The notes beneath the pieces are model-generated. The model searched no databases. It was not told the origin of the DNA and was given only the letters and a program-made list of their open reading frames with translations. Below, one piece after another: positions 1 to 64,000 of a stretch of 64,000 nucleotides of DNA. The stretch is from NCBI RefSeq assembly GCF_004099695.1, contig NZ_SCHL01000009.1:1-64000 (forward strand), in the 5' to 3' direction. Source of the stretch: Methanosarcina sp. MSH10X1. GTDB lineage: Archaea; Halobacteriota; Methanosarcinia; Methanosarcinales; Methanosarcinaceae. How positions within the stretch are numbered: the first letter of the stretch is position 1; every line of letters starts with the position of its first letter. The translations under genes and the position numbers were made by a program.

Positions 1-75
1 CCGGTAGTGTAGTCCGGCCAATCATTCCGGCCTTTCGAGCCGAAGACTCGGGTTCGAATCCCGGCCGGAGCACCA
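1..75 (+). tRNA. tRNA-Glu (UUC anticodon), 5' end cut by window start
   Basis: The window opens inside a tRNA. The 3' acceptor strand CCGGAGC, discriminator A and an encoded CCA are present at 65-75; the matching 5' strand lacks its first three bases, which lie before position 1. The T-arm carries GGTTCGAATC. The anticodon loop CTTTCGA gives anticodon TTC, so glutamate. The anticodon stem as written has CCGGC against GCCGA, leaving one C-A mismatch at its outer end (27-43). Encoded CCA is common in archaeal tRNA genes. Confidence 0.9.
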
Positions 76-252
76 TATACAATTTCTTAGATCTAATCTC
101 TTCTATAACGATTTTTTATATAGTAATTTCCTATCAAGAGTTTTTTTCTACTATTTTTTCTATTATAATCCTTTTAAGAGATTCTTTCATAAATAAAGAC
201 CATGAAACCCTGCTGCCGTTAGCCCGGTTTTCTGAAACTAAACTATCTCTTC

Positions 253-1227
253 TTAACGTTTTTTCAGGATAAGAGAATGGAACTCTTTTATTTCCCGGAT
301 TCTTTCCAGGTTCTGCGCTTCATCGAGCAGGCCTGTCGTGCTGACGGATTCGAGCGCAGCCTTTGCGGCAAAACAGGCTCCTTTCAAACCCTGTTCCAGA
401 GTAAGCACGCGTAAAATCTCCAGAGACCACGCAATCTGAACAATTACATTTTTCATTTCGCGCTGAGAGACTGCCGCGCCCAGGTTTTCAAGTGCCTCAA
501 TTACGGCTTTTGCGTGAGACTCGCTATTCTCTCTTATAGCAGCATTACCCAGATCTTCAAGAATGACTGCAGCTTCCAGTGTACTGGTTTCGATTGCCTG
601 TTTGGCGGAAGCAACTCCAACCTCCCCGAGAAAACCTGTAGCAGCGATTCCAGCAAAAGGAAGACCTTTTTCCATTGATTTGAGGACTACCTGCATAAGG
701 TAAATTTCGGAAAGACTTATCAGCGTTTCCATTTCCATTTTTGAAGCGTTCTTCCCGCAATCCCCAAGCGATTCAGCTGCACCTTTCGCTGCTGCATCCA
801 GTCTTCTTCCCGCAAACTCCAGGGCAAGGTTTCCGATAACGGATAAAGCCTTTATAGCAAGCGGTTCCCGTTTCTGACCGGCAGCTTCAAGCGTTATATC
901 CCCAAGAGCGCGGCATGAAACTATGCATGCCTGCTCCATTTTCGTTTCAGAAGCGACCCTGGCTATATCCCCTATCGAGATGATGAGTGCCTTCAGATCC
1001 AGCTCGTTTTCAGCATCGGCTTCCAGGTGAATCAGCTGAAAAGCAAAATCCCTGAGTTTATTAACAGCCTCTATTGTTCCTTTCAGGTCTTCACTATACG
1101 CTTTTTTGAACCCTTCTTCAATAGTCCTGACTTCATCAAGCTCATTTTCATTTACAAACGATATACCAGACCCCGCAACAATCCATATTATTCCTACGTC
1201 CTTACCCCAGATTAGTTTTCCTGTCAA
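253..1227 (-). CDS. Hypothetical alanine/glutamate-rich helical protein
   Basis: I do not recognise a named family. From the chosen start the protein has about 324 residues: a short N-terminal hydrophobic stretch (VGIIWIVAGSGISFV), then a long run of amphipathic helices rich in Ala, Glu and Leu that resembles HEAT/ARM-type solenoids, with no catalytic motif seen. An ATG lies further upstream (1332), but it sits inside a TATA-like box (1313-1324), so transcription probably begins downstream of it. A TTG at 1227 is preceded by CAGGAGAAAG, a good ribosome site, and is the preferred start. A small hairpin CAGCC/GGCTG lies in the leader near 1257-1271. Function unknown. Confidence 0.6.
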   Translation of the reverse strand: MTGKLIWGKDVGIIWIVAGSGISFVNENELDEVRTIEEGFKKAYSEDLKGTIEAVNKLRDFAFQLIHLEADAENELDLKALIISIGDIARVASETKMEQACIVSCRALGDITLEAAGQKREPLAIKALSVIGNLALEFAGRRLDAAAKGAAESLGDCGKNASKMEMETLISLSEIYLMQVVLKSMEKGLPFAGIAATGFLGEVGVASAKQAIETSTLEAAVILEDLGNAAIRENSESHAKAVIEALENLGAAVSQREMKNVIVQIAWSLEILRVLTLEQGLKGACFAAKAALESVSTTGLLDEAQNLERIREIKEFHSLILKKR

Positions 1228-1312
1228 AAACTTTCTCCTGCTGTCCCTTCCATTCTTCAGCCTTACCGGCTGAGATAGGGGAAAAACATAAAATAAACAA
1301 CTGAAGCATAAA

Positions 1313-1324
1313 GTATATATATTA
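1313..1324 (-). promoter_or_regulatory. TATA-box for the gene ending at 253
   Basis: On the minus strand TAATATATATACT is a typical archaeal TATA element. A start site about 25 bases downstream falls near 1290, which leaves a leader of about 60 bases before the TTG start at 1227 and rules against the upstream ATG. Confidence 0.5.
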
Positions 1325-1440
1325 ATGTACATTATTATGCTCTATTGTACTATGTTGTGGAATAGAATTGTTGAACTTATAATTACAGTAAATGAGTACA
1401 GGAAAATTTGCTCAAAAACGCTTACAGGATGTGGGTCTTA

Positions 1441-1965
1441 ATGAAATCTCAGGATATTGCCATTGTTGGAATCTTGCTTGCAGTAGGTGCAATAGTACGC
1501 TACTTATCTCTCGTAATTCCGGGTCCTATCGTATCGAATCTCGTAATAGCTTTTTATTGCCTTGCCATTATACTTGTAATACCCACATTCACGGAAGTCA
1601 TAGGTATCGGAGTTGTTGCAGGCATAGTGTGTGCGCTACTCAGTCACTCCATATTTCCACCTGCAAACCTGATCAGTGAACCTGTGGGTGCGGTTGCATG
1701 CCTGGTAACGTACAAAGCCCTGAGGAATAACTTTTCACTTTCCCCGGCCCCCTCAACCCTAATAGGCACCCTTGTCAGCGGATCAACCTTTGTACTCGTT
1801 GCAATGCTTCTGGTTGCCCCTGCAATTCAGGACAAATTCGCCACCATTGGAGCTTTTGCAGCTGCCGTTATCCCTATAGTGGTATTAACCGCAATAGCAA
1901 ATGCCGTTATTGTCCAGATACTCTACATGCCTGCCTCGAAAGTGCTTGCCAGGGGGAAAGCATGA
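1441..1965 (+). CDS. ECF transporter substrate-binding (S) component, membrane protein
   Basis: About 174 residues, nearly all hydrophobic, with five or six predicted membrane helices (from residue 4 onward) and short loops, the usual size of an S component of an energy-coupling factor vitamin/micronutrient importer. The assignment rests mainly on context: the stop overlaps the start of the fused ECF ATPase (ATGA-type overlap), and the T component follows. The substrate cannot be read from sequence. Start choice is uncertain: in-frame starts lie at 1408, 1429 and 1441; 1441 follows an AGGATGTGG stretch and gives MKSQDIAIVG. Membrane-embedded. Confidence 0.7.
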   Translation: MKSQDIAIVGILLAVGAIVRYLSLVIPGPIVSNLVIAFYCLAIILVIPTFTEVIGIGVVAGIVCALLSHSIFPPANLISEPVGAVACLVTYKALRNNFSLSPAPSTLIGTLVSGSTFVLVAMLLVAPAIQDKFATIGAFAAAVIPIVVLTAIANAVIVQILYMPASKVLARGKA

Positions 1966-3455
1966 TAGAACTTAAAGATTTTTCATATACTTACGGCACA
2001 GCTGAGAGTTCTGTCCTGGAAAAAATCAACCTTGAAGTAAAGCAGGGAGAACTGCTGCTGGTTACCGGGCACAGCGCAGCCGGAAAAACCACGCTTGCCC
2101 TTGCAATGGCAGGTGTTCTGCACCATGAAATCGGAGGCAGGATCGAAGGAGAAATTATTTTTAAGAACCGGAAAATCGTAGAATTTGACGGCATGAAAGA
2201 ACTTAGCCGGCATATAGGGATGGTTTTTGATGACGCGGAGTCGCAGCTAATCTTCACGAGTGTTGAAGAGGAAATCCGTTCCGGACTCGAAAACCGGGGT
2301 TATTCCAGAAAAGAACTGATGCGCAGACTGAAAGAGGTAATGGAATTCTGCGAGGTCAGACACCTGAGAAATCGGGCTCCGCATACCCTATCTGGTGGGC
2401 AGAAGCAAAAAGTCGCCCTTGCAGCAACTCTTGCCCTCGACACCGAAGTTCTTATCCTTGATGAAGCCACAGCCGAACTGGATACAAAAGCCGTAAGAAG
2501 AATCTTTTCAATCCTTAAACGGCTGAAGGAAGCCGGAAAGACTATAGTAATCATAGATCACAACATAGAAGATTTCCTCGAAATCGGGGATAGAGTTGTG
2601 CTACTTGAACAGGGCAAAATAAAAGCTATAAAAAGCCCGGCTGACTTTACAGCATTTTCACCTGATTCCAAGGCTGGAATCACCGAACCTGCCAGACCGG
2701 CTTTTTCCGTCTCTTATAAGAAGGGAAAAGAAAAACAGCCCGTCATTTCCGTGAGAAATTTAACACAGCGGTACGGAGAAGTCCTGGCACTTGACAACAT
2801 AAACCTGGAGATTTACTCGGGGGAGCTTGTAGCCTTACTGGGGGAGAACGGCTCAGGCAAGACTACGCTCGTAAAGCACTTTAACGGCCTCTTAAGACCT
2901 GACTCAGGGGATGTAATTATAAAAGGTCTGGATACATCCGTAACTCCTGTTAGCGAGCTTGTAAAACACACCGGCCTGGTCTTCCAGAACCCGGACAATA
3001 TGCTGTTTGAGGATACTATCGAGGCAGAAATCGCTTTCGGATTAAATAACATTAGCATAAACGGCTCTGAGGCTGAAAAAGCAATCTCCGATTCCCTTGA
3101 ACTTGTAAACCTGAGTAAAAAACTCAGAGTTTTTCCCCGCCACCTTAGCAGGGGTGAAAGGCAGAGGCTGGCTGTTGCCTGCGTGATTGCAATGAAGCCC
3201 GAATTAATCGTGCTTGATGAACCTACAACAGGCCTTGATGCCAGAGAGTCGGACAGTATGATGCAGCTAGTACGAAAACTCCAGCAGGAAGGGCATACGA
3301 TAGTCATGGTAACCCATAACCTGCAGATCGTAAAGGACCATGCTGAGAGGATTATTCGCATGGAAGCCGGAAAAATCGTCGAAGATACCGGTAACCGGGA
3401 ATATGCAGGTAGAGAACAGATAAGCATAGAGCAGGTTGGAGGCACTTGTGCATGA
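1962..3455 (+). CDS. ECF transporter ATPase, two ATP-binding domains fused (EcfA1-EcfA2 type)
   Basis: 497 residues holding two complete ABC ATPase domains in tandem. Domain 1: Walker A GHSAAGKTT (36-44), signature LSGGQKQK (143-150), Walker B LILDEAT (164-170), switch His200. Domain 2: Walker A GENGSGKTT (294-302), signature LSRGERQR (395-402), Walker B LIVLDEPTTG. In most ECF systems the two ATPases are separate genes; here the linker (about 225-260) joins them, so one chain can supply the heterodimer. It overlaps both the S gene upstream and the T gene downstream, a tight operon. Hydrolyses ATP at the inner membrane face to drive import. Confidence 0.92.
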   Translation: MIELKDFSYTYGTAESSVLEKINLEVKQGELLLVTGHSAAGKTTLALAMAGVLHHEIGGRIEGEIIFKNRKIVEFDGMKELSRHIGMVFDDAESQLIFTSVEEEIRSGLENRGYSRKELMRRLKEVMEFCEVRHLRNRAPHTLSGGQKQKVALAATLALDTEVLILDEATAELDTKAVRRIFSILKRLKEAGKTIVIIDHNIEDFLEIGDRVVLLEQGKIKAIKSPADFTAFSPDSKAGITEPARPAFSVSYKKGKEKQPVISVRNLTQRYGEVLALDNINLEIYSGELVALLGENGSGKTTLVKHFNGLLRPDSGDVIIKGLDTSVTPVSELVKHTGLVFQNPDNMLFEDTIEAEIAFGLNNISINGSEAEKAISDSLELVNLSKKLRVFPRHLSRGERQRLAVACVIAMKPELIVLDEPTTGLDARESDSMMQLVRKLQQEGHTIVMVTHNLQIVKDHAERIIRMEAGKIVEDTGNREYAGREQISIEQVGGTCA

Positions 3456-4237
3456 AAGAAATTATGCAGTATATCAATGGAGACAGCTTCTTACACAGCA
3501 TGAACCCGATTTCCAAAATCGCGGCTGTCGCAGGAGTTATAATTCTGAGCGTTTTTACAACGAATTCCATGGTTCTCGCCCTGATGGTACTGGGAATATT
3601 GCTGGCATCTCTCAAAGCCGGGCTCCAGCAAGAGCTTCTCAGGCAGCTCAAACTCCTGGTTTTCTTAAGTGTAAGCCTGATCCTGCTAACTGTTCTTACC
3701 ATGAAAAGCGGAGCAACCCTGGGCTATCTTATCCCGCCCGGAGTCTTTACAGCAAGCGGGAGCTTTCCTGTCACAACCGGAGCTCTGGATTTCGGGGTGG
3801 TACTTTCCCTCCGCTTCTTTGCAATGCTTTTTTCCTTCCAGCTTCTTGTAGTCACTACAAGGCCCAGCGAACTTATGAAAGCCCTTCTGGCAATCCATAT
3901 TCCTGTGGACTATGTACTTATGTTCGTGATCGCCCTTCGTTTTATCCCAAGCCTGCAAGTCGAAGGCCAGCGTATACATGAAGCCCAGCTTGCAAGAGGC
4001 TATAACCCCGGTAAAGGACTCGGCGGAAAGGTAAGGAGCGTAAAGCCGCTTCTTGTGCCCCTTGTGGCGAATTCCCTGGGAAGGACACAGGTGCTCGGCC
4101 TGACAATGGATATGAGGGGATACAGGAGCAGGCATAGTGTGGAAAAGGACAGGCTCGTCTGGAATAAGATAGACTTTGCAGCTGTAGGCTGTGTGGCTCT
4201 CACGGGAATTGGTGTGGTACTGACAGGACTTATATAA
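3452..4237 (+). CDS. ECF transporter transmembrane (T) component, EcfT/CbiQ family
   Basis: About 261 residues with four or more membrane helices and the two family-defining Ala-Arg-Gly-type coupling motifs in the second half, ARGYNPGKG and MRGYRSR, which contact the ATPases. The ATG at 3452 overlaps the stop of the ATPase gene (ATGA) and has GGAGG nine bases upstream; the TTG six bases earlier is less likely. With the two preceding genes it completes one ECF importer of unknown substrate. Confidence 0.9.
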   Translation: MKEIMQYINGDSFLHSMNPISKIAAVAGVIILSVFTTNSMVLALMVLGILLASLKAGLQQELLRQLKLLVFLSVSLILLTVLTMKSGATLGYLIPPGVFTASGSFPVTTGALDFGVVLSLRFFAMLFSFQLLVVTTRPSELMKALLAIHIPVDYVLMFVIALRFIPSLQVEGQRIHEAQLARGYNPGKGLGGKVRSVKPLLVPLVANSLGRTQVLGLTMDMRGYRSRHSVEKDRLVWNKIDFAAVGCVALTGIGVVLTGLI

Positions 4238-4971
4238 TTTCCTGATGAAACCTGAAGGAATTAAGCTCCCGGCTCTACCCTCTGAAAATCTTATCCGAAT
4301 TCTGGATTTTGCCTCATTTATATAGAAATTCCCCTAATTCCGTAAGCAAACCGCACAAATAGACCATTCCCTATTTTTTGAAGCGCGGTGTCTATTAACC
4401 GTATTCCTGTGAAAATGACAAATTTTGTTAATTGAACTGCAAAGTATCCTTTACCCGACTGGACATAATACAGCTCCGTGCGCAACGTTACCAGCCGGAC
4501 GGGTTTAATATTCCGGCGCCTGGGATGAATCGGTTTCAGGCAATGCGGCATTGTACAGCATCGTAGTAATAATAACACACAGCTATTTAAAGAAATTAAG
4601 AACTCTTTACCTCTCAGGTTTTGGGATGTCAGTGCAAAAAATTTAAGACATAAAAGCGCTATTATTAAAGAATAAGTTAACTTTTGTTAGCATCTATACC
4701 AACAAAATATACCAGCAAAAGTGACTCATCAAAGGACTTAAATAGGATAGCACAGTATTGATTGTTTGAAATATTTAGTAAAGGTCAGGTTGGGGAAAAC
4801 TCAAAAGCTGAATTCTGACAGGGAGAAAAGTCAGATTGTTCATTCAACTTATCTGTAGTCAATAAATCTAACTAAAATGTATAAGTAATGCGTTAGTCTC
4901 ATAAAGTCAAAGTTCCAAAAATAAGGCAAAAGTTTCATAAATAAAAACGTTCGTATATTAGTAAAAAGCCT
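4238..4971. other. AT-rich intergenic region, no gene supported
   Basis: About 730 bases after the ECF operon. The only longer reading frame (4318-4578, minus) has no ribosome site, odd composition and no recognisable domain, so I leave it out. The region leads into the tandem repeats at 4972. Confidence 0.5.
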
Positions 4972-5233
4972 GACTAAAAAAGTATTATCTAAAAGTTAAA
5001 GATTGTAATTAAAAAAGAAGTAATATCTGAAAGTTAAGGATCCTAATTAAAAAAGAAGTAATATCTGAAAGTTAAGGATCCTAATTAAAAAAGAAGTAAT
5101 ATCTGAAAGTTAAGGATCCTAATTAAAAAAGAAGTAATATCTGAAAGTTAAGGATCCTAATTAAAAAAGAAGTAATATCTGAAAGTTAAGGATCCTAATT
5201 AAAAAAGAAGTAATGTCTGAAAGTTAAAGATTG
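4972..5233. repeat. 38-bp tandem repeat, six full copies plus one degenerate
   Basis: Six consecutive 38-base units run from 5006 to 5233, each containing GAAGTAATATCTGAAAGTTA. The four or five interior units end in the palindrome GGATCC, while the degenerate leading copy (4972-5005) and the last unit share the variant ending AAAGATTG. There are no spacers, so this is not a CRISPR array. The interior units are essentially identical, which suggests recent expansion. Confidence 0.9.
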
Positions 5234-5238
5234 TAATT

Positions 5239-5325
5239 GATTGAGAGCCCTGTTTGATGACCCCTGGGCTCTCAATCGGTGAAACCCCCTTTGAAGAATA
5301 CTCCCATATATTCTTCTTACAGTCG
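5239..5325. ncRNA. Putative structured noncoding element, copy 1
   Basis: A perfect 12-base inverted repeat, GATTGAGAGCCC (5239-5250) and GGGCTCTCAATC (5266-5277), encloses a 15-base loop. It is followed by GGTGAAACCCCC, then a second stem GAAGAATA/TATTCTTC, then CTTAC/GTAAG. A related element follows at 5376. There is no reading frame across it. It could be a small RNA or a transcribed intergenic repeat; the strand cannot be decided from sequence alone. Confidence 0.45.
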
Positions 5326-5375
5326 TAAGAGAAATAGTGTTGATACCCAATTGGTTGTGATTGGTTGTGGTGATT

Positions 5376-5487
5376 GATTGAGAGCTCCTAATATGATCCC
5401 TGAGCTCTCAATCAGATGAAACCCCTACAAAAAACTCCCCATACGCTATGCACAAGAATACACTATTACGCTTCTCTTACAACTACA
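5376..5487. ncRNA. Putative structured noncoding element, copy 2
   Basis: Paralogous to the element at 5239: 12-base arms GATTGAGAGCTC (5376-5387) and GAGCTCTCAATC (5402-5413), a 14-base loop ending in TGATCCCT, then AGATGAAACCCC, an ACTCCCCATA stretch and a pyrimidine-rich CTTCTCTTAC tail. The arms differ from copy 1 at positions that keep pairing (GCCC/GGGC against GCTC/GAGC), a covariation that supports a selected RNA or DNA hairpin. Confidence 0.45.
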
Positions 5488-5701
5488 TCCTTCTAATGCT
5501 GAAATTGTATATATAATAAATTACGTCAAATATTCAATTGCCTATCGTTTTTGTATAATCATAAAGTTTTGAATAGGGGAACAATTTACAATATACTTCA
5601 AAAATATAATCAATCCATAAAATATGATGACATCTAATTTTTCAATGGCTTCAAATTTTAAAGCAAAAGAATTAACGAATTAAAATTTAAGGAGAAGAGG
5701 A
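5488..5701. other. AT-rich spacer, nothing recognised
   Basis: About 210 bases of very AT-rich sequence between the second hairpin element and the hairpin at 5702. No reading frame or further repeat seen. Confidence 0.4.
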
Positions 5702-5720
5702 ATCGGCCCGGAAGGCCGAT
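5702..5720 (-). terminator. Possible terminator hairpin downstream of the acyl-CoA synthetase gene
   Basis: ATCGGCC (5702-5708) pairs with GGCCGAT (5714-5720) around a 5-base loop. Read on the minus strand it is followed by a pyrimidine-rich CCTCTTCTCCTT tract, about 120 bases after the synthetase stop codon. It may also serve a transcript from the other side. Confidence 0.35.
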
Positions 5721-5765
5721 AATATTATTCAGTTGATTAGATTATTAATCGATTGGTGTCCATAA

Positions 5766-5840
5766 AACTGTGTTTTAATCAACTGTGTTTTAATCAACTG
5801 TGTTTTAATCAACTGTGTTTTAATCAACTGTGTTTTAATC
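5766..5840. repeat. 15-bp tandem repeat, five copies, running into the synthetase stop codon
   Basis: The unit AACTGTGTTTTAATC is repeated exactly five times; a partial sixth follows. The stop codon of the acyl-CoA synthetase gene (TGA on the minus strand, 5839-5841) lies in the last units, so the repeat forms the start of its 3' untranslated region. Confidence 0.9.
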
Positions 5841-7491
5841 AACTGTTGTTTTCATCCTGTTTTTTAAGAAGCTCCACAGCCAGATCCCTGAGCTTGTACT
5901 TTTGAATCTTACCACTTGCGGTCAGGGGATATTCGTCCACGATGAAGACATGCTTAGGAACCTTATAGCGGGCAATTTTGCCTATGGCATAATCCCTTAT
6001 ATCAGCCTCGATAAGATCTGCGCCCTTTTCGAGAATTACAAAAGCCCCTACGATTTCTCCATACTTTTTGTCAGGGATTCCAACAACCTGGGCATCTTTA
6101 ACTCCGGGCATGGCATGAAGGAATTCCTCAATCTCCCGTGGGTAGACATTTTCGCCTCCCCGGATGATCATATCCTTAATCCTGCCAGTGATCCTGTAAT
6201 AACCGCTCTCGTCACAGGTCCCAAGATCCCCGCTGTGCAGCCAGCCGCCTTCATCAATTACTTTATTTGTTTCCTCGGGCATCTTATAATAGCCCTTCAT
6301 AACATTGTATCCGCGACAGCAGATTTCTCCAACGTTATTCGGAGGCACCGGCTCATTGGTATCCGGATCCACCACCCTGACGTCAACTCCGGGGAAATTC
6401 TTCCCTACAGTTTCTACCCTGAGTTCGAGAGGATCATCAACTGTGGTCTGGGTCATGCCGGGAGAAGCTTCCGTAAGCCCGTAAACACTTGTAATCTGAT
6501 AACAGTGCATATCTTTTACAACTTTTTTCATGGCTTCTATGGGGCAGGTAGAACCAGCCATAATCCCGGTTCTCAGAGAGGAAAGGTCAAACATATCGAA
6601 CATCGGGTGCGTGTACTCGGCAATAAACATTGTAGGCACGCCGTAAAGAGCCGTACACTTTTCCTTCTGGACTGCTGCAAGCACAAGCAGGGGATCAAAA
6701 ACTTCGAGCATAACAAGCGTTGCCCTGTGCGTCAGAATCGCCATAACTCCGAGTACGATCCCGAAACAGTGGAAGAGAGGTACAGGCAGGCAAAGACGGT
6801 CTTCATGGGTGAATTTCTGGCGGTCGCCTATGGAGAGCCCGTTATTCAGAATGTTTTTACTGGTAAGCATAACTCCTTTCGGGAAACCCGTAGTCCCTGA
6901 GGTATACTGCATATTAACGACATCATCCCCGTTCACACTCGCCAGGATTTCCCTGAGCTCATCATCGGGATGGTGACTGCCAAGCAACATGAGCTCATTA
7001 GTATTATACATGCCCCTGTGCTTTTCCTGCCCTACGTAAATTACGCTCTTGAGATGGGGAAAATTTTTGCTTTTCAACCGCCCTCTCTCAGAACTCTTGA
7101 GCTCGGGAACCAGTCCATTGATTATTTCAAGATAATCAACATCCCTGAAGCTATCGATAAGAGCCAGGGCTTTCATATCGGACTGCTTTAATACGTACTC
7201 GACCTCATGGCTTTTGTAAGCCGTATTTACAGTAACAAGCACTGCCCCGATCTTTGCCGTGGCAAACATAAAGGTAAGCCAGTCAGGAACGTTTTTTGCC
7301 CAGATTCCTACATGGTCTCCCTTTTTTATTCCTATGGCGAGCAGCCCTTTTGCAAGGTTATTGATCCGTTCGTTGAATTGCCCATAAGTAAAACGGAGGT
7401 TCCTATCCGGGTAAATGATAAACTCGTGGTCAGGATCTACAGCCACCTGTTTTTCAAAGTACTGACCGAGGGAGTCTTCTATAAGATCCAT
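5839..7491 (-). CDS. AMP-forming acyl-CoA synthetase (acetyl/medium-chain type)
   Basis: 550 residues, full length for the AMP-dependent synthetase/ligase family, which activates a carboxylic acid with ATP to an acyl-adenylate and then to acyl-CoA. Visible motifs: phosphate-binding loop [11 protein letters not shown] (196-206), YGLTEASP (337-344), GWLHSGDLG (about 416-424), hinge region [20 protein letters not shown] (about 436-455) and the C-terminal catalytic lysine in TASGKIQK (Lys528). Cytoplasmic. It is the last gene of a minus-strand cluster with a thioesterase and an XRE-cupin regulator. The chain length of the acid cannot be told from sequence. Confidence 0.92.
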
Positions 7492-7590
7492 AGTTTCAGC
7501 CTCTCACTTGCATTATCTATTTTTTAGAAACCGTTGGCTTACGAGCCAAGGCATTAAACCTCAAAGCCCGTTTGCGGGAGACAGGTATAT

Positions 7591-8034
7591 TCAGATGGAG
7601 CAGGGAGAATCCGTATCCATATCAGCGGTGTCCATTGCAGGGAGCATATGCGCTTTTAGAATATCCCGGATAGAATCCGGAAGGGGAATTGCCTTCTGGA
7701 ACTTGAAATCGTAATATACAAGCACTGCCTGGCCCCTGACTTTAAGCTCTCCTTCCTGCCAGGCTTCATGCCCGACCGTAAAGGAACTGTTTCCGATCCT
7801 TACAATAAAAGTCCTGATCTCCACATCAGACCTGAAATACATCTGGTGCAGAAAATCAAATTCCGTCCTGACCAGAATCAGGTGCCATACATCAGGGCTG
7901 AGATCAAGATCCGGTGAAAAAAGCCGGAATACGGAGTTTCTTCCAATTTCGAACCAGACCGGGAGTACGGTATTATTTACATGCCCAAGCCCATCTATAT
8001 CCCCAAAACGCGGACTAACAACTGTACTGAACAT
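7591..8034 (-). CDS. Acyl-CoA thioesterase, hotdog fold (4-hydroxybenzoyl-CoA thioesterase/YbgC-like)
   Basis: 147 residues, the normal size of a single hotdog domain. The N-terminus shows the family signature RFGDIDGLGHVNN, with the catalytic Asp and the following His-Val-Asn-Asn. It hydrolyses acyl-CoA esters. Its place between an acyl-CoA synthetase and a cupin regulator on the same strand suggests that the pair sets the balance between free acid and CoA thioester. Spacing to the synthetase is about 100 bases, so one operon is likely but not proven. Confidence 0.85.
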   Translation of the reverse strand: MFSTVVSPRFGDIDGLGHVNNTVLPVWFEIGRNSVFRLFSPDLDLSPDVWHLILVRTEFDFLHQMYFRSDVEIRTFIVRIGNSSFTVGHEAWQEGELKVRGQAVLVYYDFKFQKAIPLPDSIRDILKAHMLPAMDTADMDTDSPCSI

Positions 8035-8141
8035 TTCGGATTCCCTTAACTCTGATAATACTTGTATCGGATTTTTTCAAATTAAGAACTTTTCGTTATT
8101 TTATGTTAGGTTCTTGCTCTTTTTTCTACCTGACTGCGACT

Positions 8142-8720
8142 TTAAAGGGGAGCATAGACTACAGCCAGAATTCTTGCGTCTCCCTCTCCTGTTGCGTGAA
8201 CATCGTGCGGGACAATGGAGTCGTAGTAGATGCTGTCTCCTGCATTCAGCCTCTGAACGTCCTTTCCGTAGAAAATTTCGATTTCTCCTGACAGGACATA
8301 GATGAACTCCTCTCCTTCGTGAGAAGAGAGCTGGTGACTTTCTTCGGGGGAAAGGTGGATATCAATAATAAAAGGCTCCATGTGGCGGTCTGCTTTGTCC
8401 GAGGCAAGAGAGTAAAATTCAAGAGCACTCTTTTTCGGTCTCTCGGTCTTTCCCGAAAAACGGACTACATTCTCGGACCGCCCTGCCCTGACAACTACAG
8501 GTCCGCTCTGGGGCATATCATCCAGAAAAGTACCGAGGCGGACGCCTAAAGCTCGGGCAATCTTTAAAAGAGGTGTTAAGGACGGAACAAGGGCTCCGTT
8601 TTCTAGCTGCTGGATTAATTCCTCGCTGCTCTGACTGGCTTCAGCCAGTTCTTCAACGGTCATTTCCTTGGCTTCTCTAAGCTGGCGTATCTTACTACCG
8701 ACACGGTTCTCTTCTGACAT
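8142..8720 (-). CDS. XRE-family helix-turn-helix regulator with C-terminal cupin domain
   Basis: 192 residues. An HTH of the XRE/Cro type occupies about residues 8-66 ([20 protein letters not shown] and following). A cupin_2 beta-barrel fills about 115-190, with [18 protein letters not shown] and [16 protein letters not shown] showing the metal/ligand-binding His and Glu positions. Such proteins are cytoplasmic regulators that sense a small ligand. As the first gene of the minus-strand cluster it probably controls the thioesterase and acyl-CoA synthetase that follow. Confidence 0.88.
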
Positions 8721-8857
8721 TATTCGATTTCCTCACAAATTTTCTGGGTTAGCGGACCCGGCAGAAAAATATAAACCAGAATCCTGTTGATAGCCTTGAA
8801 GGCTTATCTCTTTTGCACCGATCTATTATAAAAAATATGCGTTAAAGTTCGCCTCAA

Positions 8858-9120
8858 CCGTTGACCCGCAAGCGTGGCGTCGCTTGAGCCCGCCCCGGTT
8901 ACATCGGTCTAGCTAAAGCATGAGTTTTTGATCAAACTTTTTTTGAAAAAGTTTGCGTTTCGCCGGTCGATCACGCTCCGGTTATACCAGTTTCGATAAA
9001 GCATGCGTTTTTGATCAAACTTTTTTGAAAAAGTTTGCGATAAAACCCTTTCTCTAAAGGTTTTCGCTCAAGCCTTTTTTGAAAAGGCTTGCGGGCAAGG
9101 ATTTTTTGTAAAAGTTTGTG
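8858..9120 (-). repeat. Dispersed hairpin repeat, copy A, downstream of top6A
   Basis: Read on the minus strand from the end of top6A it contains successive hairpin modules: AAGCCTTTTC/AAAAGGCTTGAGCG, AAAACC/GGGTTTTATCGC, and AAACTTTTTC/AAAAAGTTTGATC twice, joined by GGTATAACCGGAGCGTGATC. The same modules, in the same order relative to the preceding gene, occur after the oxidoreductase ending at 22610 and after pdxS ending at 45130. Each module ends in an A/T tract and could act as a terminator. Confidence 0.75.
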
Positions 9121-9184
9121 AAAGGGGCTGTGTACTCCCGAGGCGCAATTCGGGCGGGACGAAACTTGACCGGGATTCGGGTTT

Positions 9185-10294
9185 TTAAATCATACCCATT
9201 TCTCCTAGTCGGTCAGGGAGATAAACCTCGGTCACGAAATCGAGGCCTTTGCCTGCGAAAGCCTGTTGTTCGGCTTTTTTGCCTATATCGAGCTGGAGCT
9301 GGATTTGTTCTTTCCAGTAATCGGATTCGAAACGCGGGTCGGAAAGTTCGCTCCTCAGCGCGTTTATGTCCTGCTCCGTGAGCTTGTCGGTCGAGAGTTC
9401 ATATTCGACTATGTCCGAGGGCTGGAGGCCAAGAAATCTGGCTGCAGGCGTTGCCATGAATTCCGAGAGGTGGGCACTTTTTATAGCCCCGTAGGCAACC
9501 GAGGCATAAATCCTGTAGGACCAGGGATCGCCGTCCGTAAAGACGGCTACAGGAAGATCCAACTCTTCATTCATACGCTTGATGATGCGGCGGGTTGACC
9601 TTGCAGGCTGGCCTTTGAGGTGGACAAGAATCGCGTTGTAAGCTTCATCAAACCCGTTTTCCATCAGACGTGCGTACATACCACCGGTTTCTATGGCAAT
9701 AATCATGCTTGCATCATGGGCTTTGAATTCAATGTTTTCCACATTGAAAGGAATCTGGTATCCGCCTTCGCCCACGTCCTTCTGGCAGTGAATGTTCCGC
9801 TCTCCTCTTTTTGTCTGCTCTGTAATTTCAACAGGCCCGAACATGGTAGCCCCATCCTCCTCAGGGCGCATATGGAAAAATTCCCTCTGTAGAGTGGTAA
9901 GGAGTTCGAGGTCTTCGATCAGGCGGTCGCTCTCAGCCTGTTCTTTGAACTTTGCAGCTTCCCAGCCTTCTGAGATATAGTAGAGTTCTCGAAGCGTTGA
10001 TCCGCGGTTATGGGCGAGGTGCTCGTTTATAAGGAAATCTGTCGCATAAGTAGTTTTCAGGAGCTGGAACGCCCCTTTTACGGTTTTTGCGCTCCTTTCG
10101 CTTTCCCTGTCGCCGTAGACCCAGACATCACTCTCATCGGAATATTCTATATTTGCTTTCGTCCGGCTTGGAAGGCTGACGCTTGGGACAATCTCATTCT
10201 CAAACTGGTTATATATCCTTTCTGCAAGCTCAAGCAGCTTTTCCTTTGCAATGGCATCTGCCTGAATGGTTTTGCTATTTGTTTCCCTTGCCAT
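9185..10294 (-). CDS. top6A: DNA topoisomerase VI subunit A
   Basis: 369 residues, full length. The subunit cuts and rejoins both DNA strands (Spo11-like). The winged-helix catalytic region holds [10 protein letters not shown] (99-108); one of Tyr105/Tyr106 is the nucleophile. The Toprim domain shows IETGG with Glu202 and FTDGDPW with Asp254/Asp256 for metal binding. It starts one base after the stop of the subunit B gene and has GGGGG just before its ATG, so the two are translated together. Cytoplasmic, relaxes and decatenates DNA with subunit B. Confidence 0.97.
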
Positions 10295-10295
10295 T

Positions 10296-12161
10296 TTATG
10301 CCCCCTTAAAGGCTTTTGCCCCGGTTACAAGCTCTTCTTCAAGCCCTTCCACGATCAGGTCGGGAAGTTTTCCGAGTTCTTTGTCGGTTACAGTTTCTAT
10401 CCTGTAGCTCAGCACCTTTGAAGCCCCCACTGATGCAGAGATATCCCACACATAATCGTAATCATTGCCCAGAGTCACAACCTTTGGTTCGGGCTTTGCC
10501 CTGCTGATTGTCCAGGGCAGCATTTCATGAACTCTGAAAGCGTATGAAGAGGTTCCGAAATTCTTAACCTTAATTACGATATCTGCGGACCCGTCTTCGT
10601 TCCTCTTCACTTTCCTATGTACGAGCAGGTTTCCCATAATCTTTGCAACAACAGGATTGATATCAGGGACATCTTTTTCCAGAATATTTGCTACCTTTGA
10701 CGCCATCTTCGGGAGCACCTTTGTAATGATTATCTCTTTCTCCCGGCGCTTCTTGAGGTTGTTCTGTTTGCTAAGATAGTGCTTGAGTTTTCTTGCAACC
10801 TCCTTGATTGCAAGGTCAATCTCATCTTTGATTACGGGAATATCTGCAATTGCATCCTTTGATTCCGAGGTAAAGGGCACGTTAATAGATGCGACATGAA
10901 TAAGCAGGATAGCCGGACCTGCAGGAATTCCCCCTCCAGGCTGGTTTAAGCCGTACTGCTTCCATTTGATGTCTTCTACTGCATGTGTGGTCACACAGCC
11001 TCCCTGCTGGTAAAGCAGAGGCACACGGTTAGCAAAACGCATTATGCTGATCTTGTCTTCTTTCGAAAGGTTTCCCCCGTAGGCGAACCCGACTTCCACT
11101 ACAAAGGGATTTCCGGAATATACTGCGGGTTTTCGCGTGCTCGTGGCAATAAAATCCACATTCGTTTCTTTTTCAAGCCCTCTGTATATCAGCTCTTCCC
11201 CAATCGGGGAAAGGCAATCTGTCGGAGGAGCCATGATCTTTACCTTTTCAAAAGCCTCGATTAATTTTCTAGCTTCATGGCGTCCCAGGGTTTTCGGGTC
11301 GATTTCGGGATCAAGCCCTGCCGCTTTGCAGATTTCCTCGGCAGTTAACAGGCCTATTTTGCAGAAAGAGTATCGGAGAAACGGGGCAAGCTTCTGGCGT
11401 TCGGTGTAGTGGAGCATTTTCATAAGAGTGCCAAGCTCTATGCCTTCAGGATGGGGCAGGATTTCTTCGGCTGGCTCAGGCATCTTATCCGTGGCTCTTT
11501 CAAAGACCTCTTCATTGCCGTCAGGTTCTATAAGGGTAATTCTTGCATGGGGGTTCACAATTGCAGTGGCTTTGAGGTACTCGTAAATGGACTGCCTTCT
11601 TCCTTTTACGTAGGCAGCCTTCATTTCCAGCTCGATCTGGGTCCCATGCGGGCGGAACCAGTCCTTTATCTCGTCTTTCAGGATATCAGGCTCATTCGTG
11701 CTGGTATTGATCATAAGCTCGTAATAGTGTGCAGGAGTACTGGAACCGGTCTTGGACATGATTTTCGTATGCCTGCCTGCAGTCATCTGGGCATAAAGTA
11801 CGGCTGCGGAAATCCCTATTCCCTGCTGTCCGCGGCTCTGCTTGAGGGCATGAAACCTTGAACCATAGAGAAGCTTTGCGAAAACCTTCGGAATTTGCTC
11901 CTTCACAATTCCTGGCCCGTTATCTTCTATAATTACAGTCACATAATCCTGTCCGGTTCTTTCGACCTGGACAAGAATGTCAGGCAAAATACCTGCTTCT
12001 TCACAGGCATCAAGGGCATTGTCAACAGCTTCCTTTACGGTCGTTATAAGGCTTCGAGGCGCCGAGTCAAAACCCAGAATCTGCCTGTTTTTTTCAAAAA
12101 ACTCTGCGACACTTATTGATTTTTGGTTTTTTGCAAGTTCTTCTGCAATGGTGAATTCCAT
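10296..12161 (-). CDS. top6B: DNA topoisomerase VI subunit B
   Basis: 621 residues. GHKL ATPase domain at the N-terminus: [12 protein letters not shown] (Glu44, Asn48, Asp51), EDNGPGI (79-85) and the flexible loop GQQGIGI (111-117). A helix-two-turn-helix and transducer domain follow, as expected for this subunit, which closes on ATP to drive strand passage by subunit A. A GAGGT ribosome site precedes the ATG at 12161. First gene of a two-gene operon with top6A. Confidence 0.97.
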
Positions 12162-12578
12162 GAAATTTTACCTCAGGTTGAAAAATCAATGTAACTTTAT
12201 ACTATTTTACAAATACTAAAGTAAGAATCTCTGCTTTTTAAGTGGCAAATTTTAGTCATTATTTTTTTATAATTTCCTTTGAATGTCCTTTAAAACATAA
12301 GAAATAGCTTGCAGCCTGAAAATTAATTTTATAATACAGGAAAATAGTTTACAATATAAAAAAATATCTTTATAACACAACAAAAGAGCTTAAAATCAGA
12401 AAAATTTTCATTATTACATTTATTATTCAAACAGGTTTAATATAAATCTCTAATCAGGAAACTTCTAACGATTTCCGTGTTTCAAAAGGGTTAAGATATA
12501 AAATCCGCGCCTGCTAGAAAACATAAGGACATTCTGTTTTGTATCATGATAGCACATTGTTGATTTCGACTTTTCAGT
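12162..12578. other. AT-rich intergenic region upstream of top6B
   Basis: About 415 bases, strongly AT-rich, between top6B and the small RAM-domain gene, both on the minus strand. It must hold the top6B promoter, but several TATA-like stretches make the exact one uncertain. No gene or clear repeat seen. Confidence 0.45.
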
Positions 12579-12791
12579 TTAAAGTTCTGCCCCGACAATT
12601 GTTTTGGTGGCTTTTACGGTTTCGCTTTGTCTGATTCTATCTACCACGTCATTGAGGTCATTCAGATCTTCAACATCTATAATTATTACAAAATCATATT
12701 CCCCAAAGACATGATAAACGTCCTTGATCCCTTCGATATTCTTCATTTCCCTGTATGCCGCCTTTTCATAACCAGGCAGCACGTTTATCAT
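12579..12791 (-). CDS. Stand-alone Lrp/AsnC ligand-binding (RAM) domain protein
   Basis: 70 residues that match only the C-terminal alpha-beta effector domain of Lrp/AsnC regulators; there is no helix-turn-helix. Typical pattern: INVLPGYEKAAYREM, DVYHVFGEYDFVIIIDVED, then a helix and the closing strand KATKTIVGAEL. An in-frame stop shortly upstream with no start codon between fixes the ATG at 12791. Such orphan RAM proteins form oligomers that bind amino acids or small ligands and may modulate full Lrp proteins; the ligand here is unknown. Confidence 0.8.
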   Translation of the reverse strand: MINVLPGYEKAAYREMKNIEGIKDVYHVFGEYDFVIIIDVEDLNDLNDVVDRIRQSETVKATKTIVGAEL

Positions 12792-12875
12792 TGTTATACC
12801 GATTATGGCAACACAACCTTAAATTTTATTATATTATTAATGAGCTAGAATGTATGTGAAAATAGAGGTATTATT

Positions 12876-13206
12876 TTGAAAAGCTTGTCTGATAAATGGC
12901 TTGGAGCAGTTGCAAAGTCAGATAACACGAAAAGAAATTACTCGCATGCTATTAAAGCATTTTGTGAATTTGCAGATAAAGATCGTGATCAACTCACCAT
13001 TGAAGCTGAAAAAGAAATCAAAGAAGGTTTGCTAATGCGTGAAAGGTCTGTTTCTGATTATGTACCAGACTTCATAGAGCATTTGGAAAGCAAGAACCTT
13101 GCTCCTAATACCATTCGTGGGTATATAATGGCTATTCAGTCATTTTTACAATTACTATGATATTCAATTTCCTAAACAGAGGAGTATATACACTAAAATT
13201 GAATAA
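12876..13206 (+). pseudogene. Tyrosine recombinase/integrase fragment (N-terminal SAM-like domain only)
   Basis: A TTG start at 12876 with GAGGT eight bases before it opens a 94-residue frame that matches only the N-terminal core-binding domain of phage-type integrases (helices with NTKRNYSHAIKAFCEFA and SKNLAPNTIRGYIMAIQSFL). It ends early at TGA, but the neighbouring frame continues the homologous-looking sequence YDIQFPKQRSIYTKIE to TAA at 13206, so one extra base disrupts the gene near 13155. The catalytic domain with its Arg-His-Arg-Tyr residues is absent. A decayed mobile-element remnant. Confidence 0.7.
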
Positions 13207-13384
13207 CACTTTTTTTATATATGTTTTTGAATATCAGCCGGGGCATATACTCGAATAAATAACTTATGGCTAAATCATTTAACTGTAAAAATGTTGGGAA
13301 GTAATTTAGACTCGAAATTTATTTGAAAATTGCATTGGTAGAGAACTTGGACATAAAATTTATAAGGGGTTAACAAAAAGAAGT

Positions 13385-13428
13385 TTATGGAGTTTGAAAG
13401 TACCTTCCAAGTTATCCAAACTCCATAA
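13385..13428. repeat. 12-bp perfect inverted repeat
   Basis: TTATGGAGTTTG (13385-13396) and CAAACTCCATAA (13417-13428) flank a 20-base loop, between the broken integrase and the membrane protein gene. It could be a transcript hairpin or the scar of a mobile element. Confidence 0.6.
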
Positions 13429-13461
13429 GACTCAAATTGAATTATTGAGAGGTTTTATTGG

Positions 13462-13911
13462 ATGAAATATGTGACCTCAATTCCAAATAAAACTCAGGAA
13501 GTAGTCGGAGTTTTATTTGGAATTGTATTATTTTATTTTTGGCTCGTACTTATAGATAAAATAAAAATGTTATTGTTTTCAGAAGTGATCGTTATAAATA
13601 GCAGCAAGATAATCAAGGCTCAATACTGGGGTCAAATAGATCAATGGCTTGCAGCAGGTCTTATTTTATTCTTTCTGATTTTTGGACATTATTTATTGTG
13701 TAGTAAGAATATGAGCAGAATTGAAAAAAATCGTGATATTATCGGTATGAAAAGCGCATTAATAGGCTTTATTCTGTGGCTTTTTATAACAATAGTAACT
13801 TTTTTATTTAAGATTACTTTTCCATACTTTTTCAATATAGCAGGTGGATATCTTATAATAATTTTTATTTATTTTTTATTAAAAAACAAATTATATAAAT
13901 TTGAAATTTAA
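13462..13911 (+). CDS. Hypothetical integral membrane protein
   Basis: 149 residues with four predicted membrane segments (about 15-35, 65-85, 100-120, 125-143) and a lysine-rich C-terminus. No known family recognised. A GAGG stretch lies about ten bases before the ATG. Codon use is AT-rich, unlike the housekeeping genes nearby, and the gene lies beside an integrase remnant, so acquisition by transfer is possible. Confidence 0.6.
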   Translation: MKYVTSIPNKTQEVVGVLFGIVLFYFWLVLIDKIKMLLFSEVIVINSSKIIKAQYWGQIDQWLAAGLILFFLIFGHYLLCSKNMSRIEKNRDIIGMKSALIGFILWLFITIVTFLFKITFPYFFNIAGGYLIIIFIYFLLKNKLYKFEI

Positions 13912-14009
13912 AAAAAAGATAGATTTGGATCTATGTGAACTACCTCTCCCTGCCTGATGGCGAGGAAAGGGACTTCTCGCTTTAAGCCTATGACTGGGCC
14001 AATAAACTT

Positions 14010-14213
14010 TTACTTTTCCTTCTCTAAAGACCTGAATCCCCAGGTCCTACCTTTTAATTTCTTACATAATTTACCACGGTCAGCTAATTGTAGTAATCTA
14101 TTTTTTGCAAATATTGGATTGCATCCGACTTTCTCGGCAACCTCAGCTGCAGTACAGGTAGCTTCAGCCATACACTCATCGAGCTTACCCCAAAAGTTGT
14201 TATTATTCGACAT
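14010..14213 (-). CDS. Small winged helix-turn-helix protein
   Basis: About 67 residues from the ATG at 14213 (an in-frame start twelve codons earlier adds a less convincing N-terminus). The sequence TAAEVAEKVGCNPIFAKNRL followed by QLADRGKLCKKLKG fits a winged HTH: recognition helix, then a wing with basic residues. No effector domain. No ribosome site is visible, so it may be leaderless. Possible regulator of unknown target. Confidence 0.55.
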   Translation of the reverse strand: MSNNNNFWGKLDECMAEATCTAAEVAEKVGCNPIFAKNRLLQLADRGKLCKKLKGRTWGFRSLEKEK

Positions 14214-14756
14214 TAATAAGAATTTGGAAGCTATTTTCTGTATCATCAAATCTATTTACTGTTCCAAATTTCAACTCTGAGACATAACTCTGACTTTTGG
14301 GATTAGCTAAATATGTAGATGCACTGTGTGCAGTTCCTCTAAAATGGTTTCATATTTAACCTAAACTTTATGAGATCATGTAAGAACTTGTATTTTCTTA
14401 TCAAATATCATACAGTGAGATTAAAAACGCCAAAGTGTCTAAAATTAGAGGTAAATTTTTATAATTGTACCTACTTATTATATTTTAGTTATGCAGAATT
14501 GATGTGTTTCCTTATTCATTTTCACTATTATCATTGTGACTCCTATTACTATGGGTACCTATTATCAGGTAACAGCTGCAAGTTATTTATCTTTTTTCCG
14601 GGAATCCGAAAAACTGATCGAACTGGTTGAGTTTCCCCCATCTTTAGCTCATTTATAGCAAAGTTCCAAAATTCTCTCTGAGTAATAATTTTTATAAAGC
14701 TCCCCTTTTCTAAGGTTAGGGATTATTTTAATATTATCAGTGTATAATACAAGCGC
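14214..14756. other. Intergenic region, no gene supported
   Basis: About 540 AT-rich bases. A frame at 14370-14630 has no ribosome site and a composition typical of chance AT-rich translation. The segment just before 14757 should hold the promoter of the MgtE-like pair. Confidence 0.45.
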
Positions 14757-15383
14757 ATGCCCTCAGAGTCGCACAGGGACGAGGATATTTTCGAGTCCCA
14801 GTATATTGATAAATACCTGAGCGAGTACGCGAGTGTTTCATCAATAGTACGTGAGGCATTACCTTTTGAACTTCTTGCCACTGTGGGAGGAGTTATTGCA
14901 GGGATAATCTTTTCGGGGATGACAGCCGAACTTGAGATGATCCCGGGGCTGCTTGTGATTTATCCCGGTGTGCTCGGGCTCAGGGGAAATATTTCGTCTA
15001 CCCTCGGTTCAAGGCTTGGCAGTGCAATTCACCTGGGACTGATTACGGATCTCGACAGGCATAATCCCGAACTCATGAATAATATCTCCGGTTCCCTTAT
15101 CCTGAGTGTTATTGTCGCTGTAATACTCGGGTTTCTCGGACATTTCGTAACCCTCGCTCTGGGCTTCGAAAGTGCCGGTGCCTTCACGCTGATCCTTATC
15201 TGCGTAATCTCAGCGTTTACGTCCGGGGTAATTCTATCTTTTGTTGCAGTTCTGCTGGCTATAGGAACGTTCAGGTTCGGTTTTGATCCTGATAATGTTG
15301 TCACGCCATCGATTGCAACCCTCGGGGATATCGTCTCCATGCTCATGCTTTTCTTCTCGGCAAAGCTGGTGGTGATGCTGTGA
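14757..15383 (+). CDS. MgtE-type divalent cation transporter, membrane half 1
   Basis: 208 residues: a short charged N-terminus, then about five membrane helices matching one MgtE integral membrane domain. Signature elements are PGVLGLRGNISSTLGSRLG and FGFDPDNVVTPSIATLGD, the latter carrying the acidic residues that line the ion path in MgtE/SLC41 carriers. Bacterial MgtE has an N-terminal regulatory and CBS region; it is missing here. The stop overlaps the GTG start of the next gene by four bases (GTGA), so the two halves are co-translated and probably assemble together. Confidence 0.85.
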   Translation: MPSESHRDEDIFESQYIDKYLSEYASVSSIVREALPFELLATVGGVIAGIIFSGMTAELEMIPGLLVIYPGVLGLRGNISSTLGSRLGSAIHLGLITDLDRHNPELMNNISGSLILSVIVAVILGFLGHFVTLALGFESAGAFTLILICVISAFTSGVILSFVAVLLAIGTFRFGFDPDNVVTPSIATLGDIVSMLMLFFSAKLVVML

Positions 15384-15958
15384 CGAAAGGAAGGCATCAG
15401 ACTCCCTATTATACGGTCAACGGCATCATTCAGCGCGGGCTTCCGGTACTTTTCATCACATGCATAATGGCAATTCTTGTAGGGCAGATCCTGAATTCAA
15501 GAGAGGAAAGCCTTATATCCATGCCAGCGATACTGATTCTTATTCCTTCCCTTATCAAGATTGGGGGAGATACCGGCAGCATGCTTGGAGCAAGGCTCTC
15601 GTCGGCTTTCCACATGGGGCTCGGAGATAATCTCAGGAGTAACCCGGTTGTACGCAACAGCGTTATTGCAGCCTCAATTGTAGGGTTTATTTCGTCGATT
15701 TCGGTCACCATACTGGTCTTTCTGGCAAGCAGCTTCTTTGGCTTCAAGATGCCTTTCCTTACCCTTCTGCAAATAAGCCTGATAGCCGTTATCATAGAGC
15801 TTTCTGTTGTCTATTCCGCAACTGTAGCTATTGCCTTTGCTTCCCACCGGTTCGGGATCGACCCGGATGATACGGTTATCCCTTTTATAGCAAGCCTTGG
15901 AGATCTGGTCGGGGTTGCGGGAATTCTCATAGCCCTTCACCTGTTGAACATTTTATAA
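15380..15958 (+). CDS. MgtE-type divalent cation transporter, membrane half 2
   Basis: 192 residues, GTG start overlapping the previous stop. It repeats the architecture of the first half: PSLIKIGGDTGSMLGARLSS, then FGIDPDDTVIPFIASLGD. The pairing of two single-domain MgtE halves resembles the two-fold pseudo-symmetric SLC41 carriers, but on two chains. Probable role: Mg2+ or related divalent cation transport across the membrane. Confidence 0.85.
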   Translation: MTKGRHQTPYYTVNGIIQRGLPVLFITCIMAILVGQILNSREESLISMPAILILIPSLIKIGGDTGSMLGARLSSAFHMGLGDNLRSNPVVRNSVIAASIVGFISSISVTILVFLASSFFGFKMPFLTLLQISLIAVIIELSVVYSATVAIAFASHRFGIDPDDTVIPFIASLGDLVGVAGILIALHLLNIL

Positions 15959-16109
15959 ACAATGTTTTAATTAAAAGTCAGTCATACTATTATTCAATTT
16001 TATTATATTCCAGCCAGGCTCTTAAAGGCCTTAATAATTCAAAAATTAATAATTACTATGAAGTATATACTCATACACACCAACATAAGGTAGAGTTGAT
16101 ATAGAGACC

Positions 16110-17309
16110 ATGTTCCCTAAAGAATTCAGATACAGTCCAAAGAATCTTAAGGATCTTTTGACTGAGATGAAGGACACTTCCGAACTCATGGTAGATCTTG
16201 CATATACTGCAATGATCTATGATGATGAGGATATTGCAGAAGAGGTACTCAATCTTGAAGATAAGATGGATACCCTCGATTACCACATGAAGATGGCAGC
16301 GATGTTAAGCACACGCAGGGTTGACGAGGCCGAAGGGCTCCTTGGAGTTTTACAGGTTGCTGCGTGTTCGGAAAATATTGCAAATGCCGCAGGGGATATC
16401 GCCAAAATAGTGCTTATGAATATGGGCATTCCTATGGAGCTGAAAGTTGCTCTCAGGGAAGCGGAAGAAACCGTAGTCAGGGCAACAATCGCTACTGAAT
16501 CCGCGATGGCAGGACGTACGCTTGGTGATCTTGAACTCGACCTGGAGACAGGTATGTGGGTTATTGCTATCAGGAGAAACGAAGACTGGATTTATGACCC
16601 TGACAAAGAAACCCGCCTGCGCCAGGGCGATGTTTTGATTGCCAGAGGGCATGACGAAGGAGTCCCCCTTTTCTTCGAGATGGCCACGACACGAAAATTC
16701 ATCCCAAGGGAAATCGAGCACAATAAGCTTTTAAAAGACCTTGAACATGCCGTAGATATCATCGTGGATATGAAGAATATGTCCGAGCTGTCGGTAGGGC
16801 TTGCATATTCGGCTATCCTTTTTGACAACGAGGATATTGCATATGAGGTCAGTGCCCTTGAATCCGAGATGGACTCAATGAAGTACGAACTTCAGCACTG
16901 GGTACTTGAGACCGCAAAGCACGTTGAGGATGTAAACCTGTTAAGGGGAATTCTGCATCTTGCAAGCGCCTCTGAAGGTATCTCCGATGCAGCGTACGGA
17001 ATTGCGGATACCGTGCTCAGAGATATAGAACTTCACCCCATTATCACCCTCGCAGTGAGGAATTCCGAAGAGGTTATTACAAGGCTCCAGGTCGAGAAAT
17101 GTTCCCCTATAGTTGGAAAGACATTCTTTGAGCTGAAGCTTGAGACTGAAACCGGGCTGCATGTAATGGCAATCAAGAGAGCCGACCGCTGGGTCTATGC
17201 TCCAAAAGGCAATACGGTTGTCCAGGCTGGAGATATGCTTATTGCACGCGGCTCAAGGATCGGGGAAGGGGCGCTTATAGAAATGTGCGAATGTAAACTT
17301 AACCAGTAA
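16110..17309 (+). CDS. Duplicated PhoU-like plus TrkA-C (RCK_C) regulatory protein
   Basis: 399 residues made of two similar halves. Each has a helical PhoU-like region (about 8-110 and 205-310; compare TSELMVDLAYTAMIYDDEDIA with MSELSVGLAYSAILFDNEDIA) followed by a TrkA-C domain (about 125-195 and 325-395; MWVIAIRRNEDWIYDP with LHVMAIKRADRWVYAP). TrkA-C domains bind ligands that gate K+ or other ion carriers. It lies 150 bases behind the split MgtE pair on the same strand, so it is a good candidate for its cytoplasmic regulator. Confidence 0.88.
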   Translation: MFPKEFRYSPKNLKDLLTEMKDTSELMVDLAYTAMIYDDEDIAEEVLNLEDKMDTLDYHMKMAAMLSTRRVDEAEGLLGVLQVAACSENIANAAGDIAKIVLMNMGIPMELKVALREAEETVVRATIATESAMAGRTLGDLELDLETGMWVIAIRRNEDWIYDPDKETRLRQGDVLIARGHDEGVPLFFEMATTRKFIPREIEHNKLLKDLEHAVDIIVDMKNMSELSVGLAYSAILFDNEDIAYEVSALESEMDSMKYELQHWVLETAKHVEDVNLLRGILHLASASEGISDAAYGIADTVLRDIELHPIITLAVRNSEEVITRLQVEKCSPIVGKTFFELKLETETGLHVMAIKRADRWVYAPKGNTVVQAGDMLIARGSRIGEGALIEMCECKLNQ

Positions 17310-17465
17310 TCCCCCTGCCATGCCCGCTCAGCCGTTGTTACGGGCTTATTTACAGGAAGTATACTCCGGAGCGACAGGTTTCGGACCCTTTTACTTTCCT
17401 GAAAGCTGGCAATATCTCTGACTTTTATATATCGGGCTGCATATTATTATGCGGGAGTTTTGAGT

Positions 17466-18343
17466 ATGGCAGTTGTTGGGCTTTCAAGAAATAAAGATAC
17501 CCTGGAATCCGTAAGAGCGGCAGTTGAACTCGCAGGAGGGCTTGGAATTAAGGAAGGATCAACTGTACTGATCCGTCCGAATGCAAATACCGCAGACCTG
17601 CCTCCGGGCTCGACAAATCCCGAGATCCTGAAGGGCGCTATACGGGAAGCAAGAAAATGCAATCCGGAAAAAATCATTGTTGCCGAAAAGTCAATGACCA
17701 CGCTGGATACTGAAATGGTGCTCAGAAAGCTTGGGCTCTGGCAGGCGGCTGAGGCCGAAGGAGCGGACGAAATCCTTACCTTTGACCATATGAGGCGTTC
17801 GCATCTGAAACTGATGGCGCTTTCTCCTGGCCGGAAGGGTTTTACGTTCCCGAGTTTCTGGCTTCGGTAGATTACATGATTGCGCTTCCTGTTATCAAGA
17901 CTCACTGGACTGCAACATTTACCATGGGCTTGAAATCCCAGATCAGCATAACCGCAGACCGGGATAGGAGGCAGCTTCCTCATGGTAAGCACAGGGATGT
18001 GCTTTTCGGGAATATGATTGCCGAATCAAATCTTGTTTACAGGCCGGACTTTTATATCTCGGACGCTACGAAATGTTTTGTGACGGGGGGCCCTGATCTG
18101 GGAACCCTGAAAGAGCCCGGAATTGTAATGGCAAGTCAGGATGTTATTGCAAACGATACTGTCGGGCTTGCCCTGTTAAAAACCCTTGGCACGGTTCCGA
18201 AAATCCAGGAGCATTCAGTCTGGGATCAGCCCCAGATCCGAAGGGCAGTAGAACTCGGGTTAGGGGTACGCGGCAGAGACGAAATTACCATAAAAGGTTC
18301 AGAGGTCGAGGAAATCGAAGAAATTCTTGCCAATCTTTCCTGA
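17466..18343 (+). pseudogene. DUF362 family protein, interrupted by a single-base frameshift
   Basis: The ATG at 17466 has GGGAG eight bases before it. The first frame (to a TAG at 17868-17870) and the second (from about 17825 to TGA at 18343) form one DUF362-type protein of about 292 residues. The join lies near 17822-17830: adding one C to TCTCC would give continuous ...ALSPWPEGFYVPEFLASV... and restore the usual GFYVPxxL...DYMIALPVIKTHW core. Role of DUF362 proteins is not settled (often linked to iron-sulfur proteins). Either a real frameshift or a homopolymer sequencing error. Confidence 0.75.
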
Positions 18344-18691
18344 CAGCTCTCCGGAAAGCTTTTTAGGACAGGTGAATTCAGGTTAACAGGTTCAGGAAAC
18401 TGATTCCTGCTCCCTAAATTTAGAAACTTTTTGTTTCTCAAAGTAAAAATTCTAAAAATAAAATACTTATTTAAGTATTTGCAAAATGCAAAATAAAAGC
18501 CCTCATATATAAAGTTAACAGGTCCTGACAATTTTCCAGCTATTTTAAGAGAATTTAGAGTAACTTATCGCGTTCAGCTTTCGAATTTTTTTGCTTTTAC
18601 TTCTCCTTTCTCCAGGATCGTGGAAATCTACTCACATATCACCATAATTTATTTATTTTCGACTTCCCCATAGATTATGGGGGAATTTTCA
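18344..18691. other. Intergenic region before the zinc-ribbon gene
   Basis: About 350 bases, AT-rich. A TATA-like ATTTATTTTCG lies about 40 bases before the zinc-ribbon ATG. No gene seen. Confidence 0.4.
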
Positions 18692-18898
18692 ATGAACTGT
18701 GAAGCTTGTGGAGCAGAAAGTGAAGATAAATACTGCGTTGAATGTGGCAAAGTTATGAATGAAGTCGTAAGACGGGTAGGGGAAAGACGCTGGGCTGCAA
18801 TGGATGATTGTGCGTTTATCTATCCGCTTGTCCAGCGTGTAGCCAGGGGAGAGGCTACGGTGAATGATATAATTCAGGCGCTTGAAGTGGAAGACTGA
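18692..18898 (+). CDS. Small zinc-ribbon protein
   Basis: About 68 residues. The N-terminus has two Cys pairs, CEACGAE and CVECGK, a classic zinc ribbon; the rest is a helical segment ending in an acidic tail. The ATG at 18692 follows GGGGGA by about seven bases, so it is preferred to the ATG at 18677, which contains that ribosome site. Function unknown; possibly a partner or DNA/RNA-binding module. Confidence 0.75.
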   Translation: MNCEACGAESEDKYCVECGKVMNEVVRRVGERRWAAMDDCAFIYPLVQRVARGEATVNDIIQALEVED

Positions 18899-19208
18899 TT
18901 CCTGTTTTTATCGGGATTCAGTTTAAGGCTTCCTCAGATGGCTGTATGGTTTTTTCTTCGGATATTTCCTTCCGGCAGGCAATATGTTAGCTGAGGATGC
19001 CTGTCTATGTCTGCCGGATCTCCAGCCGGGGGTTCCAAACACGCCTGAGTTAAATTTTAAGTCAAACCTCAAAATACGCTTTAATAGGGTTCAATGCTTT
19101 GAGATCAATTTAGCGCATGCCCTGTACCCGAGCCTTAAGGTTATATCTCTTTAGCTTTAATATTACAGTGTTAAGCAGTTTTCCTGCTGTCAGGAGCTGG
19201 TGCCATAT
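18899..19208. other. Intergenic region before the PEBP lipoprotein
   Basis: About 310 bases; no gene. The ribosome site CAGGAGC at about 19191-19197 belongs to the PEBP gene. Confidence 0.4.
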
Positions 19209-19793
19209 ATGAACAGATAGACCGGTGCAGTTGTTCTTGTAGTCTTGCTTGCAGGAATGCTTTTGATTTCGGGATGTGTTCAAAAAGAGAGAACAGAGAC
19301 ACCTGTAAATAACGAATCTCCCGAAGCCGGCAAAGGGGATGAAAACATGAATATTCAAAATATAAAGCTTTTTAGCAGCGCATTTGTAGCTAACGGCAGT
19401 ATTCCGAGAAAGTACACCTGTGACGGGACGAATATAAATCCGCCTCTTGAGTTTGAAGGCATTCCTGAAGAAGCCGAAAGTCTGGTGCTCATAGTAGACG
19501 ACCCTGACGCTCCCATGAAAACTTTTACGCACTGGGTTGTCTGGAACATAGAGCCTGTAGCAAAAATAGAAGAAGACAGCATACCAGGGGTCGAGGGAAT
19601 AAATGATTTCAAGAAAATAGGATATGGCGGACCATGTCCACCCTCGGGCACACACAGGTATTTCTTCCGGGTATATGCTCTGGACAGGCAGCTCGAGCTT
19701 AAAGCAGGAGCAGGACGAAAAGATCTTGAAAATGAAATGATCGGGCATATTATTGCCGAAGGGGAATTAATGGGAAAATACAGCAAAAAGTAA
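19209..19793 (+). CDS. PEBP/YbhB-YbcL family lipoprotein with an in-frame TAG at codon 4
   Basis: The conserved part is a phosphatidylethanolamine-binding-protein-like domain (about 150 residues, with [17 protein letters not shown] and [13 protein letters not shown], the ligand-site motifs). It is preceded by a lipoprotein signal ending LLISGC. A full signal peptide is obtained only from the ATG at 19209: Met-Asn-Arg-TAG-Thr-Gly-Ala-Val-Val-Leu-Val-Val-Leu-Leu. Methanosarcina can read TAG as pyrrolysine, so this may be a Pyl codon, or a point mutation. The fallback start is TTG at 19245, with a very short signal. AGGAG lies twelve bases before the ATG. Confidence 0.75.
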
Positions 19794-19815
19794 TTTTTTT
19801 AAGGAGGGGAAGAGA

Positions 19816-20361
19816 GTGGAAGAAAATCGAACAGCTGAAATGAATCCTGATTTCTTCGAGAATCCCGGAGGCGGCCTGGAAAAAGCAACCTTTGCTGCCG
19901 GCTGCTTCTGGGGCATTGAAATGGCTTTCCGGCAGGTTAAAGGGGTAGTTACAACCGCAGTCGGTTTCAGCGGCGGGCACTTTGAACGCCCTACCTACGA
20001 ACAGGTCTGTACGCTGGATACCGGTCACGCCGAAGCAGTTCGGGTTATTTTCGATCCGAAAGTGGTCTCTTACGAGACTTTGCTTGATGTCTTCTGGAAA
20101 ATCCATGACCCTACGACAAAAGACAGGCAGGGTCCCGATATCGGAAAACAATACCGCTCAGTCATTTTTTACCATAACGATGAGCAAAAGGCTGCTGCCC
20201 TGGCTTTAAAAGAAAAGCTTGAAAAATCAGGGGCTTTCAAAAATCCCATAGTGACCGAGATTGTGCCGGTTTCGGAGTTCTATATGGCTGAGGAGTATCA
20301 CCAGCAGTATTATGAAAAGAAGGGTTTCCTGCAGAATGTACTCAGAAGCCTGAAGAAGTAA
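19816..20361 (+). CDS. msrA: Peptide methionine-S-sulfoxide reductase
   Basis: 182 residues, full-length MsrA. The catalytic motif AAGCFWG gives Cys30 as nucleophile; [16 protein letters not shown] and [11 protein letters not shown] are family landmarks. It reduces methionine-S-sulfoxide in proteins with thioredoxin-type reductants, an oxidative repair function in the cytoplasm. The GTG start is supported by GGAGGGG eight bases upstream. It follows the PEBP lipoprotein gene by about 20 bases, so both are likely on one transcript. Confidence 0.95.
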
Positions 20362-20566
20362 TTACCGGAGGTAAACAGGCTGTTGTAATTCTCCAAACTG
20401 GGAATATAAATTTCAAAAAGGCTTTTTTGGCGGAATAGCGCTCAAATCAGCGCTGTTTGTTACTTTATATTATTTCCAATTTTTCTTGCCTTCTAAATTA
20501 CACTATATAACTTGATATACGACACTGGACACAGATATTCAACTCTTTAATTTTTGAGGTGATGTT

Positions 20567-21394
20567 ATGCGTTTCAAAATTCTAGCCGCTGTAATGTCAA
20601 TTTTGCTGGGAATTGTGGTTTTTTCTGCTTATTCTGGTTCCAGTAACGAGAGTACACAGGATGACAAAGAGATTATTCAAAAAATAGAAATTAACAACAG
20701 CAGTTTTTTTGAGCTATCGAAAGACTGGGATGGTTTTGAAACAGTAACCATAGATATTGATAAACTCAGGAAAGCTGCAGATAAGGGCAACGTGACAATT
20801 AAAGTAATGGGTGAATGTTTTAATATTGAAATTCAAGAAAAATCCAGACTCGAAGGTGAAAATGCATATTTTTACACAGGACGTATCACCGGGAGTAAAG
20901 AGGGTAGATCTGATTTATACGTAGAAGGAGAGTATTTAGGCGGATCAGTTGAGCCGGGAGAACCTTGGAACGTTACATACAATATTGTACATACCGATGA
21001 AAGGTACAACGGGAAAGTAGTTCACATTATATTTGTGCAGGATTGGGAAAAACAAAGGGAAAGACTGGAAAAGATGGGAATTGATCCTCTACACTTTTTC
21101 CTAATAAACAGTGATTCCAGAAATCATCTAATGTCTATTGAGATTTTTGATTTTAATAATAGGTCCGTGTTCAAAGAGAGCTATACAATTAATCCCGGAG
21201 ATACGATCTCTTCACCGAAAATAAACGCCGAATTGGGACAATACAGGTATGAAATCCTTCTGGATAATAAATTTACCTTTGAACAGAGAGTACAGGCTGA
21301 TTACGCCGCTGATGTTAGCTCTTCAGAAACACTATACATATACGTTAACGATGATCCAGAAATCCCTATTACATTTGGAATTGATGTTTCCTGA
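20567..21394 (+). CDS. Secreted protein of unknown function
   Basis: 275 residues. An N-terminal signal peptide (ILAAVMSILLGIVVFSAYSG) is followed by a Ser/Asn-rich stretch and a mostly beta-rich extracytoplasmic region with several possible N-glycosylation sites (NNS, NVT). No lipobox Cys and no second membrane segment, so it is either released or cleaved. No family recognised. A GAGGTGATGTT stretch gives a ribosome site just before the ATG. Confidence 0.65.
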   Translation: MRFKILAAVMSILLGIVVFSAYSGSSNESTQDDKEIIQKIEINNSSFFELSKDWDGFETVTIDIDKLRKAADKGNVTIKVMGECFNIEIQEKSRLEGENAYFYTGRITGSKEGRSDLYVEGEYLGGSVEPGEPWNVTYNIVHTDERYNGKVVHIIFVQDWEKQRERLEKMGIDPLHFFLINSDSRNHLMSIEIFDFNNRSVFKESYTINPGDTISSPKINAELGQYRYEILLDNKFTFEQRVQADYAADVSSSETLYIYVNDDPEIPITFGIDVS

Positions 21395-21509
21395 GTAAAT
21401 TTTTCTTTTTTTTCTTTCACATTTGGAGAAACTTTGCCCCTGAACGCAAAGTTCTCTTTCCTTTAAGATTCGGGATAATTATTTACCCTCCCTTATCCTA
21501 TTTTTTCTC

Positions 21510-22610
21510 ATGATTTTTGACCCTATCACTATCTGTAACCTGAAGCTCCAGAACCGCTTTGTAAGGTCCGCAACGCACGAATTCCTTGCTGAAGAAGACG
21601 GGACGCCAACCTCAAGGCTCGGAGACCTTTATGAAGAGCTTGCAAAAAACGAAGTCGGGCTTATAATAACCGGCTATTCCTATGTGCTTCCGGGCGGGCA
21701 GAGTGATAGTCTCCAGCAGGGCATCTACGATGATCGTTTTATTGAACCCTACAGGAAGATAACCGAAAGGGTGCACAGGTACGGAAGCAAAATAGTGCTC
21801 CAGATCGTGCATGGAGGGCGGCAGGCAAGCGTTTCGGAGGAATACCCTGTCCCCATAGCTCCTTCGGCAGTAAAAGACGGGCATTCGGCAGTTGTGCCGA
21901 GGGAAATGACCGAAAAAGAAATTCTGGAAGTGATCGAGGCTTTTACAAAAGCGGCTGTCAGGGCAAAAAAAGCAGGTTTCGACGGGGTGCAGCTACACTG
22001 TGCCCATGGCTTCCTCTTAAGTAATTTCATATCTCCCTATACCAACAGAAGGACCGACCGCTGGGGAGGCTCGGTGGAAAACCGGGCAAGAATAGTCATG
22101 GAAATTGTCAGGCGCATAAAAGAAGAGACCGAAAATTCTTTTCCCGTGCTGGTCAAACTGAATTCGACCGATGGTTTCCAGCCTGGCTGTTCAAAAAAAG
22201 CTGAAATAGGACTTGATATTTTCCAGGCTGTAGAAATTGCAAAGCTTCTGGAGAAAGCCGGAGTCTGTGCAATTGAGGTCAGCGGAGGAATAGGTGAGAC
22301 CGGTGGGGTAACTATAAGGACCGCAATCAATGCTCCAGCCAAAGAAGCATATTTCAGGGACTGCTCCAAAACAATAAAAGACGCTGTGAATATCCCGGTT
22401 ATTCTTGTAGGAGGCATAAGATCGCTTCAGGTCATCAGTTACCTGCTTGAAAACGGGTTTGCAGACCTGGTCTCAATGAGCAGGGTGTTTATCAGCGAAC
22501 CTGACATTGTAATGAAATTCAAATCAGGGCAGGTTAAAAAGGCAAGATGCGTATCCTGTAATCTCTGTTTTGATCCGGAAGGCGTAAGCTGCAACTTTCA
22601 GTTTGAGTAA
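21510..22610 (+). CDS. NADH:flavin oxidoreductase, old yellow enzyme family
   Basis: 366 residues, a TIM-barrel FMN enzyme. It shows QIVHGGRQ (FMN/substrate region), FDGVQLHCAHGFLLSNFISP with the substrate-binding His, and NRRTDRWGGSVENRAR, all family hallmarks. The C-terminus carries CVSCNLCFDPEGVSC, the 4Fe-4S ligands found in the 2,4-dienoyl-CoA reductase branch, but the chain stops there and lacks the FAD/NAD domain of that branch. Substrate unknown. No ribosome site is visible, so translation may be leaderless. A hairpin repeat begins directly after the stop. Confidence 0.9.
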   Translation: MIFDPITICNLKLQNRFVRSATHEFLAEEDGTPTSRLGDLYEELAKNEVGLIITGYSYVLPGGQSDSLQQGIYDDRFIEPYRKITERVHRYGSKIVLQIVHGGRQASVSEEYPVPIAPSAVKDGHSAVVPREMTEKEILEVIEAFTKAAVRAKKAGFDGVQLHCAHGFLLSNFISPYTNRRTDRWGGSVENRARIVMEIVRRIKEETENSFPVLVKLNSTDGFQPGCSKKAEIGLDIFQAVEIAKLLEKAGVCAIEVSGGIGETGGVTIRTAINAPAKEAYFRDCSKTIKDAVNIPVILVGGIRSLQVISYLLENGFADLVSMSRVFISEPDIVMKFKSGQVKKARCVSCNLCFDPEGVSCNFQFE

Positions 22611-22611
22611 A

Positions 22612-22880
22612 GGCTCCGGCTCAATCGCAAACTTTTTCAAAAAAAGTTTGATCACAAGCCTTTTACAAAAAGGCTTGAGCGAAAACTTTTTCAAAAAAAG
22701 TTTTATCAAAAACTAATGCTTTATCGAAAACGTCACTATCGGCGTGATCGACCGGCGCAACGCAAGCCTTTTACAAAAAGGCTTGAGCGAAAACTTTTTC
22801 AAAAAAAGTTTTATCAAAAACTAATGCTTTATCTAGACCGGTATAACCGGAGCGTGATCGACCGGCGCAACGGTCGCGGC
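22612..22880 (+). repeat. Dispersed hairpin repeat, copy B, downstream of the oxidoreductase
   Basis: Contains modules AAACTTTTTC/AAAAAGTTTGATC, AAGCCTTTTAC/AAAAAGGCTTGAGCG and AAAACTTTTTC/AAAAAGTTTTATC, and a link CCGGTATAACCGGAGCGTG. A segment of roughly 75 bases is present twice (from about 22665 and about 22770), so it has duplicated internally. Matches the minus-strand copy A and the shorter copy C; a 76-codon frame across it is not a gene. Confidence 0.8.
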
Positions 22881-25474
<2,594 letters not shown>

Positions 25475-25485
25475 GGTGGCTAAAA

Positions 25486-28320
25486 ATGGCAAACGAGCAA
25501 GATGAAAATCAATCTGAATCAGAAATGAAAAAATTTTATCAAACTACGCTTATCCCTGAAGAGCCGGATAAAGAACCGGAAGTAGAAGAACAGGAGAATG
25601 CATCCGACCCCATACCCGAGGAATCGGCTGGAAATGCCGAAATAACCCAATCCGACCCTGTACCTGAGGAGCCGGAGAATGGAGAGCCCGAGCCTGAAAG
25701 GGAGGGAGTCACTTCCATCCTTATCGATGACGAGATGAAACGCTCGTATATAAATTATGCAATGAGCGTAATCGTCGGAAGAGCTCTTCCCGACGCCAGG
25801 GACGGTTTAAAGCCTGTCCACCGCAGAATCCTTTTTGCCATGAAAGAGGCAGGGATAACACACGACAAGCCCTACAAGAAATCCGCCCGTGTGGTAGGAG
25901 ACGTGCTCGGTAAATACCACCCGCACGGAGACTCTGCAGTTTATGACAGTATTGTGCGTATGGTCCAGGAGTTCTCCCTTCGATATCCTTTAATTGATGG
26001 GCAGGGAAACTTCGGGTCAATAGATGGCGACTCGGCTGCCGCTATGCGTTACACTGAAGTCCGCATGGACAGAATCGCTGAGGAGATGCTGGCGGATATC
26101 GATAAGGAAACCGTGCCTTTCAGGCCCAATTACGACGGGTCCCTGGAGGAGCCTGAGGTCCTTCCTGCAAAACTTCCGAACCTCCTTATTAATGGATCCA
26201 CAGGTATTGCAGTCGGGATGGCAACAAACATGGCTCCCCACAATATAAGGGAGGTAATTGACGGAGCTCTCCTGCTTATCGATAATCCGACCGCTGAAGT
26301 TCCCGAGCTCATGAACGTGGTCAAAGGTCCGGATTTCCCGACAGGCGCCCACATTATCGGAACCGCAGGTACAAAATCGGCATATCTGACAGGGCGGGGC
26401 TCTGTAAAGATGCGGGCGGTTGCCGACATTCAGGAGTTAAAAAAGGACAGGCAGCAAATCATCGTAACCGAGCTTCCCTACCAGGTAAACAAAGCCAGAA
26501 TGATTGAGAATATCGCCCAGTTAGCTCGGGAAAAGACAATTGTTGGAATCTCCGACCTCAGGGACGAGTCCGACAGGGACGGGATCAGGGTTGTTATCGA
26601 GCTTTCTCGGGGCACGAATCCAAAAGTTATTTTAAACCAGCTCTACAAGCACACGCAGATGGAGACTACTTTCGGTATAATCAATCTGGCTCTTGTTGAC
26701 GGAAAGCCAAAAGAGCTGAACCTGAAGGAGCTTCTAGAAATCTACCTGGAATACAGGATTGAGATTATCCAGAAACGTACACTTTATGACCTCCGTAAGA
26801 GCGAGGAACGAGCTCACATCCTTGAAGGGCTGAGGATTGCCCTGGATAATATCGACGCGGTAGTTGCCCTGATAAGGAGCTCGGCAAATGCCGACGAAGC
26901 AAAGCAGGGCCTGATGGAAAATTTCGCCCTTGATGAAACCCAGTCAAAAGCCATCCTCGATATGCGCCTGCAGCGCCTGACAGGGCTTGAGACCCGGAAG
27001 GTCCTTGAGGAACTTGAAGGGCTTATAAAGCAGATCGGCGAACTCAGGAAAATCCTTGAAAGCGAGGAACTCAAGTTCGAGATTGTCAGAAACGAGCTCC
27101 TGGGACTCAGGGAAAAGTACGGGGATGCCCGCAGGACAAAAATCGTGCCTGCGGCTGCCGAGGTCAGGGAAGAAGACCTGATTCATCAAGAAGAAGTTGT
27201 GGTCACGATTACGAACGGAGGCTACATAAAACGCCTGCCCCTCAGCACTTACACAATGCAGCGCCGTGGAGGTAGGGGCATAATTGGCATGGAGATGAAG
27301 GAAGAGGACTTCGTGGAAAATCTCTTCATTGCTTCAACCCATGATTATATCCTGTTCTTTACGAACAGGGGCAGGCTCTACTGGCAAAAAGTCTATGAAA
27401 TCCCGGAAGGCTCCAGGCAGTCCAGAGGCAAAGCCATAGTAAACCTTCTGGAACTCCAGGAAGGTGAAATGGTCAACGCTATGATCCCGGTAAAGGAATT
27501 TGACGAAAACCATTACCTGCTTATGGCAACAAGGGCAGGCACGATCAAGAAGACGCCTCTCTCCGAATTCAGGAACCCGAGGAAAGCCGGGATAATTGCA
27601 GTTACCCTTGATGAAGGCGATGAGCTTGTAAAAGTCCTGCTGACTGACGGGAAAAAGGAAGTGGTCATGGTGTCCAGAAAGGGCAAGGCCATCCGCTTCC
27701 CCGAAGAAGATGTCCGCCATATGGGCCGAACTGCAAGAGGTGTCCGTGGTATGAGTCTTGAAGGCCCGGACGACGAAGTTGTCAGCGTGGACCTTGTTGA
27801 CGAGACCGCAACCCTCCTGACCGTGACTGAAAACGGCTTTGGCAAGAGAACCGAGTACTCCCAGTATCCTGCGCACCGCCGCGGCGGAAAAGGTGTGATA
27901 ACGATCGTCACCAACGAAAGGAACGGCCCGGTTTCGAGAGTCCGATCCGTAGCCGAAGATGACGAGCTTATCTTCACCAGTGCCGAAGGAATCATTATCC
28001 GCATCCCGGCCAGAGAGATCTCAATCCAGGGCAGAAATACCCAGGGTGTAAGAATCATTAATCTCAAATCCGGCGACAAAGTCGCTGGTATGGCCAGGAT
28101 CCAGAACGGAAAAGCCGAAGAGGAACTGAAACTCAAAGCCTCCATAGCCCTGCAAGCCGCAGAAACAGCTTCATCCGGTGACGAAACCGATCTTCAGGAA
28201 GACGAAGCCGAAGACGTTGAAGAGCCTGACGAGTTTGAAGACCTCGAAGCCGCCGACGAAGAAGCCGAAGAGACCGAAGACGTTGATGAAGCCGAAACCG
28301 AAGACGTTGAAGAAGACTGA
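25486..28320 (+). CDS. gyrA: DNA gyrase subunit A with acidic N- and C-terminal extensions
   Basis: 944 residues. An acidic Pro/Glu-rich N-terminal extension of about 75 residues precedes the usual start ([20 protein letters not shown]). The catalytic tyrosine is Tyr189 in [11 protein letters not shown]. The C-terminal beta-pinwheel starts near residue 575 and contains the GyrA-box QRRGGRG, needed for DNA wrapping and negative supercoiling. It ends in about 50 nearly all-acidic residues with repeated Glu-Asp-Val and Asp-Glu-Ala patterns. Usual GyrA is about 800-880 residues. Follows gyrB in one operon. Confidence 0.97.
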
Positions 28321-28692
28321 ATAACGCATGCGGGTGAAGATAAATAATTCTTCACTCAAACTGCTGCCGGATTAAAGATTTTTTGGGGATTGGTTTCCGG
28401 CGGCGGGGTTTCAGTCCGGAGGGGAGCCGGGCGGAGACTTATTTTTCGAGGCGGGTTTTTTAAATCGATTTTTTTAGAGATTGGGTACCGGAAGGTATGG
28501 ATTTTAAAATTTAAAAGTTATGAGTCGGTTTTAAAGAAAATGTGACTTAGAAAACAGGATAGGTACACGCCTGCGGAGCAGGCGGCGGGGACCGAAAAGA
28601 AATAAAAATATTTAATTTACATGCAAAAGTGAAAACAAAAAATTAATTAAATCATACGTCTAAAGGATTCGCAAACAGAAAGGAGCGAATAA
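28321..28692. other. Intergenic region between gyrA and the HD/GHKL ATPase gene
   Basis: About 370 bases. Includes a GC-rich hairpin CGCCTGC/GCAGGCG near 28570-28586 and a TATA-like AAATATTTAATTTACATG at about 28607, a plausible promoter of the next gene. GC falls sharply past this point. Confidence 0.4.
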
Positions 28693-31686
28693 ATGCCTGA
28701 AACTGCGATTGCAAGATTAAAGAAAACTATTCTTTTTCAAAAACTTCTTGAGAAAGAAGACTTACTCGAAGAATACGAGGTCTCAAAAAATATAATTTCA
28801 GTTATTCGTGAGATCGCTCCTTTATTAGAAAGAATTCCTGAAAACATGCCTGAATTCACTTTGCATAATGCCAATCATAGCGCAAAAGTAGTCGAACTAA
28901 TGGGCAAAATAATACCCTCAGATACTCTTAATCACTTAAATATTATCGAACTCTCGATACTCATTTATGCTGCATATCTTCACGATATAGGCATGACAGC
29001 CTCAAGAGATGAAAGAGAGGAAATAATAACCAAAAATCCCGAATTTGCTAAACTTCGCATTTTCAATGAAGAACTAAGCCTTAAATTTGATGAAGCAAAA
29101 AGGGATGGGGATCATCGCACAGCGACATTTATTGAGGATAAACTGTTTACAGAGTTTCTCCGTAGAAATCACGTAGACCGCTCTCACAAGTATACCAAAA
29201 AAAAGTATGGGCTAAAAGAAACGCCCATATCATGGAAAGGAATTCCCTATTATAAATTAGTGCAAGCAATTTGTGATGGTCACGGTTTGCCTGTGAGAGA
29301 TCTTTACGATACAAAATGCTGGCGTCGTAATGCTCTGGTTGGAGATCAGAATGTTAATGTGCAATACTTATCAGTCATACTTCGTCTAGCTGACATTTTA
29401 GATCTTGATCCAGAACGTACACCAAGAAGTTTACTTGATTTTATTAATCCGAAGGATGAAACAAGTATCAAGGAGTGGAAAAAACATCTTTCAATTATTG
29501 GATGTAAGATATCTCAGGAAGAAATTAATATAGAAGCAGAATGCGAACATCCAATTTATGAACGTGCACTCCGAGAATTTGTTGATATGATAGAAACCGA
29601 ACGTAAAGAAAGTATCCTTTTAACATCAAGATATAAAGATGACTTAGCAGAAAAATATAGGCTAGATCTTTTAAAGCCAGTCATAAAAGAGAATATTAGG
29701 TCAAATGGAGAATATATATATTCAGATTTCCATTTCAAACTTGATTTTCACCGAGTTATTGATCTTTTGATGGGAGAGAGGTTATATGGAGACCCTACTT
29801 TAACTCTCCGTGAACTTTTGCAGAATTCCGTAGATGCTGTTCGTTACCGAGAATCAATGGAAAAGAACGAAGGGAATCAATTCCAACCATTTATAAAAAT
29901 TACTTTGAAAAATCAAGAACTTATCATTGAAGATAATGGAATTGGAATGGACGATTATGTTTTCGAGAATTATTTTTTGCAAATAGGAAAAAGTTATTAT
30001 AATAGTCCAGAGTGCCGTTCAAGCGGAGTAGAAATTGATCCAGTCAGTGAGTTCGGAATAGGTATTCTCTCTATTTTTATGGTAGCTTCCAGTTTTATAT
30101 TGGAAAGCAGGAGAAAACCACTAGATCCATTAAATCCACCTGCTCCAATAAATGTTGAAATTCCTACTGCCTATGATTACTTTGTTCGAAGATCTTCTTC
30201 TCGTTTTGAGATTGGAACTAAAATAACTCTGTCTCTGAAATCTGATCATCCTTTCTCTCCTATATCATTAGTTGAGAAAATCTCAGAAATTGCTCCTTTT
30301 ATAGAATATCCAATAATCATTGAGACAAGCGAGAAAACGGAGACATATAAGCCTTATGTACCCGGTGAGAAAATATATGATGTAAAGGATACAAAAGAAT
30401 ATTTCGAAATCGTATTCGATGACGAAATAAAAGGCATTAAAGGAAAATTGCGAATTTTTGGATCTATAGGCAATTCTAATAGCATCTTCGGTAAATCAAA
30501 ATATAGCGTTTTTGCACAAAATGGATTTTCAATCCCTTGTGATAAACTCTTACCTGACAATTTATTTTTTAACATTCAAGCATCAATTAACCTTTCAGGC
30601 CAATCTAAGTTGTCATTATCACCAAACAGATTGGATATAGTGAAGGATGAAAGGTATGAAAAATTAATTGATATTATCCAATCAGGAATTATGCAGGCAT
30701 ATGAAAAGTATTTAATAACACTTAGGGATTCAGTCACAACTACTGAATATGTCGAAATAGTTAATAAATTATTGGAAATGAATATTCATAGTTTTCCTGA
30801 TAAACATCGGATTGGTGGTGGCTTTGTATATAAAAAGAAAGAAGTTCGAAAGTTTATTGAGTACCTTTTTCTGAACTATGCGCCTTTATTGACAATTTCT
30901 GATGATGGGCAAAGGATATACAAAATGATGAAAGATTTGAACAAATTTAATCTAGCAATTGTTGGTATCAATGATTGGGAGGAGAAAATACCTGACGCAG
31001 TTATATTAAAAGAGACTAAACACTTTGTTGGTGAAGAGACAGTTCTTTTAATGGATGAAGAAAAAGGTAGTTTCCCGAGATATTACTTCTTAGATAAAAT
31101 ATTAGGAAATTTTTCTGATATTTATATCACTTCCATTCCTGGATTAGTAATTATGTCATTCAGTGATCAAGTAGGTGAAGGTACTTTTTCTCTCTGTTAT
31201 AATACGAACTTCACGTACCGAATGCATGGTGACCAAATAGAAAAAGAACCGCTTTTTGTTCACCCTCCAAACATTAGTCCAGAAGATCCTGATATGTTTG
31301 GAGATGTCGTTTACAATGCTCACCATCCACTGTTGGCAAAGCTTCTTAGTTACAATAAACCAAAAGATGAGATTTCTTCAGAAGCATTGAAATTATTAAT
31401 TTACCAAATTGATAAATGCTTGCAGCACTTATGGGAGAGAGTTGATTCACAATCTTTGAAACGGAATCATAGATTCAGGGAAAGTGCCAATATTAATTAT
31501 GTGCTAGTTGGAATTTTAAAATATTATCCACAAATATTTAAAGAATTTTATGAAGCGATGGAAGAATATTGGGAAGAAGCTAAAAACATAGGAGCTATCT
31601 CTCTTGATGAAGAATTTATCGGTTTCTCAGTAGATGATCTGCCATGGTTCTGGAACTGTGAGTTAAGTGACATTAAACTTGAATAA
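28693..31686 (+). CDS. HD-domain protein fused to a GHKL (Hsp90-like) ATPase, probable conflict/defence protein
   Basis: 997 residues. The N-terminal third is an HD-type metal-dependent phosphohydrolase: HNANHSAKV (His58/His62), LHDIG (His97-Asp98), RRNHVDRSH (His160), CDGHG (His197) and RLADILDLD (Asp234/Asp237). The middle is a GHKL ATPase: LRELLQNSVDAVRY (Glu374, Asn378, Asp381), EDNGIGMD (413-420), GIGILS (455-460). The rest is an unassigned alpha/beta region. HD plus Hsp90-like ATPase in one chain is a layout reported for biological conflict systems (HD-CE type). Low GC against neighbouring gyrase suggests transfer. No partner gene of the system is visible beside it. Confidence 0.8.
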   Translation: MPETAIARLKKTILFQKLLEKEDLLEEYEVSKNIISVIREIAPLLERIPENMPEFTLHNANHSAKVVELMGKIIPSDTLNHLNIIELSILIYAAYLHDIGMTASRDEREEIITKNPEFAKLRIFNEELSLKFDEAKRDGDHRTATFIEDKLFTEFLRRNHVDRSHKYTKKKYGLKETPISWKGIPYYKLVQAICDGHGLPVRDLYDTKCWRRNALVGDQNVNVQYLSVILRLADILDLDPERTPRSLLDFINPKDETSIKEWKKHLSIIGCKISQEEINIEAECEHPIYERALREFVDMIETERKESILLTSRYKDDLAEKYRLDLLKPVIKENIRSNGEYIYSDFHFKLDFHRVIDLLMGERLYGDPTLTLRELLQNSVDAVRYRESMEKNEGNQFQPFIKITLKNQELIIEDNGIGMDDYVFENYFLQIGKSYYNSPECRSSGVEIDPVSEFGIGILSIFMVASSFILESRRKPLDPLNPPAPINVEIPTAYDYFVRRSSSRFEIGTKITLSLKSDHPFSPISLVEKISEIAPFIEYPIIIETSEKTETYKPYVPGEKIYDVKDTKEYFEIVFDDEIKGIKGKLRIFGSIGNSNSIFGKSKYSVFAQNGFSIPCDKLLPDNLFFNIQASINLSGQSKLSLSPNRLDIVKDERYEKLIDIIQSGIMQAYEKYLITLRDSVTTTEYVEIVNKLLEMNIHSFPDKHRIGGGFVYKKKEVRKFIEYLFLNYAPLLTISDDGQRIYKMMKDLNKFNLAIVGINDWEEKIPDAVILKETKHFVGEETVLLMDEEKGSFPRYYFLDKILGNFSDIYITSIPGLVIMSFSDQVGEGTFSLCYNTNFTYRMHGDQIEKEPLFVHPPNISPEDPDMFGDVVYNAHHPLLAKLLSYNKPKDEISSEALKLLIYQIDKCLQHLWERVDSQSLKRNHRFRESANINYVLVGILKYYPQIFKEFYEAMEEYWEEAKNIGAISLDEEFIGFSVDDLPWFWNCELSDIKLE

Positions 31687-31749
31687 CATTTTTTATTTGA
31701 ATAAAATCCCAATAAAGTATTCAAAGAATGTTATATTTCAAAAGATTTT

Positions 31750-32808
31750 TCATCCAAACCAGTTCTCCTCCAATCTCTCCTCCCTTCCCCCCTGCCTATC
31801 GCTCGCATACGCAACATATTCCCCGCTCTCCGTATCAAACACAAACCTGTAAACCGTTTTGAAATAAGCCCAGTATTTGACATAAGGATTTCTTGCGTCT
31901 CTCAGCACGACAGTTACCGAACCATTTTCTTCCGAAACGCTGTAGACAGGATAATCGATTTCCTGCGGAACGGTTGTACTGTAGAGTTTTCCGGCTCTTT
32001 CGACGTAGGCGGGCGCATCGGGAACGTCGCCGGTCACGTTAATTTTTTCGATAAAATCGCTTCTCTCGACCCCTGACCAGTAGCTCACTTCCATAATTTT
32101 GTAATGGGTGGAGTTATAGGGATATGCGGTAATGAACTTCCCGAAGGACGAGGGATAGGTGTCCTGATAGCTGATTTTTGCGCCTTCCGCGCCGGAAATA
32201 TAATTCACAAGAAATAGTTTTGCCGCCGGCAGGACTGCAATAATCCAGATTACAAGCACAACTGTAAGGGTTGTATAGAATTTGCTCCGGTTGTTCGTGA
32301 CAAAGGTACAGAAGTTCTCAAATTTTCCGTTCCACTTTCCACGGTTTTTCAGATAGCCGACCAATAAGATAAAAACGGGCAGCAGGGGAATGAGGTTTGC
32401 CAGCGGGTCGAAGAAATGAACAGCTCCGAGCGTGGAAGTCTCGGTGCTGAAGGGGTAGAAGGGGCGCATCTTCCAGCTTGTCGCGTAGTCGAGGTAGACA
32501 TGAGAAATAATGGCTGCAAGCCCGGCGGCTGTGAACAGGCGGTCTTTTGTTTTAAGCCAGATAAGAAGTGTTACAAGCAGGATGAAAAGGATTGAGTGCA
32601 TGAATTCTCTGTGGCCGAAAAGGTAGAAAAGCTGGTTTCGCATCTCGTGGCTCACGCTGCCGGCGATGAGGGCGAATATAGCGAATGGGAGGAAATCCAG
32701 GTCAGGAAGTATTGCCAGGAATGCCAGAGTATTACGCTTTTTTCCTTTGAAGCCGAGAGCCAGGGCGATCAGGAAGCCGAGTCCCAGGTGGGAGAGTGTG
32801 TTTACCAT
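31750..32808 (-). CDS. YdjM-like membrane-bound metal-dependent hydrolase, paralogue 1
   Basis: 352 residues. The N-terminal half carries the family features: MVNTLSHLGLG with the first His, LPDLDF, GHREFMHS and HVYLDY, giving His and Asp residues for a metal site, set among about five membrane helices. A further helix sits near 190-210, then an outside domain (to the C-terminus) that ends with EENWFG. First of three related genes. Catalytic activity of the family is inferred from the conserved His/Asp pattern only. Confidence 0.85.
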   Translation of the reverse strand: MVNTLSHLGLGFLIALALGFKGKKRNTLAFLAILPDLDFLPFAIFALIAGSVSHEMRNQLFYLFGHREFMHSILFILLVTLLIWLKTKDRLFTAAGLAAIISHVYLDYATSWKMRPFYPFSTETSTLGAVHFFDPLANLIPLLPVFILLVGYLKNRGKWNGKFENFCTFVTNNRSKFYTTLTVVLVIWIIAVLPAAKLFLVNYISGAEGAKISYQDTYPSSFGKFITAYPYNSTHYKIMEVSYWSGVERSDFIEKINVTGDVPDAPAYVERAGKLYSTTVPQEIDYPVYSVSEENGSVTVVLRDARNPYVKYWAYFKTVYRFVFDTESGEYVAYASDRQGGREERLEENWFG

Positions 32809-33262
32809 TTATTTTATCCCAGAATGACCTTTTGTTTTTATTTTACTCTTGTTCTTACTTTTATTTTACTCTATTTTTATTTTTGTTTTTGTCTCTATAT
32901 TAATGAAGCACGATTTTTGTGATGAATAATCTGGGAAAATTTTAAAAAAATCTCTCATAGTTTGTATCTTTTACCTTTAAATAGATGCGGCGTATAATTA
33001 TATTCTGCATTTGGAATTGCCATCTGGCGATCTAATATGTATTGAAGAGATACAATAACAGAACCGCTTAAAGTAGAAACTTTTAAGTGACGGATTCTGT
33101 AAGTATCTTTAAGGGGAAAACTGATTAGCGGGATTTGCGATGGAATTTTCTTGAGGCGGAGCTTAAAGCTTGAATCCATTTTTAAGTTCCTCACGGATCA
33201 AATTCCGGAGCAGTTCCGAGAAAATTTTGTAAAACCAGATATCAGAAATCGGGGAAGATAAT
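32809..33262. other. Divergent promoter region between ydjM-like gene 1 and superoxide dismutase
   Basis: About 450 bases. The two flanking genes point away from each other, so two promoters are expected. A 79-codon minus frame at 32955-33194 shows no ribosome site or family and is not annotated. A GGGGAAG ribosome site precedes the dismutase ATG. Confidence 0.45.
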
Positions 33263-33874
33263 ATGGCTAAAGGGTTATACAAGTTACCGGATTTGAAATA
33301 TGGCTATTCAGACCTTGAACCTCACATTTCCGAAGAACAGCTTCGTATCCATCACGACAAGCATCATCAGGCTTACGTAACCAATGCGAATTCACTTATA
33401 GAGATGATGGACAAGGCAAGGAAAGACGGGACCGACTTTGATTATAAAGCCAGTTCAAAAGCTCTCACTTTTAATCTGGGCGGGCATGTCCTTCACGACT
33501 ATTTCTGGTGGGGAATGACCCCTGAGAGCAACTCAAGCAAAGAGCCTGTCGGCGAACTGGCTGAAGTGATTAAAGAGGAATTCGGAGGCTTTGACAGGTT
33601 TAAAAAGGAGTTCTCTCAGGCCGCAGCAACCGTAGAAGGCTCAGGCTGGGCGGCATTAACCTACTGTAAAGATACGGAAAAGCTCATGATTATGCAGATC
33701 GAGAAGCATAACGTAAACCTGGTGCCTGACTATCCGATTATCATGGATCTGGATGCCTGGGAACACGCCTACTATATTGACTACCGGAATGAAAAGGCAA
33801 AATTCATAGAAGCATTCTGGAATATTGTCAACTGGGAAGAAATCGATAAATACTTCACGAAAATGAGAAAATAA
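33263..33874 (+). CDS. Superoxide dismutase, Fe/Mn family
   Basis: 203 residues, full length. Metal ligands are visible at His30 (LRIHHDKHH), His78 (GGHVLHDYFWW), and Asp164/His168 (MDLDAWEHAYY), the conserved DxWEHAYY motif. The enzyme turns superoxide into hydrogen peroxide and oxygen in the cytoplasm, an oxidative defence in this anaerobe. Its gene stands alone on the plus strand between three minus-strand YdjM-like genes. Whether iron or manganese is used cannot be told here. Confidence 0.95.
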   Translation: MAKGLYKLPDLKYGYSDLEPHISEEQLRIHHDKHHQAYVTNANSLIEMMDKARKDGTDFDYKASSKALTFNLGGHVLHDYFWWGMTPESNSSKEPVGELAEVIKEEFGGFDRFKKEFSQAAATVEGSGWAALTYCKDTEKLMIMQIEKHNVNLVPDYPIIMDLDAWEHAYYIDYRNEKAKFIEAFWNIVNWEEIDKYFTKMRK

Positions 33875-33985
33875 TCAAAAAGAAAATATCAAAAAGAAAA
33901 TAATCAAAAGGAAATGATCAAAAAGAAATAATTAAAAAGAAATAATCAAAAAGAAATAATCAAAAAGAAAATAACTAAAAAGTTA
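33875..33985. repeat. A-rich degenerate tandem repeat after superoxide dismutase
   Basis: Seven or so imperfect copies of a 13-15 base unit resembling AATCAAAAAGAAAT directly after the dismutase stop codon. Low complexity; probably a slippage product in the 3' untranslated region. Confidence 0.75.
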
Positions 33986-34104
33986 TCTTTAAAATTTATG
34001 TTTTTAAAGCTATCTTTAAATTTTATTTTTATTCCCACTTAATTTTCCAACTACCTTTTAAGTAAAAAGGTAATTGGAAATTCCTTCAAGCCGAGAAGTT
34101 CCGT

Positions 34105-35286
34105 TTACTCAAAATAGTTTTTATCAAGCTTCTTTTCCGCTCTTCCGTAATGGCTCTCATACACCTCGTATTCTCCGCCCTCCATGTCAAAAACAAACCT
34201 GTAAACCGTATCAAAATAGGGCCATTTGTCAACGTACGGATTTCTGGCATCGCTCAAAGTTACGGTTACGAGCCCATTTTCTTCAGAGACTGAATACACA
34301 GGATAGTCAATTGCCCTGGGTACGGAGGTACTGTAAAGTTTTCCTGCCCTTTCGGCATAAACCAGGGCATCGGGGACATCACCCGATACAGACACTTTTT
34401 CGACGTAAAAGCTCTTTTCAATTCCTGACCAGTAACTGACTTCCAGGAGTTTGTAATGAGTGTCACTATGCGAATATGCTGCAAGGAATTTGCCAATCGA
34501 GATCGGATATGTGTTTCTGTAGCTGATTTCGGTTCCTTCTGAATCGGAGACCTGCCTGATAAGGAAGATTTTAGTAATTGGAAACACGGCGGTCCAGACA
34601 AGGAGAATTAAGATTACGGAGGCATATAACTTTCTCTCGTTCCTGTTCGCAAAACCGTAAAGCCTGTTTAGCCCGTTTAGCTTCCTGCTCCAGGTATCCT
34701 TATCTTTAGTACTCCACAAGCCTCCGTTTCCAGTGCTCCAGCTATCCCTTTCTCCAGTAACCCATTTGTTGACATATTTAATACTTAGTTCGCCCCTGCT
34801 ATTAACACTCAGCGGCTTTCTGTTTTTAATGAATTCTGCAGCCACTATGAAAAGCGGCAGTAGCGGGAGAAAATTTAAAATGGGGTCGAAGGGATAGATG
34901 GCTCTGAGTGCGGATTCATCTGTGCTGAACGGATAGAAGGGGCGCATTTTTGCACTTGTAGTATAGTCAAGCAGGATATGGAGGAAAAGAGCCTGAAACC
35001 CCCCGAACGTAAAACGCCGGTCTCTGGTTTTAACCCATATAAGAAATGCGACAAGGAAAGCAAAAAGGATCGAGTGCGTGAGCTCCCTGTGACCAAACAG
35101 GTAGAATAGCTGGTTCCGGGCTTCGTGGCTCACGCTGCCGCTGATGAGCGTAAATATCGAATATGTAAAGTAATCAAGGTCTGGAAGTAAAGAAAGAAAC
35201 AGTAAAACCAGTCTCTTCCTTCCTCTAAGGCCGAGAGCGTAGGAAAGAAGCAGTCCGACTCCAAGATGGGAAAGTGTATTTACCAT
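34105..35286 (-). CDS. YdjM-like membrane-bound metal-dependent hydrolase, paralogue 2
   Basis: 393 residues, same architecture as the gene ending at 31750: MVNTLSHLGVG, LPDLDY, GHRELTHS, a helical membrane half and an outside domain with DYPVYSVSEENG. It differs by an insert of about 45 residues after about position 160, rich in Trp, Ser, Thr and Gly (WSTGNGGLWSTKDKDTW), between the membrane half and the outside domain. The insert looks like an internal short-repeat expansion. Outside domain predicted from the position of the last helix. Confidence 0.85.
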   Translation of the reverse strand: MVNTLSHLGVGLLLSYALGLRGRKRLVLLFLSLLPDLDYFTYSIFTLISGSVSHEARNQLFYLFGHRELTHSILFAFLVAFLIWVKTRDRRFTFGGFQALFLHILLDYTTSAKMRPFYPFSTDESALRAIYPFDPILNFLPLLPLFIVAAEFIKNRKPLSVNSRGELSIKYVNKWVTGERDSWSTGNGGLWSTKDKDTWSRKLNGLNRLYGFANRNERKLYASVILILLVWTAVFPITKIFLIRQVSDSEGTEISYRNTYPISIGKFLAAYSHSDTHYKLLEVSYWSGIEKSFYVEKVSVSGDVPDALVYAERAGKLYSTSVPRAIDYPVYSVSEENGLVTVTLSDARNPYVDKWPYFDTVYRFVFDMEGGEYEVYESHYGRAEKKLDKNYFE

Positions 35287-35385
35287 GATTTATGTCCATT
35301 TATTTACAGCTTTTAAACGGTCCTTTTAACGTTATTAAATAGATTCTAACGCCCCTCTGACATTATTTTAGTAGTCTGTTCTAAT

Positions 35386-35477
35386 GGTTTAGCCTGAGCA
35401 ATTCATCTGGTTTAGCCTGAGCGATTCTTCTGGTTTAGCCTGAGCGATTCTTCTGGTTTAGTCTGAACAGTTCTTCT
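35386..35477. repeat. 23-bp tandem repeat, four copies
   Basis: The unit GGTTTAGCCTGAGCGATTCT (first 20 bases shown of 23) is present four times in a row, units 2 and 3 nearly identical and the outer ones diverged. It lies in the spacer upstream of paralogue 2 on the minus strand. The rest of the spacer (35287-35702) has no gene. Confidence 0.85.
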
Positions 35478-35702
35478 GGATTATTCCAAGCAGTCGTTTG
35501 TAACCTGTTTGATCGAGAAAGCACCTCGAATATTTAATTAATATTATATAAAACAATTGATAAATTAAATTCTGTTCGGGTAGAAAGGCAAAACAGGAAC
35601 TATTTTGCTGCCTGACACACCGAGGAGACAAAACTACGATTTTCCCGGGGTTTTCGGATTCAAGAGAGTTGAATTATTAATTGGAACTAATATTTGAAAA
35701 GC

Positions 35703-36755
35703 TCACCCGAACCAGTTCCTGCCCAACCTCTCCTCTCGCCCTCCATACATACCTGCATAAACTTCATATTCAACACTGCTCCTGTCAAATACAAACCTGT
35801 AAAATGATTTAAAATAAGCCACATCGGCAAGATATGGATTTCTGGCGTCACTTAGGACAACCGTTACGGTGTCGTTTGATTCGGAAACCTTATAGATCGG
35901 ATAGTCGATTTCCTGAGAAACGCCTGCCCTGTATAAGTTTTCTGCTCTTTTAACATAAGCACCGGAATCAGAGATGTTCCCTTCTACGGAAACTTTTTCA
36001 ACGTATGAACTTTCTTCAATTCCGGAAAGATAACTTATTTTCAAGACTTTGTAGTGAGTGGAGTTATAAGAGTACGCCGTCAGAAACCTGTTAACGGATT
36101 CTGGATAGGTGCTCTGGTAGCTGATCTCGGTTTCTTCGGTCAGGGAAATGTTATTGATCAGGAAAGCTTTTGAGATCGGCATCAAAGCAAGCCAGAAAAG
36201 TAATAGAATAATAAGCGAGGCGTAGAGCTTATCATCGATGTTTGCTATGAACGTGCAAAAACGTTTTATTTTCCCTTTAATTATTCGCCTGTGGCTCAAG
36301 TTTCCAATAATCACAATGAAGAGAGGCAGGACAGGAAGCAAGTTTAACAGAGGATCAAAGAAATAAACGGCTCCCATGATAGACGTATCCGTACTGAACG
36401 GATAGAGGGGACGCATTTTCCAGCTTGTAACGTAATCCAGATAAGAATGGAAGAAAAGGGACTGAAACCCTCCAACCGTAAAAAGCCAGTTTTTTGTCCT
36501 GAACCAGAGAAGAGATGTGATAAGCAGGATAAAGAGGATGGAGTGCATGAACTCCCTGTGCCCGATCAGGTAAAAAAGCTGGTTTCTGTTCTCAGGGCTC
36601 AGGTTGATATTGGCAAAGACAAATGCCGAGTAAAGGATATAATCCAGATCAGGAAGTACGGATAATAGGACTACCGCTCTCAGTTTGTCTCCTTTAAGGC
36701 TTAAGGCCAGACCAATAAGAAGACCCACTCCCATGTGGGAAATTACGTTTACCAT
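35703..36755 (-). CDS. YdjM-like membrane-bound metal-dependent hydrolase, paralogue 3
   Basis: 350 residues. It shares MVNVISHMGVG, LPDLDY, GHREFMHS and HSYLDY with the other two, and ends GRNWFG like paralogue 1, to which it is close in length. About five N-terminal membrane helices plus one before the outer domain. The three genes lie in a row on the minus strand with 300-2300 bases between them, a local gene-family expansion. Confidence 0.85.
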   Translation of the reverse strand: MVNVISHMGVGLLIGLALSLKGDKLRAVVLLSVLPDLDYILYSAFVFANINLSPENRNQLFYLIGHREFMHSILFILLITSLLWFRTKNWLFTVGGFQSLFFHSYLDYVTSWKMRPLYPFSTDTSIMGAVYFFDPLLNLLPVLPLFIVIIGNLSHRRIIKGKIKRFCTFIANIDDKLYASLIILLLFWLALMPISKAFLINNISLTEETEISYQSTYPESVNRFLTAYSYNSTHYKVLKISYLSGIEESSYVEKVSVEGNISDSGAYVKRAENLYRAGVSQEIDYPIYKVSESNDTVTVVLSDARNPYLADVAYFKSFYRFVFDRSSVEYEVYAGMYGGREERLGRNWFG

Positions 36756-37059
36756 TATCCCTTATTCCTTTGCGGATTTTTATAATTAAGAATATAGAGA
36801 ATTAAGAATATATTACTTCTTTTTGAAAAATCGTGTGCGGGAGTTGTAAAGTTGCATTTACATTCGAGAATAATGGAAGGTAAAAGTTTAATACTGGAAG
36901 CAAATTCTCAAGATACCGGGCAAAATAAAAATATTTTTTTTATAAAAAGGGAAGTGTCTGCCATCTATAAGAAATAAATTAGTTAACGAGAGGATAGTGC
37001 CCTCTCAGATTACCCTGTTGGATTATTTGATGTTTTACAGCGTGGAATTGTTTGTGTTG
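36756..37059. other. Intergenic region before YdjM-like gene 3
   Basis: About 300 AT-rich bases holding the promoter of the minus-strand gene at 35703 and the end of the gene at 37060. Nothing else recognised. Confidence 0.4.
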
Positions 37060-37938
37060 TCACATGGTCGAATTATTTAATGTTCTGTCAAAGAAGGTTA
37101 TCATCTCCCCATAAGCGTCCTGTGCAACAAAACTCTCGGAGAGTTCCCCCTCCTCTGTAAGCATAAACCCGTGAGGCTCGCCCTGGTAAACCTTCAGCTC
37201 GAAATACCTGTCAGCCGCGTCCAGTTCACCGGCATATCTGTAAATATCAGTAATATTGCTGTACTGATCCCGTGTGCCGTGTATTATAAGCATAGGCGCG
37301 TCAAGCTGGTCTATCAGGCTTGCCGGTATGTCGGGCTGGATTTCAGATCCGCCCATATAAGGGAAACCATACCAGGCTACCCCGGATTCGAACTCCTCAA
37401 TCTGGGGCAGGAAAAGCATGGTATATCTGCCCCCTGCACAAAAGCCTGTAAGACCGAGTCTTTCGGAATTGACATCATCTCTTGTTTCAAGGTAAGCTGT
37501 ACTGTTTCTGATAAGGGCTTCCACCTCGGTATCGGAAGGAGAGTCAGAGTATGCCTGCCAGAAAGGAGCGATCACAACATATCCCTCTTCAGCCATCCTG
37601 TTTACCATAGTCTGATAGCCGGGCTCGAACCCCCTAAATGAGTGAATCAGCACTATAGCCGGATAATTCCCTTCTTCAGCCGGGGCTGCAGTATAGGCCG
37701 GATAAATCCTGGAATTACTTGTAATATTAACCGTTTCAGCTTCAACCAGAGTTGAATTATTTGCAGTATCAGTACAGCTATCCTGCGATGAAGCCAGGTA
37801 CTTGCTTTCGGTTCCATTGCAAACCGTTCCTGCAGCTTCCGGAACCTCAGAATCACAATAAGAGGAAGCAGTGCTGCCTAAAGCGCCAAGAAGGCTCACT
37901 ACAAGCAAAAGTAAGACTAATTTATTCATGAAATTCAT
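37060..37938 (-). CDS. Secreted dienelactone hydrolase family alpha/beta hydrolase
   Basis: 292 residues. A signal peptide (about 1-26, LVLLLLVVSLLGALGSTASS) leads to a Ser/Thr/Asn-rich linker with N-glycosylation-like sites. The hydrolase domain covers about 80-285: GFCAGG gives the nucleophile Cys167, with Asp224 in HGTRDQ and His256 in EPHGF completing a Cys-Asp-His triad. A cysteine nucleophile is the rule in dienelactone hydrolases. Natural substrate unknown. A TATA-like CGTATATAATTT lies so close to the first ATG that the ATG at 37929 may be the true, nearly leaderless start. Confidence 0.85.
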   Translation of the reverse strand: MNFMNKLVLLLLVVSLLGALGSTASSYCDSEVPEAAGTVCNGTESKYLASSQDSCTDTANNSTLVEAETVNITSNSRIYPAYTAAPAEEGNYPAIVLIHSFRGFEPGYQTMVNRMAEEGYVVIAPFWQAYSDSPSDTEVEALIRNSTAYLETRDDVNSERLGLTGFCAGGRYTMLFLPQIEEFESGVAWYGFPYMGGSEIQPDIPASLIDQLDAPMLIIHGTRDQYSNITDIYRYAGELDAADRYFELKVYQGEPHGFMLTEEGELSESFVAQDAYGEMITFFDRTLNNSTM

Positions 37939-38478
37939 TTACCCCCCAAAATTATATACGCGGGAAATATCATGCAATTAGAATGCCCTTTTCCCGAAGT
38001 GAAAGAAATTCCGGGTGGCTCTGGAAACCGGATCCCTGTATGAACCCGACATACCTGACATAACAAGATAATTCCCAGATATATATTAATAGGAAATTAT
38101 ATGTTAAGGGATATAAATTATAAGGGCTGATTTTTTCTTAAAGGAAAGACCGGAAGCTTCTGCGTGCAGTCTTTATATAAAAAATTTTTGTTACTTAATT
38201 TTGAGAAATATATAAGTTTTTCCTTATTGTGCTAACTATATTCAGTTAAATATTCTAATGTTCATATTAATAAGTGTCAGCGTAAGAACGGTGAAGTATT
38301 GCAAAAAGAGGAATAGCTTTCATACATCTCTCCAGAACTCGGAAAAGGAACCTGTAAAAGGAACATAAAAACAGGACATTTCAAACTTTTACCTGACAGC
38401 AGACCAGTAACCCTTTTACCCTTTGGGGACATTCTAAAAAACGTATTCTTAGATAATAAAACTGCAAAGTAACACTTA
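37939..38478. other. Intergenic region upstream of the methyltransferase operon
   Basis: About 540 bases. Contains the divergent promoter of the hydrolase gene and AT-rich sequence toward the methyltransferase promoter. An 85-codon minus frame (38277-38534) is not supported as a gene. Confidence 0.4.
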
Positions 38479-38489
38479 TTTATATATAA
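38479..38489 (+). promoter_or_regulatory. TATA-box of the methyltransferase/corrinoid operon
   Basis: TTTATATATAA is an excellent archaeal TATA-box. A transcript starting about 25 bases later would have a short leader with GGAG at 38520-38523, nine bases before the ATG at 38533. Confidence 0.55.
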
Positions 38490-38532
38490 TTTAAAGTATA
38501 AAATATGACAGGATAAAAAGGAGACATATAGC

Positions 38533-39636
38533 ATGGTAAGTGAAATGACTCCAACCCGAAGAGCTCTGGCAGCAGTGCTTGGAGGCAGGGTTGACTACGT
38601 ACCCCCTGCAAACCCCCTCGCTCAAACCACAACCGAACTGATGCAGGTATGCAACGCTTCCTGGCCAAAAGCCCATTTTGACAGCAAGATGATGGCAGAC
38701 CTTGCAGCCGCCCCCTATGAAGTTTGCGGCATCGAGGCTGCGCGCCCCCAGTTTGACATTTCTCTTGAAGCAGAGGTTCTCGGGTGTAAACTTGACTGGA
38801 ACAAACCGGACAGGCCTCCCGTAACCGGCCCTGCTTATAATGATCCCTCCGATATAACCTGGCCCGACAACCTGGAAGAAACCGGCAGAATTCCGGTAGT
38901 TCTCGGAGCAATTGATGAACTGAGACAGCGCTATGACGGCATGCTTCCTGTTATCCCACTGCTTACGTCTCCTTTTACGGTAGCAAGCCACATAGCAGGC
39001 GTCGAAAACATGGCTAAGTGGACAAAAACCGATCCTGAGAAAGCCCATGCCTTCATTGAAGCAGCAACGGATTTCGTGATAACTTACGGGAAGTTGCAGA
39101 CTAATTACGGGGCACATATTGTCTTCCTGGCTGACCCTTCGGCTTCCGGAGATCTGATTTCTGCGGAGACTTACAAAGAATTTGTACTCCCTGCCCACAA
39201 AAGAATAGCAAAGGAGATCAGCTGTCCCCAGATCCTGCACATCTGCGGAAATACAAGTAAACTCCTGCCCTACATAAAGCGGAGCGGGATTGACTGCTTC
39301 TCCTTCGATGGCGTTCCGGTCTGGTACTGCCGTCAGGTAGTAGGTAACGAAATGTCTATTCTCGGAAGCCTGGATGTCATAGACCTTATGCCAAATGGCA
39401 CTCCCGAACAGGTTTATAATAGAACCAGGGAATGCATCCTGCAGGGAGCTGACATTGTCGGGACTTCATGCGGACTCTCGTTCGGAACCTCCCTGGAAAA
39501 CCTCAGAGCATATGTCAGGGCCTGCAAGGAGACCCCAATCCCCAGATATGATGATGTGGAAGACCTTATCAGGCAGATTGGAATAGGTATTGGAAGGAAT
39601 ATGAGAGAAAACGTGCTGGGTGGGATGAAGGAATGA
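38533..39636 (+). CDS. Methylcobamide:coenzyme M methyltransferase-like protein (MtaA/MtbA family, UroD fold)
   Basis: 367 residues, uroporphyrinogen-decarboxylase-like TIM barrel of the MtaA/MtbA group. It opens [20 protein letters not shown], as in MtaA. The zinc ligands that bind and activate the thiol are visible: His236 and Cys238 in LHICGN, and Cys313 in TSCGLS. Members move a methyl group from a corrinoid protein to coenzyme M for methanogenesis. The stop overlaps the start of the corrinoid gene. Which methylated substrate feeds it is unknown because no MtxB partner lies next to it. Confidence 0.88.
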
Positions 39637-40460
39637 TCAGGCACATAGACGTTGCAGTTCAGAAAATCTTCGAGATGAAAGAAAAAGAGCCTGTAAAGTT
39701 TAAAAGACTCATTGATGAAGGGATCATGCTAGGTCTGGGAGTAGATCTTGATGATAGAAGCAAAGAAATGACTCCTGCCAACCATATAAAGAAACACAAC
39801 AGGCCGAAAGATCCCGAATACGCAGCCGTGGCAGAGGCTGTGATCGAAGGGGACAGAGCAGAAACCGTAAAACTCACAACTGCCCTGCTTGGAGAAGGAA
39901 AAGATCCGACGGATCTGGTTTTAAATGCCCTTATGCCCGGAATCCAGACCGTTTGTGAGCTTTACGACATCGGGGAAAGCTATGTGCCTGAAATCCTGCT
40001 GGCAAATGAAGCCCTTATAGGAGGGGTGGAGCTCTGCCAGGAGAGAATAGGCGAAGTCCCTTCCCAGGGAAGGGTGGTCTCTCTCGTTATTGAAGGAGAT
40101 GTGCACGATATAGGCAAGAACATTGTGGCTGCCATCCTCAGGGCAAACGGTTTCGAAGTAGTCGATCTTGGAAGCGACATAACGGTGGAAACAGCTGTCA
40201 GAGCCGTAAAAGCAGCAAACGCTGACCTTGTTACCGGAACAACCCTCATGAGCACAACCAAAGGAGGACTTAAAGCCCTTGCAGAGGTCCTTGACACCGA
40301 AGACGTTCCCGTAGCCTGTGGCGGGGCTGCCATAGACAGGCGTTTCGTCGAAACCTTCGGCAACTCGGTATACGGAAAAACACCGCTTGACGCAGTAAAG
40401 ATCGCAAGGAAGGTCTGTGAAGGAAAGAACTGGAAGGACGTCCGCAAGGAACTTCACTGA
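39633..40460 (+). CDS. Methyltransferase corrinoid protein, MtaC-like
   Basis: 275 residues. An N-terminal helical stretch of about 50 residues is unusual for the family. Then comes the four-helix cap (about 60-140, ...[20 protein letters not shown]...), and the B12-binding domain with GDVHDIGKN, where His158 is the lower axial cobalt ligand, and later TGTTLMSTT and CGGAA. The closest resemblance by eye is MtaC of methanol metabolism. It carries the methyl group between a substrate methyltransferase and the MtaA-like partner. Its ATG overlaps the upstream stop (ATGA). Confidence 0.9.
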
Positions 40461-40699
40461 TTCTACTTAACTTTCCAGCTTCTTTTTATTTTCCTTCTTC
40501 CATTTATCTCTTTTTCATTGCAGAATACTTAAATCGGAAAATACAGGCTGGAAGGTAAGTAAATGAAGGTCGGGAAGGAAGAACAAAACGCAAAAAAACA
40601 GGAACAATAAGAAAGCCTAAAACCGGGAAAGTATGAACAACAGCTTTCGCAAGCCGGGAAAGTATGAACAAAAGTTTTCACGAAACCCTGGGATAAGAT

Positions 40700-42298
40700 A
40701 TGGATCAGGCAATAAATATCGACATCGGGACCAGCGGGATTCGAGCCCAGCTCCTGAATCTTACGGATTCTTCGGTTCTCAGGACTGCAATTCTGTCCAG
40801 AAACCCGCTTCCGGGTGCAAATGTCTTTGACCATATGGACTTTGCGATCAATTATGGGCAGGGAATAGCCCATGAAATTCTCGTCTCAGCCGTAAACTCT
40901 CTGATAAACAACCTCAAGCCAGAAAATCTTAAGCGCGTAGCCATCTGTGGAAATCCGATCCAGCTGTCGATATTTGAGGGAATAGAGATCAGGGACCTGG
41001 CATTTGCAGGAAAAAACGCCCTCGAAAAATTACATTTAAAGCCTCCGGAAAGGGACGGGCACATTGTCCCAGGAAGTGAAATCGGGCTTTGTAAAGACAT
41101 CGATGTGATTATCCCGCCTTCAGTGAGGCATGAGATCGGGGCCGATGCTCTTGCCATGATGATAAAGTCCGGGTTTCTTGATACTCCCGAAACGTGCATG
41201 GTTACGGATTACGGGACAAATGCCGAGATGGCCCTGAAGGTAGGCGACAGAATATACACAGGGTCGGCTGCTGCAGGCCCTGTCATCGAAGGACAGCAGA
41301 TCAGTAAAGGAATGCTGGCAACCCCCGGAGCTATTGCCGATCTCAGGCTTTCCGGAGGCTGGCAGGCGCTTGTCCTTGATGGAGAACTCAGGCTGGTTGA
41401 GGGGCCGAGAATCAACCTGCGCAACGGGACTTTCAAAACCACAGGATATCCTGCAAAGGGAATTACAGGCACGGGGGTTATTTCCCTTATGTATGCAGGG
41501 CTTGTAACCGGCATAATAAAACCGCCTCGCATTGAAGGCAGTAAGATTCTGCTGGGAAAGGAGATCGCATTTACGGAGGAAGACGTAATAGAAGCCGGAA
41601 AAGCCTTCGGAGCCCTGAGAGCAGGTCACCTGACACTGATGCATGAGGCAGGTATAGAATATGAAGACCTGGAAACTATGTACATGTGCGGGGCAAGCGG
41701 AACTTATGTAGACCCTCTAAAAGCCCGCTTTACAGGCATTGTACCTGCAACGCCGAAAAAAATCGTCCAGTGCGGAAATACCTCACTGGAACTTGCAAAA
41801 GACCTTGCCTTTGATCCCGACTACCTCTCATACCTCAATGAAATAAAGACATCAATCCTTGCAAACCATATCATGTTTGCCTCGTCCCCCATCTTTGCAG
41901 CCATTTATGTCCAGGAAATAGCCCTATGGAATGAAGGGATGCCGCTTGAAAAGTATAATGCAAACCTTGAGAGATCAGGTATCCAGCCTATTCCCCAGAA
42001 ACTGCAGGAAAGCATTATTGAGAGAAGATGTGAAAGGGATATCCTCGAACCTGGAGAGAGTCTGGAGATTATGGAGTGCAGATGGAATTTTTTCGCTACC
42101 ATTCAGTGCAGCGGCTGCGATGCCTGCGTGAAAGGATGCCCTGAAGAGGCTCTTTCAAGAGAATACGAGAGTTTTAAGATCAATACTGAAAAATGTCTTG
42201 GTACCGCCTGCAGAAGATGCGAGGAAAGGTGCCCTGAAGAGAAGTTTTCGATCAGTAATTTTAAGCTGGAACGCCCGGAATACGCGGAGATGGAATAG
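40700..42298 (+). CDS. RamA-like corrinoid activation protein with C-terminal ferredoxin domain
   Basis: 532 residues. The main part is the ASKHA-type DUF4445 region (GTSGIRAQLL, VTDYGTNAEMALKVGD, GASGTYVDP). The C-terminus has two Cys clusters, CSGCDACVKGCP (about 470) and CLGTACRRCEERCP (about 500), matching two 4Fe-4S clusters. RamA uses ATP and low-potential electrons to reduce Co(II) to Co(I) in corrinoid proteins. This homologue probably activates the MtaC-like protein next to it. The gene ends TAG-TAA, so amber readthrough would add only one residue. Confidence 0.88.
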   Translation: MDQAINIDIGTSGIRAQLLNLTDSSVLRTAILSRNPLPGANVFDHMDFAINYGQGIAHEILVSAVNSLINNLKPENLKRVAICGNPIQLSIFEGIEIRDLAFAGKNALEKLHLKPPERDGHIVPGSEIGLCKDIDVIIPPSVRHEIGADALAMMIKSGFLDTPETCMVTDYGTNAEMALKVGDRIYTGSAAAGPVIEGQQISKGMLATPGAIADLRLSGGWQALVLDGELRLVEGPRINLRNGTFKTTGYPAKGITGTGVISLMYAGLVTGIIKPPRIEGSKILLGKEIAFTEEDVIEAGKAFGALRAGHLTLMHEAGIEYEDLETMYMCGASGTYVDPLKARFTGIVPATPKKIVQCGNTSLELAKDLAFDPDYLSYLNEIKTSILANHIMFASSPIFAAIYVQEIALWNEGMPLEKYNANLERSGIQPIPQKLQESIIERRCERDILEPGESLEIMECRWNFFATIQCSGCDACVKGCPEEALSREYESFKINTEKCLGTACRRCEERCPEEKFSISNFKLERPEYAEME

Positions 42299-42319
42299 TA
42301 ATCTGACAGCAGTAACTAT

Positions 42320-42500
42320 ACTTTGAAGACATTACTTAAAAAACATTACTTAGAAAACTACTTAGAAAACTACTTAGAAAACATTACTTATAGGACATTA
42401 CTTAGTATACGCTAATCGGAGAACATGATATAGAAAACTTAAAATAATCATCTAGCCCTGATCGGCATTAAAATAATCATCCAGCCCTGATCGGCATGAG
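42320..42500. repeat. Short direct repeats between the activator gene and the PAP2 gene
   Basis: Near 42320-42410 the motif AAAACATTACTTAG, or AAAACTACTTAG, recurs about five times. From 42441 a 29-base unit with AATAATCATCTAGCCCTGAT is repeated once more with one change. No gene. Confidence 0.7.
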
Positions 42501-42591
42501 CTTTTACAGGTTTCCTGATTCGGCTATATCCAGAACCTGTTGATAAAGCCGGATATATCGCAGGCAAATCTTTAATCAGGAGTCAGTACCC

Positions 42592-43671
42592 TTGTTTCAG
42601 ACCGAACCCATACTTTACCTGCAATCCTCTGGAAACGAATTGCTTACATCCCTGATGATTCTGATAACTACAATGGGATCATCGGCATTTTTAGCTGTTG
42701 TAATAATTAGCATTACTTTCGGGATAAATTTCCGGAAAGGCTTTCTTTTGTTCCAGCTTTTAATCTGGACAGGGCTGATTACCGAAATTATTAAAACACT
42801 AGTATCCTTTCCAAGGCCGGATTTTGTAGATAACAGAGTGCTTAATCTTGAATGCGGATTAAAGAGTACCTCACCTTTTAGCGGAAACGGACCTGAAGGT
42901 ATATTTGCACTTCCCGACAAAGAGGTTCTTGAAACATTCCGCCTTCAAGAAACGAACTCACATTCACATTTCGGTTTCCCTTCCGGGCATGTTGCACTTA
43001 CAACTGCACTCTGGGGGGGAGGTTCCGCGATCTTCAACAGCAGGATAATTAAAACCATGGCTCCGGTCATGATATTACTTGTAGCATTTTCAAGGCTGTA
43101 CCTGGGAAGACATTTCCTGGGAGATCTGCTGGGAGGGGCGACTGTAGGCTTAATTTTCCTGATTGCTTTTACCCTTTTTCTCAAGAGCCCCCTGAAAGAT
43201 GAGTTTTTCAGGAAAGAAAACTTTGAACCTGTATTCAGGCGCCAGAATATCATTATTTACGGCATTATGTTTGTTATCCCTCCCGCACTTACAGCCCTAT
43301 CTCTCGTGAGTGCTGAAGCAGCCGGCTTTCTCCTTGGCACGAATGTAGCATATATTCTGATTATACGAAAAGGCCTCCCTGATGATACGGGAAGTGCGGA
43401 ACAGAGAGTTTTGAGAATATTTATTGCACTCCTGATGTTCGGAGTTTCCAGTCTTGTTCTCGCTGCCGGGTTCGAAACTATACAACCCACACCCTATCTA
43501 AGTTTTAAGCTCATTGAATTTTTAGAAGCTTTCGTACCTGCATCCACAATCTGGGCGTCTGTAGTGATCTGCACAAAACTCAACCTCTATAGAAGAGGGA
43601 AGGAGTTGACAGGCGACCGGGAAAGGGAATGGAACAGGAAATCACTGGAAAAGCACGATAAAGGTTATTAA
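42592..43671 (+). CDS. PAP2-superfamily membrane phosphatase
   Basis: 359 residues. The three PAP2 signatures are present in order: Lys68...RP (75-76) in KTLVSFPRP, PSGH (130-133), and SR...GRHFLGD (167-178) with the catalytic His. Multi-helix membrane protein; the active site faces outward in relatives. Such enzymes release phosphate from isoprenyl or lipid diphosphates. A TTG start is supported by AGGAG nine bases before it. The long C-terminal region (after about 200) has further membrane helices and no clear homology. Confidence 0.88.
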   Translation: MFQTEPILYLQSSGNELLTSLMILITTMGSSAFLAVVIISITFGINFRKGFLLFQLLIWTGLITEIIKTLVSFPRPDFVDNRVLNLECGLKSTSPFSGNGPEGIFALPDKEVLETFRLQETNSHSHFGFPSGHVALTTALWGGGSAIFNSRIIKTMAPVMILLVAFSRLYLGRHFLGDLLGGATVGLIFLIAFTLFLKSPLKDEFFRKENFEPVFRRQNIIIYGIMFVIPPALTALSLVSAEAAGFLLGTNVAYILIIRKGLPDDTGSAEQRVLRIFIALLMFGVSSLVLAAGFETIQPTPYLSFKLIEFLEAFVPASTIWASVVICTKLNLYRRGKELTGDREREWNRKSLEKHDKGY

Positions 43672-44119
43672 GACTCGTTAAGGACCGGATTACAGTTTTA
43701 TGCTGCAGTTAACAAATCCTGGTTTAAGCCTTGAGAATTAAATAAAAAATCATCGGATTTACTCAGGGATTCACCGGGAGGTCTTTTCGGGTTCGGTTTG
43801 CCCTGTATTCCGGGAAAACTTTAGATCCCAGGACCTTAAGGGGATCATATATATTATATGAAGACTGAAATAGTGTTAATAATCCTTAAGCCATAGACTT
43901 AAAAACCAGCTAAAGAGTTACGGTAAGGCTCTGTAATGCATTTTCTAAATAAGGGGGATGAATTGTACAGAGCTAAGAAATTTATATACTCCAAAAAAAA
44001 GAAAAAATTGTAAGTAATTATAATCTAATTTGTTCTGTAGCTGTTCATAAGGAATAACTTAAATAATGCTTTTAACTATTGAGCGTATTCACAATTCACC
44101 TGAGAAGTAACTAACTAAA
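43672..44119. other. Intergenic region upstream of pdxS leader
   Basis: About 450 bases without a gene. TATA-like ATATATTATATG near 43847-43858 and AAATTTATATACTCC near 43978-43992 may start the pdxS transcript, which would then have a long leader. Confidence 0.4.
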
Positions 44120-44193
44120 AACCGCAACCTGTCGGTTGCAATCAATAGAAAAGACCCAAGGGTCGTTTCACCGTGGAAAGGTTTCCCACGGCA
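44120..44193 (+). promoter_or_regulatory. Structured leader upstream of pdxS, three hairpins
   Basis: Three stems in about 75 bases: GCAACC/GGTTGC (44124-44139), which competes with AACCG/CGGTT; GACC/GGTC (44153-44164); and CCGTGG/CCACGG (44171-44191), with inner GGAAA/TTTCC. The first hairpin's two alternative pairings could switch. It sits 40 bases before the pdxS start, so a cis-regulatory RNA is possible. It does not match a riboswitch I recognise. Confidence 0.45.
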
Positions 44194-44233
44194 TAAAGCT
44201 TATACTCATATCAAAACAGAGAGGAAGACATTC

Positions 44234-45130
44234 ATGGACTTTGAAAAATTAAGACACGGGACCGAACTAATCAAGCGGGGCTTTGCAAGAATGCAGAAAG
44301 GGGGTGTGATCATGGATGTTACAACTCCAGAGCAAGCCAGGATCGCAGAAGAAGCCGGAGCAGTTGCTGTTATGGCTCTCCAGGCTGTCCCTGCGGATAT
44401 CAGGAAAGCAGGCGGAGTTGCGCGTATGGCTGACCCTGAGATTGTCCAGCAGATCATTGATACGGTTACAATCCCGGTAATGGCAAAAGCCAGGATAGGA
44501 CACTTCGTCGAAGCCGAAATCCTTGAAGCCCTGGGTGTTGACATGGTGGACGAATCTGAAGTTCTGACCCCTGCCGACCCCTACTTCCATATAGACAAAA
44601 CGCAGTTTACCGTGCCTTTTGTCTGCGGAGCCCGAAACCTCGGGGAAGCTCTCCGGAGAATTAACGAAGGGGCAGCCATGATCCGGACAAAAGGCGAAGC
44701 CGGAACCGGAGACGTCAGCCAGGCAGTAAAACACATGAAGCAGATCCAGGGCGAAATCCGCGCCCTTGCCGGAAAGACTAAAGAAGAGTTAATCATGGTT
44801 TCCAGGGACATCGAAGCCCCTATAGAGCTTGTAGTCGAAACCTCAAAAATGCAGCGCCTGCCTGTAGTAAACTTTGCAGCCGGCGGAGTTGCGACCCCCG
44901 CAGATGCAGCACTCATGATGCGGCTCGGGGCAGACGGAGTTTTCGTAGGCTCAGGCATCTTTAAAGCCGAAAATCCTGAGAAGATGGCAAGAGCCGTTGT
45001 TGAAGCCGTAAACAACTTTGACAACCCTGCAAAACTCGCTGAGATTTCAAAAGGCGTGGGCGCCGGAATGAAAGGAATCAGCGCAAGCATGATCCCTGTT
45101 GAAGAAGCCCTTCAGGAACGCGGCTGGTGA
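44234..45130 (+). CDS. pdxS: Pyridoxal 5'-phosphate synthase, lyase subunit
   Basis: 298 residues, a (beta/alpha)8 barrel. Catalytic residues: Asp28 in IMDVTTP, Lys85 in MAKARIGH (forms the ribose-5-phosphate Schiff base), and Lys153 in [10 protein letters not shown]. It makes PLP from ribose 5-phosphate, glyceraldehyde 3-phosphate and ammonia supplied by PdxT. Cytoplasmic, forms dodecamers. Its partner gene pdxT is 270 bases downstream, with a hairpin repeat between them. Confidence 0.98.
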
Positions 45131-45215
45131 CCAAGCCTTTTGGAAAAAGGCTTGAGCGAAAACCTTTTTTGAAAAGGTTTTATCGCAAACTTTTTCTGAA
45201 AAAGTTTGATCAAAA
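45131..45215 (+). repeat. Dispersed hairpin repeat, copy C, between pdxS and pdxT
   Basis: Three modules run in order after the pdxS stop: AAGCCTTTT/AAAAAGGCTTGAGCG, AAAACCTTTTTTGAAAAGGT, and AAACTTTTTCTGAAAAAGTT, ending GATCAAAAAC. Same order as in copies A and B. As each is a hairpin with an A/T tract it may end or trim the pdxS transcript and so separate pdxS from pdxT. Confidence 0.75.
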
Positions 45216-45399
45216 ACAATGAAATTTTGGATTTGAGGATCTTATCCCCAAACCCTGTCCGGCGTGATTAACTGTTACGCCGGTTGAGAATTTAATTTTT
45301 AAAAACGGATTTTTCTTGCGGGCTGTTAGAATAAATTACTTCAATTTTTTATTTTTTGATCAAAAAACAACGAATTATTTCTGGAAAATGGTGTTTTTC

Positions 45400-45999
45400 A
45401 TGAAGATAGGTGTAATCGCTATTCAAGGAGCGGTTTCTGAGCATGTTGATGCTTTGAGGAGAGCCCTTAAGGAAAGAGGGGCGGATGCAGAGGTAGTTGC
45501 TATAAAGCATAAGGGTGTTGTGCCGGAGTGCGGCGGGATTGTGATTCCCGGCGGGGAGAGTACCACGCTTTGCAGGCTGCTTGCCCGCGAGGGGATTGCA
45601 GAAGAGATTAAGGATGCGGCTGCAAGAGGCGTTCCGATTCTCGGGACCTGCGCAGGTTTGATTGTTATTGCAAAGGAAGGCGACGAGCAGGTTGAGAAAA
45701 CCAGCCAGGAACTGCTCGGGATTATGGATACGAAGGTCAATAGGAACGCTTTTGGAAGGCAGAGGGATTCTTTCGAAGCCGAGCTTGAAGTTGAGATCCT
45801 TGGTTCTCCTTTTACCGGCGTGTTTATCAGGGCTCCCGGAATTGTAAATTGCGGGCCTGGGGTACGCGTGCTTTCAAGGCTTGATGACCTGATTATTGCC
45901 GCAGAACAGGGAAACGTGCTGGCGCTTGCTTTCCATCCGGAATTAACCGACGATTTGCGGATTCATCAGTATTTCCTGGATAAAGTGTTTAACTGTTAA
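45400..45999 (+). CDS. pdxT: Pyridoxal 5'-phosphate synthase, glutaminase subunit
   Basis: 199 residues from the ATG at 45400; an ATG four codons earlier is a possible alternative. Class I glutamine amidotransferase: nucleophile Cys84 in GTCAGL, with His179 and Glu181 in FHPEL completing the triad; GGESTT is the oxyanion/binding motif of the family. It releases ammonia from glutamine for PdxS. Both subunits are needed, so their genes form one functional pair although separated by the repeat. Confidence 0.96.
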   Translation: MKIGVIAIQGAVSEHVDALRRALKERGADAEVVAIKHKGVVPECGGIVIPGGESTTLCRLLAREGIAEEIKDAAARGVPILGTCAGLIVIAKEGDEQVEKTSQELLGIMDTKVNRNAFGRQRDSFEAELEVEILGSPFTGVFIRAPGIVNCGPGVRVLSRLDDLIIAAEQGNVLALAFHPELTDDLRIHQYFLDKVFNC

Positions 46000-46223
46000 G
46001 ACCAGACAGGTTTCCGACTGTTTCCTATTTTATTTCGGGCTCTGAGCTCTTTATTAAAGATTATTTATTTTTTAATATTATTTCCTGAGTTTCTGGCATA
46101 TTTTATTATAAATATATAAATCCGGACAAAAAGTGCTCTTACTTCTTTTATTTAAGATACCTTGAAAGTTATATACAGATTGCAACCATATTAGTAAAAA
46201 TCAATTCAATAAGGGGTATATAA

Positions 46224-46631
46224 ATGGTAAAATTGACTGATGAAATGAAGGAAGACTTTGCGAAAATGAAAGTTTTCCCGTTCGCAACTGCATCTAAATC
46301 CGGAGAACCGAATGTAATACCAATAGGGCTGTGCATTTTACAGGAAGATGGAGAAACAATCTGGATAGCAGACAATTATTTCCTTAAGACCCGTAAAAAC
46401 CTTGATGAAAATCCCAGGGGCTCAATCTATGTCTGGGGACCCGAGATTAAAGCCTGCTATCAGATAAAAGGAGATATTGAGATAAAGACTGAAGGGGAAG
46501 ATTACGAGGATATGTATAAAATGGTTAAAGCTAAATCAGAGAAGTTCCCTGCAAAAGCCCTTGTAGTTATGAAAATTACTGAAGTTTATGACTGCAAACC
46601 CTTCACAGAACCAGGAAAGAGAATTCTCTAA
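46224..46631 (+). CDS. Pyridoxamine 5'-phosphate oxidase-like FMN-binding split-barrel protein
   Basis: 135 residues, the size of a single split-barrel flavin domain. FPFATASKSGEPNVIPIG and IWIADNYFLKTRKNLDENPR match the FMN-binding edges of this superfamily. The superfamily is broad (oxidases, flavin and F420-binding enzymes), so the closeness to pdxS/pdxT does not make it a true PdxH. AAGGGG lies about ten bases before the ATG. Cytoplasmic; activity unknown. Confidence 0.82.
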   Translation: MVKLTDEMKEDFAKMKVFPFATASKSGEPNVIPIGLCILQEDGETIWIADNYFLKTRKNLDENPRGSIYVWGPEIKACYQIKGDIEIKTEGEDYEDMYKMVKAKSEKFPAKALVVMKITEVYDCKPFTEPGKRIL

Positions 46632-46996
46632 AAGCTTTTAGAGATTATATGAAAAATTTTACGATTTTATTCTGACTTAGGGGATGAGATAATACCCCAT
46701 TATCTTTCTTTTTTGACAAATTATTCTAATAAAAGATGCTATCACGCCATTTTTCTGAATACTATTTCTTTTTGTAACAATTTATCATAAAACTATAGTT
46801 TAATTGTTAAGAGGTTTAGGTCGGAAAACATATAAAGGATTGTTTAAAACTGAATAAGTGAGAATGTTCTGCAGGGTTCAGTACAGTTTGAGATCCATCC
46901 TGAACTCTGCATACCCGAAGGCATGAAGTATATGACTTTAAAACCATTTTAAAGTTTTCTTCTTGCCTCTTGAATAAAAGTAAGAGGTGAAATAGA
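46632..46996. other. Intergenic region upstream of the halocin-like precursor
   Basis: About 365 bases. A TATA-like ACATATAAAGG at about 46828 and the ribosome site AGAGGTGA (about 46984) belong to the next gene. No other gene seen. Confidence 0.45.
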
Positions 46997-47599
46997 TTGG
47001 AATTAAATAAAAAAGTTCAAAGAATCAGCGGGCTTTTCATGATAATGCTTGTCGTAGGTATGGTACTAGTTACACCTGCATTGGCATGCCCAGCTGGAAC
47101 GGATTGTGGGAATAGCTCGCTCTCTGGAGATCCAATAAAATTAACAGGAGAAGAAAAAGACAAAGTAGTTGATATGGCTTTAAAAAATAGCCATGTAAAA
47201 AAACTTCAAAGTCAGTTGAAAGATGAAGGCCTCATACAGAAAGATCCAGAAGCATTTACTGTACCAATGAAAACAGAAGATAGCTCTGTGAGCAATACAC
47301 AAGTTGTTGTAATAGGGTTCGAATCATCTAGTGCAGAGGTAAATGTAACAAAGAAAACGATAATGTTCGCATACGATCCAGTAACCGACGGTACTGCCAT
47401 AATTGAAGGTACTGGATGGGATTGTACTCTTTGTGCTGCTGGCATAGCCGGATGTGGGGCATGCGCTGCTTCTTGCACAGTAATAAACGCTACGTGTATA
47501 CTATGCTTAGCGTCGGTGTGTACAGCGTCTTTATATCAGTGTACTGTATGTTGTTGCAATTTAGGAAACCAGTGGTGTTGCGATCGACTTGACTGGTGA
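46997..47599 (+). CDS. Cys-rich secreted peptide precursor, halocin C8-like (archaeocin)
   Basis: 200 residues; TTG start with AGAGGTGA before it. A signal peptide ends in ALA before Cys31. A middle region (about 50-140), with QVVVIGFESSS and MFAYDPVTDGTAII, resembles the N-terminal part of haloarchaeal halocin C8-type precursors. The C-terminal 60 residues hold 14 cysteines (143, 146, 153, 156, 160, 167, 170, 175, 182, 185-187, 194, 195) in small-residue-rich sequence (WDCTLCAAGIAGCGACAASC), as in halocin C8. The probable product is an antimicrobial peptide cut from the C-terminus. Downstream genes fit maturation or immunity. Target unknown. Confidence 0.72.
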   Translation: MELNKKVQRISGLFMIMLVVGMVLVTPALACPAGTDCGNSSLSGDPIKLTGEEKDKVVDMALKNSHVKKLQSQLKDEGLIQKDPEAFTVPMKTEDSSVSNTQVVVIGFESSSAEVNVTKKTIMFAYDPVTDGTAIIEGTGWDCTLCAAGIAGCGACAASCTVINATCILCLASVCTASLYQCTVCCCNLGNQWCCDRLDW

Positions 47600-47603
47600 T
47601 TGA

Positions 47604-47939
47604 ATGGATGGAGATATAAATAACAAGGGAAGGATTTACCTCCCTTTCCTCCTTCTATTTATTTCTTTGATTCTCATGGGAATTAGCCTGGCGGGTTCTA
47701 TAGTAGAGTCATTTAACTATATTCCTTTTACACTAATAGGACTCGGCATATTTTTATTAGCTCTTTCATTACTTAAGAAAAATATGACAAGTGCATTAAA
47801 GATAGCTAGTTCGGGTGCTTTTATTATCGGAATTTTTTTAGGAGTTTTTTTCTGGGGAAGAATCTATATTAATATATTTCTGATTTTCATCGGTTGTATT
47901 ATAGTGTATATTATTATTACTAAAAGAGTTCATTCATGA
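47604..47939 (+). CDS. Small membrane protein next to the halocin-like precursor, possible immunity protein
   Basis: 111 residues with four predicted membrane helices and almost no soluble part (LPFLLLFISLILMGISLAGS, FNYIPFTLIGLGIFLLALSL, further helices after 65). Only a few bases separate it from the precursor stop, so it is co-transcribed. No family recognised. Small membrane proteins beside bacteriocin genes often give immunity; that role here is inference from position. Confidence 0.6.
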   Translation: MDGDINNKGRIYLPFLLLFISLILMGISLAGSIVESFNYIPFTLIGLGIFLLALSLLKKNMTSALKIASSGAFIIGIFLGVFFWGRIYINIFLIFIGCIIVYIIITKRVHS

Positions 47940-47957
47940 AAATTGTGAGGTGTTTCA

Positions 47958-48769
47958 ATGAAAACAATAATTTTAATAATTTTGATACTTCTTTCAATAT
48001 CTCTTGTTGGATTGGGTTATATAGAAAGTAAGCCAAACAGTTACGATTTAAAATATAATTTTGATGAAGGTGATGTGTTTGCCACGATATTGTATCTTCT
48101 GTTGAAATGCCAAATAAAATGGTAACTCCGATAAACGTTGATATGAATATTTTAGATATTAACAATACTAGTATTACTGTAAAGAAAATATCGATGGAAA
48201 CAACCCCTGGGAACAAAATCAAAAAGTCCCATATTGAAACAATGACTGATCAAGGAGAAATAATAAAATTAAATTCTGAAGATTTAATACTACCAGAGAT
48301 ACAACCCGAGGTACCAAATACGATAATTTATCCAGAAAACCAGATCCACCAGGGAGAATCATGGACTATTCCTTTTAAAAGGGCAAATAACCTTACTACA
48401 GCGGGAATGTTAACTAGCTATGAATTATTAGGTACAAATAATTATACATGTATCGGTTTTAAAAATGTATCAGTCAGAGCAGGAAGTTTTGAATGTGTTG
48501 GTATTGAATCTGATTCAAATTTTACTTTAAATATGGTAACAAAAACATCTAATGGAACTGTTTATACTACAATAGCTGGAAAGGAATCAGGTAAGAATTG
48601 GGTTGATTTAAACAGTGGGGTATTAGTCAAATCGGAATACGATGTGGATAAAGTTATTAAAACAGACCTTTCTGAGATATATGAGGAAATAGGGCTTGAA
48701 AAATGTTATAAGGAAACTCCAATAGATTCACATATAATTAGTGAACTTGTAAATTTTAAAGAAGGGTAA
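47958..48769 (+). pseudogene. Secreted protein of the halocin-like cluster, interrupted by one frameshift
   Basis: An ATG at 47958 with GAGGTG before it opens with a signal peptide (TIILIILILLSISLVGLGY) but ends early at TAA after 51 codons. The next frame, from about 48080 to TAA at 48769, continues without a start of its own. Adding one T to the run at 48078-48080 gives one protein of about 270 residues. It is probably anchored outside by its N-terminus and has many N-glycosylation-like sites (NNT, NYT, NVS). No family recognised. Genuine mutation or homopolymer error. Confidence 0.6.
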
Positions 48770-48776
48770 CAAAATA

Positions 48777-49799
48777 ATGCACAGATTAAGTATACTCCTT
48801 TTACTTTTTTTATTAATCCCAACAACCTCTGAGGAGCCTGTTTCAGTTCAATATTTCCATCAAAAAGGTTGCCACGATTGTGCAATAACTGATCCAATTA
48901 TTGATCGAATAGATACTCAATATAAAAATAGCAGTGTTGTAATATCAAGAATTGAAACTAGTACTGCTGATGGTTTTAATCAATGGAATAAATATGGTTT
49001 TCTTGAAGTCCCGGCTATTGTAATTAATAACGAAACAAAAATTTCTAAAGAAGAGATTGCTGAAGAGAGAATTAAAAAATCAATCAATGAATACCTTTTG
49101 GAAGAGGAAAAAAACACAAATAACTCCATAAAAAATCTACAGGAAAACAAACAGGATAGTGGATATATAAACACAGACCTGAATTTGCCATTTGCTTATT
49201 CACTCGGCCTTTTTGCAGGTTTTTCACCCTGCTTGATGGCCATACTGGGATTTCTTTTAAGCTTTACTGCAGGAACAAGCAACAGCGCGAAAAACGGCAT
49301 GGTACGCGCAATGGTATTTGGATTAGGGCTCGTGGGTTCCTACTTAGTATTGGGCTTGTGTTTGCTCTCATTCAGAAAATCAATTCCAAGTTTGGAAAGT
49401 TTTTCTTTAATAACAGGTATTATTTTAATTCTTATTGGATTAAATCTTCTAGGGATTTTAAAATCGCCTGTTGTTCTGGATAATTATTTTCAGAATTCTG
49501 CCCGGAAATATGCGAGTACTCTAGGTGGAGTTTTCTTCCTAGGGATATTGTTTTCGTTTGTAAAAGTTCCCTGCACCGCTCCCATGCTCCTTGTGTTGCT
49601 CAATAAGACTGTTACAAACGGAACTGTTAATGATCTGGCTCTATTGATTGCTTTTAGCGGCGGAGTATTAACTCCCTTTATTGGGGTTGGCCTGATTGGA
49701 GGTTATACTCTGTCTAAACAAATTCGTTCATACAGAATATACCTGAAAAAAATCAGTGGATTTGTGCTCATATTACTTGGTTTATGGATGATATTTTAA
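48777..49799 (+). CDS. Thioredoxin-like domain fused to CcdA/DsbD-type membrane domain
   Basis: 340 residues. Signal peptide (1-18), then an extracytoplasmic thioredoxin-like domain with a CHDC active site (Cys32-Cys35) and the cis-Pro in FLEVPAIV. A charged linker leads to six or so membrane helices of the CcdA/DsbD type with conserved cysteines in GFSPCLMAI and KVPCTAPM. Such proteins move electrons from cytoplasmic thioredoxin to the outside. Placed eight bases after the previous gene, it is the likely disulfide-handling protein for the 14-Cys peptide made by this cluster. Confidence 0.85.
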   Translation: MHRLSILLLLFLLIPTTSEEPVSVQYFHQKGCHDCAITDPIIDRIDTQYKNSSVVISRIETSTADGFNQWNKYGFLEVPAIVINNETKISKEEIAEERIKKSINEYLLEEEKNTNNSIKNLQENKQDSGYINTDLNLPFAYSLGLFAGFSPCLMAILGFLLSFTAGTSNSAKNGMVRAMVFGLGLVGSYLVLGLCLLSFRKSIPSLESFSLITGIILILIGLNLLGILKSPVVLDNYFQNSARKYASTLGGVFFLGILFSFVKVPCTAPMLLVLLNKTVTNGTVNDLALLIAFSGGVLTPFIGVGLIGGYTLSKQIRSYRIYLKKISGFVLILLGLWMIF

Positions 49800-49894
49800 A
49801 CCCAATTTTTTAAAGACATGTAAGAATTATCAATGTTTCCAAGCTATGAGTTTTACAACGTAGTTAAAAAAATTACCAATTGAAGGAGACTAAC

Positions 49895-50593
49895 ATGATA
49901 ACAACGAAAGAACTTAGACCAATACTTGTTCTGGCTTTCATAACTGTAGCACTGTCTATCTCAGGCTGCACGGAAAAAGACCTGAGTGCAGAAGATATTG
50001 CAAGCCGGATGCTGGAGAAACAGGAAAGCATTCAAGATTATTCGTATACGATGCACACTACTTACTACGTCGGGGAAAAGGCCATAGAAAGCGAATTTAA
50101 AACCATATATAAGAAACCTCATATGATTAAGAACTTTATACAGGAACCCGGAAAAGAGGAAGAGACGCTTGTACTTTCAGATGGAGAATTCAGGTGGACA
50201 TACGCTCCTGATACAAACACGGTAATGAAAACAAAGCTTCCCAAGACCCCGGAACCGACTGAAAGTGACTATCTGACTCTTATAGGGATTACCCTTAATG
50301 ATACGAATATCTCTTTACTGGGTCTTGAGGAAATTGACAGCAGAGAAATTTACCTGCTGAAGGCTGTTCCTAAAGAAACCGAAGAAAACGCTGCTCAATA
50401 TGAAATGAAAATCTGGATAGATAAAGAAACCTGGATGCCTCTTAAGTACGATCTGTATGACAGCCTTGGAAACCTGACAGTAAGAACCGAAATCTACGAC
50501 CTTAAGGTTAACACAGGGATCCCGGACTCAGAATTTAAATTTAAGATCCCAAAAGGTGCTAAAATAGTAGATTCGGGAGAAATAAAACCCTGA
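49895..50593 (+). CDS. Lipoprotein of the LolA/LppX-like outer-lipoprotein carrier fold
   Basis: About 232 residues. Lipobox ISGC with Cys25 after a hydrophobic segment, so it is anchored to the outer face of the membrane. The mature part (DIASRMLEKQESIQDYSYTM...) has the helix-plus-beta half-barrel pattern seen in the LolA/LppX group, with VLSDGEFRWTYAPDTN and WIDKETWMPLKYDLYD as hallmarks. Ligand unknown. The ATG at 49895 follows AGGAG by seven bases; the TTG five codons upstream overlaps that site and is rejected. Confidence 0.78.
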   Translation: MITTKELRPILVLAFITVALSISGCTEKDLSAEDIASRMLEKQESIQDYSYTMHTTYYVGEKAIESEFKTIYKKPHMIKNFIQEPGKEEETLVLSDGEFRWTYAPDTNTVMKTKLPKTPEPTESDYLTLIGITLNDTNISLLGLEEIDSREIYLLKAVPKETEENAAQYEMKIWIDKETWMPLKYDLYDSLGNLTVRTEIYDLKVNTGIPDSEFKFKIPKGAKIVDSGEIKP

Positions 50594-50667
50594 ATAATTG
50601 AACCTTGAAAGAAGCGAAATGCTAAAAATAGCGGAGTTTGCAGAAGTAAAGTCAGGAGACACTGAAC

Positions 50668-50865
50668 ATGGAAACATCTCTAATGAAAGAACGATTTTTG
50701 TATTTCATTATCGCTCTTATTGTAGGCACATTATTAGGGTACCTGTCTCATGATTTAATGAATGGAATACGTACTGGAATTTTCATTGGAATTGGGTTCG
50801 TTATAGGGAATATACTTGTAGGAAAAAGACGAGAGAGAAGGAAACAAGAAGTAAAAAAACACTAA
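50668..50865 (+). CDS. Small two-helix membrane protein
   Basis: 65 residues: two short membrane helices (about 10-25 and 33-50) joined by SHDLMNGIRT, then a strongly basic tail (KRRERRKQEVKKH). AGGAGAC lies before the ATG. No family recognised. It follows the LolA-like lipoprotein gene and may be the last gene of the cluster. Confidence 0.6.
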   Translation: METSLMKERFLYFIIALIVGTLLGYLSHDLMNGIRTGIFIGIGFVIGNILVGKRRERRKQEVKKH

Positions 50866-51004
50866 AAGCAATAGCAAATGAAATAAGTCAAAACAAAATC
50901 GAATAAGCAAAAACATTATCAAAGCAAGTCAAATCAAAAAGAACCAGGACTAAAAATAAAGTAAAGAGTGTTTTAAAGCCCGCCCGTGGGCGGAACTTGA
51001 AAAA

Positions 51005-51424
51005 TCACTCTGCTGGAGCCTCTGCTGGAGCTTCTGCTGCGGCTTCGAGGCCGAGAAGGGCTCTTATGGATTTGCTTCCGTATTCAACGACTTTTGCATT
51101 GATCTGGACGATGTCATGGGCAATTTCTTTGCCGCGCATCATCTTTCTCCTGCGCTGTCCGGGAAGCTTGGGGGTGTAGCCCACGCCGACTGCAAGCAGG
51201 ATTCTCTGTCTTCTGGGGCCTGGGAGGTCGGGTTTCATAACGAAACCGCTGCCGTCACAGCCACCTGTGATCTTGACTTTGTATCCGGTAAGGCCGAAAA
51301 CAGCACCATCAACAACATCGCCTATTGATTTTCCAATTAATGCGTTTGTCTCAGGGTCTTTTACATCGACCTGGTAAGCACGCCCTTCCTTTGGGTCAGA
51401 AACTACAACTTTGAAACTAGCCAT
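51005..51424 (-). CDS. rps6e: Ribosomal protein S6e
   Basis: 139 residues. The S6e core includes [19 protein letters not shown], then [18 protein letters not shown] and [15 protein letters not shown], typical of the family, with a basic [13 protein letters not shown] segment. The C-terminus is an Ala/Pro/Glu repeat tail ([10 protein letters not shown]), shorter than the eukaryotic kinase-target tail. Part of the small ribosomal subunit. Last gene of the minus-strand translation cluster, 130 bases after the aIF5B gene. Confidence 0.97.
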
Positions 51425-51555
51425 GTGAAATCCTCCAATATCAGATTTATTTTTTAATAATTCCTTTGCCTTTCTATCCGAAATTTTAACCGGATTTTCC
51501 TGAATTTTTACCTGAACCTTATGTGCAGCCTGAATAATTTCTGCACTTATAAGCG

Positions 51556-53331
51556 TTATTTTGCCCAGAAAGGATTATCTCTCCTTTTCAGGGAAAGGAA
51601 AATGTCAAGAGTTTCCTTTTCATCGGTTGAAAGGGAATCATAGATCTCGTGCTCAAGAACTTTGGCATGCCTCTCAGGCACATTGATGTAGAGCACGTCT
51701 TCTTCTTTTATCTGCCGGCCTACGGTTGCACCTTCAATTGCCATTGCAACTTCTTTGCCTGCCCCTGCCGACGGAATATTCTCGCCTTCGGACTGCAATC
51801 CCTTGATCTTGCCTATAACGGTTCCGTTTTCAAGCATGACATCGGCATTTGTCCGCACGACTCCGCCAAGCACCCTTACGCCGACAACTGCGGGCTTGCT
51901 CTGCCGGAATACACAGCCCGGAAGGACTTTGAATTTTCCGGGACGGATTATCGTTTCGAAAATCTTCTTCTCAGCCTGTTCCCGCTGCTCTTTTACATAT
52001 TTCTGGTAATCTTCGACCAGGCGGTAGATAACATCACTTGTGAATACCTTCACATTACTTTCCTGCAGGAAATCTCTGGCGTCAGGGTGAACTTTGACAC
52101 TGAAACCTATGAGCACGGAATAAAGCGGGTCTTCAACCGTCGAAGCCTCAATAGCATCACGGTGTGAGATATCTCCCACTTCGGCTTTCCTGATAGGAAC
52201 CTCGTCTTTCTGGAACTCATGCACAAGGGCTTCAAGGGAACCGAGAGTGTCGGCTTTGATCATTATTCCTACTGAACCCGTATCAATCCTGACCTCATCG
52301 ATCTCGGATTTTACCTGGGTTACAATCTCATCAAGGGTTTCTTCGGTAGCAACCCTTATGGGAGAGCCTGCAAGGGCACCTTCGAGACCAGGAGCCGAAA
52401 TCTTTACACCGACCGCAGCAGTTACCTTATTCACCTGCTTGAACTTGCTCTCGTAGCGGATTTCAGAAAGTTCCCTGGGTTTCAAGAGAGCCCGTACCTT
52501 TGTCTGGATTGGTTCTCCCAGGCTTCCGATAACAACCGTATCGCCCTTTTTCAAAGTGCCGTCATAGAGAATAACGTCAAGGGTTGCACCCAGACCTTTT
52601 TCTTCCTTGACCTCAAGCACGGTGCCGACTCCAGGGACTGTAGCGTTATACTGCAGGTTTGCTTCAAGGAATCTCTGGGCAAGGCCGAGAAGTACCATCA
52701 GGACATCAGGAATCCCTTCGCCCGTTACGGCACTTACAGGCACTACACCCAGGGTCTTCTGGAAGTTTGTAACCCTGTCGTACCTTTCTGCTGCAAAGCC
52801 CTGGTTGTATAATTCACCTATTACCTCGTAAAGCTTTGTCTCAAGCCGGGCCTGGACTTCCTCGGACTGCTTTTTGAAAGTCGCTGCAAAAGGAAGGTCT
52901 TTTTGTGAAACCCAGCCGCCAATCCTGTCGATCTTATTGGCAACAACAACAAAAGGAGTTTTAAACCGTTTTAAGATCTGCAGGCTTTCGTAGGTCTGGG
53001 GCTTAAAACCTTCGTTTATGTCCACGACAACAATTGCAAGGTCAGCAAGGGCGCCTCCCCTGCTTCTTAAAGTTGTAAAGGCATGATGTCCAGGAGTATC
53101 AATAAAGAGCAGTCCCGGCACTATGAACCGATCTCGAAGCCTTGGGTCTCCGAGCTTGTTGATAATCACATCCATTGGGACTTCAGTTGCCCCGATATGC
53201 TGGGTGATGGCACCGGCTTCTCCACTGACAATTGCAGTACCCCTGATCTTGTCAAGCAGAGTCGTTTTCCCGTGGTCAACGTGCCCCATCACGCAGACTA
53301 TAGGAGTCCTCAAATTTTTCTTGTCGGCCAT
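51556..53331 (-). CDS. infB: Translation initiation factor aIF5B (IF-2 family GTPase)
   Basis: About 591 residues. G1 GHVDHGKTT (16-24), G3 DTPGHHAF, and G4 NKID mark the GTPase; domains II to IV follow, as expected, ending in the IF-2/aIF5B C-terminal domain. It promotes subunit joining at initiation. The ATG at 53331 follows GAGAGGT by about eight bases, better than the in-frame ATG six codons upstream. Lies in a translation operon with ndk and ribosomal protein genes. Confidence 0.95.
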
Positions 53332-53486
53332 ATGCAAAACCTCTCTCATTCCCGCGTCTTACTCGCTGCAGGTCCAGAAGGGTCCGGGTTTCCCCTAAGG
53401 ACCCATATTGCAGGTACCGGATAAACAAAAGCCTTGAGTCGCACCCTGAAGAGGCTCCAGGAACACGAAGCGGCTTTGTACCTGCT

Positions 53487-53936
53487 TTATTCGTACAGAC
53501 AGACTTCGTCGATCCTGGAATATTTCCCGATTTCGGAGTCCTTAAAGTGAATTGCAATTTCCCTTGCTGCAGCGTCCGGGGAGTCGGATGCGTGAACTAC
53601 ATTTCTGCCCACATCCAGAGCGAAGTCCCCACGGATTGTACCGGGAGCCGCATCCACAGGGTTTGTAGCCCCGTTTATGGCTCTCATGACCCTGATTGCA
53701 TCTTTTCCTGCAACTACCATTGAAACCGAAGGGCCCGACGTGATGAATTCGACAAGACCGGAGAAGAAAGGCCTCGCTGAATGTTCAGCGTAGTGTTCTT
53801 TCGCAGCGGCTTCACTGATAACGTTCATCCTGAGAGCGACGATTTTTAAACCCCGCTTTTCGATTCTGGAAATTACCTCTCCGACCAGCCCGCGCTGGAC
53901 TCCGTCAGGTTTTACCATAACGTATGTCTGTTCCAT
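53487..53936 (-). CDS. ndk: Nucleoside diphosphate kinase
   Basis: 149 residues. The active-site phosphohistidine is in [10 protein letters not shown]; other landmarks are [14 protein letters not shown] at the N-terminus, [17 protein letters not shown] and HFKDSEI near the C-terminus. It balances NTP pools by phosphate transfer. The ATG at 53936 is chosen over the GTG two codons upstream because AAGGTG serves as ribosome site. Cytoplasmic; in the same operon as aIF5B. Confidence 0.97.
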
Positions 53937-53982
53937 ATGCACACCTTAATAATCCGAACAAATAAACTGGCAACTCTATTCT

Positions 53983-54422
<440 letters not shown>

Positions 54423-54431
54423 TTATCAGGA

Positions 54432-54794
<363 letters not shown>

Positions 54795-54810
54795 TTAAGA
54801 TTCTCCTTCG

Positions 54811-54831
54811 AAATTGCGAGTACCGCAATTT
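54811..54831 (-). promoter_or_regulatory. Perfect hairpin in the L7Ae operon leader
   Basis: AAATTGCG (54811-54818) and CGCAATTT (54824-54831) pair around a 5-base loop, 17-20 bases before the L7Ae start and next to its ribosome site. It could control translation of the operon. I see no G-A pairs of a classic kink-turn in it. Confidence 0.4.
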
Positions 54832-55103
54832 TTCATCAATCATAGGTTTTTAACACATATCTGTCAACATTGAAATTCAGATTCTTAAATTAAAGCCTGA
54901 GATACTTCAATGCGGAGAGTAAATGAGTTGAAACAAGATACTGCTAGCTAAATGCCGCAGATCGAACCTTAGAAGTACATGATCACCTATAAACTTTCTG
55001 CTTGAAAACGCAAGTCATAAACGAAAAGCAGGAGTAAAGTAATAAGGAATTCGTATATATAAGGCTATTTTCAATTCCCGGACAACAAATGAATTAATAC
55101 GTC
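54832..55103. other. Divergent promoter region between L7Ae operon and radical SAM gene
   Basis: About 270 bases. On the plus side a TATA-box TATATATAAG (55053-55062) lies 42 bases before the ATG at 55104. On the minus side a TTAAAAACC stretch near 54843-54856 may serve the ribosomal operon. Confidence 0.45.
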
Positions 55104-55751
55104 ATGGTTATAAGGAATGTAAGAAATTTTGGTCTCATGGACACAATTTACTACGAAGCTCATAAAAATCTCTATCTTAACCTTACAAACCGGTGCAGTG
55201 CAGACTGCATTTTTTGCATCCGCAATTTTGCAGACGGGGTTTACGGGTATGACCTGAGGCTATCAAGAGAACCGACAACTGAAGAAGTCACCGGAGCCCT
55301 GGGGGAACTGGACCTTTCGAAATACCGGGAAATCGTATTCACAGGCCTTGGGGAGCCCACCCTCAGGCTCGACGTGGTACTTGCAGTTACCCGCTGGCTA
55401 AAAAGCCGGAGTATCCGGATCAGGCTTGATACCAATGGACAGGCAGCCCTGATAAATCCCGGAAGAGATGTGATCTCGGAACTTAAATCCGCTGGAATAG
55501 ATTCCATTTCCGTAAGCCTGAACGCCGAGTCCGAAGAAAAATATAACAAACTCTGCCGGCCGATTCACAGGAATGCTTATGGTGCGATACTTGATTTCAT
55601 AAGAGAGGCGAGGAAGGCAGGAATAAGTACAAGAGTTACGGTAGTTGAAGTGTCCGAAATAGACCTGGAGAAATGTAAAAAGCTTGCTGATGAGCTTGAT
55701 TCGGACTTCCACGTAAGGGTTTTATCCGAAGCTGCAAGCAAAGAAATCTGA
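55104..55751 (+). CDS. Radical SAM protein (TatD-linked radical SAM type)
   Basis: 215 residues. The SAM-cluster motif is CSADCIFC (Cys31, Cys35, Cys38), after NLYLNLTNR. Next come FTGLGEPTLRLD and DTNGQAALIN, with SISVSLNAES in the barrel, a pattern typical of the short radical SAM proteins often found with TatD nucleases. No TatD gene is visible nearby. The reaction is unknown. A start at 55137 (MDTIYYEAH) is also possible; 55104 is placed just after the TATA-box. Confidence 0.8.
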   Translation: MVIRNVRNFGLMDTIYYEAHKNLYLNLTNRCSADCIFCIRNFADGVYGYDLRLSREPTTEEVTGALGELDLSKYREIVFTGLGEPTLRLDVVLAVTRWLKSRSIRIRLDTNGQAALINPGRDVISELKSAGIDSISVSLNAESEEKYNKLCRPIHRNAYGAILDFIREARKAGISTRVTVVEVSEIDLEKCKKLADELDSDFHVRVLSEAASKEI

Positions 55752-55956
55752 AAGCTATGGAGACGATAAAAGGCTCGGATCCTTAAGAGGTTCAGAGATT
55801 TAAGATCCTTGAGAGAGTAATCAGCTTTATAACTGAAAGTTACCGGCTAAAAAATCATATAATCCCAATTTGTATTATTTAGATATACCGAACTGAATTT
55901 ACAGAACTGGAAGGGTAACCTTCCAGAGCTGAAATTTCAGGCTTCGGATTTTTTTC

Positions 55957-57447
55957 TTAATTCCCAGACATGCGTCCTTCGTCATCAAGGTTTTCAAAAT
56001 CGCCTGAGTCTTCCTCCGAAGTCCGTTTTTTGAAAGTTTTGTTTTTCAGGTAGATTGCTACTATTAAGACTGCCAGTAAAAGAATTATAGGAAACTTAAA
56101 GAAATTAAGCAGCTCCGAAAGCTTTGAGGAATTCTTTTCAAAGTTCAGGTTGACTGCACCCGGGCCTCCGTCACTATTTATACCACCCGAATCTTTGCCT
56201 GAGGATGCCGAGGCAATCTCAACTACACTTTCAATGCCCCCGGTCGTTGCGGTTCCTTCTTTTTTCGTCATTCCGGCTTCTACCTTCTCAAGATCGGATT
56301 CCCTGATTTTTTCCCTGGAAAGGAAACTTTCTCCGAAAAGCCTTGCAAAAACCGTGGAATTTCGCTCAAAAAGGTATACTGCTCCGTCATCGCTCGCTGC
56401 GGCAAGAGTCGAGCTATCGAGAGAAACAGATACGCAGTTAATATTTCCTCCGCAACTTGTGTTCCAGAATTCGTTTCCTTCCATATCGAGGACATAAAGC
56501 GTATCATCCCAGCTTCCGGCTGTAATGAACGAAACGTCGGGCGAAATTACAACGCTGTATATATCGTCTTTTGCCTGGTAGTCCCAGAGTTTCGTACCAG
56601 TACTGTTAAACAGGTAGACCCTATCGTCAAAACTTCCTGCTGCCAGGTGTGAACCGTCGCTTGTTAGCGAAACGCTGCTGATCCAGTAAGCAGGATTATG
56701 CATCCAGGAAAATTCCCCTTTCCGGTCAAGTAGATAAACATTATAATTGGACCCGCCGGCAGCCACATAATAAGCATGCGGGGTCATGCATACGCTATTG
56801 ATTACACTGCCTGTCTTTTTTTCCCAGATTTTATTTCCTTTACTGCCAAAAAGGTAAATATACTGATTGGAACTCCCGGTTGCAATATAGGAACCATCCC
56901 TGGAGATGACTACACTCCGAACTGGAGCCCCGGAATCAAAATCCCATAAAAGCTTGCCTTCCCTGTTAAAGAAGTAAAGCTTGCCGTCCTCACTGCCTGC
57001 TGCCACATACGAACCGTCATAAGAGACCGCAACACTATTCAAACTGCCTCCTGTTTCGTAATTCCAGAGCAGGTTTCCATCCCGAGTAAAAAAGTATACC
57101 CTGTTATCGTTGCTCCCTGCAGCTACACGAGTTCCGTCTGAAGAAATCGATACGGTATAAACAACATCTCCCGTAGTATAATTCCAAAGCTTTTTCCCTT
57201 CAGGATTAAAAAGAGAAACATTATGATCGAAACCCCCGACTGCAACATAACTTCCCCCGGAAGAGAGAGAAACCGTATTGACTATGTGTCCGGTTTCACA
57301 TTTGCAGAGCAGGTCAAAAGCCCTGAGTTCCCGGAAGTCTGTTTCCTCACTGTCCGGGGTAACAGCATCCGCAGACCCCAAATCTGCAAACGGACCGAAG
57401 AGCAGACCCAGTATTATAAATAACCATATTCCCGCCGACTGTCTCAT
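55957..57447 (-). CDS. Secreted/membrane-anchored WD40/PQQ-like beta-propeller protein
   Basis: 496 residues. Signal peptide (to about 27), about eight repeats of 40 residues of the type SSDGSYVAAGSxDxxVYLF...LLWNY (about 45-365), forming one beta-propeller, then a Gly/Ser-rich linker, one membrane helix near 455-475 (FPIILLLAVLIVAIYL) and a charged cytoplasmic tail. The blades are outside the cell. Repeats are so alike that recent internal duplication is likely. Function unknown; binding partners expected. Confidence 0.82.
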   Translation of the reverse strand: MRQSAGIWLFIILGLLFGPFADLGSADAVTPDSEETDFRELRAFDLLCKCETGHIVNTVSLSSGGSYVAVGGFDHNVSLFNPEGKKLWNYTTGDVVYTVSISSDGTRVAAGSNDNRVYFFTRDGNLLWNYETGGSLNSVAVSYDGSYVAAGSEDGKLYFFNREGKLLWDFDSGAPVRSVVISRDGSYIATGSSNQYIYLFGSKGNKIWEKKTGSVINSVCMTPHAYYVAAGGSNYNVYLLDRKGEFSWMHNPAYWISSVSLTSDGSHLAAGSFDDRVYLFNSTGTKLWDYQAKDDIYSVVISPDVSFITAGSWDDTLYVLDMEGNEFWNTSCGGNINCVSVSLDSSTLAAASDDGAVYLFERNSTVFARLFGESFLSREKIRESDLEKVEAGMTKKEGTATTGGIESVVEIASASSGKDSGGINSDGGPGAVNLNFEKNSSKLSELLNFFKFPIILLLAVLIVAIYLKNKTFKKRTSEEDSGDFENLDDEGRMSGN

Positions 57448-57766
57448 AGTAATTATAATGTAGGAGTTTATTCCAAATGAATTTTTTGTCAGGGTTTGCA
57501 GAGAAAAAAGGAATTTAGTCCCGGCTAATCGAAAAGCCAGGATAAAGCATTGAAAGATCAGTAAAATGATAATTCAGGTAAAAAATGATAAAAATAGAAA
57601 GTAATTGAAAAAAATGGAAAAAATGATAGAGATAGAATGGAAGGGAGAAAATAACAGAATATGGCAGGAGAATAAAACTATAGAAAGATGCAAAAAGAAT
57701 ATAGAGCAAAGAAAAAAAATTAATGAGTATGAAAAAATAAAATATAAAAAAATTGAATTTAATTTT
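57448..57766. other. AT-rich intergenic region, no gene supported
   Basis: About 320 very A-rich bases. An 86-codon frame (57605-57865) overlaps the end of the next gene and is low-complexity Lys/Glu, a chance frame. Nothing else seen. Confidence 0.5.
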
Positions 57767-59482
57767 TCAAACCTGTTTAGCCAGGAAAACGAGAGATCCT
57801 TTTTCAGTGCCATTTCCGGAGTAGTTAGCCGGAACCTTGAGTACAATTTCAAAATCTTTACTTGAATTAGCTGGAATTACTTCAGAGAAATTCGACCAGA
57901 AAAGGGAAGAGATATAGATGCCTTCTGAGAAAACCGTGCCTGAAGAGTCTCTAACTTCAGCGGAAAGATTGACATTGCCTTTTCCTGTATTCCTTACCTG
58001 CAAAACCTGAGGTTTGCCTGACTGTCCTGCTGGCTGCCCGGAGAGCAGGGTTCCGAAGTCAAGGGCACTTCTGTCAACCTCAATGGAAACATCAGATGTA
58101 TTATTTGTTTCAGGCATTCCGATTATGACCGTAAGATCCACCCCGATCACGGAAGGAGGTCTGGCAAGCGGGAAATAATCAAAATCACTTCCGTTTATAT
58201 TGAATGGCAGGTCGCAGATCCCATCCGAATCCGAATCGTTTGAGACCTGGGAAAAACCTGTCCCTTCCGGATTTGCCCAGAAGTTCCCTCCAAGGCTAGG
58301 ACCCCCTACAATATTTGTCGCGGGTGAACGGGTAGTATTCCAGATATTTCCCTCAGCGTTTTCGGTCCTCACATTTATGCTATTATTGAAGCAATTATTG
58401 TAAATGCGGTTATCTGCACTGTAGTCCAGCAGATAGATGCCGGATTCGTTATTTGCTATTATTGTATTGTTAGACAGCTCGTTGTCGTGGCAATCTTCCC
58501 TCAGAAAAATGCCCGTGCTGCTGTTTGAAATTGTGTTATTATAGACCCTGGAATCGAAGACAAAAGTTAGATAAATTCCGTTCCCGCAACCTGTAATTAG
58601 ATTGTCACGCAGCACAGTTCTTGCCTGAACGTCGTAAATATCGATGCCTGTACTGCAGTTTATGATTTCATTCCTTGAGACAAGATTGTTTCCGCCGCAG
58701 CAGGCAATACTTATCCCATCGCCGTTCGAGACCCTGTTCTGGAACATTATATTATCCCAGCAGTGAGCTCCAAGCACAAGGTTACTCTCCTCAATGGTAT
58801 TATTTATCAGCAGATTCCTCCCGCATCCTTCATCAAGCCAGATACCGTTACGGAAAAAAGTGTTCTTCAGGAGTGTAACGTTCCTGGAGTTCTGCAGGTA
58901 AATCCCGTATCGGTTTTCGAAAAACGTGTTATTCTCGATTGTGCAGTTGTTAACCTGCTCAAGGCAGATCCCTGCTGGAGGGCAACCTATCTCATCCCAC
59001 TCATAAACAGACGTATTCGACCCCGAATTCGAAGCCTGCCCCGACGACTGGTTTTCTCCTGTATCACCGGGACCACTGGAATTATTAACCGCGACAGAAG
59101 AATTTACAGAATTCGAAGGCTCAGGAACGCCGGGAAGTTTCCCAGGCCCGGTTATATTGAAGCCGCTGATAGTTACGTTATCAGCCTTAACCTGGAATAT
59201 ACTGGAATTTCCATCTTTTGCCCTCAAAAGCACATGATCAGGGCTTTCAAATTCCGAACTTATGGTTAAGCCTGACACATTGACAATAATATTCTCCTGG
59301 TATTCCCCGGCTTTGACGATTACAATATCTTCAGACGTAGAATTATTTACTGCAGCCTGAATTGAATTCCCGGGTTCTACATAGATAACTTCTGCACTTC
59401 CGATGCCTGCTGAAAACAGAAACAAAACGACAACCAATGCGGCACTGAACCTCCGCCTGTTACTGCAATCTCCGATAAGCAT
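57767..59482 (-). CDS. Secreted right-handed beta-helix protein (NosD/PbH1 repeats)
   Basis: 571 residues. Signal peptide (VVVLFLFSAGIGSAEV), then EPGNSIQAAVNNSTSEDIVIV, the usual lead of archaeal parallel beta-helix surface proteins. Repeats of about 22 residues with the pattern NxTIxNNTFxxNxxGIYL run from about 180 to 400. A C-terminal Ig-like domain (about 440-570) ends the chain. Many N-glycosylation sites. Likely cell-surface; ligand not predictable. The same family appears again at 62681. Confidence 0.85.
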   Translation of the reverse strand: MLIGDCSNRRRFSAALVVVLFLFSAGIGSAEVIYVEPGNSIQAAVNNSTSEDIVIVKAGEYQENIIVNVSGLTISSEFESPDHVLLRAKDGNSSIFQVKADNVTISGFNITGPGKLPGVPEPSNSVNSSVAVNNSSGPGDTGENQSSGQASNSGSNTSVYEWDEIGCPPAGICLEQVNNCTIENNTFFENRYGIYLQNSRNVTLLKNTFFRNGIWLDEGCGRNLLINNTIEESNLVLGAHCWDNIMFQNRVSNGDGISIACCGGNNLVSRNEIINCSTGIDIYDVQARTVLRDNLITGCGNGIYLTFVFDSRVYNNTISNSSTGIFLREDCHDNELSNNTIIANNESGIYLLDYSADNRIYNNCFNNSINVRTENAEGNIWNTTRSPATNIVGGPSLGGNFWANPEGTGFSQVSNDSDSDGICDLPFNINGSDFDYFPLARPPSVIGVDLTVIIGMPETNNTSDVSIEVDRSALDFGTLLSGQPAGQSGKPQVLQVRNTGKGNVNLSAEVRDSSGTVFSEGIYISSLFWSNFSEVIPANSSKDFEIVLKVPANYSGNGTEKGSLVFLAKQV

Positions 59483-59704
59483 AATTCTCAGAATTGACCC
59501 CCCAGAAACCTGAAACTAACCCCTCCGGATCAGGATAGAAGAAATTTTGAAACTGTAGTTATTATAATTATGATCTGTCAATATACAGATTAAACTAATA
59601 ATTTATATATTAGCTGTCTCATTAATTTAATGATGTCTATTAATTATCTTTTGCATTCTTATATAATGTACAACATAAAAATAACGGCGTAACCCATTAT
59701 TATT

Positions 59705-60472
59705 TTACATCTTTTTCCCAATATAAAATACATATCCATAATACTGTTTGTATTTTGAATACAAGTCTGCCTCACGCCTCATAAATGCAATCATATCCTC
59801 AACTGTTTTATTTCCCGCATGTTTTTTCAAGAATTCCTCTTGCCTTGCTTTTTGCGGAATAAAATAATTGTCTATCCAACAATTTTCAGGCAGCGTAAAT
59901 GCGGCAACAGGAATATAACCTGTTTTTTGCATGATGGAAATATTATACCCTATTGTGCCAATTTCAGGAACTGCGTCCAACCACCACTTCTCGATTTCAG
60001 CGGGACGTTCATCGGTAAACCATGACTCATATGTTACGGCAATATAACCATCTTTTTTAAGGAAGCCTTTCCAGTGATTCAAGCCTTTTTCAAAACCTAT
60101 ATTGGCAATAGCCCCCTCAGACCATATAAGATCAAATTCGTCATTCTGAAATGGCAAATTATCCATTGAACCGACAATACCTTTTACCCTGTTCTGCAAA
60201 CCAAGTTTTTCGGCTGTTGCGTTAAGTTTATCAATCGAGCCGGCGTAAAGATCGAGGGCGGTGACGGTTGCTTCTGTATTTTGTGCCAGAACCATTGTTT
60301 GAAAGCCTGTGCCGCAGCCTAAATCGGCAATTTTTGTTTTGTTTGAAAGATTTCTGATAAAACTTAATGCCCTGATGGTTTCTTCGAGGCTGCCAGGTCC
60401 CTGCCGTTCAAGCTCTGTGAAAAATTCATTGATGAGGGCAAAATCAAATTCTTGGATTGTTATTTCTTCCAT
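59705..60472 (-). CDS. Class I SAM-dependent methyltransferase
   Basis: 255 residues. Motif [12 protein letters not shown] (48-58) binds SAM, followed by [10 protein letters not shown] and [20 protein letters not shown]. The C-terminal half (about 160-255) has an extra helical region. Substrate unknown; the family spans small molecules and cofactors. The ATG at 60472 follows AAGGAG by seven bases; the upstream ATG at 60478 is too close to it. Confidence 0.85.
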
Positions 60473-60708
60473 TGTCATACTCCTTATCTTCTAATCATAC
60501 CTTCTTTTCCATTAAACTAGTGATACATCTTAACTGTCTCTTCATTTATTATATGTCTCTTTATATTTACACGAAACCAGAACCTGTAAATAGAGAAATC
60601 TCTCAAAGGAAAAGAAACAGAATAACAAAATTATAATCGCTAAGAGAAAATAAAAGAGAAAAAATTGAGTTTAAATTTAATAGAAACCTGATCTTAAAAG
60701 GAGATAAC

Positions 60709-61398
60709 ATGAGGGAGATCGCTCTTAGAAAAAAGATAGAAGATACTGCTTCTGGAATGAATGCGGATTTTGTCGGTATTGCCAATGCAGGTTGCTTTGA
60801 AAACCCTGAATATACCGGAAACAAACCTCAAGATGTGATGGCAAGCGTGCAGTCAATTATAATCCTGGGAGTCGGCGTGCCAAAAGGTGCTTTTGATACC
60901 CTTCCAGCCGGGAGGGCAGAATATACCAATACCCTTATGGCAGCGACAGCAACCCTACGGATAGCTGCATTCCAAATTGCTAAAATCATTGAAAAGGAAG
61001 GATACCGGGCAACTATCGTGCCCACCGAAGGAAGCGAATTCGGGTACTGGTATGCTGACCGCAAAACCCTCAAAGCAAACCTTTCCATCAAATATGCCGC
61101 ATACCATGCAGGTCTGGGAAATTTCGGCATGAATCATCTCCTTATTACAAAAGATTTCGGTCCCAGGGTTCGAATGACCGCAATACTGACAGATGCCCCG
61201 CTGGAAAGAGAAGAAAAAGGTGATTTGCTGCCATTTATTAACGAAAAATGCAGCAGCTGCATGAAATGTATTGAAGTGTGCCCGGCTGGCGCTATTTCCC
61301 AAAATGGTGAGATTGACAGGGAGAAGTGTGCACAGTATATGTTTAATGTACTTGGAGGCTTACGCTGCGGGCTTTGTGTTAAAGTCTGCCCGATGTAA
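60709..61398 (+). CDS. QueG-like iron-sulfur protein (short form)
   Basis: 229 residues. The N-terminal half resembles the cobalamin-type/QueG N-domain; two Cys groups at the end, CSSCMKCIEVCP and CGLCVKVCP with a further Cys before, bind two 4Fe-4S clusters. True epoxyqueuosine reductases are longer (about 370), so this is a short relative of unknown reaction, often found in methanogens. AGGAG lies nine bases before the ATG. The chain stops right after CPM, which may be truncated. Confidence 0.8.
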   Translation: MREIALRKKIEDTASGMNADFVGIANAGCFENPEYTGNKPQDVMASVQSIIILGVGVPKGAFDTLPAGRAEYTNTLMAATATLRIAAFQIAKIIEKEGYRATIVPTEGSEFGYWYADRKTLKANLSIKYAAYHAGLGNFGMNHLLITKDFGPRVRMTAILTDAPLEREEKGDLLPFINEKCSSCMKCIEVCPAGAISQNGEIDREKCAQYMFNVLGGLRCGLCVKVCPM

Positions 61399-61449
61399 CT
61401 GATATCTGAGAGAATATATTTGAAAGAATAAAACATAAATAGCAATGAA

Positions 61450-61899
61450 ATGATCTCTGAGCTTTATAAGTTGGAGAAAGAAACTCTAATTTCCAGACTT
61501 GCAGAGTTTTTTAAAACTCAAGAACATGTGGAACTTGCATACCTTTTTGGCTCAACAGCCAAAGATCACAGGGGACCTTTAAGCGATATTGATCTCGGAG
61601 TTTTCCTTTCAAGCAGTGTTACTAAAAGGGAAAGGATACAGAAAAGTCTGGAAATAACAGCGGAGCTTGCAAGTTTTCTTAAAACGGACAGAATTGATCT
61701 TGTTGTTATGAACGATGCATCATCTGTTATTAATTTTGAAATTATAAAACCCAATATCCCGGTATTTATCAGAGATGCAGGCTTTAAAATTAATATAGAG
61801 CAGGAGATAATGTCAAGATATCTGGACAGAAGGTACCATGAAAACCTCCTTAACAGAGTTTTCTTAGAAAGGATTCAGGAGAAGGGGGGTTTTGAATAA
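61450..61899 (+). CDS. MNT-type minimal nucleotidyltransferase, antitoxin-like
   Basis: 149 residues. Nucleotidyltransferase motif FGS (33-35), the acidic pair Asp46/Asp48 in SDIDLG, and the third acid Asp83 in RIDLVV. Such proteins pair with a HEPN toxin (type VII-like HEPN/MNT systems) and modify the toxin with AMP. The HEPN partner just downstream is only a fragment here. May be a remnant antitoxin without a working toxin. Confidence 0.82.
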   Translation: MISELYKLEKETLISRLAEFFKTQEHVELAYLFGSTAKDHRGPLSDIDLGVFLSSSVTKRERIQKSLEITAELASFLKTDRIDLVVMNDASSVINFEIIKPNIPVFIRDAGFKINIEQEIMSRYLDRRYHENLLNRVFLERIQEKGGFE

Positions 61900-61990
61900 A
61901 CCACAATAAGCGTAGAGTTGATGCTGCTGTGAACTTATTATCTTTCTATCTTAAAAAATTGGACTTGTTTAGGGTCGCATTAAGGTTTAA
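61892..61990 (+). pseudogene. HEPN-toxin remnant downstream of the MNT gene
   Basis: In the frame starting near 61899 the translation NHNKRRVDAAVNLLSFYL, then KKLDLF, looks like the first helices of HEPN (DUF86) toxins, which usually overlap the MNT stop. An ORF from a start codon is not possible unless one A is removed near 61898. The match ends after about 30 residues, and the vapC gene from the other strand begins. Decayed fragment. Confidence 0.45.
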
Positions 61991-62024
61991 AAGAAAGTTT
62001 TTAACTGCTTTTTTTAATTGCTTA

Positions 62025-62415
62025 TCAGTAACTTATAATTTCAAGCTCTGGCACTTCTTTGAAGTGACTATCTCTGGTAACTATTCTCTCGCCATGAAGT
62101 AATGTGATAGCAGCTATGAGTTCATCAAAGGCTCCAATAGCCTTTCCCCTTGAGAGCAAATTTGCAGAGAGGGAAGCAAAGACTTCATAGACTGATTCTT
62201 CGAGTTCCAGAACCTGAAACATTCCAGAAGCTTTTTGATTTCTTTCAGGTTTTGATCCGTCTTTCTGGATATATATACTCCCCGATACAGTTCAAGTACA
62301 TTAATCTCGGTAGTGCATAAGGGAACATCCTGAACTTTCATTTCAGCCAGCTTCTGGAGTGCCTCCTTATTTCCTCTTAATAGATCAACGATAAAAAAGT
62401 ATCAAGCACCGGCAT
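62025..62415 (-). pseudogene. VapC-like PIN-domain toxin, broken by two single-base deletions
   Basis: The ATG at 62415 overlaps the end of vapB and begins MPVLDTF, but frame is lost in a T-run near 62394. The middle frame (CTTEINVLELYRG, with its acidic residue) and the last frame (AFDELIAAITLL, RIVTRDSHF, with two Asp) give a PIN toxin if one T is added near 62394 and one A near 62223. PIN RNases cut RNA with these acids. As read, the toxin is inactive; base-calling errors cannot be excluded. Confidence 0.75.
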
Positions 62416-62641
62416 CAAGATCAACTTCCCTTATCTTTGCCTTTCTCATATCCCTGGAAGCTTTTTCGATTGCGTCCGCAAGTTCGGGATTGGGACCTAT
62501 CTCTGCGAGAACTTCCGATAGTTTTCTTTTTCTGGGATAGTACTTGAGGATCACATCCGAGAAGCTATCTTTTTCTGAGGTTTTGAGGCTTTTGAGTTTC
62601 TCGTAGGCCTCTTCACTTATGCTGATCGTTCGAGTTGGCAT
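62402..62641 (-). CDS. VapB-like antitoxin
   Basis: 79 residues. A ribbon-helix-helix-like N-terminal part ([18 protein letters not shown], then [11 protein letters not shown]) for DNA binding, followed by an acidic/basic tail that would hold the toxin. Its last bases overlap the start of the PIN gene, the usual vapBC organisation. It would repress its own promoter and neutralise VapC. Confidence 0.8.
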
Positions 62642-62680
62642 GATATTATTTGTGAATGTATGTGCATTTATATATGTATT

Positions 62681-64000
62681 TTATACCCAGGATGCAACTG
62701 CAGAAATCACAGAACTAATAAAAGATTTATTTTCTATATCCTCATCCTCAATCTCATTTTTAAAAGTACGATTCTGAGGATTATCCGGTAAATGATCCAT
62801 ATCTGAATTTCCAATATTACCTCTCAAAGTGTTACTATTTGAGCCAGCAAGTTCAAAGCCATGTTCCCTGTTCGAATTTGCAATGTTGTCAGTTAGAATG
62901 TTATCTTTTGAACTCCCCAGATCAATTCCTGCATACATGTTTGAATTTGCAATATTATTGTTTAGCAAACTGTTACTGCAATTAAATAATTTAATTCCAC
63001 CACCATTGTGATTTACAATATTTCCAGTTACTTTATTTTGTATAGAAGAACTTAAAGCTATACCATTATCTTCATTAAAATTTGCAGTGTTGTTATTCAA
63101 TTCAGTGTTTGTTGATTCATGAACATCAAATCCAATACCATTAGAATTTGCCACGTTGTTACTTAAGTGATTATCAGTGGATGCAACTATTGCAATGCCG
63201 AACATATTATTAATTGCAATATTATTCAACCCACTGTTATTATCCGAGTTAACCAGAATGATTCCAACGGCGTTATTTGATAGGATGTTGCTGTCAAACC
63301 TTGAATTGCTTGTATTAAATAAAGCAATGCTCTGGGAGTTGTTTTGGAGAATCTGATCTTTTATTGTCATATTCTGGCAGTTGATGCAATAAATGGCTCC
63401 AGCATTTAAGGTAGAATTTAGAGTAATATTCGAAGCATTTACAAGATAATAGATAGGTTTTCCATTTACAGTATTGGTAGTATCGATATTGTTCTGCATA
63501 CTAGCATTTCTATATGCAACATAAATTTCAAAATTATATGTATTGTTGACAATTGTGTTATTAATAAGCGTATTGTTGCTTGCAAGCTCACTGTCATCTG
63601 GAGACAATCGGATTCCTGACCAGCTATTGTCTGATGCTGTGTTATTGATCAGTATATTGTTTTTAGCAGCATTCCAGAGATGAATTCCTACCGCATTAGC
63701 CTGTAAATGGTTGTTTGCAATAGTGTTATATTGCACACTGTCCAGATAAATTCCACTTCCTGAGCTAGAATTTTTCAAACCAAAACCTTTAATGGTCACG
63801 TTATTCGCGGTTACATGGAAAACATGATCATATGGATGAAGAGCTTGAATTATTGTATCTTCCGGATTTCCCGACTTTGAGACTATTGCTAGCTTCTTAT
63901 TTACATCTACGTTTTCAATATATGTTCCTTTATCAACAAGTATTGTATCTCCATCACTCGAATTATCCACAGCTTGCTGTATAGAGGTATAATTTTCATT
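62681..64000 (-). CDS. Right-handed beta-helix (NosD/PbH1) surface protein, N-terminus beyond the window
   Basis: At least 439 residues; the frame runs past position 64000, so the start and any signal peptide are missing. The first part shows QQAVDNSSDGDTILVDKGTY, the standard lead of this family, then about fifteen copies of a 22-residue repeat with NNxxxxNxxGI. The end (about the last 50 residues) is acidic, then hydrophobic (FISSVISAVASWV). Related to the protein at 57767. Outside the cell by inference. Confidence 0.82.
   Translation of the reverse strand, partial: NENYTSIQQAVDNSSDGDTILVDKGTYIENVDVNKKLAIVSKSGNPEDTIIQALHPYDHVFHVTANNVTIKGFGLKNSSSGSGIYLDSVQYNTIANNHLQANAVGIHLWNAAKNNILINNTASDNSWSGIRLSPDDSELASNNTLINNTIVNNTYNFEIYVAYRNASMQNNIDTTNTVNGKPIYYLVNASNITLNSTLNAGAIYCINCQNMTIKDQILQNNSQSIALFNTSNSRFDSNILSNNAVGIILVNSDNNSGLNNIAINNMFGIAIVASTDNHLSNNVANSNGIGFDVHESTNTELNNNTANFNEDNGIALSSSIQNKVTGNIVNHNGGGIKLFNCSNSLLNNNIANSNMYAGIDLGSSKDNILTDNIANSNREHGFELAGSNSNTLRGNIGNSDMDHLPDNPQNRTFKNEIEDEDIENKSFISSVISAVASWV

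Follow-up and report, generated by a model that had tools for sequence, protein, structure and literature searches.

We conclude that the window, a stretch of 64,000 nucleotides from Methanosarcina sp. MSH10X1, probably carries a polymorphic archaeocin-like toxin/immunity cassette. The wider precursor family has good comparative support, from the sequences of relatives, as archaeocin-like, the window gene itself not being a member of TIGR04449, the halocin C8 profile. The features of the locus are the following.

46224..46631, plus strand: pyridoxamine 5'-phosphate oxidase-like gene, left flank (name assigned by eye, orthologues mapped across the genus)
46749..46922, minus strand: sRNA162-family antisense RNA (RF02792), an Rfam model match
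46830..46837, plus strand: probable precursor TATA box ATATAAAG, retained across the aligned leaders
46870..46911, plus strand: conserved leader hairpin, arms 46870-46881 and 46900-46911 (RNAalifold)
46964..46989, plus strand: hairpin, conserved in 13 leaders, that would mask the GAGGTG ribosome site
46997..47599, plus strand: precursor, with signal peptide (residues 1-30), pro-region (31-138) and Cys-rich tail (139-200)
47411..47596, plus strand: Cys-rich tail (14 Cys), the candidate for the mature peptide (tail class profile)
47604..47939, plus strand: 4-TM protein (111 aa, about four TM helices), best immunity candidate
47958..48769, plus strand: DUF3108-like secreted protein, frameshifted
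48777..49799, plus strand: thioredoxin-CcdA fusion (TrxCcdA)
49895..50593, plus strand: LolA-like lipoprotein (PF17131), probable leftover of a C8-type cassette
50668..50865, plus strand: P6, a 65-aa protein with 2 TM, probably an immunity gene left behind by a C8-type cassette
51005..51424, minus strand: ribosomal protein S6e (rpS6e), right flank and second border of the hotspot

The precursor open reading frame begins at a TTG with GAGGTG 7 nt upstream and encodes 200 residues. It contains 16 Cys, 14 of them within the last 62 residues, as described in an earlier note on this DNA. The signal peptide is of the Sec type, ends in ALA followed by C, and lacks a twin arginine. A precursor profile had matches in 43 of the order's 186 genomes, certain of which covered the signal and pro-region alone. 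The gene order precursor, 4-TM, DUF3108-like, TrxCcdA recurred beyond the genus and family (L097, L098, L101, L105), conservation of the order being one of the two points on which the earlier note had made its reading depend. The cassette is therefore not a chance arrangement. When all six proteins were searched against Pfam, NCBIfam, PADLOC and PHROGs, the precursor had no match; a PDB profile search returned annexin matches by chance and nothing else, and a plasmid search gave no match for the precursor or for a C8-type sister. The single-sequence AlphaFold model (mean pLDDT 44.6) was too poor for use.

Methanosarcina precursors with unrelated tails share a stretch of DNA that takes in promoter and leader (about 200 bp) and approximately the first 33 codons, mostly at 80-93% identity, and beyond that point identity between differently tailed precursors drops. 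The window-type pro-region is related to those of the three other classes (hhalign, 94-96%). A constant N-terminal block joined to exchangeable C-terminal domains is one mark of a polymorphic cassette. By analogy with RACE data from M. mazei (PMC3510493), transcription of the precursor would start near 46858. The leader hairpin at 46870..46911 retains a few pairs through two-sided changes (RNAalifold) and may mirror the antisense RNA's own stem; the hairpin over the ribosome site is near-invariant across the 13 leaders and hence without covariation support. A conserved upstream open reading frame in the 5' UTR, as proposed for MM2442, is unlikely, as inspection by eye showed its frame to shift among sister leaders.

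The earlier note had described the tail as a halocin C8-like domain, which profile comparison did not support for the window gene and did support for sister precursors in the same hotspot. TIGR04449 matched neither the window precursor nor anything else in its genome at the curated cut-off of 24 bits, and a profile of 17 window-type tails aligned with the C8 profile at a probability of 0.6% (hhalign); on these grounds we do not regard the window tail as a homologue of the C8 domain. The tail also had no similarity to any known antimicrobial in Pfam, in NCBIfam or by hhalign against the C8 profile, a point against the toxin reading. Sister precursors with the same N-terminal block, from other Methanosarcina genomes, carry TIGR04449 tails (42.8 and 48.2 bits) and occupy the same hotspot beside rpS6e, and further sisters score near the cut-off. 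A third, related tail class aligned with the C8 profile at 95% probability (hhalign), and other classes, such as that of L029-L031, matched neither that profile nor Pfam or NCBIfam. The TIGR04449 domain was present in 9/186 genomes of the order and in 25/393 genomes sampled from the phylum. Because methanogen genomes are already among the matches, the suggestion that such a peptide would be new in a methanogen was too strong. Makarova et al. (mBio, 2019) reportedly widened the C8 family already, and this main survey of archaeal toxins may list some of these precursors.

The window-type pro-region profile aligned with the haloarchaeal C8 pro-region by hhalign at 70.6% (E 4e-5, score 35.3), a distant match for which 100 column shuffles gave a maximum score of 12.8, and this suggests that the two are weakly and distantly related. 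The haloarchaeal precursors compared include L144, whose tail we take to be halocin C8 itself. With TIGR04449 tails on the same scaffold, this pro-region supports the view of the gene as an archaeocin-like precursor, and the wider family is putatively one that works like halocin C8.

The genes behind a precursor track the class of its tail. Window-type precursors are followed by the 4-TM protein in 17/18 loci and by the DUF3108-like protein in 18/18. LolA-like, P6 or both stand behind 7/7 C8-type precursors of the methanosarcinal loci examined (P6 adjoins them in L113-L116 and L023), and two other tail classes pair with LolA-like plus a 6-TM protein or with a 3-TM protein. The partner models were seeded from genes picked by position, and only loci added later count as a test. 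In these later loci, which include a few near-duplicates, the 4-TM gene accompanied 8/9 window-type versus 0/7 other tails, the DUF3108-like gene 9/9 versus 1/7, and P6 4/4 C8-type versus 0/9 window-type tails (p ~0.001 for each comparison). None of the methanosarcinal loci examined had an intact precursor without a partner gene.

The window has the only window-type locus with additional LolA-like (49.7 bits to PF17131, cut-off 30, Pfam search) and P6 genes; since tail class predicts the downstream genes, and LolA-like genes accompany C8-type precursors in other genomes, these two seem to remain from a C8-type cassette that was lost. The lipoprotein and the small membrane protein of the earlier note are present, but are better assigned to a different cassette from the precursor, and a single functional operon of six genes was rejected because the last two accompany other tail classes. 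In the DUF3108-like gene the signal peptide runs from 47958 in one frame and the body (48107-48769) lies in another, with a one-base frameshift near 48087-48094 as the sole link between them. The protein also lacks the lipobox Cys that its relatives have. The 'secreted protein' described before is there in both its parts, but its gene is broken, the only one in the cassette without an intact open reading frame. That this partner is broken although the precursor is intact counts against a toxin/immunity reading.

Partner genes were also found to outlast their precursors. G005 has a 4-TM gene, 73% identical to that of the window, directly downstream of what is left of the precursor, its final 17 residues, and in G022 and G015 P6 lies between the flank genes with the precursor absent. 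One precursor of L036 is reduced to 50 aa and that of L035 to a 52-aa remnant, each overlapping a retained small membrane gene. A class-specific partner gene together with orphan partner genes is a further mark of a polymorphic cassette, and survival of the partner is as expected if precursor and partner were toxin and immunity protein. The proposal that the four-helix protein confers immunity gains from both its pairing with the tail class and its persistence in G005. The flank genes were near each other on one contig in 14 Methanosarcina genomes, 0.27-1.7 kb apart in 4 and 4.4 kb (the window) to 33 kb apart in 10; several of these ten larger gaps hold cassettes or cassette remnants. The hotspot is thus occupied in some genomes and empty in others, which agrees with an exchangeable cassette. 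G003 has a precursor outside the rpS6e hotspot.

TrxCcdA carries a CHDC motif in its Trx part, and its residues 135-338 matched the solved CcdA structure 5vkv weakly (E 8e-5). The CxxC and two TM Cys are conserved in 18/18 sequences of this clade, which in most of the Methanosarcina genomes encoding it sits beside cassettes or what is left of them. Together with the recurrent gene order, these data support the thioredoxin-CcdA gene of the earlier note as a co-conserved partner. L038 and L039 have a 72%-identical type with no cassette or remnant alongside. TrxCcdA lies near 9/18 window-type precursors and, being absent from half of their loci, is not essential to the module; none was seen at the C8 loci examined from outside the order. 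CcdA-type proteins transfer electrons outward, which makes it more likely that the Sec-exported tail is isomerised or reduced than that it is oxidised. The Tat route exports folded proteins. ProC8 is exported by this route (PMC11509114), and folded export may explain why haloarchaeal ProC8 has no linked TrxCcdA.

The antisense RNA, which the earlier note does not mention, connects the cassette to sRNA162, a well-studied regulatory RNA of archaea. The RF02792 match at 46749-46922 scored 85.7 bits (E 3.9e-15, gathering score 78), and, going by this model match, the 5' 65 nt of the RNA would overlap with the 5' UTR of the precursor. The M. mazei sRNA162 binds the MM2442 5' UTR over 65 nt and acts on MM2441 as well, the homologous sRNA171 sits a few genes away, and the role of the cis-target MM2442 was termed 'still elusive' by its discoverers (PMC3510493). 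Six relative loci contained 12 RF02792 copies, one per precursor (11/11) and one extra in L029. L029, where the score reaches 214.8 bits, has genes for a secreted protein and for a regulator that contains two winged-helix domains, then the RF02792 RNA, ahead of the cassette precursor, in agreement with the published M. mazei layout. From its sRNA162 score and gene arrangement, genome G007 is taken, indirectly, to be M. mazei or a close relative. Because an sRNA162-family RNA lies at every precursor examined, MM2442 is, by position and by the L029 layout, probably a member of the same family. Its published 5' UTR is 184 nt long (PMC3510493). In L029 the UTR counted up to Met15 is 182 nt, which fits that value, and the conserved TTG with GAGGTG upstream would give about 140 nt. 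Given these two observations, the published MM2442 start is probably placed 14 codons downstream of the true one, and this would explain why the authors found no ribosome site.

If the cassette is a toxin/immunity system, the precursor would leave the cell by the Sec route, as its signal peptide indicates, with the pro-region, weakly related to that of halocin C8, presumably keeping the C-terminal Cys-rich domain harmless. An extracytoplasmic thioredoxin receiving electrons from CcdA may reshuffle the tail disulfides, as suggested by the conserved redox Cys and gene linkage. Cleavage would then free a peptide of roughly 60 residues whose inhibition of close relatives would probably take place at the membrane, and the adjacent 4-TM protein would protect the producer, in keeping with its class-specific pairing and survival after precursor loss. 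The sRNA162-type RNA would bind the 5' UTR and limit synthesis; such binding is known from MM2442 of M. mazei. Comparison of loci shows that tails and partner genes are swapped behind the constant promoter-leader-signal block in the hotspot beside rpS6e.

Other readings account for parts of these data. The toxin cassette could be the same with immunity residing in the pro-region, the 4-TM and LolA/DUF3108-like proteins being tail-matched export or maturation chaperones. In its favour, the pro-region shows a distant relationship to that of ProC8, whose released part, HalI, is the immunity peptide (PMC11509114), and LolA-fold proteins, as a family, bind hydrophobic partners; chaperone or export genes should, however, vanish with the precursor, whereas 4-TM, 3-TM and P6 genes persist, and we consider this arrangement unlikely. 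That the precursor is instead a secreted structural, adhesion or redox/metal-binding protein, variable for example through virus escape and with no part in antagonism, we judge quite unlikely. Cys-rich secreted proteins serve many roles and genes at virus-exposed surfaces vary too, but such a protein would not lead one to expect C8-type tails on the same scaffold, or partner genes that are tail-specific and retained after precursor loss.

A secreted signalling peptide sensed by a neighbouring MM2441-type membrane regulator appears very improbable. The regulator with two winged-helix domains does adjoin the L029 precursor, similar genes occur in other loci, and sRNA162 also acts on MM2441; however, the window cassette has no MM2441-type regulator, and signalling leaves both the orphan small membrane genes and the C8-type tails unexplained. 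We favour the toxin/immunity cassette. A bolder version of this reading is in our view as likely as not: Methanosarcina would then have archaeocin islands in which a constant block, with its own sRNA162-type RNA for each copy, is joined to toxin tails that are rich in disulfides and can be interchanged, each with immunity genes specific to it, and sRNA162/MM2442 would be an antisense-controlled toxin system. If so, that pair resembles a type I toxin-antitoxin system in its control, but acts between cells. The proposal gives MM2442, the subject of an open question in archaeal RNA biology, a testable function, and it would take archaeal peptide warfare beyond salt lakes and into anaerobic methanogens. 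The layout proposed here, which brings together toxin tails that can be exchanged, immunity genes to match, a partner for thiol-disulfide chemistry and control by an antisense RNA, is unreported in the literature covered.

Several known systems invite comparison. With the halocin C8 family the window cassette shares a secreted precursor with a C-terminal Cys-rich domain and a pro-region that is distantly related; it differs in the spacing of its 14 tail Cys, which fit no C8 profile, in a Sec-type signal rather than the Tat signal of ProC8, in the overlapping sRNA162-type RNA, and in the linked TrxCcdA, 4-TM and DUF3108-like genes of window-type loci, which the haloarchaeal C8 loci examined lack. 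Class II and other small bacteriocins and polymorphic toxins, to which no sequence relationship was found, likewise combine a constant leader with a toxin end that varies, and include small cognate membrane proteins as immunity candidates as well as orphan immunity genes, whereas the window cassette is archaeal, uses Sec export, a long pro-region and antisense RNA control, and has no dedicated ABC exporter or delivery domain. Closest in its regulation is sRNA162/MM2442 of M. mazei, with a same-family antisense RNA in the same position relative to a precursor that, by position, stands on the same scaffold with another tail class (that of L029); the window differs in its weaker RNA match and in having no adjacent MM2441-type regulator.

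The DUF3108-like gene of the cassette carries a one-base frameshift outside any homopolymer (window 48087-48094), which may be either real decay or an assembly error. Pairs resembling MM2440/MM2441, consisting of a secreted protein and a membrane protein with two winged-helix domains, were found repeatedly next to cassettes, including in another family of the order, and possibly act as cassette regulators.

L029:10570-11854 (-); L026:16851-18038 (+); L042:7708-8541 (-), cassette-adjoining pairs

A second thioredoxin-CcdA type, 72% identical, is located away from cassettes and adjoins a secreted protein of 119-121 aa with 4 Cys.

L038:9450-10502; L039:9005-10057, second thioredoxin-CcdA type

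In L161-L165 (genomes G030, G002, G014), the hotspot beside rpS6e is also occupied by repeated blocks in which large secreted proteins accompany pairs of 6-7 TM membrane proteins; these blocks seem to have no relation to the cassettes.

The precursor was not detected in three genomes (G002, G029, G015) although leader/sRNA162-type DNA is still present; this DNA perhaps encodes orphan antisense RNAs.

G002:C1:1708778-1708947; G029:C2:1497803-1497973; G015:C1:1095417-1095567, retained leader/sRNA162-type DNA

L029, which has the M. mazei sRNA162/MM2442 layout, bears on the MM2442 translation start.

L029:9100-9876 (-) and L029:9952-10141 (+), MM2442-start observation

Met15 in L029 matches the position of the published start with its 184-nt UTR. 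Since a conserved TTG accompanied by GAGGTG is found 14 codons further upstream, the annotated MM2442 start is probably wrong and truncates the signal peptide.
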